A stretch of 42,887 nt of DNA from contig JAKEGG010000013.1 in assembly GCA_022615965.1 (NCBI GenBank), forward strand, positions 1 to 42,887, written 5' to 3'. A program made the position numbers and the translations under genes. A model generated the notes under the pieces. It ran no database searches, was not told where the DNA came from, and saw nothing but the letters and a program-made list of their open reading frames with translations. The stretch comes from Fusobacteriota bacterium (GTDB lineage Bacteria > Bacillota > TC1). Shown one piece after another: positions 1 to 42,887 of the stretch (positions within the stretch are counted from its first letter, which is position 1; every line of letters starts with the position of its first letter).

Positions 1-29
1 AAAAAAGTATAGAAAAAAAGAGAATAGAG

Positions 30-68
30 AAAAAAGAAAGGAAGATAAAATATCTTCCTTTCTTTTTT
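30..68 (+). terminator. Rho-independent terminator of an upstream gene
   Basis: A perfect 18-bp inverted repeat (30-47 pairing with 51-68) closes a 3-nt AAA loop. Its core GGAAGATA pairs with TATCTTCC and it ends in a run of six T. It is A-rich on one side and T-rich on the other, so it could work in both directions. It probably ends a gene lying left of the window and insulates the mod promoter that starts 11 bp later. Confidence 0.8.
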
Positions 69-79
69 ACCTATATTTC

Positions 80-108
80 TTGACAAAAGTTAGAATTATT
101 AATATAAT
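80..108 (+). promoter_or_regulatory. Sigma-A promoter, left copy (TTGACA-17-TATAAT)
   Basis: A consensus -35 TTGACA (80-85) and consensus -10 TATAAT (103-108) are separated by exactly 17 bp. A transcript from here would cross the second promoter copy and carry a short decoy reading frame (170-247) before modB. Confidence 0.85.
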
Positions 109-169
109 ACAGCGAGAAACATAACAAAACATAATAAAAGACAATATAAACAAACAAAATGAGAGGTAA

Positions 170-247
170 ATGGTGGAATCTGTTCTTTTTTACCTAGATT
201 TCTTGATAAAAGTTAGAATTATTAATATAATACAGCGAGAAACATAA
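170..247 (+). other. Decoy leader reading frame made by the duplication
   Basis: The left repeat copy keeps the GAGAGG ribosome site and an ATG at 170. Its frame begins MVESV like modB (MMESV) and then runs through the second promoter to a TAA at 245-247, giving 25 codons. It is probably a by-product of the duplication. If transcribed from the left promoter it would be translated as a leader peptide ending 45 nt before the modB start. There is no sign of selection on the peptide itself. Confidence 0.35.
203..231 (+). promoter_or_regulatory. Sigma-A promoter, right copy (TTGATA-17-TATAAT)
   Basis: This is the second copy of the mod promoter. The -35 is TTGATA (203-208), one base off consensus and off the left copy, with a 17-bp spacer and TATAAT at 226-231. 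It should drive modB-modC-modA directly with a leader of about 55 nt. Confidence 0.85.
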
Positions 248-292
248 CAAAACATAATAAAAGACAATATAAACAAACAAAATGAGAGGTAA

Positions 293-955
293 ATGATGGA
301 ATCTGTTTTAAGTCCGGTAATGATCAGTATAAAAATAGCTCTGTTGGCGACAGTATTTTCCTTTATTATTGGTACCGTTTTAGCTTATCTTTTAAGTAGA
401 AAAACCAATATATTTACTACAATAATAGAAACGATAATACTATTACCAATGATCATGCCCCCTACTATAACAGGATATATTTTACTGTTAGCTTTAAGTC
501 AAGATAGTATCATAACTCAGATAACAGGAGGAAACTCCCTGATATTTACCTGGTGGGCAGGAGTTATTGCTAGTACTCTGGTAGCTATTCCCCTGATGTA
601 TCAAAATGCTAAAGGAGGTTTCCTGAGCGTTAGTGGAAGATATGAGGATATTGGGAAAACCTTGGGTCTGACCAGAGGCAGGATAATTTTCAATATAGAT
701 CTACCCTTGATTTTTCCAGCCTTGATGAGTGGGGTGATTTTAGCCTTTGCCAGAGCCTTAGGAGAATTTGGCGCTACCTTGATGGTAGCAGGAAGTATTC
801 CTGGTAAAACCAGAACTATTGCTTCAGCAATTTTCTTTGCTGTAGAAAGCGGAGATCTAAAAACTGCTAATATTTTGTTAGTGATAATGGTAATAATTAG
901 TTTCTCTCTGATTTTTATTCTAAACTATATTCTAAAGAGAAAGAAAATAAAATAG
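293..955 (+). CDS. modB: Molybdate ABC transporter permease ModB
   Basis: This is the membrane channel subunit of a molybdate/tungstate ABC importer. The 220-residue protein has about five hydrophobic segments (roughly 8-34, 43-68, 85-105, 138-165, 192-213). The cytoplasmic EAA-type loop, which docks on the ATPase, is at about 117-145 (EDIGKTLGLTRG then DLPLIFPAL), followed by ARALGEFGATLMVAG, a stretch typical of ModB. Length is normal for the family. Two ATGs lie in tandem at 293 and 296; the GAGAGG ribosome site is 3 nt from the first and 6 nt from the second, so 296 is equally possible. It heads a modB-modC-modA operon behind a duplicated promoter. The modB-first order differs from the usual modA-modB-modC. 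Confidence 0.93.
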   Translation: MMESVLSPVMISIKIALLATVFSFIIGTVLAYLLSRKTNIFTTIIETIILLPMIMPPTITGYILLLALSQDSIITQITGGNSLIFTWWAGVIASTLVAIPLMYQNAKGGFLSVSGRYEDIGKTLGLTRGRIIFNIDLPLIFPALMSGVILAFARALGEFGATLMVAGSIPGKTRTIASAIFFAVESGDLKTANILLVIMVIISFSLIFILNYILKRKKIK

Positions 956-964
956 GTATCAGAC

Positions 965-1936
965 ATGTTGGATATAAATATTAAAAAGAAATTTAATAAT
1001 AGAGAATATCATTACCAGATCAAAACTAAGGCTAAAACCCTGGCTATCATGGGAGAAAGCGGTAGTGGCAAAACTACTTTGCTAAGGCTTTTAAGTGGAC
1101 TAATGAAGCCTGATGGTGGCTATATTTGCTATGATAACAGATTCATCTATAAATTTGGAGAAGTAAACCTCAAAACCAAAGATCGTAAGGTGGGCTATGT
1201 TTTTCAAAGTGAAAATCTTTTTCCTCATTTAACTGTTGAACAAAACCTTAAGCTAGGCTTAAAAAAAGAATCATATGGAGCAATTGTTAAATGGCTTAGC
1301 AGACTAGGATTGGTTGATAAAAAAATTAGTAAACCTGATGAACTGTCTGGAGGAGAAAAACAACGAATCGCTATCATCAGATCCTTGCTGCACAATCCAG
1401 ATTTTCTGTTTCTTGATGAAGCCTTCAATAGCCTTGATGTTGATAATAAGAGGCTTATGTATAAAGAAATCAAAGAAATATTAAAGGCTTATTCTGGCTA
1501 TACGATGCTGATTACACACGATACCAAAGAGGCTTTGAAGTTAGCTGACGAAATTTATGTGCTTAAGGAAGGTAACCTTAAAAGGGTCTATAACAATTTG
1601 ATCGAAGTGCAGATCACCGCGATAGAAAAAAGTGTCTTCGGCAATACCTTATGTGTTGGCAATGGCAAACTATCCTTTAAGGCCATGACGCTGAAGGATG
1701 AGTTCCAGATTGGAAATCAGGTGAAGGTAGAAATAAAAGCACAGGATATCAAGCTACAAGGAATTGGATCACTGGAAGGCTATAATGTCTTGTCAGTTAT
1801 AGTCATGGAGCAATTAGAAGATAGCTATTATCTTGTCGAGGCTTTGGGACATGAGTTTTTTGTCCAAGGCACAAAGCTAACTATAGGCCAAGAGCTTAAA
1901 GTATGGTTTAGCTATAAATCAGTTAATATTGTATAA
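965..1936 (+). CDS. modC: Molybdate ABC transporter ATP-binding protein ModC
   Basis: This is the ATPase that powers molybdate import. Visible motifs are Walker A GESGSGKT (30-37), Q-loop Gln81, signature LSGGE (127-131), Walker B FLFLDE (146-151) and H-loop His185. Residues from about 205 to the end form a C-terminal extension of about 120 residues, as expected for ModC/CysA-type ATPases with an oxyanion-sensing Mop/TOBE domain. At 323 residues the length is a little under the usual ModC. It starts 9 bp after modB with only a weak ribosome site (AGG), so its translation is probably coupled to modB. Confidence 0.93.
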   Translation: MLDINIKKKFNNREYHYQIKTKAKTLAIMGESGSGKTTLLRLLSGLMKPDGGYICYDNRFIYKFGEVNLKTKDRKVGYVFQSENLFPHLTVEQNLKLGLKKESYGAIVKWLSRLGLVDKKISKPDELSGGEKQRIAIIRSLLHNPDFLFLDEAFNSLDVDNKRLMYKEIKEILKAYSGYTMLITHDTKEALKLADEIYVLKEGNLKRVYNNLIEVQITAIEKSVFGNTLCVGNGKLSFKAMTLKDEFQIGNQVKVEIKAQDIKLQGIGSLEGYNVLSVIVMEQLEDSYYLVEALGHEFFVQGTKLTIGQELKVWFSYKSVNIV

Positions 1937-1959
1937 ATATATTGTTAAAGGAGGAAAAA

Positions 1960-2727
1960 ATGAAAAAAATTCTATTAATAGTATCCGCTTTATTTATGCT
2001 TATAGTTGGGTCTGGTTGTGAAAATAGCGAAAAGGAGACTCAAAAAACTGGCGTAACTATTTTAGTAGGTGCAGCTGCTAGCTTAACAGATGTTCTAAAT
2101 GAACTAGAACCAGTATTTGAAAAGGAAACAGGTATTGATTTGGATCTCCAATATGGATCTTCAGGCACATTGAAAGAGCAAATCAAAAATGGAGCTCCTA
2201 TCGATGTTTTTTTCTCTGCGTCTAAAAAAGATGTGGATGAGCTTGTTGCTGCTGGTTTACTTGCTGATGACCAGATATTATTGAAAAACCAACTTGTTTT
2301 GGTAAAAAGTAAAAGCAGCAAGGTCAAAAGTCTTGATGATCTAAGTAGTGTCCAATATATTGCTGTCGGTGACCCTGCCAGTGTGCCTGTAGGTAAATAT
2401 ACTCAAGAAGCCTTAAAGAATTTAGGTATGCTTGAGACTTTAGAGGGGAAATTTACTTACGGCAAGGATGTGACTCAGGTTTTAAGCTGGGTTGGATTAG
2501 GTAATGCAGAAGCTGGCTTCGTTTATTATTCTGATTATGTTAGAAGTGAAGGTAAGGTTGATCTGGTTGAAAAAATCGATGCCTCAAAACATTCAAAAAT
2601 AGTCTATCCTATTGGTGTGGTTAAAAACAGCCGGAAGCAGGAAGAAGCCAAGAAGTTCATAGAGTTTTTAAAAAGTGATAAAGCTAAAGCAGCATTTGAA
2701 AAATGGGGATTTAGCCTGGCTCAGTAG
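1960..2727 (+). CDS. modA: Molybdate-binding lipoprotein ModA
   Basis: This is the extracellular substrate-binding protein of the importer. The start is the ATG at 1960, 6 nt after a strong AAAGGAGG; the frame is open upstream to a TTG at 1942 but that would place the ribosome site inside the gene. The 255-residue product begins with a lipoprotein signal peptide (MKKILLI...) and lipobox VGSGC, with the lipidated Cys at residue 20. The mature part carries the ModA pattern: AAASLTDVLNEL near the start, YGSSGTLKEQI, and GAPIDVFFSAS. It ends the mod operon; 150 bp without an obvious strong terminator separate it from the next gene. Confidence 0.93.
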   Translation: MKKILLIVSALFMLIVGSGCENSEKETQKTGVTILVGAAASLTDVLNELEPVFEKETGIDLDLQYGSSGTLKEQIKNGAPIDVFFSASKKDVDELVAAGLLADDQILLKNQLVLVKSKSSKVKSLDDLSSVQYIAVGDPASVPVGKYTQEALKNLGMLETLEGKFTYGKDVTQVLSWVGLGNAEAGFVYYSDYVRSEGKVDLVEKIDASKHSKIVYPIGVVKNSRKQEEAKKFIEFLKSDKAKAAFEKWGFSLAQ

Positions 2728-2812
2728 GACTCTATGTTTATATAAAATTATCATATATTGATCTATCTTTAGTAAAGAATCCTTATGTAAAGCTGAAATC
2801 CTGGAATATTTA

Positions 2813-2841
2813 TTGACTAGGCTATCAATTAGTAATAGCAT
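2813..2841 (+). promoter_or_regulatory. Possible promoter for yedF
   Basis: TTGACT (2813-2818), a 17-bp spacer and TAGCAT (2836-2841) lie 41 bp before the yedF start. The -10 box is two bases from consensus, so this is a moderate match. Confidence 0.5.
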
Positions 2842-2882
2842 TATTAAGAGAATAAATGTAGATATAGGAAATGGAGACGATT

Positions 2883-3461
2883 ATGAAAAAGATAGATGCC
2901 AGAGGACTTGAATGTCCAAAACCAGTGATTCTTATAAAAAAAGCCCTAGAGGAAGCAGATGAGGCTAGCATAGTTGTAGATAACCAGGTAGCCAGAGATA
3001 ATGTAAAGAGGTTTGGGGAGAATAACAGCTGTCAGGTCGTGATCATTGAAAATTATGAAGGTATAGAACTACAGCTTAGGAAAAATATTGCTGATATAGA
3101 TGTAAATAATACTCAGATAATAGAGGATGTGGCTGTCCTGATCAAATCAAATGAGTTTGGCCAAGGAGATCCTAAGCTAGGAGCCATATTGATGAAAAGC
3201 TTTTTGGTCAGTCTCCTGGAAAGCAATAAAAAAATCAAAAACTTGATATTTATGAATAAAGGGGTTTATCTGACTACTGACAATTTGGAAGCAATTGAAA
3301 TATTAAAGGAAATTGAGAAAAAAGGTACCAGTATTTTTAGCTGTGGTACCTGTCTTGATTTCTATGAGCTGAAGGCTGAATTAAAAGTAGGTCAGATCAC
3401 CAACATGTACAGTGCAGTTGACGCTTTAGTAGAAAATGGGGTAAAGGTTATAAGCATCTAG
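2883..3461 (+). CDS. yedF: Selenium-metabolism-associated protein YedF
   Basis: The protein has two parts: an N-terminal TusA/SirA-like domain with the CPKP motif (residues 11-14, in DARGLECPKPVI), and a C-terminal DsrE-like domain with a CGTC cysteine pair near SIFSCGTCLDFYEL. This two-domain arrangement is that of YedF, a protein that occurs in genomes with selenium-donor (SelD) functions and is linked with selenium-dependent molybdenum hydroxylases; its exact reaction is not known. The start at 2883 follows GGAG by 6 nt; an upstream ATG at 2871 is in frame but poorly spaced. Length (192 residues) is normal. Its place just after a molybdate importer fits a Se/Mo enzyme context. Confidence 0.85.
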   Translation: MKKIDARGLECPKPVILIKKALEEADEASIVVDNQVARDNVKRFGENNSCQVVIIENYEGIELQLRKNIADIDVNNTQIIEDVAVLIKSNEFGQGDPKLGAILMKSFLVSLLESNKKIKNLIFMNKGVYLTTDNLEAIEILKEIEKKGTSIFSCGTCLDFYELKAELKVGQITNMYSAVDALVENGVKVISI

Positions 3462-3490
3462 ACTCATAATATTCCTTTAGTGGTCTTCTG

Positions 3491-3500
3491 ATGGTATAAT
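3491..3500 (+). promoter_or_regulatory. Extended -10 promoter element (ATGGTATAAT)
   Basis: TGG plus TATAAT makes an extended -10 with no clear -35 box, 38 bp before the ferritin-like gene. The same 10-mer, or its TAAAAT variant, recurs at 8048, 20411 and (minus strand) 27318. Confidence 0.7.
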
Positions 3501-3538
3501 TAACAAGTAAACACTTATGAGATGATAGGAGAAAAAAT

Positions 3539-4024
3539 ATGAATAATCTGGAATTTGCCATAGCCATGGAAAAAGAAGGGGAAAGATACTATCTGGCTCA
3601 GGCGGAGTCGAATAAGGATAATTCCTTAAATAAGGTTTGTCTGTTAATGGCCGAAGATGAAAGAAAACATGCTAAGATACTGGCAGATCTTTTAAAAGGT
3701 AAAAGAGAGAAGCTGGAGGATCGTGATTTCTTTATGGATCTTAAATCGGTGTTCGATAATCTGGAGGAAACAAAGGATGGTGCTGTTGATGCAAAGAGCC
3801 AGCTGGAGTTCTATAAAGATGCCCAAGAGAAGGAAAAGGAAAGCATTGAGCTATATTTAAAGCTAAGAGATGCTTCTTGTCTAAAAGAGGATGTGGAAAT
3901 CTATGATTTTCTGATTGCCCAGGAAAAGGAGCACTATGAAGTTTTAGGTGAGTTGATCAAGCTGCTTACTCATGGTGAGGAGTGGGTGGAAAGTCCTGAA
4001 TTTGGCTTAAGAGAAGATTATTAA
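3539..4024 (+). CDS. Rubrerythrin/ferritin-like diiron protein
   Basis: A 161-residue all-helical protein with the two-helix-pair iron-binding layout of the ferritin-like superfamily. The first pair has EKEGERYY near residue 11 and EDERKHAKIL near 39; the second has EKEKESIELY near 97 and QEKEHYEVL near 127. It lacks the C-terminal rubredoxin Cys4 domain of classical rubrerythrins, so an electron partner would be separate. Such proteins in anaerobes usually handle peroxide or store iron; which applies here cannot be told. AGGAG lies about 7 nt before the ATG. It is a single-gene unit between an extended -10 promoter and a terminator. Confidence 0.8.
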   Translation: MNNLEFAIAMEKEGERYYLAQAESNKDNSLNKVCLLMAEDERKHAKILADLLKGKREKLEDRDFFMDLKSVFDNLEETKDGAVDAKSQLEFYKDAQEKEKESIELYLKLRDASCLKEDVEIYDFLIAQEKEHYEVLGELIKLLTHGEEWVESPEFGLREDY

Positions 4025-4067
4025 ATCATAATATATTAACAAATTAATAACTAAGATAAATAATTGG

Positions 4068-4099
4068 AAGGCTGAACAATTGATCGTTCAGCCTTTTTT
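4068..4099 (+). terminator. Terminator after the ferritin-like gene
   Basis: A 10-bp stem (AAGGCTGAAC at 4068-4077 pairing with GTTCAGCCTT at 4086-4095) with an 8-nt loop and a T-run. It lies between converging genes, 13 bp from the end of the minus-strand gene. Confidence 0.85.
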
Positions 4100-4112
4100 C
4101 TATTTTATTATT

Positions 4113-5741
4113 CTATCTATCCTTTTCACCTAGCTTGACTACTATATAGCTTTCGGTCTCTAAGATATAGCCTTCCTTAGGAAATGCTGGAAGAATATCA
4201 ATATATTTATAGGCTTCCTTATGAAGCTTCCAATTATCAGGCTTAAAATTAAAGCCTAAGGCTTTAAAATAGTTATATTCCTCACTAGGTCTTTCAGAAG
4301 TAAAATAGAGACCTGAACCATAGGATAAAACACTTTTCACGCTAGTTTGGGTATAGCTGTAAAGATATGGACTATCACCAGGAAAATCAGTGAAGAAATT
4401 CTTAAACAGGCGACCGATCAAAGAATCCCTCCGTACAGATATGCCTTCATATAGACTGTCAGACAAACGGTAATGACCAATAAAGACTACAGGCTTAGTG
4501 GTATCATACTGTCCCTCTAAGGTAAAACCGATTTCTCTGGCCACTGCTACCTCCTCGTCATGTCTGGCCTTTTCCAGATAAAACCACTCGTTGATATTAT
4601 TGACCTGTGCAAAAAGGAGGATGAACAGGAAGATAGATGTAGCTGTAAAGAGGATTTTCCTTTTATCCTGATATCTGAAAACCTCCTGATATGTCAACAT
4701 AAAAATAAAGGCTACAAAGAGGGCCAGGACATTATAGGTTCTAAGCTTAGCTATCTTGCCAGCTATAATAGAAAGTGAATGAATATTGATTATCAACAAG
4801 GTCATCAGGATGAAAATTGTTGGATTTTTATACTTGATCGTATATCTTACTAATAAAATCAAGGCTAAGATCACAGCAATAGCAACCATAGCTATTGGTA
4901 AAAACACCAAGGTATTCAAGGCGAATTGATAGAATAAGCCTCTGATCAAGGTAATCAGAGCCTGACCAGGTCCTTTAAGCCATAGTATAGTATTGTCAGC
5001 ATGATTGTTTGGCAAAGTCATTGTAAATCTGATTACCAGGTTAATGATCACATCTAAAATAATACCAATAATCAAAGGAAAGGTGTATTTAAATAATTTA
5101 AACATATTGGATTTAAGTCCTTTTTCTCCTTCTAAATCAAAGAGAAATTCCAGTATTAAGATTGCCAATACGCCAAAGATATAAACTGAAGCAAAGGATT
5201 CATAAAGAGGCAGAACAAAAGCCAGAAGGATCCCGGCTAATAACAGAGGTTTGAGCTTTCGAAATTCTACAAAGTGTCTGGCAATCATCAGTATGATCGG
5301 CATGATCATATAGCTGAAGCTGACATTTAAAATATCTCCATCAAAGACAAATATTTCTGTGATCAAAGGATAGGAAATAAAAAAAGTAGCAAAGATCACT
5401 AAGGATATTTTTGAAAGGCTATTTTTGCTGACCTTCATAAATAAAGAAGCAAAAAGATAGCAGCTGAGTATCATAAGAATAACAGCTATGATATTAACTG
5501 TTGGTGAGCTTAAATTGGTTATTCCCAGTATTTTTGGTAGAATAAGCTGGCTGAAGCGTCCCTGGGCCAGGATGCCACCTTGGTTATAGTAAAAATCCAG
5601 GGCCGTGTCATCTCTGGAGACGGTTTGATTGGCTATTCGGTAGGCATAGGATAATACAGCGATGGTAATAAGTGGGATGGTGAATTTTTTTGATTTAACT
5701 AATTTGATGAAATTTAGCAGGTACTCTCTCAGTTCCTTCAT
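4113..5741 (-). CDS. GtrII-like multi-spanning glucosyltransferase
   Basis: A 542-residue membrane protein with about ten hydrophobic segments over residues 18-385 and a soluble C-terminal part of about 150 residues. Near the N-terminus is a conserved-looking SRDD (residues 42-45) followed by GGILAQGRFSQLIL. An acidic pair after the first membrane segment followed by a GR-rich stretch is typical of GtrII-type glucosyltransferases, which move sugars from a lipid carrier onto surface glycans. Family assignment is by pattern only; another GT-C-fold enzyme is possible. The start at 5741 has AAGGAG about 9 nt upstream. It is monocistronic, transcribed against its neighbours, and shares the 5742-5860 interval with a divergent small gene. 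Confidence 0.6.
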   Translation of the reverse strand: MKELREYLLNFIKLVKSKKFTIPLITIAVLSYAYRIANQTVSRDDTALDFYYNQGGILAQGRFSQLILPKILGITNLSSPTVNIIAVILMILSCYLFASLFMKVSKNSLSKISLVIFATFFISYPLITEIFVFDGDILNVSFSYMIMPIILMIARHFVEFRKLKPLLLAGILLAFVLPLYESFASVYIFGVLAILILEFLFDLEGEKGLKSNMFKLFKYTFPLIIGIILDVIINLVIRFTMTLPNNHADNTILWLKGPGQALITLIRGLFYQFALNTLVFLPIAMVAIAVILALILLVRYTIKYKNPTIFILMTLLIINIHSLSIIAGKIAKLRTYNVLALFVAFIFMLTYQEVFRYQDKRKILFTATSIFLFILLFAQVNNINEWFYLEKARHDEEVAVAREIGFTLEGQYDTTKPVVFIGHYRLSDSLYEGISVRRDSLIGRLFKNFFTDFPGDSPYLYSYTQTSVKSVLSYGSGLYFTSERPSEEYNYFKALGFNFKPDNWKLHKEAYKYIDILPAFPKEGYILETESYIVVKLGEKDR

Positions 5742-5772
5742 ATATTTTGCTCCTTAAAGTTTTTATTCTTCT

Positions 5773-5801
5773 ATTATATATACTTAAGTCCTGGTTGACT
5801 A
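5773..5801 (-). promoter_or_regulatory. Promoter for the GtrII-like gene
   Basis: On the minus strand TAGTCA (5801-5796), a 17-bp spacer and TATAAT (5778-5773) lie about 32 bp before the start codon. The -35 matches consensus at four of six positions. Confidence 0.6.
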
Positions 5802-5864
5802 GACATAAATTTTCTGGTGGGATAAAATAGTAGATAAGAAAAAATGATTTTAAGGGTGGTTGTT

Positions 5865-6137
5865 ATGAAGGACAAGCATAAGGAAAAAGAAAAAAAGGAA
5901 AAATGTAAGGGTACAAGTAAAGTTAAGAAGATAGATCAAGAGCATGCTATGGTTGCCAGCCACCCTGAGGGCCCAATGGTTGAAAGCAAGCTATGTAAGA
6001 TCATTAAAAATGGAGAGCATAAAAACAACTTAGAGGAATATAAGGGGCTGATAGACAAAGGGGAATATGTTTGTGGCAAATGTGGCAGGGTAGCTAACAG
6101 TAAAAAGAATCTTTGTAATGGTTTAAGCTTAAAGTAG
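5865..6137 (+). CDS. Small Lys-rich protein with C-terminal zinc-ribbon-like cysteines
   Basis: A 90-residue protein of unknown function. The N-terminal 25 residues are strongly basic (MKDKHKEKEKKEKCKG). The C-terminus holds CGKCG (residues 70-74) and a further Cys at 84, with another at 44, which looks like a partial zinc ribbon or knuckle. I chose the ATG at 5865 because AAGGGTGG lies 6-7 nt before it; an in-frame ATG at 5844 has no ribosome site. No signal peptide is present. It lies alone upstream of the sigma-factor gene, 67 bp away and with a separate promoter between, so co-regulation is not evident. Confidence 0.6.
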   Translation: MKDKHKEKEKKEKCKGTSKVKKIDQEHAMVASHPEGPMVESKLCKIIKNGEHKNNLEEYKGLIDKGEYVCGKCGRVANSKKNLCNGLSLK

Positions 6138-6139
6138 TC

Positions 6140-6168
6140 TTGTTAATATTTATGTAATATTATATAAT
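6140..6168 (+). promoter_or_regulatory. Promoter for the membrane-fused sigma factor
   Basis: TTGTTA (6140-6145), a 17-bp spacer and a perfect TATAAT (6163-6168), 37 bp before the start codon. This is a housekeeping-type promoter; no ECF-type box is obvious, so autoregulation is not supported by the upstream sequence. Confidence 0.75.
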
Positions 6169-6204
6169 ATAGTTTAATGTTAGTTTTAGAAAGTAAAGGT
6201 AATT

Positions 6205-7845
6205 ATGAACAATAAGGATATTGCAAAAATCGTAGAAGAGGTTCAAAAGGATCCAGATAAGAATTTTGACCTTTTGTATCGAAGTACCTATAAGACAGTT
6301 TATATAATGGCTTTTTCCTACTTGAAAAATAAGGAGGATGCCGAGGATATCACTCAGGAAATTTTTGTCAAAATATATAATAATATCAGCAGCCTCAAGA
6401 ATCCAGCTGCTTTTAACAGCTGGATGAATAGAATAGTTGTTAATAGCTGTTATAGGGCTTTGGAGTATAAGAAAAAAACCAATGGGCATTTAAGGATTGA
6501 TGATGGTGATTCCTATAAGGAATATGAAAACACTAATATGACAGACATCCCAGAGCTCCATCTTGAATTAAAGGACACTCATAAGACTATTATTGAAAAT
6601 ATCAATGAGCTGCCTGTTAAGATTTCTGAGGTTTTGATGATGTACTATTTCCAGGAGCTAAAGGTCAAGACTATTGCTGAGATATTGGATATTGATGAAG
6701 CTACAGTTAAAAGCAGGCTGTTTCAGGGGCGAAAAAAGTTGAGATTGTCCTTGATGGAGTTTTATACAGGTCTTTCCAAGTTGCCGGTTATTTTCTTTGG
6801 TCAGAAGTTTATTGGCTCGGTGATCGGTAATTCTTTTGGTGAGGTAGCTGGTTCTTCGGCAGCAGCTGTTTCAGGAGCAGGTCTATTGGCTTTTCTAGCC
6901 AGGCGATTTAATGATTTCAAGTCTTCCTTTGCTGGTGTAGTTGCTGCTGGACTTTTGGTTTTGGCAATTGTGGCTGGTGCTACCTTGGGTGCTTTTAATT
7001 TAGTAGTTAACAGAAACAGAGCTGATAAAAGTTCTGTCAATAGTGCTGATAACCAAAAGCCAGTGGAAATAAGCGAGCTTAAAAAAACAGAGGAGCCAGT
7101 TAATAAGCCAGTGGAGTCTCCTGTTGTGGAATTTGGTTTTATTAGTAATGGTGGTTCTGATGATGTCCTTAGCATAGTTGATAATACTCCAGCTGATAAA
7201 AGTGGAGATGATCAGTCTCCAGGTGGTGATAATGGACAGGGTGGTGTAGAGGATCAAGATGATTCTGATGGTGAGGATGATGTAGATGAAGATGAAGATC
7301 AGGATGAGGAAGAAATAATACTTGAGTATAATACCTATGATAGGTTCCTTACAGCTTCTGTTTATAATATTTTAAAAAACTCTGGCAGGTTTTTAACTAG
7401 AGATAAATTAGATATCGTTTTAGATCTCCCGGATTTGAAGGAATGCTTAGAGGCTTTAGAACTGAAAGTGGATGCATATCATCAACACGAGGAGGATGAT
7501 GATAGCGATGATGATCATCACCATCATTATTGGAGACATTATCATTTGATTAAGTGGGATCTGGAGCTTAAGTTTAGTTATAAAAAGCATAATAATAATA
7601 AATATGAATTTGAATATTCGATTGCCAAAATCAACAATAATGCCTCTTTAATTAATATTGATCTAGATACAGATGGTAAAGCTGATTTAAATATAGATCT
7701 TGATGATGATGGCTTACCTGACTTAAATATAGATCTTGATGGAGATAGAAAAGCTGATTTAAATATAGATCTTGATGATGATGGCTATCCTGAAAAGAAT
7801 GTTGATACTGATGGCGACTGGCTAGCAGATCTGAATATTCTCTGA
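6205..7845 (+). CDS. ECF sigma factor fused to a membrane segment and exported Asp-rich repeat tail
   Basis: Residues 1-185 are a complete ECF sigma-70 factor: region 2 at about 22-90 (LKNKEDAEDITQEIF then NSWMNRIVVNSCYR) and region 4 at about 133-182 (IAEILDIDEATVKSRLFQG, a helix-turn-helix). An Ala/Gly-rich linker (205-230) leads to one strong membrane helix (242-267) and then about 280 residues that should lie outside the cell. These include a Pro/Val linker, a very acidic run (330-365), a globular-looking piece, a His/Asp cluster (about 422-445) and five 12-residue NIDLDxDGxxDL repeats (484-546) resembling calcium-binding DxDxDG loops. A usual ECF is about 180 residues and has a separate anti-sigma; here sigma and sensor-like parts are one chain. 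The ATG is preceded by AAAGG at 6 nt. The downstream surface-protein operon is a plausible target, by position only. Confidence 0.85.
   Translation: MNNKDIAKIVEEVQKDPDKNFDLLYRSTYKTVYIMAFSYLKNKEDAEDITQEIFVKIYNNISSLKNPAAFNSWMNRIVVNSCYRALEYKKKTNGHLRIDDGDSYKEYENTNMTDIPELHLELKDTHKTIIENINELPVKISEVLMMYYFQELKVKTIAEILDIDEATVKSRLFQGRKKLRLSLMEFYTGLSKLPVIFFGQKFIGSVIGNSFGEVAGSSAAAVSGAGLLAFLARRFNDFKSSFAGVVAAGLLVLAIVAGATLGAFNLVVNRNRADKSSVNSADNQKPVEISELKKTEEPVNKPVESPVVEFGFISNGGSDDVLSIVDNTPADKSGDDQSPGGDNGQGGVEDQDDSDGEDDVDEDEDQDEEEIILEYNTYDRFLTASVYNILKNSGRFLTRDKLDIVLDLPDLKECLEALELKVDAYHQHEEDDDSDDDHHHHYWRHYHLIKWDLELKFSYKKHNNNKYEFEYSIAKINNNASLINIDLDTDGKADLNIDLDDDGLPDLNIDLDGDRKADLNIDLDDDGYPEKNVDTDGDWLADLNIL
7654..7833 (+). 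repeat. Five tandem 36-bp repeats encoding Asp-rich loops
   Basis: The end of the sigma-fusion gene is five in-frame units of 36 bp (12 residues), the third and fourth also similar at the DNA level (AATATAGATCTTGATG). Each reads N-I/V-D-L/T-D-x-D-x-x-x-D/E-L/K. Spacing of the acidic residues (D-x-D-x-D-G) is that of EF-hand or thrombospondin-type-3 calcium loops. Copy number could vary between strains. Confidence 0.92.
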
Positions 7846-7878
7846 TGTATTAATAAGTATCAAATAATTTAGTTGAGT

Positions 7879-7921
7879 AGAAAGCAAAATAAGAATGAAT
7901 TATTTTGCTTTCTGCTTTTTT
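7879..7921 (+). terminator. Terminator after the sigma-fusion gene
   Basis: A 14-bp perfect stem (7879-7892 with 7900-7913; AGAAAGCAAAATAA pairing with TTATTTTGCTTTCT), a 7-nt loop and a T6 run at 7916-7921. It separates the sigma gene from the surface operon, so the two are independent transcription units. Confidence 0.85.
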
Positions 7922-8047
7922 AATAAATATAGTATTATTTTCACCTTGATTAATGTATAATAATTCCAATAATGCTAAAATTATTTGATTTTAACTTTAC
8001 AAGATATTTTCTATAAGCAACCTAGTCACACTAAGTGTATGGTATTT

Positions 8048-8057
8048 ATGGTAAAAT
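8048..8057 (+). promoter_or_regulatory. Extended -10 promoter element (ATGGTAAAAT) for the surface operon
   Basis: The 369-bp gap 7846-8214 holds a terminator, this extended -10 (TGG-TAAAAT) and two inverted repeats. No good -35 box is seen. If used, the leader would be about 150 nt. A weak 7-bp inverted repeat (AACCTTT at 8085, AAAGGTT at 8111) lies inside that leader. Confidence 0.5.
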
Positions 8058-8170
8058 AGCTTTAGAAAAATTTAGAAATATTATAACCTTTTTGTTGATT
8101 GGGGAGTCATAAAGGTTGAACAGTATTTATTCTGTTGTGTTTTTAAATTTTAAGTAGAATTTAAGGAGCA

Positions 8171-8205
8171 TATTATTTAACAAGGTAGGAAGCTGTTAAA
8201 TAATA
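8171..8205 (+). promoter_or_regulatory. 12-bp inverted repeat just before the VWA-gene ribosome site
   Basis: TATTATTTAACA (8171-8182) pairs perfectly with TGTTAAATAATA (8194-8205) around an 11-nt loop, AGGTAGGAAGC. The right arm ends 3 nt before AAGGAAG and the ATG at 8215. There is no T-run, so it is not a terminator. As RNA it would form a hairpin abutting the ribosome site; as DNA it could be an operator. Function unknown. Confidence 0.65.
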
Positions 8206-8214
8206 AAAAGGAAG

Positions 8215-10911
8215 ATGAAAAAGTTAATTAATACCTTTGGAAAATTTATGGTGGTTTTCGGAGCCATAGTTTCGTGTTTGGTTTTTAGCACTGGGACTAT
8301 GGCTAATACTACGTATATCACTTCTCCTTATGTTGCACCTGAAACAGGTCTGCTCTTAGACAAGTCTGCTGCCACTACTGGCAACTTTAATTCTCTAGGC
8401 AGAGAAATCTACAAATTAAACTTTCAAATTGAATCTTCACCAGAACCAGCCTACACTGAAAAACTATATGACATAGTCATTGTTGTTGATACCTCAGGAA
8501 GTATGAATACTGCCTTACAGGGCTATAATCCTATTACTGCTACACCTTCAACTACTGGAAGCTATTATGTTTTCGTTGGAGGACAGTACTATCTGTTATC
8601 CTATAATTCTGGTAATAGCAAATGGTATTACACTATTAGTGGTACCACCTATTATGTTGCCTGGAGCCCTGCAGATAATTATAGTGATCTAGGAGCCCCA
8701 GGCAGCACTAATATCAATAATCCAACGCCTAAGCCTTTTTATCTCTTTACTAACTCCACCAGGCTGGAAGTTACTAAAACTGCTATAACCAATTTTATCA
8801 ATACATTATATACCAAAAATAAATCTGTAAAAATAGGAGTAGTTGAATTTAATGGTCAATTAACTTACTCTGTGTCCAATGATATCGTAAGTGGCTTACA
8901 GCCAATTCAATCGGCAGGGAGTCTGAATCCTATTTTTACAACTAATATCTATAATTTAGTAGCTGGAGGAGCTACCCATAGTAATACTGGAATTGGCCAT
9001 GCCTATGATATATTAAGGACTCAAAGCAATAATAATACCAGACCTAAAATGGTCATTATGTTTACTGATGGGGAACCTGGTAACTATGGCTTCGATGACG
9101 ACAATGGATCAAGATATGCTGCTGGTACTATGAATCAGGCTAGTCAGCTCAAGGCCGATTTTGGAACTACAGTAAATAGTAATTTTAAATTTAATTCATT
9201 AAAAGCAGATAAAATTTATGGCTATACCCATAAAACCACATTAACTTCAGACAGAGTGTTAAATGGCTACGGCTTAGGTGCTACAGTTTATACTATAGGT
9301 CTATACGGAGGAGCCCCTACAACCTTGATGAATGATTATATGAGCAGAGTATCCAGTAACTATAGCTCTACAAACACCTCTGTTGCTACTGACTACTATC
9401 AGTATTCTACAACAGCCCAAGGTTTAAATAATGCTTTCCAGAGTATAGTAAATACAACTGTCACACCAGCTGGTACCATTGGTAAAAGCTATACCAACTT
9501 AAAAGTTAAAGACTATATAGATCCAAGATTCCAGGTAGTAACCTCAACAGGAACACCACTGAACGTAGGACAGACCTTTACATCAGACGGTAAAACAGGA
9601 ACTATCATGCAGGATGCTAATGGCATCTATATTGAATGGACCATCAGTAGCCTGAGCCCAGGTTATGTAAGCTCTGGTGGAGGTTATGTTGCTTCAGCTT
9701 ATGTAATAGCTAAAGATAGCTTTATTGGAGGCAATACAGTACCAACAAATATTGCCAATACTTCAGGGGTATATACCAGTACAGGGAGCAATATAGGCTC
9801 ATTTCCGAACCCAACAGTCAATGTGCCTTTTAATTTCAGCGTGACTAATAAGGAAGAATACATCATCCTTGGACAATATCTGCCAGAGAATATGACCAGT
9901 GTTCAAACCAGTATGTATAGTCCAAGTGACACCAATATACCTGCAAATTTACTGAGCTACAGCTTTAATGAAAGCTTTAGTACCAGTACATTGATCAATA
10001 CTGATAAAAGCTATAACCTGACGGTTACAGCTGATCCACAAAACTATATTGATTTTAGCAATGGTACATTATGGACCCCTATTGCTGGAGTGGGCTATAA
10101 GAGAACTACTGGAGAAACCTATAAAAACCCTGTTGGCACATCAGCAACAACAGTTCAAAAAACTGGAACCTATACAGTCAAGCCAATAGTACCAAATCTA
10201 GAGGCCAATTCCAGAACCATTCTATATGGTGACCTGGTAGGAGTAAACCTCAAGGATCTGATCGAAATAAGCTTGACCAGACCATCTGGTATCGTGGATG
10301 CTAACTGGAACAGACTAAATAGTGAGCTAGCTGCCTATTGGAGCAATATGCTGGCAACCTATACTTCTGCTGAAGAGCCGGCAACAAGGAGCAATACTGA
10401 CCTGGCAGGCTATGAGCCTCTCAATATTTATGGAGATAATAGCAGTCCTTTGACCTTACATGGGGACTTTACTCAAAATGGGATTACCATAGCCACTAAT
10501 ATCCAGCCCAATATCTTTGTGGTACCAGCACAGCTATCAATAACTAAAACAGTTAATACAGGCACAACAGATCAAGGCTTTATCTTCTATGTTTACAGAG
10601 CAGGACAACTGATAACCAAGGTAGCTTTAAAGGATTCAGAAACTGTTATTTTAAATAATCTGAAAAAAGGTCAATACACGATACAAGAGGATACTAACTG
10701 GTCCTGGAGATATGCTGTAACTGGAGCTAATCCTAAGATAGTCAACACCCAAAATGCAGTTTTAAGTCAAGGCTTGAATAATGATATTGGCACAATCGAC
10801 AATACTATTGCCAATGTAAACTTTATTAATTCTAAAATCAATGATAAATGGCTAAGCGCCACTGATCAGATAAATAATAAATTAGTAAATCAGACATGGG
10901 TAGGTGATTAA
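8215..10911 (+). CDS. Secreted VWA-domain protein with SpaA-like C-terminal domain
   Basis: An 898-residue exported protein. A Sec signal peptide occupies about residues 1-30. The VWA domain starts at about 85 with DIVIVVDTSGSMN, giving the MIDAS metal site D92-x-S94-x-S96, and continues to FTDGEPG near 282. Between the MIDAS strand and the next helix is an unusual Tyr-rich insertion of about 80 residues (108-180). The middle is Ser/Thr/Asn-rich. Residues about 770-870 (LSITKTVNTG... LKKGQYTIQED) look like a SpaA/Cna-B prealbumin-like domain of the kind that forms isopeptide bonds. No LPXTG motif or C-terminal membrane helix is present, so anchoring must be by a partner. It is the first gene of an operon with TasA-like proteins and SipW, and the next gene starts one base after its stop. 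Confidence 0.8.
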   Translation: MKKLINTFGKFMVVFGAIVSCLVFSTGTMANTTYITSPYVAPETGLLLDKSAATTGNFNSLGREIYKLNFQIESSPEPAYTEKLYDIVIVVDTSGSMNTALQGYNPITATPSTTGSYYVFVGGQYYLLSYNSGNSKWYYTISGTTYYVAWSPADNYSDLGAPGSTNINNPTPKPFYLFTNSTRLEVTKTAITNFINTLYTKNKSVKIGVVEFNGQLTYSVSNDIVSGLQPIQSAGSLNPIFTTNIYNLVAGGATHSNTGIGHAYDILRTQSNNNTRPKMVIMFTDGEPGNYGFDDDNGSRYAAGTMNQASQLKADFGTTVNSNFKFNSLKADKIYGYTHKTTLTSDRVLNGYGLGATVYTIGLYGGAPTTLMNDYMSRVSSNYSSTNTSVATDYYQYSTTAQGLNNAFQSIVNTTVTPAGTIGKSYTNLKVKDYIDPRFQVVTSTGTPLNVGQTFTSDGKTGTIMQDANGIYIEWTISSLSPGYVSSGGGYVASAYVIAKDSFIGGNTVPTNIANTSGVYTSTGSNIGSFPNPTVNVPFNFSVTNKEEYIILGQYLPENMTSVQTSMYSPSDTNIPANLLSYSFNESFSTSTLINTDKSYNLTVTADPQNYIDFSNGTLWTPIAGVGYKRTTGETYKNPVGTSATTVQKTGTYTVKPIVPNLEANSRTILYGDLVGVNLKDLIEISLTRPSGIVDANWNRLNSELAAYWSNMLATYTSAEEPATRSNTDLAGYEPLNIYGDNSSPLTLHGDFTQNGITIATNIQPNIFVVPAQLSITKTVNTGTTDQGFIFYVYRAGQLITKVALKDSETVILNNLKKGQYTIQEDTNWSWRYAVTGANPKIVNTQNAVLSQGLNNDIGTIDNTIANVNFINSKINDKWLSATDQINNKLVNQTWVGD

Positions 10912-10912
10912 A

Positions 10913-11428
10913 ATGAAAAAGAAGAAAACTTTGATCATCATAATAATCCTGTTTATCTTAAATACTTTGGTTGCTGTTTCCACTACGATTGCCTATTTGG
11001 TGGCTTCACCAAGTAAGAACAATGTTCTGGTCAAACCAGATCCAATGGTCACTATTACTGAAACCTTAAGTCAGGAAAAAATAGTTTCAGTAAGAAATGA
11101 CAGTAATTTTACAGCATATGTAAGAGTGGCTTTAGTAGTTGATTATCGATCGATTAGCAATAGTCAGATGATTATACCAGCTGAAAATGATGTTAACTAT
11201 ATACTTGATACCAACTGGGATATATTATGGGATTTAAATGGCAATTACTATTACTACACCATACCACTGGCCCCTGGTGAAAGCTCCAGCATCCTCCTAA
11301 GAGACGTTGAGCTAAAACCTGGAAAATCAGTGCCGGCGGGCTATCAGCTTGAAGTAGTAGTATTAGCTGATCTGATCCAAGCTGATCCTGTTAATGGGGT
11401 AACAGAATCTTGGGGGGTAACACCATAA
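10913..11428 (+). CDS. TasA/camelysin-like secreted protein 1
   Basis: A 171-residue protein with a Lys-rich start and hydrophobic segment (residues 6-28) ending in STTIAYLVAS, the type of signal peptide processed by SipW in the TasA/CalY (camelysin) group. The mature part is beta-rich and has the repeating logic of these proteins: SVRNDSNFTAYVRVALVVDY and PLAPGESSSILLRDV. Start at the ATG 10913, with AGGTG 6 nt upstream inside the end of the VWA gene; the start lies one base after that gene's stop, so translation is probably coupled. It is the most divergent of the three such proteins here and could be a minor or capping subunit; that role is inferred. Confidence 0.7.
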   Translation: MKKKKTLIIIIILFILNTLVAVSTTIAYLVASPSKNNVLVKPDPMVTITETLSQEKIVSVRNDSNFTAYVRVALVVDYRSISNSQMIIPAENDVNYILDTNWDILWDLNGNYYYYTIPLAPGESSSILLRDVELKPGKSVPAGYQLEVVVLADLIQADPVNGVTESWGVTP

Positions 11429-11471
11429 GATTATTAAATAAAATAAATATATTTTGAAAGGAAGATGAATT

Positions 11472-12071
11472 TTGAAAGAAAAGAAAAAATTATTATTAGG
11501 AGTAGCTTTTGCCTTGTTGTTGATCGTGGCTTCAGTATCACTTACTGTTGCTTACTTCACTCAGACAACTGCTGAAAAAATCAACGTATTTACTTTAGGC
11601 ACAGTTTCAGCTACTTTAACAGAGCCTAACTTCGAGGCTTTAACTGCAGAACAAAAAGTATTAGTACCAAGCAGGATCATTCCTAAAGACCCTACTGTAA
11701 CAATTGGTGCTAACAGCGAGGAAGTATATGCTAGAGTATTTGTTAAAATCGAAACAGACTTTTTAAATGCTATTGATACAACTGCTGGATTTACAACACC
11801 TAATTCAGGCTGGAGTCTTTTTGGTACAACAGTATCTGGAGATTACACAATCATAGAATATAGATTTTCTACTATAGTTGGTAAGGCAACAACAGATCAA
11901 GAATTACCTCAAGTATTTGAACAATTGAAAATCAAAAATTCAGCTACAACTACTGATATAAGTGCTATCAATGATCCAAATATCAAAGTAATAGCTCAAA
12001 TCGTTCAGGTTGAAAGTTTTGCTGATGCTACCGCAGCCTTTACTGCAGTTGGCAGACCTGCTGGCTATTAG
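11472..12071 (+). CDS. TasA/camelysin-like secreted protein 2
   Basis: A 199-residue protein starting at TTG 11472, placed by AAAGGAAG 7 nt upstream; an ATG at 11465 is in another frame. The N-terminus has a basic head and hydrophobic stretch (7-26) followed by TVAYFTQTTAEKINVFTLGTV, which closely follows the TasA/CalY pattern around the SipW cleavage site. The mature domain includes PKDPTVTIGANSEEVYARVFVKI, the region conserved in this family. Proteins of this group form extracellular fibres in biofilms of Bacillus. It is the best fibre-subunit candidate of the operon. Confidence 0.8.
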   Translation: MKEKKKLLLGVAFALLLIVASVSLTVAYFTQTTAEKINVFTLGTVSATLTEPNFEALTAEQKVLVPSRIIPKDPTVTIGANSEEVYARVFVKIETDFLNAIDTTAGFTTPNSGWSLFGTTVSGDYTIIEYRFSTIVGKATTDQELPQVFEQLKIKNSATTTDISAINDPNIKVIAQIVQVESFADATAAFTAVGRPAGY

Positions 12072-12088
12072 GAATAAGGAGCTAAAAA

Positions 12089-12715
12089 ATGAAAAAATCA
12101 AAAAAAACCCTATTATTACTACTAAGTATTTTTTCTGTTGTAGCAATTACAGCAAGTTTAACCATAGCCTGGTTCAGTGCTCAGGATACAGCTACCAATA
12201 TTGCCACTATGGGCAATATGGATGTTGAGATTACAGAGTCATCTACAGAACCAGATGCAGTAATAACTGAAAATGGTATTACCTACACTGATCCTCGTAT
12301 GCCTGGCGACTCATTATCAAAAGTAATAAGAGCAGTCAATACTGGTAATCAGGAGCTATACATCAGATTTGTGGTAACTAAGGCCTGGTACGATGCTGAT
12401 ACAGGCTTAGTAGCTCCAGGAACTGATCCAAGCTTTATTGAACTATTGAATATCGATGCCAGCAAATATGTTGTAGTAACTGAAGGAAATACCACTTACT
12501 ACTATTTAAAGGCTCCATTAGCTGCAGGAGCAACAGATATGTTATTTGACTCCTTTAAAATAGCTGAGGCTACAACCAATGCCCATATAGGCCTGCAAGC
12601 CAGGATAATGGTAACTACAGATGCTGTCCAATATGACCATGGTGTAGATGCAGTAGCAGCCCAAGGCTGGCATGTTCATGTAGATGCTATTACTTTAGAG
12701 CTAACCAGTAATTAA
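12089..12715 (+). CDS. TasA/camelysin-like secreted protein 3
   Basis: A 208-residue paralogue of the two preceding proteins. AAGGAG lies 7 nt before the ATG. The signal region (7-28) ends in SLTIAWFSAQDTATNIATMG, and the mature part has DPRMPGDSLSKVIRAVNTGNQELYIRFVV, matching the family layout of a beta-sandwich with conserved PGD and N-rich turns. It ends LELTSN with no anchor. Presence of three paralogues plus a dedicated signal peptidase suggests a multi-subunit surface fibre. Confidence 0.78.
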   Translation: MKKSKKTLLLLLSIFSVVAITASLTIAWFSAQDTATNIATMGNMDVEITESSTEPDAVITENGITYTDPRMPGDSLSKVIRAVNTGNQELYIRFVVTKAWYDADTGLVAPGTDPSFIELLNIDASKYVVVTEGNTTYYYLKAPLAAGATDMLFDSFKIAEATTNAHIGLQARIMVTTDAVQYDHGVDAVAAQGWHVHVDAITLELTSN

Positions 12716-12758
12716 TTAGCTAAAAATATCGGAAGTCATGAGAGAAAGGAGAAGAGAA

Positions 12759-13430
12759 ATGAAAAAAACTGTCATTAAAGTAATAGTTGCTGCTATTATG
12801 CTCTTTTTCCTTTCTTTCCCAGCTTCTGTATTAGCTGCCAGTAATGTTGTCTTTGAAGGGGAAAGTGATAGGTTTGTTTTTATTCCAGGCAATAAGGATT
12901 TGTTCCAAAACTTTAAGGGCATGCTTCCAGGTGAACGTAGAACTCAAGAGGTAGTGGTAAAAAACAATTCATTACGTACACTAGACTACTATATGAAAGT
13001 AGTTGATCACCCTGATTTAAATGATGGTTTAGATATTTACCGAGAAGAATTGATGAACCTGATGCTTATGAATATGAACTTTAGCAATGGTATAAGTTAT
13101 AGTGGTACCTTCAAGGATGCTACTACAACCAACAATGTCAATAATAAAGAGAAGTATAAGGAAGGCTATTTTTACCTAACTACCTTAGGTCCTGGTCAAA
13201 GCATGAATATAGATCTGGAACTTTATGCACCAGGTGAAACCTTTGATCAAAGGTTTAATAATCTGGCAGTCTATATTGATTGGCACTTTTATGTTGAGGA
13301 AGATCAAGATAGTGTGATTGTTAAAATACCTCAAACTGGAGGTTATATCATTGTATTAGCAGGTGTTATGATATTAAGTATAGGCATTATAGTGCTATTA
13401 AAAAATAAAAGGGATAGGGAAGATGCTTAA
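12759..13430 (+). CDS. Cell-surface protein with IPQTG sorting signal
   Basis: A 223-residue exported protein. The ATG at 12759 follows AAAGGAG by 7 nt; an upstream in-frame ATG (12738) is not needed. A classic Sec signal peptide (MKKTVIKV... FPASVLAAS) differs from the SipW-type signals of its neighbours. The mature part has a beta-sandwich feel (PGERRTQEVVVKNNS, GPGQSMNIDLELYAPG). The C-terminus is a complete cell-wall sorting signal: IPQTGG (190-195), a hydrophobic helix and the basic tail KNKRDREDA. It is the only wall-anchored member of the operon, so it may tether the fibre. No sortase gene is in the window. Its end overlaps the start of sipW by 8 bp. Confidence 0.78.
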   Translation: MKKTVIKVIVAAIMLFFLSFPASVLAASNVVFEGESDRFVFIPGNKDLFQNFKGMLPGERRTQEVVVKNNSLRTLDYYMKVVDHPDLNDGLDIYREELMNLMLMNMNFSNGISYSGTFKDATTTNNVNNKEKYKEGYFYLTTLGPGQSMNIDLELYAPGETFDQRFNNLAVYIDWHFYVEEDQDSVIVKIPQTGGYIIVLAGVMILSIGIIVLLKNKRDREDA

Positions 13431-13911
13431 ATTTTTGAAAGTAATTACTAATATAGTGGTTTTAGCCTTGTTTATATTAATAACATTTTTTATCTTGGCA
13501 CCTTTTTTTGGCTTAAAGCTTTATGCAGTAGTAAGTGGCAGCATGGAGCCTGGTATACCAGTTGGAGCCTTGGCAGCAGCCAGGACAGTGCCGGCTGAAG
13601 AAATCATTGCCGGTGATGTGATCACCTTTTATGTTAACCCAGGTAGCGATACAGTAGCTACTCATAGAGTAGTTGAGGTCAATAAAGCTGAAGGTTCCTT
13701 TAAAACCAAAGGTGATAGTAATGAGGCTGCCGATATCAACCCGGTCAAGTACTCTCAATTACTAGGAAGAGTTCAGTTTTCCTTGCCCTACTTAGGCTAC
13801 TTTTACTATTTTCTAGGAACTATGATCGGCAAGATCACCATGATCATTGTTTTTTTATCCTTGATTATCTTGTCAGTTCTTTTAGAAAAACTCATTGAAA
13901 AAAGAGAATAG
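13423..13911 (+). CDS. sipW: SipW-type (ER-type) signal peptidase I
   Basis: A 162-residue membrane signal peptidase that should cleave the signal peptides of the TasA-like proteins encoded just upstream. Membrane helices lie at about 6-32 and 125-155. The catalytic Ser is in VVSGSMEPGI (Ser40) and the general base is His81 in ATHRVVEV, where ordinary bacterial signal peptidases have Lys; this Ser/His pair marks the ER/archaeal/SipW class. GDVITFY and the later KGDSNEAAD (GDxN) box are also in place. It overlaps the anchor gene by 8 bp, so it is the last gene of the operon. Confidence 0.9.
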   Translation: MLKFLKVITNIVVLALFILITFFILAPFFGLKLYAVVSGSMEPGIPVGALAAARTVPAEEIIAGDVITFYVNPGSDTVATHRVVEVNKAEGSFKTKGDSNEAADINPVKYSQLLGRVQFSLPYLGYFYYFLGTMIGKITMIIVFLSLIILSVLLEKLIEKRE

Positions 13912-13970
13912 CTGTATACAAAGGCCAGAAAAGAAAAAAGCATCCTGGCTGACTTTTGTCGACAGAATAG

Positions 13971-14001
13971 ATCCCTGATAAGTAATTATCAGGGATTTTT
14001 T
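13971..14001 (+). terminator. Terminator of the surface operon
   Basis: A 10-bp stem (ATCCCTGATA 13971-13980 with TATCAGGGAT 13987-13996), a 6-nt loop and a T6 run. A short G/C box pair (GCCAG at 13924, CTGGC at 13945) lies upstream and is not part of it. Confidence 0.88.
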
Positions 14002-14076
14002 GTTGTAGAGATAATACCTGGAAATTAAAGCCTATAAATTATATAATGATGATATACTGAAAATCAAGGAGATATT

Positions 14077-14655
14077 ATGGATAACAAAGCAAGATTTATG
14101 GAAATATATAAGAGGGAAATAACCAGAGACGGGACAGACAAATTGTTGGAATATCTGGAAAAGTCAGATTTTTTTACAGCTCCTGCCAGCACCAGGTTTC
14201 ATGGTTCATACCCAGGAGGATTAGTAGAGCATTGTCTTAATGTCTATGATTGCCTGGTAGATTATCTGGAAAGACCTAGAGTCAAGGAGATATATGGCAT
14301 CAAAGCTGAGAAGGAAAGTATAGCTATAGTAGCATTATTACATGATTTGTGTAAGGTCAATGTCTATAAGCCAGGAAGCAGAAATGTCAAGGATGCCAAA
14401 GGAGTCTGGCAACAGGTTCCTACTTACGAATTTGAAGACAAGCTACCCTACGGACATGGGGAAAAGTCTGTCTATATTATCAGTGGCTTTATGAGACTAA
14501 ACAGGGAGGAAGCCTTTGCCATAAGATACCACATGGGCTTTTCAGGCACAGAGGATACCAGGATGGTCGGAGCTTCCTTTGAGATGTTCCCTTTGTCCTT
14601 TGCCCTATCAACAGCAGATATGGAAGCTACCTTTATGCTGGAAGGAAAAAAATAA
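14077..14655 (+). CDS. HD-domain hydrolase
   Basis: A 192-residue cytoplasmic protein with the HD metal-dependent phosphohydrolase pattern: GLVEHCLNV (His52), ALLHDLCKV (His89-Asp90), a His in YGHGEKS, and a later Asp in STADMEAT. Substrates of HD proteins are usually nucleotides or cyclic nucleotides; none is indicated here. AAGGAG lies 6 nt before the ATG. A TATAAT at 14042-14047 with a weak TGGAAA 17 bp upstream could be its promoter. It begins a run of four closely packed genes ending with ppa at 17526. Confidence 0.75.
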   Translation: MDNKARFMEIYKREITRDGTDKLLEYLEKSDFFTAPASTRFHGSYPGGLVEHCLNVYDCLVDYLERPRVKEIYGIKAEKESIAIVALLHDLCKVNVYKPGSRNVKDAKGVWQQVPTYEFEDKLPYGHGEKSVYIISGFMRLNREEAFAIRYHMGFSGTEDTRMVGASFEMFPLSFALSTADMEATFMLEGKK

Positions 14656-14658
14656 GTA

Positions 14659-15723
14659 ATGTACAAAAGAATCTTTCAACTATTGATAATAGCCTTACTT
14701 TTTATTGGAATGATCAATACCAGTGGCTGTCAGCAAGTGCAAGAGCTAGCTAAAATTGTTGAGTTTGATAATATGCCTAACCAGGAGGGTTATCCGGTTT
14801 TTGATGATCCTGATACTATTAAGGAGGATGTTAAAAACACCATACAAAAAAGTCTGGATGCCTTTGCCGATGATGCAACCTTCATTATAGTTGGGTCAGA
14901 AGTGGCAGAAAAGCTCTTACTTCAGGATGAACAGGGCTATTACAGCTATAAATCCACCTTTTCTCAGTTTTCTAAAGATGCCTTGGAAGAAACCTTGATG
15001 AATATGCCTGGAACCAATATCAATCCTTATTTGCGTAGTGTGATCAGAAGCTATAACATCAATAAGTCAGTGTTGACTGGAGCAACTGTAGAAGGTGATA
15101 TCCAGGTGAAAATAACCTATAGGATCGACTGGGGCACTCCTGACCCTAAAGGGGAATATCAGGCAATAGTAGAACATGTCAGAAGCTATTTGACTTCAGC
15201 TGAATATCAGAAGGCTAAAAGCCAGAAGGATAAGCTGGATAAAATCAATGACTATATAACCAGTACCTTCCAGTATGACTACCGCTATTTTGTAGAGGAA
15301 GAAAGAGATAAAACAATTTACTCGGCATATGAAATGATCAACGACAATGGTGGTCAAGATCCACCAATCGGAGGCTATCCTAGAGGTGTTTGTCAGGCTT
15401 ATGCTGAATATGGCTTTATTATGTTAAAAGAAGCTGGTTTTGAAGCTATTTCCATAGATGGCACAGCTGATGGGGTCAAGCATGTCTGGAATATGGTCAA
15501 GCTAGACGGGAAATGGTATCATATTGATTTTACCTGGAACGATCCAATAACTGAATTAGCTTATGATGATCAATACCCACAATACCTACAAAGACAGTAT
15601 GGAGCAGGCTATAATTTTGATGATTTTCTTTTGGTTTCAGATAGCTACATACAGGACAATAGTCACAGCTGGGAAGAGGTTAAGTTAAATTATACCTATC
15701 CTAAGGCGCCAGATAATTATTAA
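14659..15723 (+). CDS. Transglutaminase-domain lipoprotein
   Basis: A 354-residue lipoprotein: a hydrophobic signal (residues 5-20) and lipobox NTSGC with the modified Cys at 24. The C-terminal half is a transglutaminase-like fold with the Cys-His-Asp triad in GVCQAYAEYGF (about 244), GVKHVWNMV (about 275) and WYHIDFTWND (about 290). In bacteria such domains serve as peptidases or cross-linkers of cell-surface material. It starts 3 bp after the HD gene; AAGGA is about 11 nt upstream. Confidence 0.8.
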   Translation: MYKRIFQLLIIALLFIGMINTSGCQQVQELAKIVEFDNMPNQEGYPVFDDPDTIKEDVKNTIQKSLDAFADDATFIIVGSEVAEKLLLQDEQGYYSYKSTFSQFSKDALEETLMNMPGTNINPYLRSVIRSYNINKSVLTGATVEGDIQVKITYRIDWGTPDPKGEYQAIVEHVRSYLTSAEYQKAKSQKDKLDKINDYITSTFQYDYRYFVEEERDKTIYSAYEMINDNGGQDPPIGGYPRGVCQAYAEYGFIMLKEAGFEAISIDGTADGVKHVWNMVKLDGKWYHIDFTWNDPITELAYDDQYPQYLQRQYGAGYNFDDFLLVSDSYIQDNSHSWEEVKLNYTYPKAPDNY

Positions 15724-15739
15724 ACAGAAAGGCTAAGCA

Positions 15740-16999
15740 ATGAAAGAACTTATCAATAAAGGGAAACTTATAGGGATAACCATAGTTATAAGTGTGGTTA
15801 TAGGAGTGGTTATAGGTAGTTTTTTGGTTCTATTGAATTTTGTTACCTCATTCAGAGAAGCAAACTGGGGCCTTATTTTTTTACTCCCTTTTCTTGGGGT
15901 ATTTACTGTCTATGCCTATAAAAATTTCAGCAAGGGCTCTGAAAGAGGAAACAATTATATTATTGATAGTATTCATCTGGATGAAAGACTGCCTCTTAGA
16001 ATGTCTTTATTCAGTTATATTTTCACCTTGCTATCTCACCTGGCAGGTGCTTCAGTAGGCAGGGAAGGCACAGGGGTGCAGATAGGAGGTACCATAGGAA
16101 GCAAGGTCAGCGATTATCTTAAGCTAAGTACAGAATCAAAAAGAATATTAACCAAGGCAGGTATCAGCGCTGGCTTCGGGGCAATATTTGGGACACCTTT
16201 AGGTGGAGCGTTTTTTGGTCTGGAGATGACTTCCATTGGGAAAATCAGCTATGAGTCTATGGTTCCTTGTCTGATATCATCATATGTAGCTACCCTAGTA
16301 AGCGGTTTTTTTCCTATTAAACACTTAAGCTACCAAATCGTTGAGATGCCAGCCTTTTCAGTAAAGCTTTTAGCTGTAGTGCTGCTAGCTGGTTTATTGT
16401 TTGGTTTTGTTGGCAGGCTTTTTATTAAGCTGGTTTCCTTGGTAAAAGATTTTTATAGCAGATATTTTAAAAACTATCTGATCAAGGCTTTGGCAGCCTC
16501 ACTGGTGGTTCTGGTTTTTCTGTTGATCTTGAATTTCAGAAAGTATGGAGGTTTAAGCCTCTGGATGCTAGATGAGGCTTTCGCAGGCACAGGTTCTTTC
16601 GTAGATGGAGCTATGAAATTTATAGCAACTGTTTTAAGCCTAGGCGCTGGTTTTATTGGTGGAGAAGCTACTCCATTATTTGATATAGGTGCTTCTCTTG
16701 GCGGCTCCCTAGGACTTCTTTTTGGTTTAGAGGCATCTTTGTTTGCTGCTCTTGGCTTGATTGGAGTTTTTGGTAGTGCAACTAATACGCCTTTGACTAC
16801 CATAATGCTTGGTATAGAACTTTTTGGTATTGCAGCATTGCCCTACTATATATTGATAGCTGTAGTCAGCTATTACGTGATTGGCCATAATAGTATTTAC
16901 ACCTCACAAAGAGTAGAGATAGCCAAGTTTAGTGATGCTAGTGATTGTAGAGGTAAGTCGGTCAAGGAAATCAATGAGGAAAGGAAGAAGATTAAATGA
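15740..16999 (+). CDS. CLC-family antiporter, fluoride-type features
   Basis: A 419-residue polytopic CLC protein. Key segments are GREGTGVQIGG (107-117, with the gating Glu109), GAIFGTPLGGAFFGLE, and GFIGGEATPLFDIGASLGG. In chloride-type CLCs the first box is normally GREGP and the anion-binding loop is GSGIP; here they are GREGT and RGNNYI (69-74). Both changes are as in the CLC-F fluoride/proton antiporters. The pyrophosphatase gene overlaps its stop (ATGA), and pyrophosphatase is a fluoride-sensitive enzyme, so export of fluoride is the likely role. No fluoride riboswitch was found upstream. A chloride or other anion role is not excluded. Confidence 0.8.
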   Translation: MKELINKGKLIGITIVISVVIGVVIGSFLVLLNFVTSFREANWGLIFLLPFLGVFTVYAYKNFSKGSERGNNYIIDSIHLDERLPLRMSLFSYIFTLLSHLAGASVGREGTGVQIGGTIGSKVSDYLKLSTESKRILTKAGISAGFGAIFGTPLGGAFFGLEMTSIGKISYESMVPCLISSYVATLVSGFFPIKHLSYQIVEMPAFSVKLLAVVLLAGLLFGFVGRLFIKLVSLVKDFYSRYFKNYLIKALAASLVVLVFLLILNFRKYGGLSLWMLDEAFAGTGSFVDGAMKFIATVLSLGAGFIGGEATPLFDIGASLGGSLGLLFGLEASLFAALGLIGVFGSATNTPLTTIMLGIELFGIAALPYYILIAVVSYYVIGHNSIYTSQRVEIAKFSDASDCRGKSVKEINEERKKIK

Positions 17000-17526
17000 A
17001 GAATTTATGGCATGATATTAATGAAGAAAGAATCAAACCAAAGGATTTTATTGCTTTGGTTGAAATTTCCAAGGGGAGCAAGGTGAAGTATGAGATGGAT
17101 TTTGAAACAGGGGCTTTGATGCTTGATAGGATCCTGTATACCTCTACCCACTATCCAGCTAATTATGGTTTTATTCCTAAAACCTTTGCTTCTGATGGTG
17201 ATCCTCTTGATGTACTGGTTCTTTGCTCAGAGGAACTGGTACCTATGACTTTAGTCAGGTGTTTTCCAATCGGGGTGCTGATCATGGAGGATCAAGGCTA
17301 TAACGATGAGAAGATAATTGCCATTCCCTTTGATGATCCTACTTACAATGGCTATAGTGAAATTTCAGAACTTCCTACTCATATTTTTGATGAAATGATC
17401 CACTTTTTTTCTGTATATAAGACCCTGGAAGGCAAGGAAACAGCCTTAGAGAGAATCAGTGGCAGGGAAGAGGCTGAGGCGTTGATCAGCAAAAGTATGA
17501 ATTCCTATAAGGAAAAGTTTAAGTAA
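16996..17526 (+). CDS. ppa: Inorganic pyrophosphatase, family I
   Basis: A soluble 176-residue enzyme that hydrolyses pyrophosphate to phosphate. The family I signature is clear: HYPANYGFIPKTFASDGDPLDVLVL (split across about residues 53-77, with metal-binding Asp in DGDPLD) followed by IMEDQGYNDEKIIAIP. Its ATG overlaps the TGA of the CLC gene (ATGA), so the two are translationally coupled. Family I enzymes are inhibited by fluoride, so pairing with a CLC-F-like exporter suggests replacement of, or protection for, a fluoride-poisoned enzyme. Length is standard. Confidence 0.92.
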   Translation: MKNLWHDINEERIKPKDFIALVEISKGSKVKYEMDFETGALMLDRILYTSTHYPANYGFIPKTFASDGDPLDVLVLCSEELVPMTLVRCFPIGVLIMEDQGYNDEKIIAIPFDDPTYNGYSEISELPTHIFDEMIHFFSVYKTLEGKETALERISGREEAEALISKSMNSYKEKFK

Positions 17527-17572
17527 GTTGTTTTAACATAAAATATATCTATAATTTCATTATATTTACTTA

Positions 17573-17601
17573 TTGTTTCATGAAATGCTCCTTGTTATAC
17601 T
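17573..17601 (+). promoter_or_regulatory. Promoter for the S-component/TudS pair
   Basis: TTGTTT (17573-17578), a 17-bp spacer and TATACT (17596-17601), 29 bp before the start codon of the ECF S component. Confidence 0.65.
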
Positions 17602-17629
17602 TAATACAAATGTGAAAGGAGCATAAAAA

Positions 17630-18244
17630 ATGAAGAAATTTTCTACAAAAGTATTAATCGTCATGGCCTTAGGAGTTATTTTCAATATCGTTCTGGCCTT
17701 AGTGAGCAAAACAATTGGTTTTAACCTCTTATTCTTAGACACAGTGGGCACAATATTCGTGGCTGCATTTTTTGGTCCTCTGGCTGGAGTTATCACAGGT
17801 GTGGTTACTAACCTGGTAAACGGGGTGATCAGTGGACCAACTGAAATACCTTTCTTATTGGTTAATGGAGCCATCGGTTTGATCGTTGGTTTAATTGCCA
17901 AATACAAAAAGGACTACAATATCATCATTGCTTTAGTGGTTGGTCTTATTTTATCTGTAGTAGCTCCATTGATTGGCACTCCAATAGCCTTATTTCTTTT
18001 TGGAGGATTAACAGGCTCAGGTATGGATTTTGTGATCATCTGGCTGAAATCAACAGGTCAGAACCTCTTCTCTGCAGTATTCATGGGTAAAATAGTCAAT
18101 AATCTGGTGGATAAATTTGTTTCCAGCTTAATAGTCTTTGCATTATTCCAATTATTACCTTTAAGCATAGTTAAGGATTCTATCTTAGAAAAGTTGATTG
18201 CTAAAAAAGAAGCTAAGGAAGCTTTAGCTACTAAGGAATCATAG
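17630..18244 (+). CDS. ECF transporter S component (substrate-binding membrane subunit)
   Basis: A 204-residue protein with about six membrane helices. The sequence FLDTVGTIFVAAFFGPLAGVI (first 20 residues of interest at about 35-54) followed by TGVVTNLVNG is characteristic of energy-coupling-factor S components. These bind one vitamin or metabolite and work with a shared EcfA-EcfA'-EcfT module, which is not in the window. The substrate cannot be read from sequence, but the next gene, one base downstream, encodes a TudS-like desulfidase, which suggests a thiolated base or related compound. AAAGGAG lies about 9 nt before the ATG. Confidence 0.8.
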   Translation: MKKFSTKVLIVMALGVIFNIVLALVSKTIGFNLLFLDTVGTIFVAAFFGPLAGVITGVVTNLVNGVISGPTEIPFLLVNGAIGLIVGLIAKYKKDYNIIIALVVGLILSVVAPLIGTPIALFLFGGLTGSGMDFVIIWLKSTGQNLFSAVFMGKIVNNLVDKFVSSLIVFALFQLLPLSIVKDSILEKLIAKKEAKEALATKES

Positions 18245-18245
18245 T

Positions 18246-18770
18246 TTGAAGCCTTTGTTTTTATTGAGTCATTGTTTATTGAATAATTATTCTAAGGTAG
18301 AGCCTTTTGCTAATAGAAATAAGGAACTGGTCCAGGTACTGTTACAATTTGAAGCTGGTGTGATCCAGCTTCCTTGTCCGGAGTTTTCTTATCTTGGTGG
18401 CAAAAGATGGGGCATGGTCAAGGAGCAGTATGATTCATCTGGGTTTAGAAACCATTGTCAGAAGCTACTAAAACCTGTTTTGGATCAGCTTGGAGACTAT
18501 ATGAAGGTTGATGACTATGTAGTATATTACCTGGGCATAAAAGGTAGTCCGAGCTGTGGAGTTATTAATACTTGCTCTAATGAGAGCTATTCTGGTGAAA
18601 TCGAAGGTAAGTGTTTTGCTGAAACCAAAATAGTAGAGAGTCAAGGAGTTTTCATTGAGGAGCTGCTGGCTTTAAATAATAGCTATGGAATAAAGATCAA
18701 TTTACTTGAGGTGGATGAGGACAATATTGAGTCAACGATCAAAGAAGTGAAAAATATTTTAATTGAATAA
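18246..18770 (+). CDS. TudS-related putative desulfidase
   Basis: A 174-residue cytoplasmic protein starting at TTG 18246, one base after the preceding stop, with AAGGA 8 nt upstream. Three cysteine boxes fit an iron-sulfur cluster site as in TudS (2-thiouracil desulfidase, DUF523 group): LSHCLLN (Cys10), IQLPCPEFSYLGGKRWG (Cys44) and KGSPSCG (about 103). TudS removes sulfur from thiolated nucleobases through a cluster-bound sulfide. This protein looks like a diverged subfamily, so the true substrate may differ. Coupling to an ECF S component argues for uptake and use of an external thio-compound. Confidence 0.72.
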   Translation: MKPLFLLSHCLLNNYSKVEPFANRNKELVQVLLQFEAGVIQLPCPEFSYLGGKRWGMVKEQYDSSGFRNHCQKLLKPVLDQLGDYMKVDDYVVYYLGIKGSPSCGVINTCSNESYSGEIEGKCFAETKIVESQGVFIEELLALNNSYGIKINLLEVDEDNIESTIKEVKNILIE

Positions 18771-18798
18771 ATTATTATTTTATAACAAAACACACCAA

Positions 18799-18834
18799 TA
18801 ATGAGGAAAATAGTTAATAATATTTTCCTCATTA
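18799..18834 (+). terminator. Inverted repeat after the TudS-like gene, probable terminator
   Basis: A 14-bp perfect stem (18799-18812 with 18821-18834; core GAGGAAAATA) and an 8-nt loop, 28 bp after the stop codon. The following TATATTTATA lacks a true T-run, so termination may be weak. Confidence 0.55.
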
Positions 18835-18868
18835 TATATTTATAATATAAATAAAGTCGTTTGATATA

Positions 18869-18896
18869 TTGCTAATATGTCAAGTTGTGATAGAAT
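18869..18896 (+). promoter_or_regulatory. Promoter for the APC permease
   Basis: TTGCTA (18869-18874), a 16-bp spacer and TAGAAT (18891-18896), with TG at 18888-18889 making an extended -10. The leader would be about 80 nt. Confidence 0.6.
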
Positions 18897-18982
18897 AGAG
18901 AAAATGATGTGTAAAAGGGCAGAATTTACACATGGATTTGAATTTGGACTGTGACTAAAATATGAAAAAGAAAGGTGATAAA

Positions 18983-20359
18983 ATGGAACAAGGATTAACA
19001 AAAAAATATGGTCTTATTACAGCAATAGCCATGGTCGTTGGAATCGTTATCGGTAGTGGAGTTTTTTTCAAAGCTGAAAAAATTCTGGTTGCTACAGGCG
19101 GCAACTTGCTATTAGGTATTTTAGGTTGGCTTATTGGTGGAGTCATTATGGTGGCATGTGCCTATACCTTTGCAATAATGGCTACCAGATATGAATATGT
19201 CAACGGAATCGTAGATTATGCAGAAGCAACTTTAGGCAAAAACTATGCTTACTATGTAGGTTGGTTTATGGCTATGATATATTATCCAACCTTGACCTCA
19301 GTATTGGCCTGGGTTTCTGCAAGATTTGTCGGTGTGCTTTTAGGCTGGGATATTACCGGAGGTGAAACTATGGTAATCGCAGGATTCTTCCTGATCGCCA
19401 GCTTTGCATTAAATACACTTTCACCTGTACTGGCAGGTAAATTTCAGGTTTCTACAACCATCATCAAACTGATTCCATTATCCTTGATGGCTATAATCGG
19501 AACTATAGTCGGGCTTACTAATGGCATGTTGATAGAAAACTTCACTACCATAGTTGAAAAAGTAGATCCTGTTACAGCGCTATTTACAGCAGTTGTAGCT
19601 ACTGCCTTTGCTTACGAAGGCTGGATCATAGCTACCAGTATCAATGCTGAATTAAAGGATTCTAAGAAAAATCTGCCTAAAGCCTTAGTGATCGGTTCTT
19701 TGATCGTGATCACTGTCTACATATTCTACTATATTGGCTTATCAGGAGCAGTATCCAATGAAGTTATGATGGCTGGTGGACAAGAAGGAGCAAAAATAGC
19801 TTTTTCAACTATCTTCAGCAATATTGGAGGCACCTTGCTTTTCGTTTTCATAATCATCTCTTGTCTAGGAACCTTAAATGGTCTGATGCTAGGCTGTACC
19901 AGAGGACTATATTCTATTGCAGCTAGAAATGAGGGACCAAAAGTAGAAGTGATGAGTCAAGTAGACAAATCCACCAACATGCCAAGTAATTCTGCTATCT
20001 TTGGCTTGCTTTTAAGTGGAGTTTGGCTGGTATATTTTTATGGAGCCAATTTAACTGAGCCATGGTTTGGAACAATGGGAATATTTAATTTCAGCTTTGA
20101 TTCATCAGAGATTCCAATTGTAACCATCTATGCTCTCTACATTCCTATTTTCCTCATGATGATGAAAAAAGAAAAAGATCTATCAGTTTGGAAACGTTTT
20201 ATTGTACCTGTTATTGCTGTTATAGGCTCAATTTTCATGGTAGTAGCTGCGTTTTTCTCACATGGCATGGAAAGAATTTTAGGATATCTGGCAATTTTTG
20301 CTGTAGTAATGATTATTGGTGTATTCGTTAAAGGCAAAAAAGGCAAAGACGTACTTTAA
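18983..20359 (+). CDS. APC-family amino acid permease
   Basis: A 458-residue transporter with about twelve membrane helices. The first helix carries VVGIVIGSGVFFKAEKI, the unwound glycine-rich substrate site of APC-superfamily amino acid/polyamine antiporters. Helix 6 has ATAFAYEGWIIATSINAELKD, also typical, and closest in feel to the LAT/SteT-like group. The start is the ATG at 18983 with AAAGGTG 5 nt upstream; an ATG at 18962 is in frame but has no ribosome site. Substrate unknown. It is a single-gene unit with its own promoter and a strong terminator. Confidence 0.88.
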   Translation: MEQGLTKKYGLITAIAMVVGIVIGSGVFFKAEKILVATGGNLLLGILGWLIGGVIMVACAYTFAIMATRYEYVNGIVDYAEATLGKNYAYYVGWFMAMIYYPTLTSVLAWVSARFVGVLLGWDITGGETMVIAGFFLIASFALNTLSPVLAGKFQVSTTIIKLIPLSLMAIIGTIVGLTNGMLIENFTTIVEKVDPVTALFTAVVATAFAYEGWIIATSINAELKDSKKNLPKALVIGSLIVITVYIFYYIGLSGAVSNEVMMAGGQEGAKIAFSTIFSNIGGTLLFVFIIISCLGTLNGLMLGCTRGLYSIAARNEGPKVEVMSQVDKSTNMPSNSAIFGLLLSGVWLVYFYGANLTEPWFGTMGIFNFSFDSSEIPIVTIYALYIPIFLMMMKKEKDLSVWKRFIVPVIAVIGSIFMVVAAFFSHGMERILGYLAIFAVVMIIGVFVKGKKGKDVL

Positions 20360-20380
20360 TATATTTAGCAAACAGATAAA

Positions 20381-20410
20381 AGCCCTTAATTCAGATTAAG
20401 GGCTTTTTTT
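20381..20410 (+). terminator. Terminator after the APC permease
   Basis: AGCCCTTAAT (20381-20390) pairs with ATTAAGGGCT (20395-20404) around a TCAG loop and runs into eight T. A textbook Rho-independent terminator. Confidence 0.93.
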
Positions 20411-20420
20411 ATGGTATAAT
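20411..20420 (+). promoter_or_regulatory. Extended -10 promoter element (ATGGTATAAT) for tilS
   Basis: The element directly abuts the preceding terminator's T-run; any -35 would lie within the terminator hairpin, which argues for an extended -10 promoter that needs no -35. The TTG start of tilS is 30 bp downstream. Confidence 0.7.
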
Positions 20421-20450
20421 TCAAGATAAAAAAGGTATAAGGAAAACGGT

Positions 20451-21833
20451 TTGCATTTAGAAGAAAAATTCTTAGAAAATATCAAAAAAAAAACCAGTAT
20501 CAAACATGGGGACAGGATAATCATCGCCATCTCAGGTGGGCAGGATTCTGTTGTCCTTTTAGAATTGTTTCAAAAATACAAAGCAGAATTAGGAATAGAA
20601 ATAGCCTTAGCTCATATCAATCACCTCCTAAGAGGTGAAGATAGCCAAAAGGATCAGGATTTTGTAGCTTTGCTAGCAGAAAAATACCAGCTGCCCTGCT
20701 ATATTTTAAGAGAAGATATTAGTGAGATAGCCAAGGAAAATGGCTGGAGTCTTGAAGAAGCAGGTCGAATTGTCAGATACAATTACCTGAACACCCTATT
20801 AGAAGAGGAAGGCTATGATAAAATCGCAGTAGCCCATCATTTAAAGGATCAAGGGGAAACTATCTTGTTTCACCTGATAAGAGGTAGTGGAACCAAAGGT
20901 CTTAGAGGGATGTTTGTTGAAAAAGGGGAAATCATCAGACCTCTTTTAAATATTGATAAAGAAACCATAGAGGCTTATTCTAAAAATATGGATATAATCT
21001 ATAGAGAGGATTTAAGCAACTATAGCGATACATATACCAGAAACCGCATCAGACTTAAGCTTATGCCTGTCTTAAGAGAATATAATCCTTTGATAGAGCA
21101 ACAGTTATATAAGCTAGGAGAAATAGTCAAGGAAGAGGATGCCTTTTTATCAAGTTATACAGAAGAGCTATATAAAAAGCTGGTAATCGATCAAGGGGAT
21201 AAGTTAATTATCAAAAAAAACTTAGAGGCACTTCCAAAGGCAATTTTAAGAAGGATATTGCTTAAGGCCTATGAAGAATTAAGTTTAAAATATCTGGAAT
21301 TTAAATATATCTTATTATGTGAAGAATATTTAGAAGGTGATATGGCGAAAAAGCTTCCTTTGCCTAATAATTTGGTTTTCTATTATGATAAGAGGGGAAA
21401 TGTTTTTATCCTCAGAAAACCTTTTGAAGCAAGAAGGAGTGATGAAGAGAATAGGCATTATCTGGTAGTAGGTGATTTTGGCAGTTATTCCTTTGGGAGT
21501 AATAAAATCAGCTTTCAGACAGTGACTGGACAGGTAGCATATAGGCTGCGAAATTCTGCTAGAGGGTATGTTGATAAAAACAAGGTGAAGTTCCCATTAT
21601 CTGTTAGGAATTTAAGGGCTGATGATAGTTTTTTGGTTGCTGGGGATAAGAGTGAGCGAAGTTTAAGGAAGCTTTTGGCTTCAAAAGGTATTGGCGAGGC
21701 CAGGCGCAATGAGCTGCCAATAGTTGTTGATAGTAGCAGGAAAATAGTATTTGTTCCTTATGTTGGGGTGTCAGGCTATTTTCTCCTTGAGGATGGTAGA
21801 AGTGAGATTATGGCAATTGATTATCAAGGGTAA
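20451..21833 (+). CDS. tilS: tRNA(Ile)-lysidine synthase TilS
   Basis: An essential enzyme that converts the wobble cytidine of the CAU-anticodon tRNA(Ile) to lysidine using ATP and lysine. The PP-loop motif SGGQDS is at 28-33, followed by HINHLLRGEDSQKDQDF and DQGETILFHLIRGSG, both typical of TilS; the C-terminal third (LRADDSFLVAG) is the tRNA-binding part. Length 460 is normal. It starts at TTG with AAGGA 7 nt upstream. In many Firmicutes hpt lies between tilS and ftsH; here it is missing and ftsH follows directly. Confidence 0.93.
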   Translation: MHLEEKFLENIKKKTSIKHGDRIIIAISGGQDSVVLLELFQKYKAELGIEIALAHINHLLRGEDSQKDQDFVALLAEKYQLPCYILREDISEIAKENGWSLEEAGRIVRYNYLNTLLEEEGYDKIAVAHHLKDQGETILFHLIRGSGTKGLRGMFVEKGEIIRPLLNIDKETIEAYSKNMDIIYREDLSNYSDTYTRNRIRLKLMPVLREYNPLIEQQLYKLGEIVKEEDAFLSSYTEELYKKLVIDQGDKLIIKKNLEALPKAILRRILLKAYEELSLKYLEFKYILLCEEYLEGDMAKKLPLPNNLVFYYDKRGNVFILRKPFEARRSDEENRHYLVVGDFGSYSFGSNKISFQTVTGQVAYRLRNSARGYVDKNKVKFPLSVRNLRADDSFLVAGDKSERSLRKLLASKGIGEARRNELPIVVDSSRKIVFVPYVGVSGYFLLEDGRSEIMAIDYQG

Positions 21834-21850
21834 AATTTCTTGATATAAAA

Positions 21851-21879
21851 TTGTCAACAGATAACATGTGTGATAAAAT
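21851..21879 (+). promoter_or_regulatory. Promoter for ftsH
   Basis: TTGTCA (21851-21856), a 17-bp spacer and TAAAAT (21874-21879), with TG at 21871 forming an extended -10. No CIRCE (HrcA) operator is visible. Confidence 0.75.
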
Positions 21880-21915
21880 TAAAAGAGCTATTTAATTACA
21901 AGAAGGAGATAAATA

Positions 21916-23724
21916 TTGAAAGAAATAGGAAAAAAACTACTAACATTAATAATATTTGCAGTAACCATATATTTCGCTATTACCTTGTTTCTAACTAATA
22001 CGGAAGATAAAGTTCAAAAAAGCAGCTTTCTGGAATTTATACAGATGGCTGAAAAAGGAAATATTTCCAGAGCTGAATTTACTGTAGTAGATGATAAAAA
22101 CATAGTGGTTCAATGGAGTTCCAATGCAGATGGAACAAAATATGAATTTGAGGATAACGTTAAATTAATAGGGGAAAGCCTGACTAATGTAGCCTTGGAA
22201 AATAATATACAGGTAGAGACTATCAACAAAAACTCTCTGGATCTGTTGACTATAGGTACAACTATTCTGACTGTGGCAGCCTTTGGCTTCATAATATTTA
22301 TGATTTTCAACAGAAGCAATTCAGGTGGAGGAGCTATGCAGTTTGGTAAAAGTAAAGCCAAACTGGCTAATGAGGATATTTTCAACAAGGTTACCTTTAA
22401 CGATGTAGCAGGTATAGATGAAGTTAGAGAAGAATTACAAGAGATAATAGATTTCTTGAAAAACCCAGCTAAATTTACCAGATTTGGTGCTAAGATACCA
22501 AAGGGCGTTATGCTTTCCGGTGAGCCTGGAACAGGTAAGACTCTGGTAGCCAAGGCAGTTGCCGGAGAGGCAGGAGTGCCTTTCTATTCTATAAGTGGTT
22601 CTGAGTTTGTGGAGCTATATGTAGGTGTTGGTGCCTCAAGAGTGAGAGATTTATTTGATCGAGCTAAAAAGACAGCTCCATGTATTCTTTTTATAGATGA
22701 AATTGATGCAGTAGGGAGACAAAGGGGAGCAGGCTTAGGTGGAGGCCACGATGAAAGAGAGCAAACCTTAAATCAGCTTTTAGTTGAGATGGATGGTATG
22801 AATAACAATGAGGCTATCATTGTGATGGCTGCTACTAACAGACCAGACGTCTTAGATTCTGCCTTGTTAAGACCAGGGCGTTTTGACCGACAGATCGTGA
22901 TAACACCCCCAGATGTCAGGGGTAGAGAAGCTATTATCAACATACATGCTAAAGGCAAGCCTTTAGCTGATGATGTGGATTTAAGCATTATTGCCAAAAG
23001 AACGCCAGGCTTTACTGGAGCAGATCTGGCCAATGTTATGAATGAAGCAGCTTTGTTGGCTGTTAGAAAAAATGAAAACAAGATTTCTATGGAATCCCTA
23101 GAGCAGGCTATAGAAAGAGAAATAGCCGGACCAGAAAAGAAAAGCAAGGTTATGACAGATAAAGAAAGAAAGCTGGTAGCTTATCATGAAACAGGCCATG
23201 CGGTGACAGCATATTATCTTGAAGGAGCCGATCCGGTACATAAAATATCTATCATACCTAGAGGTTACGCTGGAGGCTATACCATAACCTTACCTGATGA
23301 AGATAAAAACTATGCTACTAAAACAGATATGTTAAATCATGTTTGCTTGCTTCTTGGAGGCAGGGTGGCTGAAGAGATAGAAATCGGGGATATCAGCACC
23401 GGAGCATCAAATGACCTGGAAAAAGCTACAGCTATCATTAAAAATATGATCACCGTATATGGAATGAGTGATGAAATAGGTCTGTTGAATTATGGCAGCA
23501 AGGGTGGAGAGGTTTTCTTAGGACGTGATTTTGCCAAGGAGAAAAATTATTCAGAAGAGGTTGCTGCTAAAATTGATAGTACTGCTAAAAAGTATATGGA
23601 TATGTGTCATGAGAGAACTAAAATGATCCTGACTGAACATAGAGATAAACTAACCAAGGTAGCAGAGCTGTTGATGGATAAGGAAGTTATATCCAGAGAA
23701 GAATTTGAGTCTTTAATGGAATAA
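21916..23724 (+). CDS. ftsH: ATP-dependent zinc metalloprotease FtsH
   Basis: A membrane-anchored AAA protease that degrades misfolded membrane and some regulatory proteins. The order is: helix (8-26), short extracytoplasmic domain, second helix (about 112-132), AAA module with Walker A GEPGTGKT (about 202-209), Walker B ILFIDEID and the second region of homology, then the zinc protease motif HETGH (about 424-428) with the third ligand Asp in GASNDLEKA. At 602 residues it is slightly short at the C-terminus compared with many FtsH proteins, as in some clostridia. TTG start with AGAAGGAG about 8 nt upstream. Confidence 0.96.
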
Positions 23725-23755
23725 TAAATAAAAAAATGTATGAAAGGGAGACAAC

Positions 23756-24172
23756 ATGGAGAAAACGTTTGTAATGTTAAAATCTGATGGATTAAAAAGA
23801 GGCTTATTAGGTGAAGTTATCAGCAGAATTGAAAAAAAGGGCTATAAAGTTTTAGGCTTAAAAATTCAAAGACTAACCAAGGAACAGCTGGATAAGCACT
23901 ACTATGAGCATCTTGAAAGACCATATTTTCCTTCACTAGTTGAGTATCTGACTTCTGGACCTGTGGTTCATATGGTTATAGGTGGAGATAATGTAATTTC
24001 AGGTATCCGTAAGCTAAATGGAGCTACAGATCCTGAAAAAGCGGAAATGGGCAGCATCAGAGGAGATTTGGCTATCAATATGACTAAAAACCTCATTCAC
24101 GCTTCAGATTCATTGGAAAATGCTGAAAGAGAAATCGCTCTTTATTTCAGCCCAGATGAAATTGTTGAATAA
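23756..24172 (+). CDS. ndk: Nucleoside diphosphate kinase
   Basis: A 138-residue enzyme that passes phosphate between nucleoside tri- and diphosphates through a phospho-histidine. It opens with KTFVMLKSDGLKRGLLGEVI and has GATDPEKAEMGSIRGDLA. The catalytic His is in NLIHASDS (about 115), where most family members have HGSDS; Ala for Gly next to the His is a small departure. It follows ftsH by 31 bp with GAAAGGGAG as ribosome site and precedes fhs by 27 bp, so ftsH-ndk-fhs may be one transcript. Confidence 0.95.
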   Translation: MEKTFVMLKSDGLKRGLLGEVISRIEKKGYKVLGLKIQRLTKEQLDKHYYEHLERPYFPSLVEYLTSGPVVHMVIGGDNVISGIRKLNGATDPEKAEMGSIRGDLAINMTKNLIHASDSLENAEREIALYFSPDEIVE

Positions 24173-24199
24173 AATATTTAAATAAAAAGGAGATTAAAA

Positions 24200-25876
24200 A
24201 TGAGTTTCAAAAGCGACATTGAAATTGCTCAAGAGGCAGTCAAAAAACCGATTGTAGAAATTGCAGAAAGCATTGGTCTTTCACAAGACGACCTAGAATT
24301 ATATGGTAAATATAAAGCTAAGATTTCTATGGAAACAGTTAAAAGACTAAGAGGAGAAAAAGACGGCAAGCTGATCCTGGTTACTGCAATCAGCCCTACA
24401 CCAGCTGGTGAAGGTAAAACTACTACTTCTGTAGGCTTAGCTGATGGTTTAGCTAAAATCGGCAAAAAAGTTATGGTTTGCTTAAGAGAACCTTCTCTTG
24501 GACCAAGCTTTGGAGTTAAAGGTGGAGCTGCTGGTGGAGGATATGCACAGGTTGTTCCTATGGATGATATCAACCTACACTTTACTGGTGACTTACATGC
24601 TATCACTTATGCTCATAACCTATTGGCTGCAATGATCGACAACAGCATCCAACAAGGCAATCCATTGAATATTGATCCAAGAACTATCGTTTTCCGTCGT
24701 GTTATTGACTTAAACGACAGATCATTAAGAGATATCGTTATTGGTTTAGGTGGAAAAGCTAATGGTGTTCCTCGTGAAAACGGCTTTGATATCACAGTGG
24801 CTTCTGAGGTAATGGCAATTCTATGCTTAGCTGATGATCTGATGGATATGAAAAAACGTTTTGCTCAAATCGTGATCGGCTATACTTATGATAAAAAACC
24901 AGTAACTGCTGCTGACTTACAGGCACAAGGCGCTATGGCTCTTCTTATGAAAGATGCTATCAAGCCTAACCTGGTTCAGACTTTAGAAAACACACCTGCT
25001 TTCATCCACGGCGGACCTTTCGCAAATATCGCTCATGGTTGTAACAGTGTCAATGCTACTAAAACTGCTATGAAAATTGCTGATTATACAGTAACTGAAG
25101 CTGGTTTTGGAGCAGACCTAGGTGCAGAGAAGTTCTTTGACTTAAAATGTAGATTTGCTGACTTGAAGCCTGATGTAACAGTGATCGTTGCTACAGTTCG
25201 TGCATTAAAAATGCATGGTGGAGTTCCTAAAGCTGAATTAGGTCCAGAAAATCTTGATGCTTTGGCAAAAGGCTTTGCTAACCTGGAAAAACATATTGAA
25301 AACGTTGGTAAATTCGGTGTGCCAGTTGTTGTTGCTATCAATGCTTTCCCAACTGATACTAAAGCTGAATTAGATTTAGTTGAAAAGAAATGTAACGAAA
25401 TGGGCGTTGAAGTTTCTCTGTCTGAAGTTTGGGCAAAAGGTGGAGAAGGTGGAGCTGATTTAGCTGAGAAAGTTGTTAAAACTATCGAAACTAAACCTTC
25501 AAACTTCAAATTCCTATATGATACAAATCTTTCAATTAAAGAGAAAATCAGCACGATAGCTACTGAAATCTATGGTGCTGACAAAGTTAACTTTACATCT
25601 GATGTAGAAAAAACCATCAAACAATTAAATGAAATGGGTTATGATAAGCTGCCAATTTGTATGGCAAAAACTCAATATTCATTTACAGATGATCAAACTA
25701 AATTAGGACGTCCTACTGGCTTTGATATCACTATCAGAGAAATCAGACTTTCAGCTGGTGCAGGCTTCTTAGTTTGTATAACTGGTGCTATTATGACTAT
25801 GCCAGGATTACCTAAGGTTCCTTCAGCTTGTAAGATCGATATCGATGAGGATGGAGTTATCACAGGCTTATTCTAA
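24200..25876 (+). CDS. fhs: Formate-tetrahydrofolate ligase
   Basis: A 558-residue cytosolic enzyme that joins formate to tetrahydrofolate with ATP, giving 10-formyl-THF. It serves the methyl branch of the acetyl-CoA pathway in acetogens, or purine and glycine metabolism and one-carbon balance in other anaerobes. The nucleotide loop [18 protein letters not shown] is at about 68-85, followed by [23 protein letters not shown] (given here in the family's well-known order) and [14 protein letters not shown]. The gene is richer in preferred codons than its neighbours, suggesting high expression. It ends at a bidirectional-looking terminator. Confidence 0.96.
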
Positions 25877-25920
25877 GATCAGTCTTAATAATTTAACATT
25901 AGATTTTAGAAATATTAAAA

Positions 25921-25957
25921 ACCAAGGTATATATTTTGTATACCTTGGTTTTATTTT
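25921..25957 (+). terminator. Terminator after fhs
   Basis: ACCAAGGTATA (25921-25931) pairs with TATACCTTGGT (25939-25949), 7-nt loop, then TTTTATTTTT. It lies between converging genes; on the minus strand it would serve the GH25 gene less well. Confidence 0.85.
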
Positions 25958-25978
25958 TATCAACAATTAAAATCTTTG

Positions 25979-26734
25979 CTATTCTACTCCAGCTAACTTT
26001 AACAGATCTTCTCCATTACCATTGAACTTGTTAAAGTCCACAGGTCCAGTGATACCTTTGACAGTTCCACTATCTGTATATTGCCAGAAGGTCCAGTTAC
26101 TAATTGCTGGAGCATCGGTATTGTAGGTTGGAAACCAGATCAGGTAGTCTTTAAAGATATCCTTGATATAGTAGTTGTAAGTATCAATATTACAATAGAT
26201 TATAGGTTTTACCCCATAGTTTTCTTCTATCAAAGTTACATATTCCTTGATTTCTAAAATAACTTTACCTTGTTCCACGTCGCTGACTTTTTCAATATCA
26301 ACTACTGGTGGCAAGGTACATTCTTCTTTAGGTACTACCTTGATAAAGTGTTCAGCTTGTTTGGTACCATCGTTGTTGACATCATAAAAATGATAAGCAG
26401 ATTTTAAAAAACCATTATTTGAAGCTTCGTTCCAGTTTTTATCAAAATATTTATCCTTGTAGCTTATTCCCTCTGTTGCTTTGATGAAAACAAAACTGAT
26501 CGAGCTTTTGTCAATCTGTTCCCATTTGATGCTTCCTTGATGGTTGGAAACATCTATACCTTGCAGATTAGTAGCATTAGGCACTATTTCATTTAGCTCA
26601 CAAGGACCTTTGGGCCAGAATACTAAAGCCAGGGTCACCAGTAGAATCAGAATAATCAGCAAGATAAAATAGAAGCTTTTATTTTGCTTGAGATTTTTCA
26701 GCTTTTCTGGCATGTTGTTAATATTAAGAGACAT
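25979..26734 (-). CDS. Membrane-anchored GH25 lysozyme (muramidase)
   Basis: A 251-residue protein with a single N-terminal membrane helix (about 20-42) and an external glycoside hydrolase family 25 domain that cuts peptidoglycan between MurNAc and GlcNAc. Family signatures are GIDVSNHQGSIKW (about 59-71, catalytic-pocket Asp), FIKATEG, PPVVDIEK (about 141-148, catalytic Asp/Glu) and FWQYTDSG near the C-terminus. No cell-wall-binding repeats follow, so the membrane anchor alone holds it near the wall. It lies 16 bp downstream of folE on the same strand, and its ribosome site is GGAGGA before the ATG. Confidence 0.9.
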   Translation of the reverse strand: MSLNINNMPEKLKNLKQNKSFYFILLIILILLVTLALVFWPKGPCELNEIVPNATNLQGIDVSNHQGSIKWEQIDKSSISFVFIKATEGISYKDKYFDKNWNEASNNGFLKSAYHFYDVNNDGTKQAEHFIKVVPKEECTLPPVVDIEKVSDVEQGKVILEIKEYVTLIEENYGVKPIIYCNIDTYNYYIKDIFKDYLIWFPTYNTDAPAISNWTFWQYTDSGTVKGITGPVDFNKFNGNGEDLLKLAGVE

Positions 26735-26750
26735 ATTTCCTCCTTCTTGT

Positions 26751-27281
26751 TTAGATCGTCGAGTAAGAAGTTGATTTAGTTGTAGTCAGGCTGCCATGGG
26801 ACTTGATTCCTCTTGCTGTCATACAGGTATGCTCAGCTACAATAATTACTTCTGCAGATCTGGCTTTACCGTATTTTACTATGGCGTCTGCTATCTGTTG
26901 TCCGAGTCTTTCCTGTAATTGAAAACGACAGGCATATATTTCCACCATTCTAGGTAGCTTGCTCAAGCCTAAAACATAATTTCCTGGTATATACTTAATG
27001 GAAACCTTTCCAAAAAATGGCATCATGTGATGCTCGCACATACTATAGAATGGAATCTCGGATACTTCGATCTCTTCTGGGTTTTTTGCTGTATTAGGAA
27101 AGAGCTTGATTACATCGTTAGGGTGCATATGATAACCTTTTAATAGTTCTGTGCCCCACATTTTGGCTACTCTTCTAGGTGTGTCTGACATGGATTCGTC
27201 AAAGCATTCTCCTCCACAGTTGTCTTCCAGATTTTCTAATAGTTCTTTAAATAGTTCTTCAACTTTTTCTTTATTTTTCAT
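26751..27281 (-). CDS. folE: GTP cyclohydrolase I FolE
   Basis: A 176-residue enzyme for the first step of folate synthesis: GTP to 7,8-dihydroneopterin triphosphate. Zinc ligands and catalytic residues are in FYSMCEHHMMPFFGKV and AEHTCMTARGIKSHGS; both signature blocks are intact. Length is normal for the bacterial form. It is the first gene of a two-gene minus-strand unit with the GH25 lysozyme. It has an extended -10 promoter about 36 bp upstream. Confidence 0.95.
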   Translation of the reverse strand: MKNKEKVEELFKELLENLEDNCGGECFDESMSDTPRRVAKMWGTELLKGYHMHPNDVIKLFPNTAKNPEEIEVSEIPFYSMCEHHMMPFFGKVSIKYIPGNYVLGLSKLPRMVEIYACRFQLQERLGQQIADAIVKYGKARSAEVIIVAEHTCMTARGIKSHGSLTTTKSTSYSTI

Positions 27282-27317
27282 TTAATGGCTCCAATACCTT
27301 TTTATTCTTTATAGTCG

Positions 27318-27327
27318 ATTTTACCAT
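27318..27327 (-). promoter_or_regulatory. Extended -10 promoter element (ATGGTAAAAT) for folE
   Basis: Read on the minus strand, ATGGTAAAAT occupies 27327-27318, about 36 bp before the folE ATG, with only a poor TAGCAA 17 bp further upstream. It is the same 10-mer seen at 8048. No tetrahydrofolate riboswitch is visible. Confidence 0.6.
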
Positions 27328-27384
27328 AATTTTGATTCTTTTGCTATATTTTAGGATAAGAGAGAGATTTTTACCTAAGTTTAC

Positions 27385-27413
27385 TTGACTGAAGGATCTT
27401 CTTAGGATATAAT
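27385..27413 (+). promoter_or_regulatory. Promoter for rplM-rpsI
   Basis: TTGACT (27385-27390), a 17-bp spacer and TATAAT (27408-27413). The leader to the rplM ATG is about 88 nt and may hold an autoregulatory L13 site; no convincing structure was recognised by eye. Confidence 0.8.
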
Positions 27414-27507
27414 TATTAATGCTTTTATGAATATTTTTTAAGCAAGAGCCCAGCTTTCAAGATGGTCATAGAGGTAAAAAAGATTAAAGATAAGAGGGAG
27501 GATTCCT

Positions 27508-27942
27508 ATGAAAACATATATGGCTACACCAAGTACTATTGAAAGAAAATGGTATGTTGTAGATGCCCAAGATCAAACCTTAGGTCGTTTAGCATCTGAG
27601 GTGGCAATAGTATTAAGAGGTAAGCATAAACCTCAATATACTCCTCATTTAGACACAGGAGATAATGTAATTGTAATCAATGCAGATAAAGTTAAACTAA
27701 CAGGAAACAAAGCATCCCAAAAGATGTATTACAGACATACAGGCTATACAGGCAACTTAAAATCATTTACCTATAAAGAAATGATGGAAAAGTTCCCTGA
27801 AAGAGTTATTAAGTATGCAGTTAAAGGGATGGTTCCTCACAATAAGCTAGGTAGACAAATGTTGACTAAGCTGCACGTGTATGCAGGCAGCGAGCATCCG
27901 CATCAGGCACAACAGCCTGAGGCTTTAGAGATTAAAGGATAA
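27508..27942 (+). CDS. rplM: 50S ribosomal protein L13
   Basis: A 144-residue large-subunit protein. It has the L13 marks [34 protein letters not shown] and [14 protein letters not shown]. Ribosome site GGGAGGA precedes the ATG. It is followed 11 bp later by rpsI, the near-universal L13-S9 pair. Confidence 0.98.
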
Positions 27943-27953
27943 GGAGGAATAAA

Positions 27954-28346
27954 ATGGCTAATACACAATTTTATGGAACTGGCAGAAGGAAAAATGCAGT
28001 TGCCAGAGTTTATTTAAAACCAGGCAAAGGCAATATCCAGGTTAATGATAGAGATGTTAAAGAATACTTAAGTCAGGATATTCTGGTGATGATTGTCAAG
28101 CAACCATTGGTAGTTACTGATAATGCAAACAAATTTGATGTTATCGCTAAAGTAAACGGTGGTGGTGTTGCCGGTCAGGCAGGAGCTATTCGTCATGGAA
28201 TCTCCAGAGCTTTGATCGAAGCAGATGCTGCATTAAGACCAGCTTTAAAAAGAGAAGGTTTCTTAACCAGAGATCCAAGAATGAAAGAAAGAAGAAAGTA
28301 TGGTTTGAAAAAAGCCAGAAAAGCTTCACAGTTCTCAAAAAGATAA
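27954..28346 (+). CDS. rpsI: 30S ribosomal protein S9
   Basis: A 130-residue small-subunit protein ending in the characteristic basic tail [17 protein letters not shown], which reaches into the P site. Other marks are [19 protein letters not shown] and [19 protein letters not shown]. It is cotranscribed with rplM, with AAGGAGG before the ATG, and a strong terminator follows. Confidence 0.98.
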
Positions 28347-28378
28347 TACTTTTTGGATCAAAACATATATCAAGAAAC

Positions 28379-28422
28379 AGAGGACGATTTTCAGGCTGTC
28401 TGGCCTGAAAAGGTCCTCTTTT
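28379..28422 (+). terminator. Terminator after rpsI
   Basis: A two-part stem: AGAGGAC (28379) with GTCCTCT (28413-28419), and an inner TTTTCAGGC with GCCTGAAAA, running into T4. It ends the ribosomal unit and separates it from metY. Confidence 0.88.
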
Positions 28423-28451
28423 AATATATTAAAGTTAAAGGAGCTGAAATT

Positions 28452-29729
28452 ATGAATAATAAAATTGAAACTAAATGTCTCCATGAAGGATATAAGCCGA
28501 AAAAAGGAGAACCTAGAGAACTACCGATATATCAAAGCACTACCTTTAAATATGATACCAGTGATGAAATGGGAGCCTTATTCGACCTGGAGGCCAGTGG
28601 ATACTTTTATACCAGATTACAAAACCCTACCAATGATTTTGTGGCAGATAAGATTTGTGCTCTGGAAGGTGGAGTGGCAGCAATGCTGACTTCATCTGGT
28701 CAGGCTGCAAATTTTTATGCTATTTTTAATATTTGTGAAGCTGGTGATCATTTTATTGCCACTTCATCTATCTATGGAGGAACCTATAATTTATTTAGTG
28801 TTACCTTGAAGAAAATGGGTATTGAATGTACTTTTGTTGATCAGGAGCTACCAGAGGAAGAGCTGGACAAATATTTTAAGCCTAATACCAAGGCTGTTTT
28901 TGGTGAGACTATCACCAATCCAACAGTTGCAGTATTAGACATAGAAAAATTTGTCAAACTAGCCCATCGACATGGTGTGCCCTTGATCGTTGATAATACT
29001 TTTGCTACACCAATAAATTGTCGTCCTATTGAATGGGGCGTTGATATTGTAACTCATTCAACTACAAAATATATGGATGGACATGCAGTAGGAGTTGGTG
29101 GCGCAATTGTTGATAGTGGTAATTTTAATTGGGATGATCATAAAGAGGGATTTCCTGGTCTGACTACTCCTGATCCTTCCTACCATGGGATCACTTATAC
29201 AGAGAGATTTGGAAAAGGAGCCTATATCACCAAGGCTACAGTTCAGCTAATGAGAGATCTAGGTGCTATTCAATCTCCACAAAATGCTTTCTATTTAAAT
29301 CTAGGTCTGGAGACCTTGCATTTAAGGATGAAGGCTCATTGTAGCAATGCCTTAGAGGTAGCCAGGTTTTTGAAGTCTCAGGACCAGGTTGCCTGGGTCA
29401 ATTATCCTGAACTTGAGGGTGATAGCTATTATGAACGTGCCAGGAAGTATTTACCAAAGGGTAGTTGCGGGGTTGTCTCCTTTGGTCTTAAAGGAGGCAG
29501 GGAGCTGGCTACCAGGTTTATGGATAAGCTGGAACTGGCAGCGATCATGACTCATGTGGCTGATAGTAAAACCTGCTTGCTACATCCTGCTAGTCATACC
29601 CATCGTCAGCTTTCTGACCAGCAGCTTAGTGAGGCTGGGGTAGCTCCGGATTTGATCAGGTTTTCTGTAGGCTTGGAGAATGTTGAGGATATTATTGCAG
29701 ATCTAAAACAGGCCTTAAGTACTATATAG
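28452..29729 (+). CDS. metY: O-acetylhomoserine sulfhydrylase MetY (Cys/Met metabolism PLP enzyme)
   Basis: A 425-residue pyridoxal-phosphate enzyme of the Cys/Met metabolism family; it makes homocysteine from O-acetylhomoserine and sulfide. The PLP lysine is in THSTTKYMDGHAVGVGG (about Lys206). Other marks are YTRLQNPTNDFVADKICALEGG and DNTFATPINCRPIEWG. The length and the long insertion near 230-260 favour MetY over the shorter MetB/MetC, but methionine gamma-lyase activity cannot be excluded from sequence. AAAGGAG is about 7 nt before the ATG. No SAM riboswitch or T-box is seen in the 105-bp upstream gap. Confidence 0.88.
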   Translation: MNNKIETKCLHEGYKPKKGEPRELPIYQSTTFKYDTSDEMGALFDLEASGYFYTRLQNPTNDFVADKICALEGGVAAMLTSSGQAANFYAIFNICEAGDHFIATSSIYGGTYNLFSVTLKKMGIECTFVDQELPEEELDKYFKPNTKAVFGETITNPTVAVLDIEKFVKLAHRHGVPLIVDNTFATPINCRPIEWGVDIVTHSTTKYMDGHAVGVGGAIVDSGNFNWDDHKEGFPGLTTPDPSYHGITYTERFGKGAYITKATVQLMRDLGAIQSPQNAFYLNLGLETLHLRMKAHCSNALEVARFLKSQDQVAWVNYPELEGDSYYERARKYLPKGSCGVVSFGLKGGRELATRFMDKLELAAIMTHVADSKTCLLHPASHTHRQLSDQQLSEAGVAPDLIRFSVGLENVEDIIADLKQALSTI

Positions 29730-29738
29730 CTGTAAAGC

Positions 29739-29777
29739 AAAAGGAAAGAATCAATAACTGATTCTTTCCTTTTTTAT
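29739..29777 (+). terminator. Terminator between metY and the Nudix gene
   Basis: A 15-bp stem (29739-29753 with 29759-29773; core GGAAAGAATCA) around a 5-nt loop, with an A-run before and a T-run after, so it can terminate both converging units. Confidence 0.9.
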
Positions 29778-29792
29778 ATATTTATTTACTTA

Positions 29793-30317
29793 CTAATTCT
29801 CTTCTAAAAGATCATTGTTTTTTAAATATTCCAGATAGAAAAAAGCCATCTGAGACTTTAAATCACTGATCTCACCATTTAAAATCTTCTCATAAAACTC
29901 TTCACGAGATACCCAGAGGATCTCAGTAACATCAACATCCTCATCATTTAAAGAATCTATTCCCACATGAGGATATTTATAGTAATAAAGAAAATATCTG
30001 CTATCAGACATACCAACCACAGGATTAAACTTAACTAAAAACTTTAGATCCTCTGCCTTAACATCAAGATGAGCCTCCTCAGCTAACTCCTCGACCATAA
30101 CTTCCTTAAAACCCAGACCTGGCTTATCTAAACAACCAGCAGGGATTTCCAGGGATTCTCTTAATAGCGCTGGTCTGAACTGTCTGACTAATAACAGCTT
30201 GCCATCAGCATCCTCAACAATAGCTCCAGAAGCATCCTTATCAACTACATATTCAAAAACTCTGCCATTATATGTTCTGCTGCCAACCTTAAACCAGCCG
30301 TCATATAAGTATTCCAC
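29793..30317 (-). CDS. Nudix hydrolase, ADP-ribose pyrophosphatase-like
   Basis: A 174-residue enzyme of the ADP-ribose/nucleoside-diphosphate-sugar pyrophosphatase type (VVDKDASGAIVEDADGKLLLVRQFRP, ESLEIPAG). The Nudix box is at about 61-84 but is not canonical: after GCLDKPG it reads EVMVEELAEEAHL, with the usual Arg of RE replaced and His in place of the Gly of EExG, though the metal-binding Glu cluster is kept. It is the last gene of a minus-strand unit (aldolase, phosphatase, Nudix) and its start abuts the stop of the HAD gene. Confidence 0.82.
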   Translation of the reverse strand: MEYLYDGWFKVGSRTYNGRVFEYVVDKDASGAIVEDADGKLLLVRQFRPALLRESLEIPAGCLDKPGLGFKEVMVEELAEEAHLDVKAEDLKFLVKFNPVVGMSDSRYFLYYYKYPHVGIDSLNDEDVDVTEILWVSREEFYEKILNGEISDLKSQMAFFYLEYLKNNDLLEEN

Positions 30318-31042
30318 TATAAATCCCCCCAGATCAATTTATCGTCAAGAAAAATATCCTTTACTCCAGAAATTATCAGGTCAGCCTGACCCTCTAGTAT
30401 TTCCCTGGTTCCAGTACCAGACAGCACCCCTATCTTTAAACCTGCTCCACCTTTGTCAGCAAATTCCATATCAACCAGGGTATCGCCAACGACCCCAACC
30501 TCCTTAGCTTTGATGCTATATAAGTTACAAAAGTTATACATATAGTCAGGGGCTGGCTTAGGGTCAACCTGACCATCATCAGCTCCAATAAAATCAAAAT
30601 ATTGATAAAGACCAGTTTTCTTTAAAAACAAGGTTGCATTGATCAGTGAATCTGCAGTGGAAAGACCTATCAAGATATTATTTTCCTTTAAGCGTCTGAT
30701 TGTCTCAAGGACTCCAGCTATCGGATAAAAAGGGAGCTCGGAAGCTACCTCGTTAAAAGTAGCCGTTGACCAGGAAATAAATTTCTCCTGATCACTGATA
30801 AAAGAACAAACAGATAAAAAATCCAGAGCTACATCCTTGTTGGTACCACCTGATAAGGAGCCACCTGAATCGATATGCTGGCTATATAGGCCTATTGCTT
30901 GTTCCAGCCTTTGCTGATAGGAGTCATCAAGACCATAGCGTTTTCTGAGCCTGTTGATCACCTCAAGGGCAATGGGTCTCCAGGTCCTGGCAAACTCTAA
31001 CAAAGTACCATCTTTATCAAATAAGATTCCTTTGATCAGCAT
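30317..31042 (-). CDS. HAD-superfamily phosphatase, phosphoglycolate-phosphatase-like
   Basis: A 241-residue HAD hydrolase. Motif I is LFDKDGTLLEF (catalytic Asp8 and Asp10), motif II is the Ser/Thr in IGLSTADS, motif III a Lys in DPKPAPD, and motif IV GVVGDTLVDMEFA. The helical cap between motifs I and II is the C1 type of phosphoglycolate phosphatase and beta-phosphoglucomutase. The Lys in DKDGT (normally DLDGT or DMDGT) is common in clostridial members. It sits directly after the aldolase gene with no gap, so it may act on a sugar phosphate, but that is inferred. Confidence 0.85.
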   Translation of the reverse strand: MLIKGILFDKDGTLLEFARTWRPIALEVINRLRKRYGLDDSYQQRLEQAIGLYSQHIDSGGSLSGGTNKDVALDFLSVCSFISDQEKFISWSTATFNEVASELPFYPIAGVLETIRRLKENNILIGLSTADSLINATLFLKKTGLYQYFDFIGADDGQVDPKPAPDYMYNFCNLYSIKAKEVGVVGDTLVDMEFADKGGAGLKIGVLSGTGTREILEGQADLIISGVKDIFLDDKLIWGDL

Positions 31043-31972
31043 TTAAGCCTTACCATTACAGCCTAAAACTTCAACGATTTTATGCTCGACAATTTCCTTT
31101 ATTGCTCCTCGGGCTGGGGCAAGATATTTTCTAGGATCAAAATTCCCAGGCTCAAGAGAAAGAGACTCTCTGATTTTAGCAGTCATAGCTAGTCTCAAGT
31201 CGGAATCTATATTGATTTTACAAACAGCCATAGAGGCTGCTTTACGAAGCATGTCCTCAGGGACACCCTTGGCCCCTGCCATACTGCCACCATACTTGTT
31301 GATCAGCTCTACATATTCAGGTACCACAGAAGAAGCACCATGAAGGACTATAGGGAAGCCTGGAAGTCTTTTGCCAACCTCTTCTAAGATATCGAATCTC
31401 AGCTTGGCTTCACCTTTAAACTTAAAGGCTCCATGGCTGGTGCCTATAGCTATAGCTAAAGAGTCTACTCCTGTTCTTTTAACAAACTCTTCAACTTCTT
31501 CAGGCCTGGTATAGCTGGCATCTGCTGCGCTTACATTGACCTCATCCTCAACTCCTGCCAGTCTACCTAGCTCACCCTCTACAGTAACATTTCTAGGATG
31601 GGCATAATCTACGACTTTCTTGGTCAGGGCAATATTATCTTCAAAAGATAAATGAGATCCATCGATCATAACTGAAGTAAAGCCTCCATCTATACAGGAT
31701 TTACATAACTCAAAGGAATCTCCATGATCAAGATGTAAAACTATTGGTAGATCAGTTTCGATGATAGCAGCTTCAACAAGCTTGATCAGATAGGTATGAT
31801 TAGCATACTTTCTGGCACCTGCTGAAACCTGAAGGATCAATGGGGCCTTTTGTTCTTTAGCGGCTTCGGTTATTCCCTGAACTATCTCCATATTATTAAC
31901 GTTAAAAGCTCCGATGGCATAACCACCTTCATAGGCTTTTTTAAACATTTCTTTAGAATTTACTAAAGGCAT
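31043..31972 (-). CDS. fba: Class II fructose-1,6-bisphosphate aldolase
   Basis: A zinc-dependent glycolytic aldolase that splits fructose-1,6-bisphosphate into DHAP and glyceraldehyde-3-phosphate. Marks are MPLVNSKEMFKKAYEGGYAI at the start, LHLDHGDSFE (zinc His), MIDGSHLSFEDN, and VLHGASSVV with the second zinc site. The ATG at 31972 is preceded by GGAGTG about 7 nt away; the frame is open to 32044 but the extra 24 residues do not match the family. The mature length is 309. It is the first gene of the fba-HAD-Nudix unit and has a long leader with its own hairpin. Confidence 0.93.
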   Translation of the reverse strand: MPLVNSKEMFKKAYEGGYAIGAFNVNNMEIVQGITEAAKEQKAPLILQVSAGARKYANHTYLIKLVEAAIIETDLPIVLHLDHGDSFELCKSCIDGGFTSVMIDGSHLSFEDNIALTKKVVDYAHPRNVTVEGELGRLAGVEDEVNVSAADASYTRPEEVEEFVKRTGVDSLAIAIGTSHGAFKFKGEAKLRFDILEEVGKRLPGFPIVLHGASSVVPEYVELINKYGGSMAGAKGVPEDMLRKAASMAVCKINIDSDLRLAMTAKIRESLSLEPGNFDPRKYLAPARGAIKEIVEHKIVEVLGCNGKA

Positions 31973-32055
31973 AAACAACACTCCAATCCATAATATTATT
32001 GAATATTCTTTATTAATTGTATCAAATATTCCATTAAAAAACAAAGCTGGAAAGT

Positions 32056-32087
32056 AAAAGGCTGCCTGAAAAATCAGACAGCCTTTT
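32056..32087 (-). terminator. Hairpin in the fba leader, terminator or attenuator
   Basis: AAAAGGCTG (32056-32064) pairs with CAGCCTTTT (32079-32087), then after one mismatch CTGA with TCAG, closing an AAAA loop. T4 tracts flank it on both strands. On the minus strand it lies about 85 nt before the fba start, so it would end a short transcript or attenuate fba. Confidence 0.65.
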
Positions 32088-32252
32088 AAAAATGAAAAAG
32101 AAAGTTTTATTAATATTTACCAAAGGTAAATAAGGTTATTAAATTTTATTATTTTACTTGAATATTTATCTTTAAAATGTTTTTCTTTTAAAATTTACCT
32201 CCTAAAAAATTATTCTTTTAATTTTCCTATGGTCATCACCTCCAAGTAATTT

Positions 32253-32281
32253 ATGATATTAGTATATGCCTTGAATGTGAA
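32253..32281 (-). promoter_or_regulatory. Minus-strand promoter upstream of fba
   Basis: TTCACA (32281-32276), a 17-bp spacer and TATCAT (32258-32253); each box is one base from consensus. Transcription would start near 32246, right at a GGAGGTGAT sequence, and reach fba after about 275 nt. Confidence 0.6.
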
Positions 32282-32365
32282 AACCAGGTGACGATAGAGG
32301 GGAAGATTGATGAAAGTTTCATATCGATAAATATAGATATATAACTATTCATAAATCATTAAATA

Positions 32366-32374
32366 TGTTATAAT
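32366..32374 (+). promoter_or_regulatory. Extended -10 promoter element for the 573-residue protein gene
   Basis: TG at 32366-32367 and TATAAT at 32369-32374 form an extended -10; no good -35. The start codon is 32 bp downstream. Confidence 0.6.
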
Positions 32375-32405
32375 TAGGGCAAATATTATATATGGAAGTG
32401 TTAAA

Positions 32406-34127
32406 ATGTTAATAAAAAATAATAGTGAATCATTAGAAAAGTACTCATCAGCTGTCAGCTTGTCTGATATGGAAATATTTATCTTTCCAGAGCTGATGTT
32501 TTCTTTGGTCTTAGCCAATATCATGTCACCTGTCATCTGGCAGTGGAAGGAAGACCCTTGGTTTAAAAACCTGGATAAAATGAACCTGAATAAAAGGATC
32601 CAGAGAATCAAACAATTTATTATGAATAAATATGATTTCAACCTTGATCTTGACACCTGGGGATTAACCACTAAAGAAAAGGAGTTGAACAGATTTAAAG
32701 ATTTTGTGGATTTGGATACCTTAAGACAAAGTAATGCCCTTTTTGGCTATGAAGGGGATAAGTACTATTTTGATATAGATATCCGCAGGCACTTTGGACT
32801 TGATAATTATACCTCGGAAACTATTCCCTACTGGAAAACTGAAACTATTGAAGCTATGAGCTCCTTTCATTTAAAAGAAGGCTACACAAAAGGGGCAGGA
32901 GAGTGTGTTTCTCTTTCTACCATGTACTATGCCGCCTTATTTATTTTGGGAGGAGTACCGTTAGAGGATATCTATATGATAGCTACTCCACTTCATTCTC
33001 AAAACTTTGTGGATCTAGGAGAAGGGGTCATTACTAATAATAGAAGAATAGTAACTAAAAACATGTGGTTCAATGGAACGGAAATATCCATGAAAGCCAG
33101 AAGGGCTATTGAAAATGAGCAGATCACCTTCGTAGCTAATAATAAAGGCTATATTCATAGAATATATCAGGAAGCCACAATGCCAGAAGAGGCATACCAA
33201 GGTTTTCAGGCAAAGCTGACCAGCTATCTGGAAACTAAAGTTGATTATGCGGCAATTACCAGCTTCCTAAGGGATTCAGCCTTAAGACAGTCCTGTTTTC
33301 AGTTTGAATTAGAAAAGTTTGGCAAAAAACACTATATCGAGGCAGAAAAGGCCTTTCCTTATGAGCATGGTAGTCCCTATCTGTTAGGCAGCAATACTCA
33401 AAACAAGCTATTAGAGGAAATAGATACTATGGAATATTACAGCAAGCCGATAGAGGGTAGAATCAATCTTAAGGATATTGAAGAAGCTTTTGTCAGCAGT
33501 GGTTTTAGTGTAGATGAGCTCATCAAGGATCATAATAAGATCAAAGACATAATCTTTCAGGGCTGTGAAAAAGTATCTTGTATTTTAGAAGAGCTGGTGG
33601 ATTTTTGTCAGACCAAGCCTCAGCTACCTGAAACAGAAGGTAAAAAGTGGCTGGTTACCGAGCCGATCGTTTTTGACAACAAGATGTCCAGGGAAGAAAT
33701 TATCAGTTATGTGGAAAAAAGAAGAAAAGATAGCGAAGTGGCTGATCTGGCCTTTTTAGCCTATAGGGAAATCAAAGGACCAGAATATTTAAAGGCCTTT
33801 TTAAAAGCTTCCTTTGAAAGGAATCCAGTAGCGATAGAGGTAACTGCTGAGATGAGCATTTCTGATGCCTATGCTTATCTTCTATCCTTAGGGGATAAGT
33901 CGATCTATAGTGAGAACAGGCTGGCTCAGCCTGACGAGGTTATTAATTTTAACACTGGCGATGGTTTGGAAAAAGCTATTGCCTTAGTGGATATAGGTAA
34001 AGGAAGAGGTCTTGAGTGTAGTCTGGAAACTAAAGATGGGCAGGCTCTGGTTAAATTTGGTAAGGCAGAGTATCTTTTTACAACCATTAAAAATGTTAAA
34101 ATCAAAAAAGCTGATTGTAGTATTTAA
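32406..34127 (+). CDS. Unrecognised 573-residue protein with a transglutaminase-like Cys/His pattern
   Basis: I do not recognise this family. The protein is soluble, with no signal peptide or membrane helix. In the middle, GAGECVSLSTMYYAALFILGG (read from about residue 161) followed by IYMIATPLHSQNFVDLGEG resembles the Cys helix and His strand of transglutaminase-like/cysteine-protease folds; an Asn/Asp third residue is not certain. The last third is helical and then becomes beta-rich. The next gene starts 9 bp downstream and encodes a molybdopterin-binding-domain protein, so the two are probably one operon; whether this protein acts on molybdenum enzymes is open. GGAAGTG lies about 5 nt before the ATG. 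Confidence 0.75.
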   Translation: MLIKNNSESLEKYSSAVSLSDMEIFIFPELMFSLVLANIMSPVIWQWKEDPWFKNLDKMNLNKRIQRIKQFIMNKYDFNLDLDTWGLTTKEKELNRFKDFVDLDTLRQSNALFGYEGDKYYFDIDIRRHFGLDNYTSETIPYWKTETIEAMSSFHLKEGYTKGAGECVSLSTMYYAALFILGGVPLEDIYMIATPLHSQNFVDLGEGVITNNRRIVTKNMWFNGTEISMKARRAIENEQITFVANNKGYIHRIYQEATMPEEAYQGFQAKLTSYLETKVDYAAITSFLRDSALRQSCFQFELEKFGKKHYIEAEKAFPYEHGSPYLLGSNTQNKLLEEIDTMEYYSKPIEGRINLKDIEEAFVSSGFSVDELIKDHNKIKDIIFQGCEKVSCILEELVDFCQTKPQLPETEGKKWLVTEPIVFDNKMSREEIISYVEKRRKDSEVADLAFLAYREIKGPEYLKAFLKASFERNPVAIEVTAEMSISDAYAYLLSLGDKSIYSENRLAQPDEVINFNTGDGLEKAIALVDIGKGRGLECSLETKDGQALVKFGKAEYLFTTIKNVKIKKADCSI

Positions 34128-34136
34128 GGAGATAAG

Positions 34137-35111
34137 ATGAAAGTAATAGCAATAGAAGAAGCTGTTGGCAAGAAAATCGGCTATGAGCTTACAGGTATTA
34201 TTCCTGGAAAAAAGGAGAATATCACCTATTTAAAAGGCTATGTTATCAAGGAAGATGATATTTTGATCCTGAAAAATATGGGCAAGTATCATATCAATAT
34301 ATTAGAGGATCAAGCTGGAATGTTACATGAAAATGATGGGGCCAGGATCCTAGGAGCAAAGCTTTGTGGTCAAGGTATCAAGATAACAGAGCCTAAGGAA
34401 GGGAAAGTCCAGGGACTAGCTGAATATCAAGGTGTAGTTATAAGTGATGTTGAGAGTATCATGAAGATCAATTTAACTGATGGTCTTAAATTTGCTACAA
34501 AGAAAAGTTATTCTATTGTTGCACCTGGAGACCGGGTTGCTGTGGCTAGCATCACACCTTTAGAGATAGAGGAACAAGTATTAACAGGAGCTATAGCTGG
34601 GATAACTGAACCGATAATAAAGGTATTGCCAGTAATCAAGCAAAAAATAGCCTTGATCACTACAGGTACAGAGGTTTATGAAGGTAGGATCAAGGATGCT
34701 TTTCTACCTTTTTTACAAAGCAAGCTAGAGCCTTATGGCTATGAAGATTTAAAGCAGATCATCGTACCAGATGATTTAGATAAGATAACTGTAGCTATTG
34801 ATGATTTATTAGCCCAAGGCTTTGAGATGATTTTTTTAACCGGAGGAATGTCTGTAGATGCTGATGATTTTACCCTTAGGGCAGTTAAAGAATATGAAGG
34901 TATGGAAGTAGTGATCTATGGTTCACCTGTTCTTCCTGGAGCGATGTTTTTAGCCGCCTATCATGATAAACAGATTCCTTTTATTGGCCTGCCTGCTGGC
35001 TTGCTTAGAGGTGGCAGATCTATATTAGATCTGATACTCCCTTTGTTATTGGTCAGACAAAGGCTGACTAAAGAGTTTATAGCCGGGCTTGGCGATGGTG
35101 GAATTGCCTAG
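34137..35111 (+). CDS. Molybdopterin-binding-domain protein (MoaB/Mog/MoeA-like)
   Basis: A 324-residue cytoplasmic protein. The C-terminal half has the molybdopterin-binding fold signature: ALITTGTEVYEG (about 180), IFLTGGMSVDADDFT (about 235), GSPVLPGAMFLAAY and IGLPAGLLRGG. The N-terminal half (residues 1-160) is not the usual MoeA region and resembles stand-alone clostridial molybdopterin-binding proteins found near xanthine-dehydrogenase-type and selenium-dependent hydroxylase genes. A role in cofactor handling or sensing is likely, but no partner enzyme is in the window. AAGGAG precedes the ATG. It converges on the next gene with a 4-bp overlap. Confidence 0.82.
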   Translation: MKVIAIEEAVGKKIGYELTGIIPGKKENITYLKGYVIKEDDILILKNMGKYHINILEDQAGMLHENDGARILGAKLCGQGIKITEPKEGKVQGLAEYQGVVISDVESIMKINLTDGLKFATKKSYSIVAPGDRVAVASITPLEIEEQVLTGAIAGITEPIIKVLPVIKQKIALITTGTEVYEGRIKDAFLPFLQSKLEPYGYEDLKQIIVPDDLDKITVAIDDLLAQGFEMIFLTGGMSVDADDFTLRAVKEYEGMEVVIYGSPVLPGAMFLAAYHDKQIPFIGLPAGLLRGGRSILDLILPLLLVRQRLTKEFIAGLGDGGIA

Positions 35112-35845
35112 GCCTGGAAATTTCGCAAAAGCAGTTTAGCAGTTTTTTTATCGACCTTATTAATAAATATCATGGGAATTGAAAAGCCAAGGCTTTTTAA
35201 TTCCTTTTTTATTCTACCAGGAATACGATAGGCTACTAAAATCAGATTTTCCAGTTTATCTTCATTATTCCTCAACCAGCCTATTTCAGTAAAATCACCT
35301 CTGATAAAAAGATAATATTTACCAGGATAGGTGATTTGTATAAGCTCCTTAGCCTCAAGCCTGGCAAGATATACTGGATTTCTGCTTTTTGCTGTGACTT
35401 TTTGTAAATCAACTAGAGCAGGATGTTGAGTAAGATAATATATTCTGATTTTTTCCTTTGCTAAATAAAAATCCTCAGCAGTCTTTGGGATCTGGTCACC
35501 ATTTAACAGGTGGCTTTTTTTTGTTTTCCTGGCTTTTAAGTACTGATTGAAATAGCTGGAAAAGCTTCTTTGGAAGTGTAGGAAGTTAAGGTTGCTGTAG
35601 ATGAATATATTTGGTTCATAGCTCATGTATTCTTCCTTTCCTGCTGAGATAATAATCAAATTATCTGGAATATCCTTCAGATAATTTAAAGAGTTTCCCA
35701 GATCTTCTTTAAGACAATAGATAACGATTTGTCTTCCTGATAATTGAAAATCCTCCTTGATTTTTAAGTCATAGCCTAATAACTGTAGGGCTTTGGTGAT
35801 CTTTTCCTTCATTTCGTTTGAGCCTAAATAGTAGATTTGGTCCAT
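35108..35845 (-). CDS. Unrecognised protein divergent from the Tad locus
   Basis: A 245-residue soluble protein with no recognised family. The N-terminal 100 residues alternate short strands and helices (IYYLGSNEMKEKITKALQLL, then QIVIYCLKEDLGN and NLIIISAGKEE), which looks like a receiver or Rossmann-type half. The C-terminal half is Lys-rich (about 105-245) and includes LIQITYPGKYYLFIRGDFTEIG. Start at 35845 with GGGAGGT directly upstream. It is transcribed away from the CpaE-like gene and may share a control region of 113 bp with it. A regulatory or assembly role for the pilus is possible by position only. Confidence 0.6.
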   Translation of the reverse strand: MDQIYYLGSNEMKEKITKALQLLGYDLKIKEDFQLSGRQIVIYCLKEDLGNSLNYLKDIPDNLIIISAGKEEYMSYEPNIFIYSNLNFLHFQRSFSSYFNQYLKARKTKKSHLLNGDQIPKTAEDFYLAKEKIRIYYLTQHPALVDLQKVTAKSRNPVYLARLEAKELIQITYPGKYYLFIRGDFTEIGWLRNNEDKLENLILVAYRIPGRIKKELKSLGFSIPMIFINKVDKKTAKLLLRNFQA

Positions 35846-35958
35846 TTTTACCTCCCAGTTGGTCTTTGATTTTAGTATAGGTGTATTTTGTAAAAATTTG
35901 GTTAATGAACAGGATAATTTTAACAGAGGTTGAAATTATTTTTAGAGGTGAGAGCAAG

Positions 35959-36846
35959 GTGATCAATATAGGTATATTCAACAAGGAAGACAGGGTCCTT
36001 AAAATTATTGGAGAGGAGCTGATCAAGGAGCATTACAAGGATCTTAATTTTTTTTTCATAACGGAGGATAAATATCTTAAGGGAGATTATATAGTTGCCT
36101 TTAAAGAAGATGCTCCATTCGTTAAGGAGGGTCAAGGTATTTTTCTTTCAGAGTCGATTGGCGACAAAGATGCTATCTTCTTTTATCAGGGCAAGGAGGT
36201 GATCAAGGAAGAAATTTTAAGGAGGATAGGGAGGGATGTCAATATCAAGGAGCAACTTAAGTTGATTGGAGTAGAAAATCTGATAAAACCATATAATAGT
36301 ACTATTTTCTCCTATTATCTGGCTGAATATCTAAGCTCTTTTAAAGCAAAGGTTTGCTGGCTGTCCTTAAACTGCTATTTCCCTTTTGAATATTTTTTTC
36401 CCATGGAAGGTTCTGGCTTAACTAAAGCAAAATACTATTGGCAGAATAAGGAAGAGTTGAACAATAGGCTGGTCAAGTCTCACAGAGATTTCTATTATCT
36501 GGAAAATGATCTCTATCCAGAGGATCTAGAAAATACCAGTTTAGAATTTTATCTGGCTTTGAAAGATTTTTTGAAAGACCTGAACTTCGATTATCTGGTT
36601 TTGGATAGTTATCCAATATGTTTAAAGCCTGAGCTTGATTATCAGCTAGTTTTAAAGACTGCAGTCAATGGACTGGAGGAGAGGATCTGGCAGGAAAGAA
36701 GGAATGATGCAGGAAAAAGCATACTGGTAGAAGGTGGTGATATCAATTATGGCAGCTTTTACAGTCTGAAGAAAAACCGCTTGAGCTTTAATTATCAAAA
36801 TGAGGAGCATTTATTGTGGAAAGGAATATTAAAAACTCAATTTTAA
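35959..36846 (+). CDS. Degenerate CpaE/MinD-like protein of the Tad pilus locus
   Basis: A 295-residue protein starting at GTG 35959, set by AGAGGTGA 8 nt upstream; the frame is open to 35881 but without a start signal. Residues 1-100 resemble the receiver-like part of CpaE. In the ATPase half, VCWLSLNCYFPFEYFFPMEG and LDFLVLDSYP-like text (FDYLVLDSYPICL, about 235) are recognisable. The P-loop that should precede them (GGxGKTT) is replaced by KPYNSTIFSYYLAEYL, so nucleotide binding is probably lost. CpaE helps place or assemble Tad pili. The cpaF gene overlaps its end by 31 bp. Confidence 0.6.
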   Translation: MINIGIFNKEDRVLKIIGEELIKEHYKDLNFFFITEDKYLKGDYIVAFKEDAPFVKEGQGIFLSESIGDKDAIFFYQGKEVIKEEILRRIGRDVNIKEQLKLIGVENLIKPYNSTIFSYYLAEYLSSFKAKVCWLSLNCYFPFEYFFPMEGSGLTKAKYYWQNKEELNNRLVKSHRDFYYLENDLYPEDLENTSLEFYLALKDFLKDLNFDYLVLDSYPICLKPELDYQLVLKTAVNGLEERIWQERRNDAGKSILVEGGDINYGSFYSLKKNRLSFNYQNEEHLLWKGILKTQF

Positions 36847-37985
36847 GTGAGTTGAAGGATAGCTTGAATATTTATTCAAAAGAAGAAATAAGGGAACTGA
36901 TCATAGACAGGGTCCTTAGTGGAACCAGAAACCTGAAGCTGGAGCTTAAAGATAAAAACAAGCTGATCAATGAGATTTATGATGATATTTGCGGCTATGG
37001 CCTGATCGAAGGCTTTCTTAAAGACCCAGAGGTTTCAGAAATAATGATCAATGGAGGTGATAATATTTTTTATGAAAAAAGTGGTTATATCTGAAAGCTA
37101 GAAAGGGCTTTTGAAGAAAAAGAACAGCTGGAAAACATCCTTCAGACCATGGTAAGCAAGATAAATCGTCAGGTAAACCAGGCGAATCCAATAGTAGATG
37201 TCAGATTGGAAGATGGCTCAAGGGTAAATATAGTCGTTCCACCTGTTGCAATCGATGGTCCGGTGATCACTATCAGAAAGTTCAGACAGGAATTTTTACA
37301 AATGGAGGATCTTCTCATGGAAGATTCTTTAAGCCTTGAAGCTGTAGATTTTTTAAAGGTGCTGGTAGAGGCCCGCTATAATCTGTTTGTTAGTGGAGGG
37401 ACTAGTTCTGGCAAGACAACCTTTCTGAATTTATTGGCAGGATTTATACCTGAGGAAGAAAGGTTGATAACTATAGAGGATTCTGCGGAACTAAAGATAA
37501 ATCATCCTAATCTCGTTAGGTTGGAAATGAGAAATAGTAATGTTGAAGGCTTGAAGGATATTTCTATCAGAGACCTGATCAAAACTTCTTTAAGAATGAG
37601 GCCTGACAGAATAATCGTAGGTGAAGTAAGAGGTGGTGAAGCCTTTGATATGTTGACGGCTATGAACACTGGTCATGATGGTTCTATGTCTACAGGACAC
37701 GCTAATAGTGGCGAGGATATGTTGCTTAGATTGATCACCATGGTGGTGGTAGGGAATAATTTAAAGGAAGAGGTTGCTGTTAATCTGATCAGATCCAGCA
37801 TAGACTATATAATTCATCTAAGTCGTTATAAGGGCAAGCGTTTTTTATCAGGAATTTATGAAATCCATAAAGATGAAAGAGAACTAAAGCTTAAGTCGAT
37901 ATTTATCAGAGGAAAGGAGAATAAGCTTGTTAAGGTTGGTGATATCAGTAATAGAAAAAAGCTGGATAGTCATAAAAAGAGTTGA
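36816..37985 (+). pseudogene. cpaF: CpaF/TadA pilus ATPase interrupted by one in-frame TGA
   Basis: This is the secretion ATPase that drives Tad pilus assembly. A GTG start at 36816 follows GAGGAG by 8 nt. The frame runs to TGA at 37092-37094 (after YEKSGYI) and continues in the same frame with KLERAFEEKEQLENI, exactly the next part of CpaF, to 37985. The downstream part has all core motifs: GGTSSGKTTFLNLLAG (Walker A), RPDRIIVGEVRGGEAFDML (Walker B) and STGHANS. The only in-frame restart, ATG 37149, has no ribosome site. So it is either a nonsense-mutated gene, a recoded or read-through TGA, or a sequence error. All other genes here use TGA as an ordinary stop. Confidence 0.85.
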
Positions 37986-38694
37986 GAGAAAAACCTATTT
38001 ACTTTTACTGGCAATTTATCTAGGGGCCTTTGGGTATCTTTATTTGCTGTTTAATAAAATAGGGTTGGCTTTTATCCTGGCTTTTCTTTCCTTGTTTTTT
38101 CTGCCCTATATTAATAAGGAGCTTAAATTAAAAAGGAAGAATCGGATCGTTTTGGAATTTCAGGATTTTATCTATATTTTTATCAGTAATTTAAAAGCTG
38201 GAAAATCTATTGATAATAGTCTGGCTGCTGCCAGGTTCAGTCTTGAAAAAATATTTTTTCAGGATTCTTTGTTGTCAAAGGAGTTGGAGCGAATAATGTA
38301 TTTGAATAGCATTGGTATCCCTTATGAAAAAAGCTTCTATGCCCTGGAGGAAAAGCTGGCTACAGGCTTTTTTAAAGATTTTGGCCAGATTATAGCCATA
38401 GCCAGAGATAAAGGGGGAGGCTATCTAGGGGTACTGGTGGAAACCAGCAATGTATTAAGTGGCAAGCTTGAGGTTGAGAGGGAAATAGAGACTCTTTTAG
38501 CAAAACAGAATATGGAGGTCAAGATTTTAAGAGTAATACCCCTTATCCTATTGATGGCTTTAAGATTTCTTTATCCAGAGATGATTGCTTTTCTGTCAGG
38601 TAGCGTCCTGGGTGTCATTGCTTTTTTAGCTGTTTCCTTGCTGATGGTTGCAGCTATATATGTTAGCAACAAGCTGATGGAGGTAGTTTGGTGA
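37927..38694 (+). CDS. tadB: Tad pilus inner-membrane platform protein TadB
   Basis: A 255-residue membrane protein of the type II secretion F family. Two hydrophobic helices near the N-terminus (about 25-62) and two at the C-terminus (about 203-248) flank a cytoplasmic helical domain (SNLKAGKSIDNSLAAARFSLE). It starts at TTG 37927 with AAGGAGA 6 nt upstream, overlapping the end of cpaF by 59 bp. With TadC it forms the platform on which the CpaF ATPase acts. The intact frame after a damaged cpaF suggests that damage is recent, or that cpaF is still expressed. Confidence 0.82.
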   Translation: MLRLVISVIEKSWIVIKRVERKTYLLLLAIYLGAFGYLYLLFNKIGLAFILAFLSLFFLPYINKELKLKRKNRIVLEFQDFIYIFISNLKAGKSIDNSLAAARFSLEKIFFQDSLLSKELERIMYLNSIGIPYEKSFYALEEKLATGFFKDFGQIIAIARDKGGGYLGVLVETSNVLSGKLEVEREIETLLAKQNMEVKILRVIPLILLMALRFLYPEMIAFLSGSVLGVIAFLAVSLLMVAAIYVSNKLMEVVW

Positions 38695-39464
38695 TCATCT
38701 ATCTGTTAATGGGACTTTATCTGATATCAGTGGTTAAAAGATTGGAGTTAAGGTTTGTGTCAGGCTTAAAGTTCAAGCTTCCTTTAAGCTTTAAGGAAAG
38801 AGAGGTAGTTAAATGTTTTTCTGGTACCAGAAACCTGGAACAGACTTTAGCTGATTATAGGAACAGAGTATTGACTAATCTGATAATACTGCTGCCTTTA
38901 GCTAGCTATATTTTAATATTTAAAAATTCCTTTTTAGTTTTGCTGGTTCCACTATTTTTATGGGGCTATATGTATGAGTATTTAAGGATCAAAAAGGTAG
39001 TGGATAAAAGAAGAATTGAATTTTTCAAATCCTATCCAGTATTTCTTAATTCTTTAAAGCTATATTTACAAGCTGGTCTATCTTTGGAGAATAGTCTTGA
39101 ACTCTATTTTAAGGAAGGCTCAGGTGGTTATTATGTAAGTCTTTTAAAAGAATATCTGGTTAAGGTTCAATTAGGACATAGGCGTAGAGAGGTACTGACT
39201 GATTTGATCAGCTTAAGCAGGGAAAGGGTTTTTATTGGTTTGCTAAACTATTTTATTCATTTTATAGAGCTAGGTGGTACTGATTTAGGCTATCTGGATC
39301 AGCTGATAACAGAGGCCTGGAAATTAAAAAAGGAAACCATAAGAAAGCTGGCTGAGGAGGCTTCTGCTAAGATGGTCATACCTATGATGATGATTTTTAT
39401 AGGAGTTATCATTCTGGTTGTAGTACCTAGTGTTTCAGCTTTAGGTAAAATGGCATTTTTTTAG
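38691..39464 (+). CDS. tadC: Tad pilus inner-membrane platform protein TadC
   Basis: A second F-family platform protein, 257 residues from GTG 38691 (GGAGG at 7 nt; its GTG overlaps the TGA of tadB as GTGA). Membrane helices lie at about 62-96 and 226-252, with the cytoplasmic domain between (FLNSLKLYLQAGLSLENSLE). The C-terminus MVIPMMMIFIGVIILVVVPSV is typical of TadC. Confidence 0.82.
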   Translation: MIIYLLMGLYLISVVKRLELRFVSGLKFKLPLSFKEREVVKCFSGTRNLEQTLADYRNRVLTNLIILLPLASYILIFKNSFLVLLVPLFLWGYMYEYLRIKKVVDKRRIEFFKSYPVFLNSLKLYLQAGLSLENSLELYFKEGSGGYYVSLLKEYLVKVQLGHRRREVLTDLISLSRERVFIGLLNYFIHFIELGGTDLGYLDQLITEAWKLKKETIRKLAEEASAKMVIPMMMIFIGVIILVVVPSVSALGKMAFF

Positions 39465-39475
39465 GAGGTGTTTTG

Positions 39476-39661
39476 ATGTGGGAAAAATTAATGAAGAAAA
39501 ACAGGGGTATTGAGACCATTGAAGTGGTTATTATCCTGGTGATTTTGGTAGCTATTGGCTTTGCCTTCAGGAATGTAATAACTGGTTGGTATAATCATTT
39601 GGTTGATGGAGTGGAAACTCAGGTTTTCAGCTCTCCTGGCAGCATACCTAATGGCCAGTAG
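39476..39661 (+). CDS. Flp1-type class IVb pilin
   Basis: A 61-residue prepilin. The leader ends in NRG, followed by IETIE, so a prepilin peptidase would cut after Gly and leave the conserved Glu at +5. The hydrophobic helix VVIILVILVAIGFAF follows, then a short tail. This fits the Flp1-like pilins of clostridial Tad loci. The ATG at 39476 has AGGAGGTG about 5 nt upstream. No prepilin peptidase (CpaA) is in the window, so it must be supplied from elsewhere. Confidence 0.82.
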   Translation: MWEKLMKKNRGIETIEVVIILVILVAIGFAFRNVITGWYNHLVDGVETQVFSSPGSIPNGQ

Positions 39662-40340
39662 GAAAAAACTTGGGGAAGTTGGCAGCAGTTCACTGGAAGG
39701 TGCAATAGTTTTCCCTATGGTATTTATGGTGATATTTGTCTTGGTTGGAATTTTATTTTTCTTTTTTAATCAGTATAATATTTTGATTTCTGCTGATTAT
39801 ACCATGAGAAAAGCCTGTTATGAGTGGTATGAGGGTAAAAAGCTGTATGAGGATATTTTAGGTGAAGCTGGGGGAGAAATGAAGCTAGCCAAGGTAGAAG
39901 ATCTCTTTGTGGATTCGGTGGAGCCAGTATTTACAGGTAGCCTGAGTAGTAATTGGGGGATAGATAATTGGTTGTTTTATAGAGAATTGGTTTTTGAAGG
40001 TGGTTTTAGTGGCTTTTGGGAGTCTAAAATCAAGGAGTCCTTTCCTTTTTATAGAGGCTCTGTATTTGTTAGGAATTATATTTATACCAGAGAGCTTTTA
40101 GAGGATGCTTTAGCTTATCTTGGTGAAGATGAAGCTTCAGATGAGGAAACTGGTGGCCAGGTGGTATATGTTGTTGATGATAATGTAGAGGAACAGGAGT
40201 ATGATAGGATATATCATATTTATGGTGATTGTCAGTACTTAAAAAGGGGAGAGATAAAGTCTTTGGACAAGTCAGACTGTCGTTCTGCTGGTTTTAGATG
40301 CTGCAGGATCTGTCTGGCCAGGAAAACAGGTATGGACTAA
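39651..40340 (+). CDS. TadE-like pilus protein with a Cys-rich C-terminal box
   Basis: A 229-residue protein counted from ATG 39651, which overlaps the pilin gene by 11 bp; an earlier TTG/ATG at 39603-39606 is possible and neither has a clear ribosome site. SSSLEGAIVFPMVFMVIFVLVG is the TadE/pseudopilin-type N-terminal helix (read in two parts, SSSLEGAIVF and PMVFMVIFVL). The large external part has no known fold until the end, where IYHIYGDCQYLKRGEIKSL then CCRICLARK forms a C-C-CxxC box like the small Cys domain found at the end of many clostridial TadE proteins and some nucleases. It probably binds zinc. Confidence 0.75.
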   Translation: MASRKKLGEVGSSSLEGAIVFPMVFMVIFVLVGILFFFFNQYNILISADYTMRKACYEWYEGKKLYEDILGEAGGEMKLAKVEDLFVDSVEPVFTGSLSSNWGIDNWLFYRELVFEGGFSGFWESKIKESFPFYRGSVFVRNYIYTRELLEDALAYLGEDEASDEETGGQVVYVVDDNVEEQEYDRIYHIYGDCQYLKRGEIKSLDKSDCRSAGFRCCRICLARKTGMD

Positions 40341-40379
40341 TGTGTGTTTTAAGGTTAAAATGTTTATGAGGTGAATTTG

Positions 40380-40577
40380 ATGTACAAAGAAGGAATGTTG
40401 GTCATGATGAAAAAACCTCATCCTTGTGGTGGGAATACCTGGAAAATTTTAAGGGTAGGAGCTGATTTCAGAATAGAGTGTACCAATTGCAAAAGGAGTA
40501 TTATGTTAACCAGAGAAGAGTTCACTAAAAGAGTTAAAAAGATTATAGAAGAGGATTTAGGAGGAGAAAATGTATAA
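40380..40577 (+). CDS. DUF951-family small protein
   Basis: A 65-residue protein with MVMMKKPHPCGGNTW, RVGADFRIECTNCKRSIML and KRVKKI, the DUF951 pattern of Firmicutes; function is not established. Cys in PCG and CTNC suggest metal binding. The ATG at 40380 has GAGGTG 6 nt upstream. Its end overlaps the ssb start by 8 bp, so the two are coupled. Confidence 0.85.
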   Translation: MYKEGMLVMMKKPHPCGGNTWKILRVGADFRIECTNCKRSIMLTREEFTKRVKKIIEEDLGGENV

Positions 40578-40974
40578 TAAGGTTACTTTAGTAGGTAGAT
40601 TGGTTAGAGATCCAGAGCTTAGGTATACTCCAGGTGGAAAGGCAGTGGCAAATTTTACCATAGCTGTGGATAGAGGATTCAAGGACAAGGAAACAGGTGA
40701 AAGCAGCGCTGATTTTATTAAAGTCACTACCTGGGATAAGCAAGCTGAAAATGTGAGCAATATGTTAAAAAAGGGCAGACTTGTGTTAGTAGATGGTAGT
40801 ATCAGAACTGGCAGCTATGAAAAGGATGGTCAAAAGGTTTACACAACAGAGGTTCATGCTGTAAGAGTTGTCTTTTTAGATCGAGGGGAAAAGGTAGCTG
40901 AAGGTGGTTCTGGCAGTGTAGAAGATGTATTTTTCGGTGGCCAGGGCATCGATGATGATGATGTTCCATTTTAA
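40570..40974 (+). CDS. ssb: Single-stranded DNA-binding protein
   Basis: A 134-residue SSB with the N-terminal OB fold (YNKVTLVGRLVRDPELRYTPGGKAVANF, given here as the usual opening in order) and the acidic C-terminal tip DDDDVPF that recruits repair and replication partners. The linker is shorter than in the main replicative SSB, and it is not in the usual rpsF-ssb-rpsR cluster, so it may be a second SSB, used for example in uptake or repair. AGGAGG precedes the ATG. Confidence 0.93.
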   Translation: MYNKVTLVGRLVRDPELRYTPGGKAVANFTIAVDRGFKDKETGESSADFIKVTTWDKQAENVSNMLKKGRLVLVDGSIRTGSYEKDGQKVYTTEVHAVRVVFLDRGEKVAEGGSGSVEDVFFGGQGIDDDDVPF

Positions 40975-40990
40975 ATATGGGTGTTGACTA

Positions 40991-41019
40991 AAAGACTAAG
41001 CATAAGCTTAGTCTTTTTT
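40991..41019 (+). terminator. Terminator after ssb
   Basis: AAAGACTAAGC (40991-41001) pairs with GCTTAGTCTTT (41006-41016) around ATAA and runs into T6. Confidence 0.9.
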
Positions 41020-41122
41020 CTGATATTTTAAAACCTTTTTGATTTTCAGGTGTCTTAAATAGTGAGAGGGATAAAAACTATTACTTATTAGTATTTATCC
41101 ACATTATATTGATTTAACCTAA

Positions 41123-41168
41123 CCCCCCCAAAAAGTTGGAATTGACCTGAAGGTCAATTCCAACTTTT
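41123..41168 (+). repeat. C7 tract followed by a 17-bp perfect hairpin
   Basis: Seven C (41123-41129), then AAAAGTTGGAATTGACC (41131-41147) pairs without error with GGTCAATTCCAACTTTT (41152-41168) around a TGAA tetraloop. It follows the ssb terminator by about 110 bp and is not followed by a long T-run on the plus strand. On the minus strand the stem runs into T5 then G7. It could be a small RNA's terminator, a mobile-element scar or a structured leader of the next gene. Confidence 0.8.
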
Positions 41169-41242
41169 ACTCCTTTATGGATAAATTTGTCCAGAGGATA
41201 TATAATAGGTTTAGAATAAAAATCTGGAAATGAGGTTAGATA

Positions 41243-41743
41243 GTGGATAGATATGATGTTTATAAGGGAAATAAAAATAAGTTGGTCAATATAGTAGTAT
41301 TAATAATTTTATTGGTTTTTGTCTGGTTGAATGATATTGCAATAAATTTTCAAATAATGGCTACAATCATAGTAGGAAGTGGTGTCCTATACTATCTTAA
41401 TATGGTTTTTTCCAAGATGACCATCAGTGAAAATGAACTTGAATATACCTCTATGTTTGTAAACAGGAAGATGTCTTTTCATAATATAATCGGCGTTGAC
41501 TGTAAAAAGAGGGCTTTCAGCAGAATATTTGGAGGAGCTTTTAGGGAAACAGGTGTTTTTAAAAAAATCATCCTGGTCAGTGATGAAGAAAAGTTATTTT
41601 ATGTTGATTCAGTTTTTGCTAATAGTATTCAGCTATGGTATCAGACCTTAGGCCAGCTGATGGATAAGGATATTTTGATTACTGATAATGCCAAGGATGC
41701 CTACGCCTATATTTTAAACAAGGATATAGGGGTCTATAAGTAA
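41243..41743 (+). CDS. Two-helix membrane protein with PH-like cytoplasmic domain
   Basis: A 166-residue protein of unknown function. Two membrane helices near the N-terminus (about 14-31 and 35-54) are followed by a beta-rich domain of about 100 residues (MTISENELEYTSMFVNRKMSFHNI read in parts, then GVDCKKRAFSRIFGG), the layout of bacterial PH-domain membrane proteins. It starts at GTG 41243 with GAGG 7 nt upstream; the frame has no better start. It is unlinked to a clear operon: 56 bp separate it from the MpsC-like gene. Confidence 0.6.
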   Translation: MDRYDVYKGNKNKLVNIVVLIILLVFVWLNDIAINFQIMATIIVGSGVLYYLNMVFSKMTISENELEYTSMFVNRKMSFHNIIGVDCKKRAFSRIFGGAFRETGVFKKIILVSDEEKLFYVDSVFANSIQLWYQTLGQLMDKDILITDNAKDAYAYILNKDIGVYK

Positions 41744-41799
41744 GGTTAGCTTGCAACTGATCATAAAAATTGATATTATCAATATGTTGAGGTGGTTAT

Positions 41800-42137
41800 A
41801 TGACAAAGGGGCAAATTGAAGCACAGTTAAGTGAAGCAATAAGCAAGTTTGAACTAAACTATATGGGTAGAGGTCCGGATCAGATTCGTACCATTATCCT
41901 GCAAGACATGATAATAATCAGACAAAATGGATTTTTGAGTATATCGGAAGAGAACCTGGCTCAAAGCAAAGATGGAGTTGAACTGGTAAAAAAGTCCGGA
42001 CTTCTCTTTTTGAAAGCTCCAGAGAGATGTTAGAAGGTATTATCAAGTCTATCCTGGATCTAGAGATCGTCAGTACTAAAACCGGAGAAAAAATAATCAT
42101 TATAGTCGCCGATCGCAACCTGGAAAAAGAATTTTAA
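41800..42137 (+). CDS. MpsC/DUF2294-family protein requiring a -1 frameshift
   Basis: Reading from ATG 41800 (GAGGTGG upstream) gives MTKGQIEAQLSEAISKF... YMGRGPDQIRT, the start of the DUF2294/MpsC family. The frame stops at 42031-42033, but from 41994 the -1 frame gives VRTSLFESSREML... STKTGEK... ADRNLEKEF, the expected rest of the family, ending at TAA 42135-42137. The join is at A AAA AAG (41988-41994), a classical -1 slippery heptamer in the right phase, with GGAG (41974-41977) exactly 10 nt before it. A shifted product is 112 residues, normal for the family. Either the gene uses programmed frameshifting, or one A has been lost from the run. MpsC is linked to the MpsAB bicarbonate/ion system, which fits the carbonic anhydrase nearby. 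Confidence 0.75.
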
Positions 42138-42175
42138 ACTGGAAGACCAATAAAAAGCATCAGCTAGTTATCAGT

Positions 42176-42206
42176 AGGCCAGCAACATTAAACGTGTTGT
42201 TGGCCT
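42176..42206 (+). repeat. 12-bp inverted repeat after the MpsC-like gene
   Basis: AGGCCAGCAACA (42176-42187) pairs with TGTTGTTGGCCT (42195-42206), one G-U, 7-nt loop. No T-run follows, so it is a weak terminator or an RNA-stability element 20 bp before the next ribosome site. Confidence 0.65.
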
Positions 42207-42248
42207 GTATATATATTAAGGAGAAAGCTATATGAGGAAAATTTCCAA

Positions 42249-42455
42249 GTGGCTTGTAAAATTTTGGGTCTTAAGGTTCAAGATAAGGATATACTCGAAG
42301 GCAGCTTGTATCATACTCTTTTAGCTTCAGCCAGACCGATTCTTTTACATCTGACTGGCAGTGACAAGGATTTGTTCAGTGATACATTGGAAGAGGAGAA
42401 GGTTCTTAAAAAGTGGATCATTAAAATGGGTTTATTAAGAGGGAGTTTAGGTTAA
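42249..42455 (+). CDS. Small unrecognised protein upstream of carbonic anhydrase, probably frameshifted at its start
   Basis: The clear protein-like frame is 42249-42455 (ACKILGLKVQDKDILEGS... KKWIIKMGLLRG), 68 residues from a GTG. The best ribosome site and start, AAGGAG then ATG at 42232, are in a different frame that ends after 30 codons. Adding one A to the AAAA run at 42238-42241 would fuse them as M-R-K-N-F-Q-V-A-C-K. So the true gene is likely to start at 42232 with a one-base deletion; alternatively GTG 42249 is used with GAGGAA as ribosome site. Family not recognised. It abuts the carbonic anhydrase start, so it is probably in the same operon. Confidence 0.5.
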   Translation: MACKILGLKVQDKDILEGSLYHTLLASARPILLHLTGSDKDLFSDTLEEEKVLKKWIIKMGLLRGSLG

Positions 42456-42887
42456 ATGGATAAATTATTAGAGGGAATCATCAAGTTTAAAAGAGAGGAT
42501 TTTTTAAAAAACCGAGAGTTATTTAGTGATTTAAAGGATAGTCAGAAACCTCATACCTTGTTCATTACTTGTTCTGATTCTAGAATCGATCCTAATCTGA
42601 TTACTGGTTCCAGACCTGGGGACCTGTTTATCATCAGGAATATTGCTAATATCATTCCTCCTTTCAGGGAGACTTCTGAATATGTAGCTACTACCTCTGG
42701 GGTTGAATATGCTGTATTGGTTTTAGGTGTTGAGAATATTATTGTTTGTGGTCATTCTAACTGTGGTGGTTGTGCTGCTAGTTTAAATGGTGGCGAGTTG
42801 ATCGAAGGCTTGCCTCATACCAGGAAATGGCTGGAGCTTTTAGGTGAAGCCAAGGAGAAGATTGCTCATAGTAAAGATGTGGAAGCC
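42456..42887 (+). CDS. Beta-class carbonic anhydrase (partial, runs off the window)
   Basis: This gene is open to the window's end. From ATG 42456, directly after the preceding stop, it encodes MDKLLEGIIKFKREDFLKN, then LFITCSDSRIDPNLI and VVCGHSNCGGC-like text (IIVCGHSNCGGCAA). The zinc ligands Cys (in CSDSR), His and Cys (in GHSNC) and the Asp-Arg dyad of beta carbonic anhydrases are all present. It interconverts CO2 and bicarbonate. The first 144 residues are visible; about 50-60 more would be usual. Neighbouring MpsC-like gene suggests a bicarbonate-related cluster. Confidence 0.92.
   Translation, partial: MDKLLEGIIKFKREDFLKNRELFSDLKDSQKPHTLFITCSDSRIDPNLITGSRPGDLFIIRNIANIIPPFRETSEYVATTSGVEYAVLVLGVENIIVCGHSNCGGCAASLNGGELIEGLPHTRKWLELLGEAKEKIAHSKDVEA

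Follow-up and report, generated by a model that had tools for sequence, protein, structure and literature searches.

As a rule, sigma factors of the ECF type depend on an anti-sigma protein in the membrane that is a molecule of its own, whereas the gene described here appears to put sensor and sigma factor on one chain. The gene is located in a stretch of 42,887 nucleotides from a Fusobacteriota bacterium, which as a whole is called the window. It raises the question of whether such a chain is a single intact protein, and how its sigma domain could be held silent and then released. The features identified are collected in Table 1.

Table 1. Features of the sigma gene and of the genes downstream of it, with positions in the window.
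Feature	Position	Strand	Basis
ECF sigma factor, membrane helix and acidic tail, 546 aa	6205..7845	+	ORF, coding bias
Sigma part, residues 1-185	6205..6759	+	Pfam, PDB matches SigW/RpoE/SigH, conserved columns
Linker, residues 186-241 (56 residues), partly hydrophobic, Ser/Ala/Gly-rich	6760..6927	+	
Membrane helix, residues 242-264	6928..6996	+	hydropathy, insertion-energy scan
C-terminal tail, residues 265-546 (282 residues), predicted outside	6997..7842	+	
Acidic run, residues 349-370	7249..7314	+	sequence
His/Asp cluster, residues 426-447	7480..7545	+	sequence
Five 12-residue repeats NIDLDxDGxxDL, residues 484-543	7654..7833	+	
Intrinsic terminator, strong, 18-pair stem and T run	7875..7917	+	directly after sigma gene
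VWA protein	8215-10911	+	Pfam/NCBIfam, sequence
TasA/CalY-like small proteins	10904-12715	+	Pfam/NCBIfam, sequence
IPQTG-anchored protein	12738-13430	+	Pfam/NCBIfam, sequence
SipW-type signal peptidase	13423-13911	+	Pfam/NCBIfam, sequence

The reading frame is a single intact one, in which an ATG at 6205, preceded at 5 nt by a ribosome-binding site (AAAGG), opens 546 codons that end with the stop at 7845. Codon scoring over consecutive 300-nt segments placed frame 0 clearly first in every segment, including codons 150-300. As the coding bias continues through the fusion, a frameshift join is unlikely, and the misjoining or frameshifting of two genes near codons 190-240, a doubt raised in the first-pass annotation, is not supported, frame 0 being best throughout. 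The gene for sigma domain, helix and tail is real, intact and unusual; its function is what we infer below.

The sigma part matched Sigma70_r2 at residues 24-90 (2.6e-12) and Sigma70_r4_2 at residues 133-179 (3.1e-13), both well above the Pfam cut-off, and no sigma3 domain was present, which is the domain content of the ECF (group 4) sigma factors. The best PDB match was SigW (5wuq), across residues 7-184. When 12 relatives were aligned, the four invariant columns (D48, Q51, E52 and L179) were kept, as were the nearly invariant W73 and N80. Given these conserved columns, neither region 2 nor region 4 looks dead, which speaks against the second doubt raised with the annotation; with the intact frame, the two Pfam regions and the helix, its claim of a whole ECF sigma factor joined to a membrane helix in one chain is upheld. 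This is the sole clear ECF-type sigma factor found in the ∼80%-complete genome.

Between the sigma domain and the helix, the linker contains no Cys and no anti-sigma domain recognised by Pfam, so that a zinc-finger anti-sigma domain of the ECF52 type was not found before the helix. The whole protein has only two Cys, Cys82 and Cys414, and accordingly no zinc-type anti-sigma domain. Membrane insertion was estimated on an approximate energy scale calibrated on proteins of the window (APC transporter segments from -2.4 to +1.1, the weakest at +1.06; SipW, -4.0; FtsH, -2.9; a soluble enzyme gave a false minimum at +0.56). On this scale the segment 242-264 was the only strongly hydrophobic one, with a predicted energy of -1.9 kcal/mol, and a weaker segment at residues 215-235 reached +1.3 (+1.29). 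The positive charges are equal on both flanks of the main helix, therefore the topology is undecided by charge. If the sigma domain is cytoplasmic, a single helix would place the tail outside and two helices would place it inside. The topology proposed in the annotation stands as regards one confident helix, and its external tail is a prediction. A sigma domain followed by a membrane helix in the same chain is seen likewise in G005, a genome of the same family.

These observations support a membrane-tethered, one-piece ECF sigma factor. By analogy with IutY, and with about even confidence, we propose a one-chain transmembrane sigma factor that is released by regulated intramembrane proteolysis. 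The helix would anchor a cytoplasmic, N-terminal sigma domain to the membrane, and the acidic, repeat-bearing tail would be exposed outside, where it would serve either as the sensor or as a plug under the control of proteases. Upon a signal the tail would be trimmed or cut, after which a site-2 (RseP-type) protease would cut within the membrane and free the sigma domain for RNA polymerase. Candidates for the silencing are the tethering itself or the hydrophobic linker packing on the sigma domain. The outside tail, the silencing by tethering and the proteolytic release are the steps that we infer; we can only guess at the signal (a divalent cation or a condition at the surface) and at the genes controlled (the sigma gene itself and the SipW operon).

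The proposal is favoured by the intact regions 2 and 4, the one confident helix, the continuous coding bias, the lack of any other clear ECF-type sigma factor in the genome as far as it is complete, the terminator of the gene's own and the lack of an adjacent anti-sigma gene above the family cut-off, as well as by the sister sigma domain of G005, which is also followed by a membrane helix. A site-2 protease (PF02163) is encoded in this genome and in all 9 relatives of the class, which is weak evidence since such proteases occurred in all genomes searched. Against it stand the linker in which no anti-sigma domain is recognisable, the equal flanking charges together with the weak stretch 215-235, which leaves a two-helix hairpin possible, and the broken state of the G005 copy and the four genomes of the genus in which the gene is missing.

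Fusions of a sigma factor with a membrane segment are already known elsewhere; for this version with its tail, no match was obtained among about 400 related genomes. IutY of Pseudomonas putida (ECF243) is a single polypeptide of a sigma factor and a periplasmic domain that is activated by Prc and RseP, the latter acting only once the outer part has been shortened to ∼50 residues (PMC5411451). The tail described here would need trimming from 282 to ∼50 residues in the same way before a site-2 cut. In both proteins one chain joins an ECF sigma domain in the cytoplasm to a membrane segment and to a domain on the outer side (a topology that is predicted here), and release by RseP is known for IutY (PMC5411451). 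They differ in that the outer part of IutY is a cell-surface-signalling anti-sigma domain that cooperates with a receptor of the Gram-negative outer membrane, whereas the window protein has an acidic, repeat-bearing tail with no FecR-type match and no receptor gene as a neighbour. The ECF48, ECF52 and ECF53 proteins of Actinobacteria are membrane fusions for which proteolytic activation is likewise predicted (PMC8999054); ECF52 (SCO4117) and ECF48/ECF53 resemble the window protein in having an ECF sigma domain, a membrane helix and a long external extension, with proteolytic activation proposed (PMC5826349, PMC8999054). ECF52, restricted to Actinobacteria, differs by its zinc finger and by a carbohydrate-binding domain after a Pro-rich stretch, none of which is present here.

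Several WD40 ECF sigma factors of Planctomycetes have a Ser/Ala/Gly-rich stretch and then a helix, which the linker and helix of the window protein may resemble. They carry a large C-terminal repeat extension, and some have been recovered in detergent-soluble fractions (PMC8567305); the window protein differs in having no WD40 repeats. That recovery, together with the lack of a recognisable anti-sigma domain, lends some weight to a sigma factor that is never cut and instead recruits RNA polymerase at the membrane, with a ligand of the tail altering the sigma domain through the helix. We consider this unlikely, as IutY, the studied precedent, works by cleavage, and a single helix would transmit ligand binding poorly without oligomerisation. 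A rather unlikely arrangement is a hairpin of the segments 215-235 and 242-264, which would leave the tail in the cytoplasm, where it might inhibit its own sigma domain by mimicking nucleic acid or might sense metal. The energy of the first segment is close to that of the weakest APC transporter segments, the flanking charges would allow it and a tail with a charge of -52 could mimic DNA, but the membrane propensity of 215-235 is poor and the short loop would place R, R and K outside.

In the proteolytic release that we prefer, the tail would be the sensor or the plug. From residue 273 it contains 76 D/E and has a net charge of -52. The acidic run and the His/Asp cluster described in the annotation are present, and of its DxDxDG repeats only three of the five, at 12-residue spacing, keep the strict motif; the external position of these features is predicted. 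The 12-residue DxDxDGxxD spacing resembles the calcium loops of thrombospondin type 3 (TSP3) and EF-hand-like proteins, from which the tail differs in the two repeats without the strict motif and in having no profile match to these calcium-binding families (Pfam, E up to 10). Calcium or metal binding by the tail is thus putative and is suggested by motif resemblance. CorE is soluble and has a short Cys-rich domain, whereas the window protein has the membrane helix and only Cys82 and Cys414. CorE-type sigma factors (ECF44/ECF238) are comparable in that they bear a metal-responsive C-terminal extension of their own (PMC8103513), a response that is putative here.

No relative of the tail turned up in any library or genome searched. 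Residues 273-546 matched neither FecR nor any other Pfam domain at E up to 10, no carbohydrate-binding domain or WD40 repeat was found in the tail with Pfam, and the PDB gave no match to it. Among 398 genomes of the phylum, neither the tail protein nor the repeat, searched as a degenerate DNA pattern, matched anything beyond the genome of origin. BLAST, whose low-complexity filter may hide repeats, returned nothing for the repeat alone in plasmids, phages and viral contigs, and nothing for the whole protein in viral contigs. Single-sequence structure prediction gave no confident fold (pLDDT 39 and 37). At the DNA level, the DxDxDG coding stretch (7654-7838) is a 36/72-nt tandem repeat, and the number of repeats may accordingly differ among strains.

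Downstream of the sigma gene, surface-fibre-type genes together span 8215..13911 on the same strand. We consider it improbable that the acidic, DxDxDG-bearing tail responds, from outside the cell, to calcium or some other divalent ion and thereby switches on this neighbouring SipW-dependent, TasA-like operon. The link to TasA/SipW operons suggested in the annotation was not borne out: the adjacency occurs in one genome only, the terminator separates the sigma gene from the operon, no promoter motif shared by the sigma gene and the VWA/SipW operon exceeded the shuffled expectation, and a membrane-fused sigma gene was absent from every SipW locus retrieved from other genomes. Co-regulation is a guess from adjacency. 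Just before the VWA start at 8215, a perfect 12-bp inverted repeat (TATTATTTAACA, 11 nt, TGTTAAATAATA) at 8171-8205 was observed, a site that resembles an operator or an RNA hairpin. The stretch 5844-6137, immediately before the sigma gene, encodes a zinc-ribbon-like protein of 97 aa (CxxC ... C) that matched no family above cut-off.

A SipW-type peptidase is located at the same place in G002, a genome of the same genus (locus L057, 9603-10097), without substrates of the TasA/VWA type; it adjoins HD, pyrophosphatase, transporter, TilS and FtsH genes, and neither VWA/TasA nor sigma genes are present. The molybdate transporter and YedF genes to the left of the sigma gene are located elsewhere in the relatives examined, and the VWA protein had no match in 100 other genomes. 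Given these three observations, the sigma and fibre genes form a stretch specific to this species among the genomes compared. The modBCA genes for molybdate transport (window 293-2727) lie 3.5 kb from the sigma gene; in G005, its broken relative follows directly after moeA, moaA, moaC, MOSC and mog, named by reading the proteins (L037, 4572-10067). Molybdenum neighbours at both loci are possibly a coincidence or an ancestral location.

Some Lachnospiraceae may carry fusions of a sigma domain and a helix. Of the 54 distinct sigma-like frames compared, a set biased towards matches to this sigma domain that includes the longest among the matches listed and is not a census of the phylum, only two, the window gene and its G005 relative, continue beyond the sigma domain into a membrane-like segment. 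The linker and helix as a query against 398 genomes gave, beyond the own genome, one short match to an ordinary sigma region 4, and a related-locus search of genome contigs found only a distant ordinary sigma factor. The search for the combined architecture advised in the annotation therefore had a divided outcome, with the sigma-helix layout recurring in the broken G005 relative and the acidic tail in no other genome searched. A 536-aa ECF sigma factor with a long C-terminal domain and no membrane helix was seen in G030 (L038, 4020-5630).

The sigma domains of the window gene and G005 grouped at 96/74 in a tree in which G005 is a long branch, and at 100/94 in a second tree, where several of the longest branches were left out and the window sequence itself was present twice. 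In G005 the sigma domain and helix are followed by a different outer domain in another frame; the two tails aligned no better than shuffles, and the G005 tail as a query matched only itself. This would fit one ancestral membrane-fused sigma factor with a fast-changing outer part, a thin case that rests on two sequences. Two lesions break the G005 copy, a TGA in frame near codon 15 and, past the helix, a frameshift. Its neighbours on that stretch are of full length, which favours decay over poor sequence, and an assembly error is also possible.

With this broken copy and with no sigma gene in four other genomes of the genus, the gene is dispensable. These losses, and a tail with low-complexity runs that is unlike anything else, are also what a relic would leave, namely a once-functional membrane sigma factor decaying in the family, with signalling lost and the tail drifting by repeat expansion. 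Such decay is quite improbable for the window copy, which keeps an intact frame of 546 codons, the conserved residues of the sigma domain, a ribosome-binding site and a terminator, and shows a strong coding bias. An artefact by frameshift or misassembly could be suspected because the assembly of 1.08 Mb is fragmented into 63 contigs and only 79.8% complete, but it is very improbable, as one frame is best throughout, the G005 relative has the same sigma-helix layout and the GC content of the gene equals that of its neighbours.

Such fusions are described in Proteobacteria, Actinobacteria and Planctomycetes, and the present protein is a further case from beyond these groups. A chain of sensor and sigma factor with no recognisable anti-sigma domain would offer a way to ask if tethering is enough to silence a sigma factor, and how small an external tail can be and still gate its release. 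If the tail does sense an ion and the SipW operon is the target, sensor, transducer and transcription factor would be combined in one molecule.
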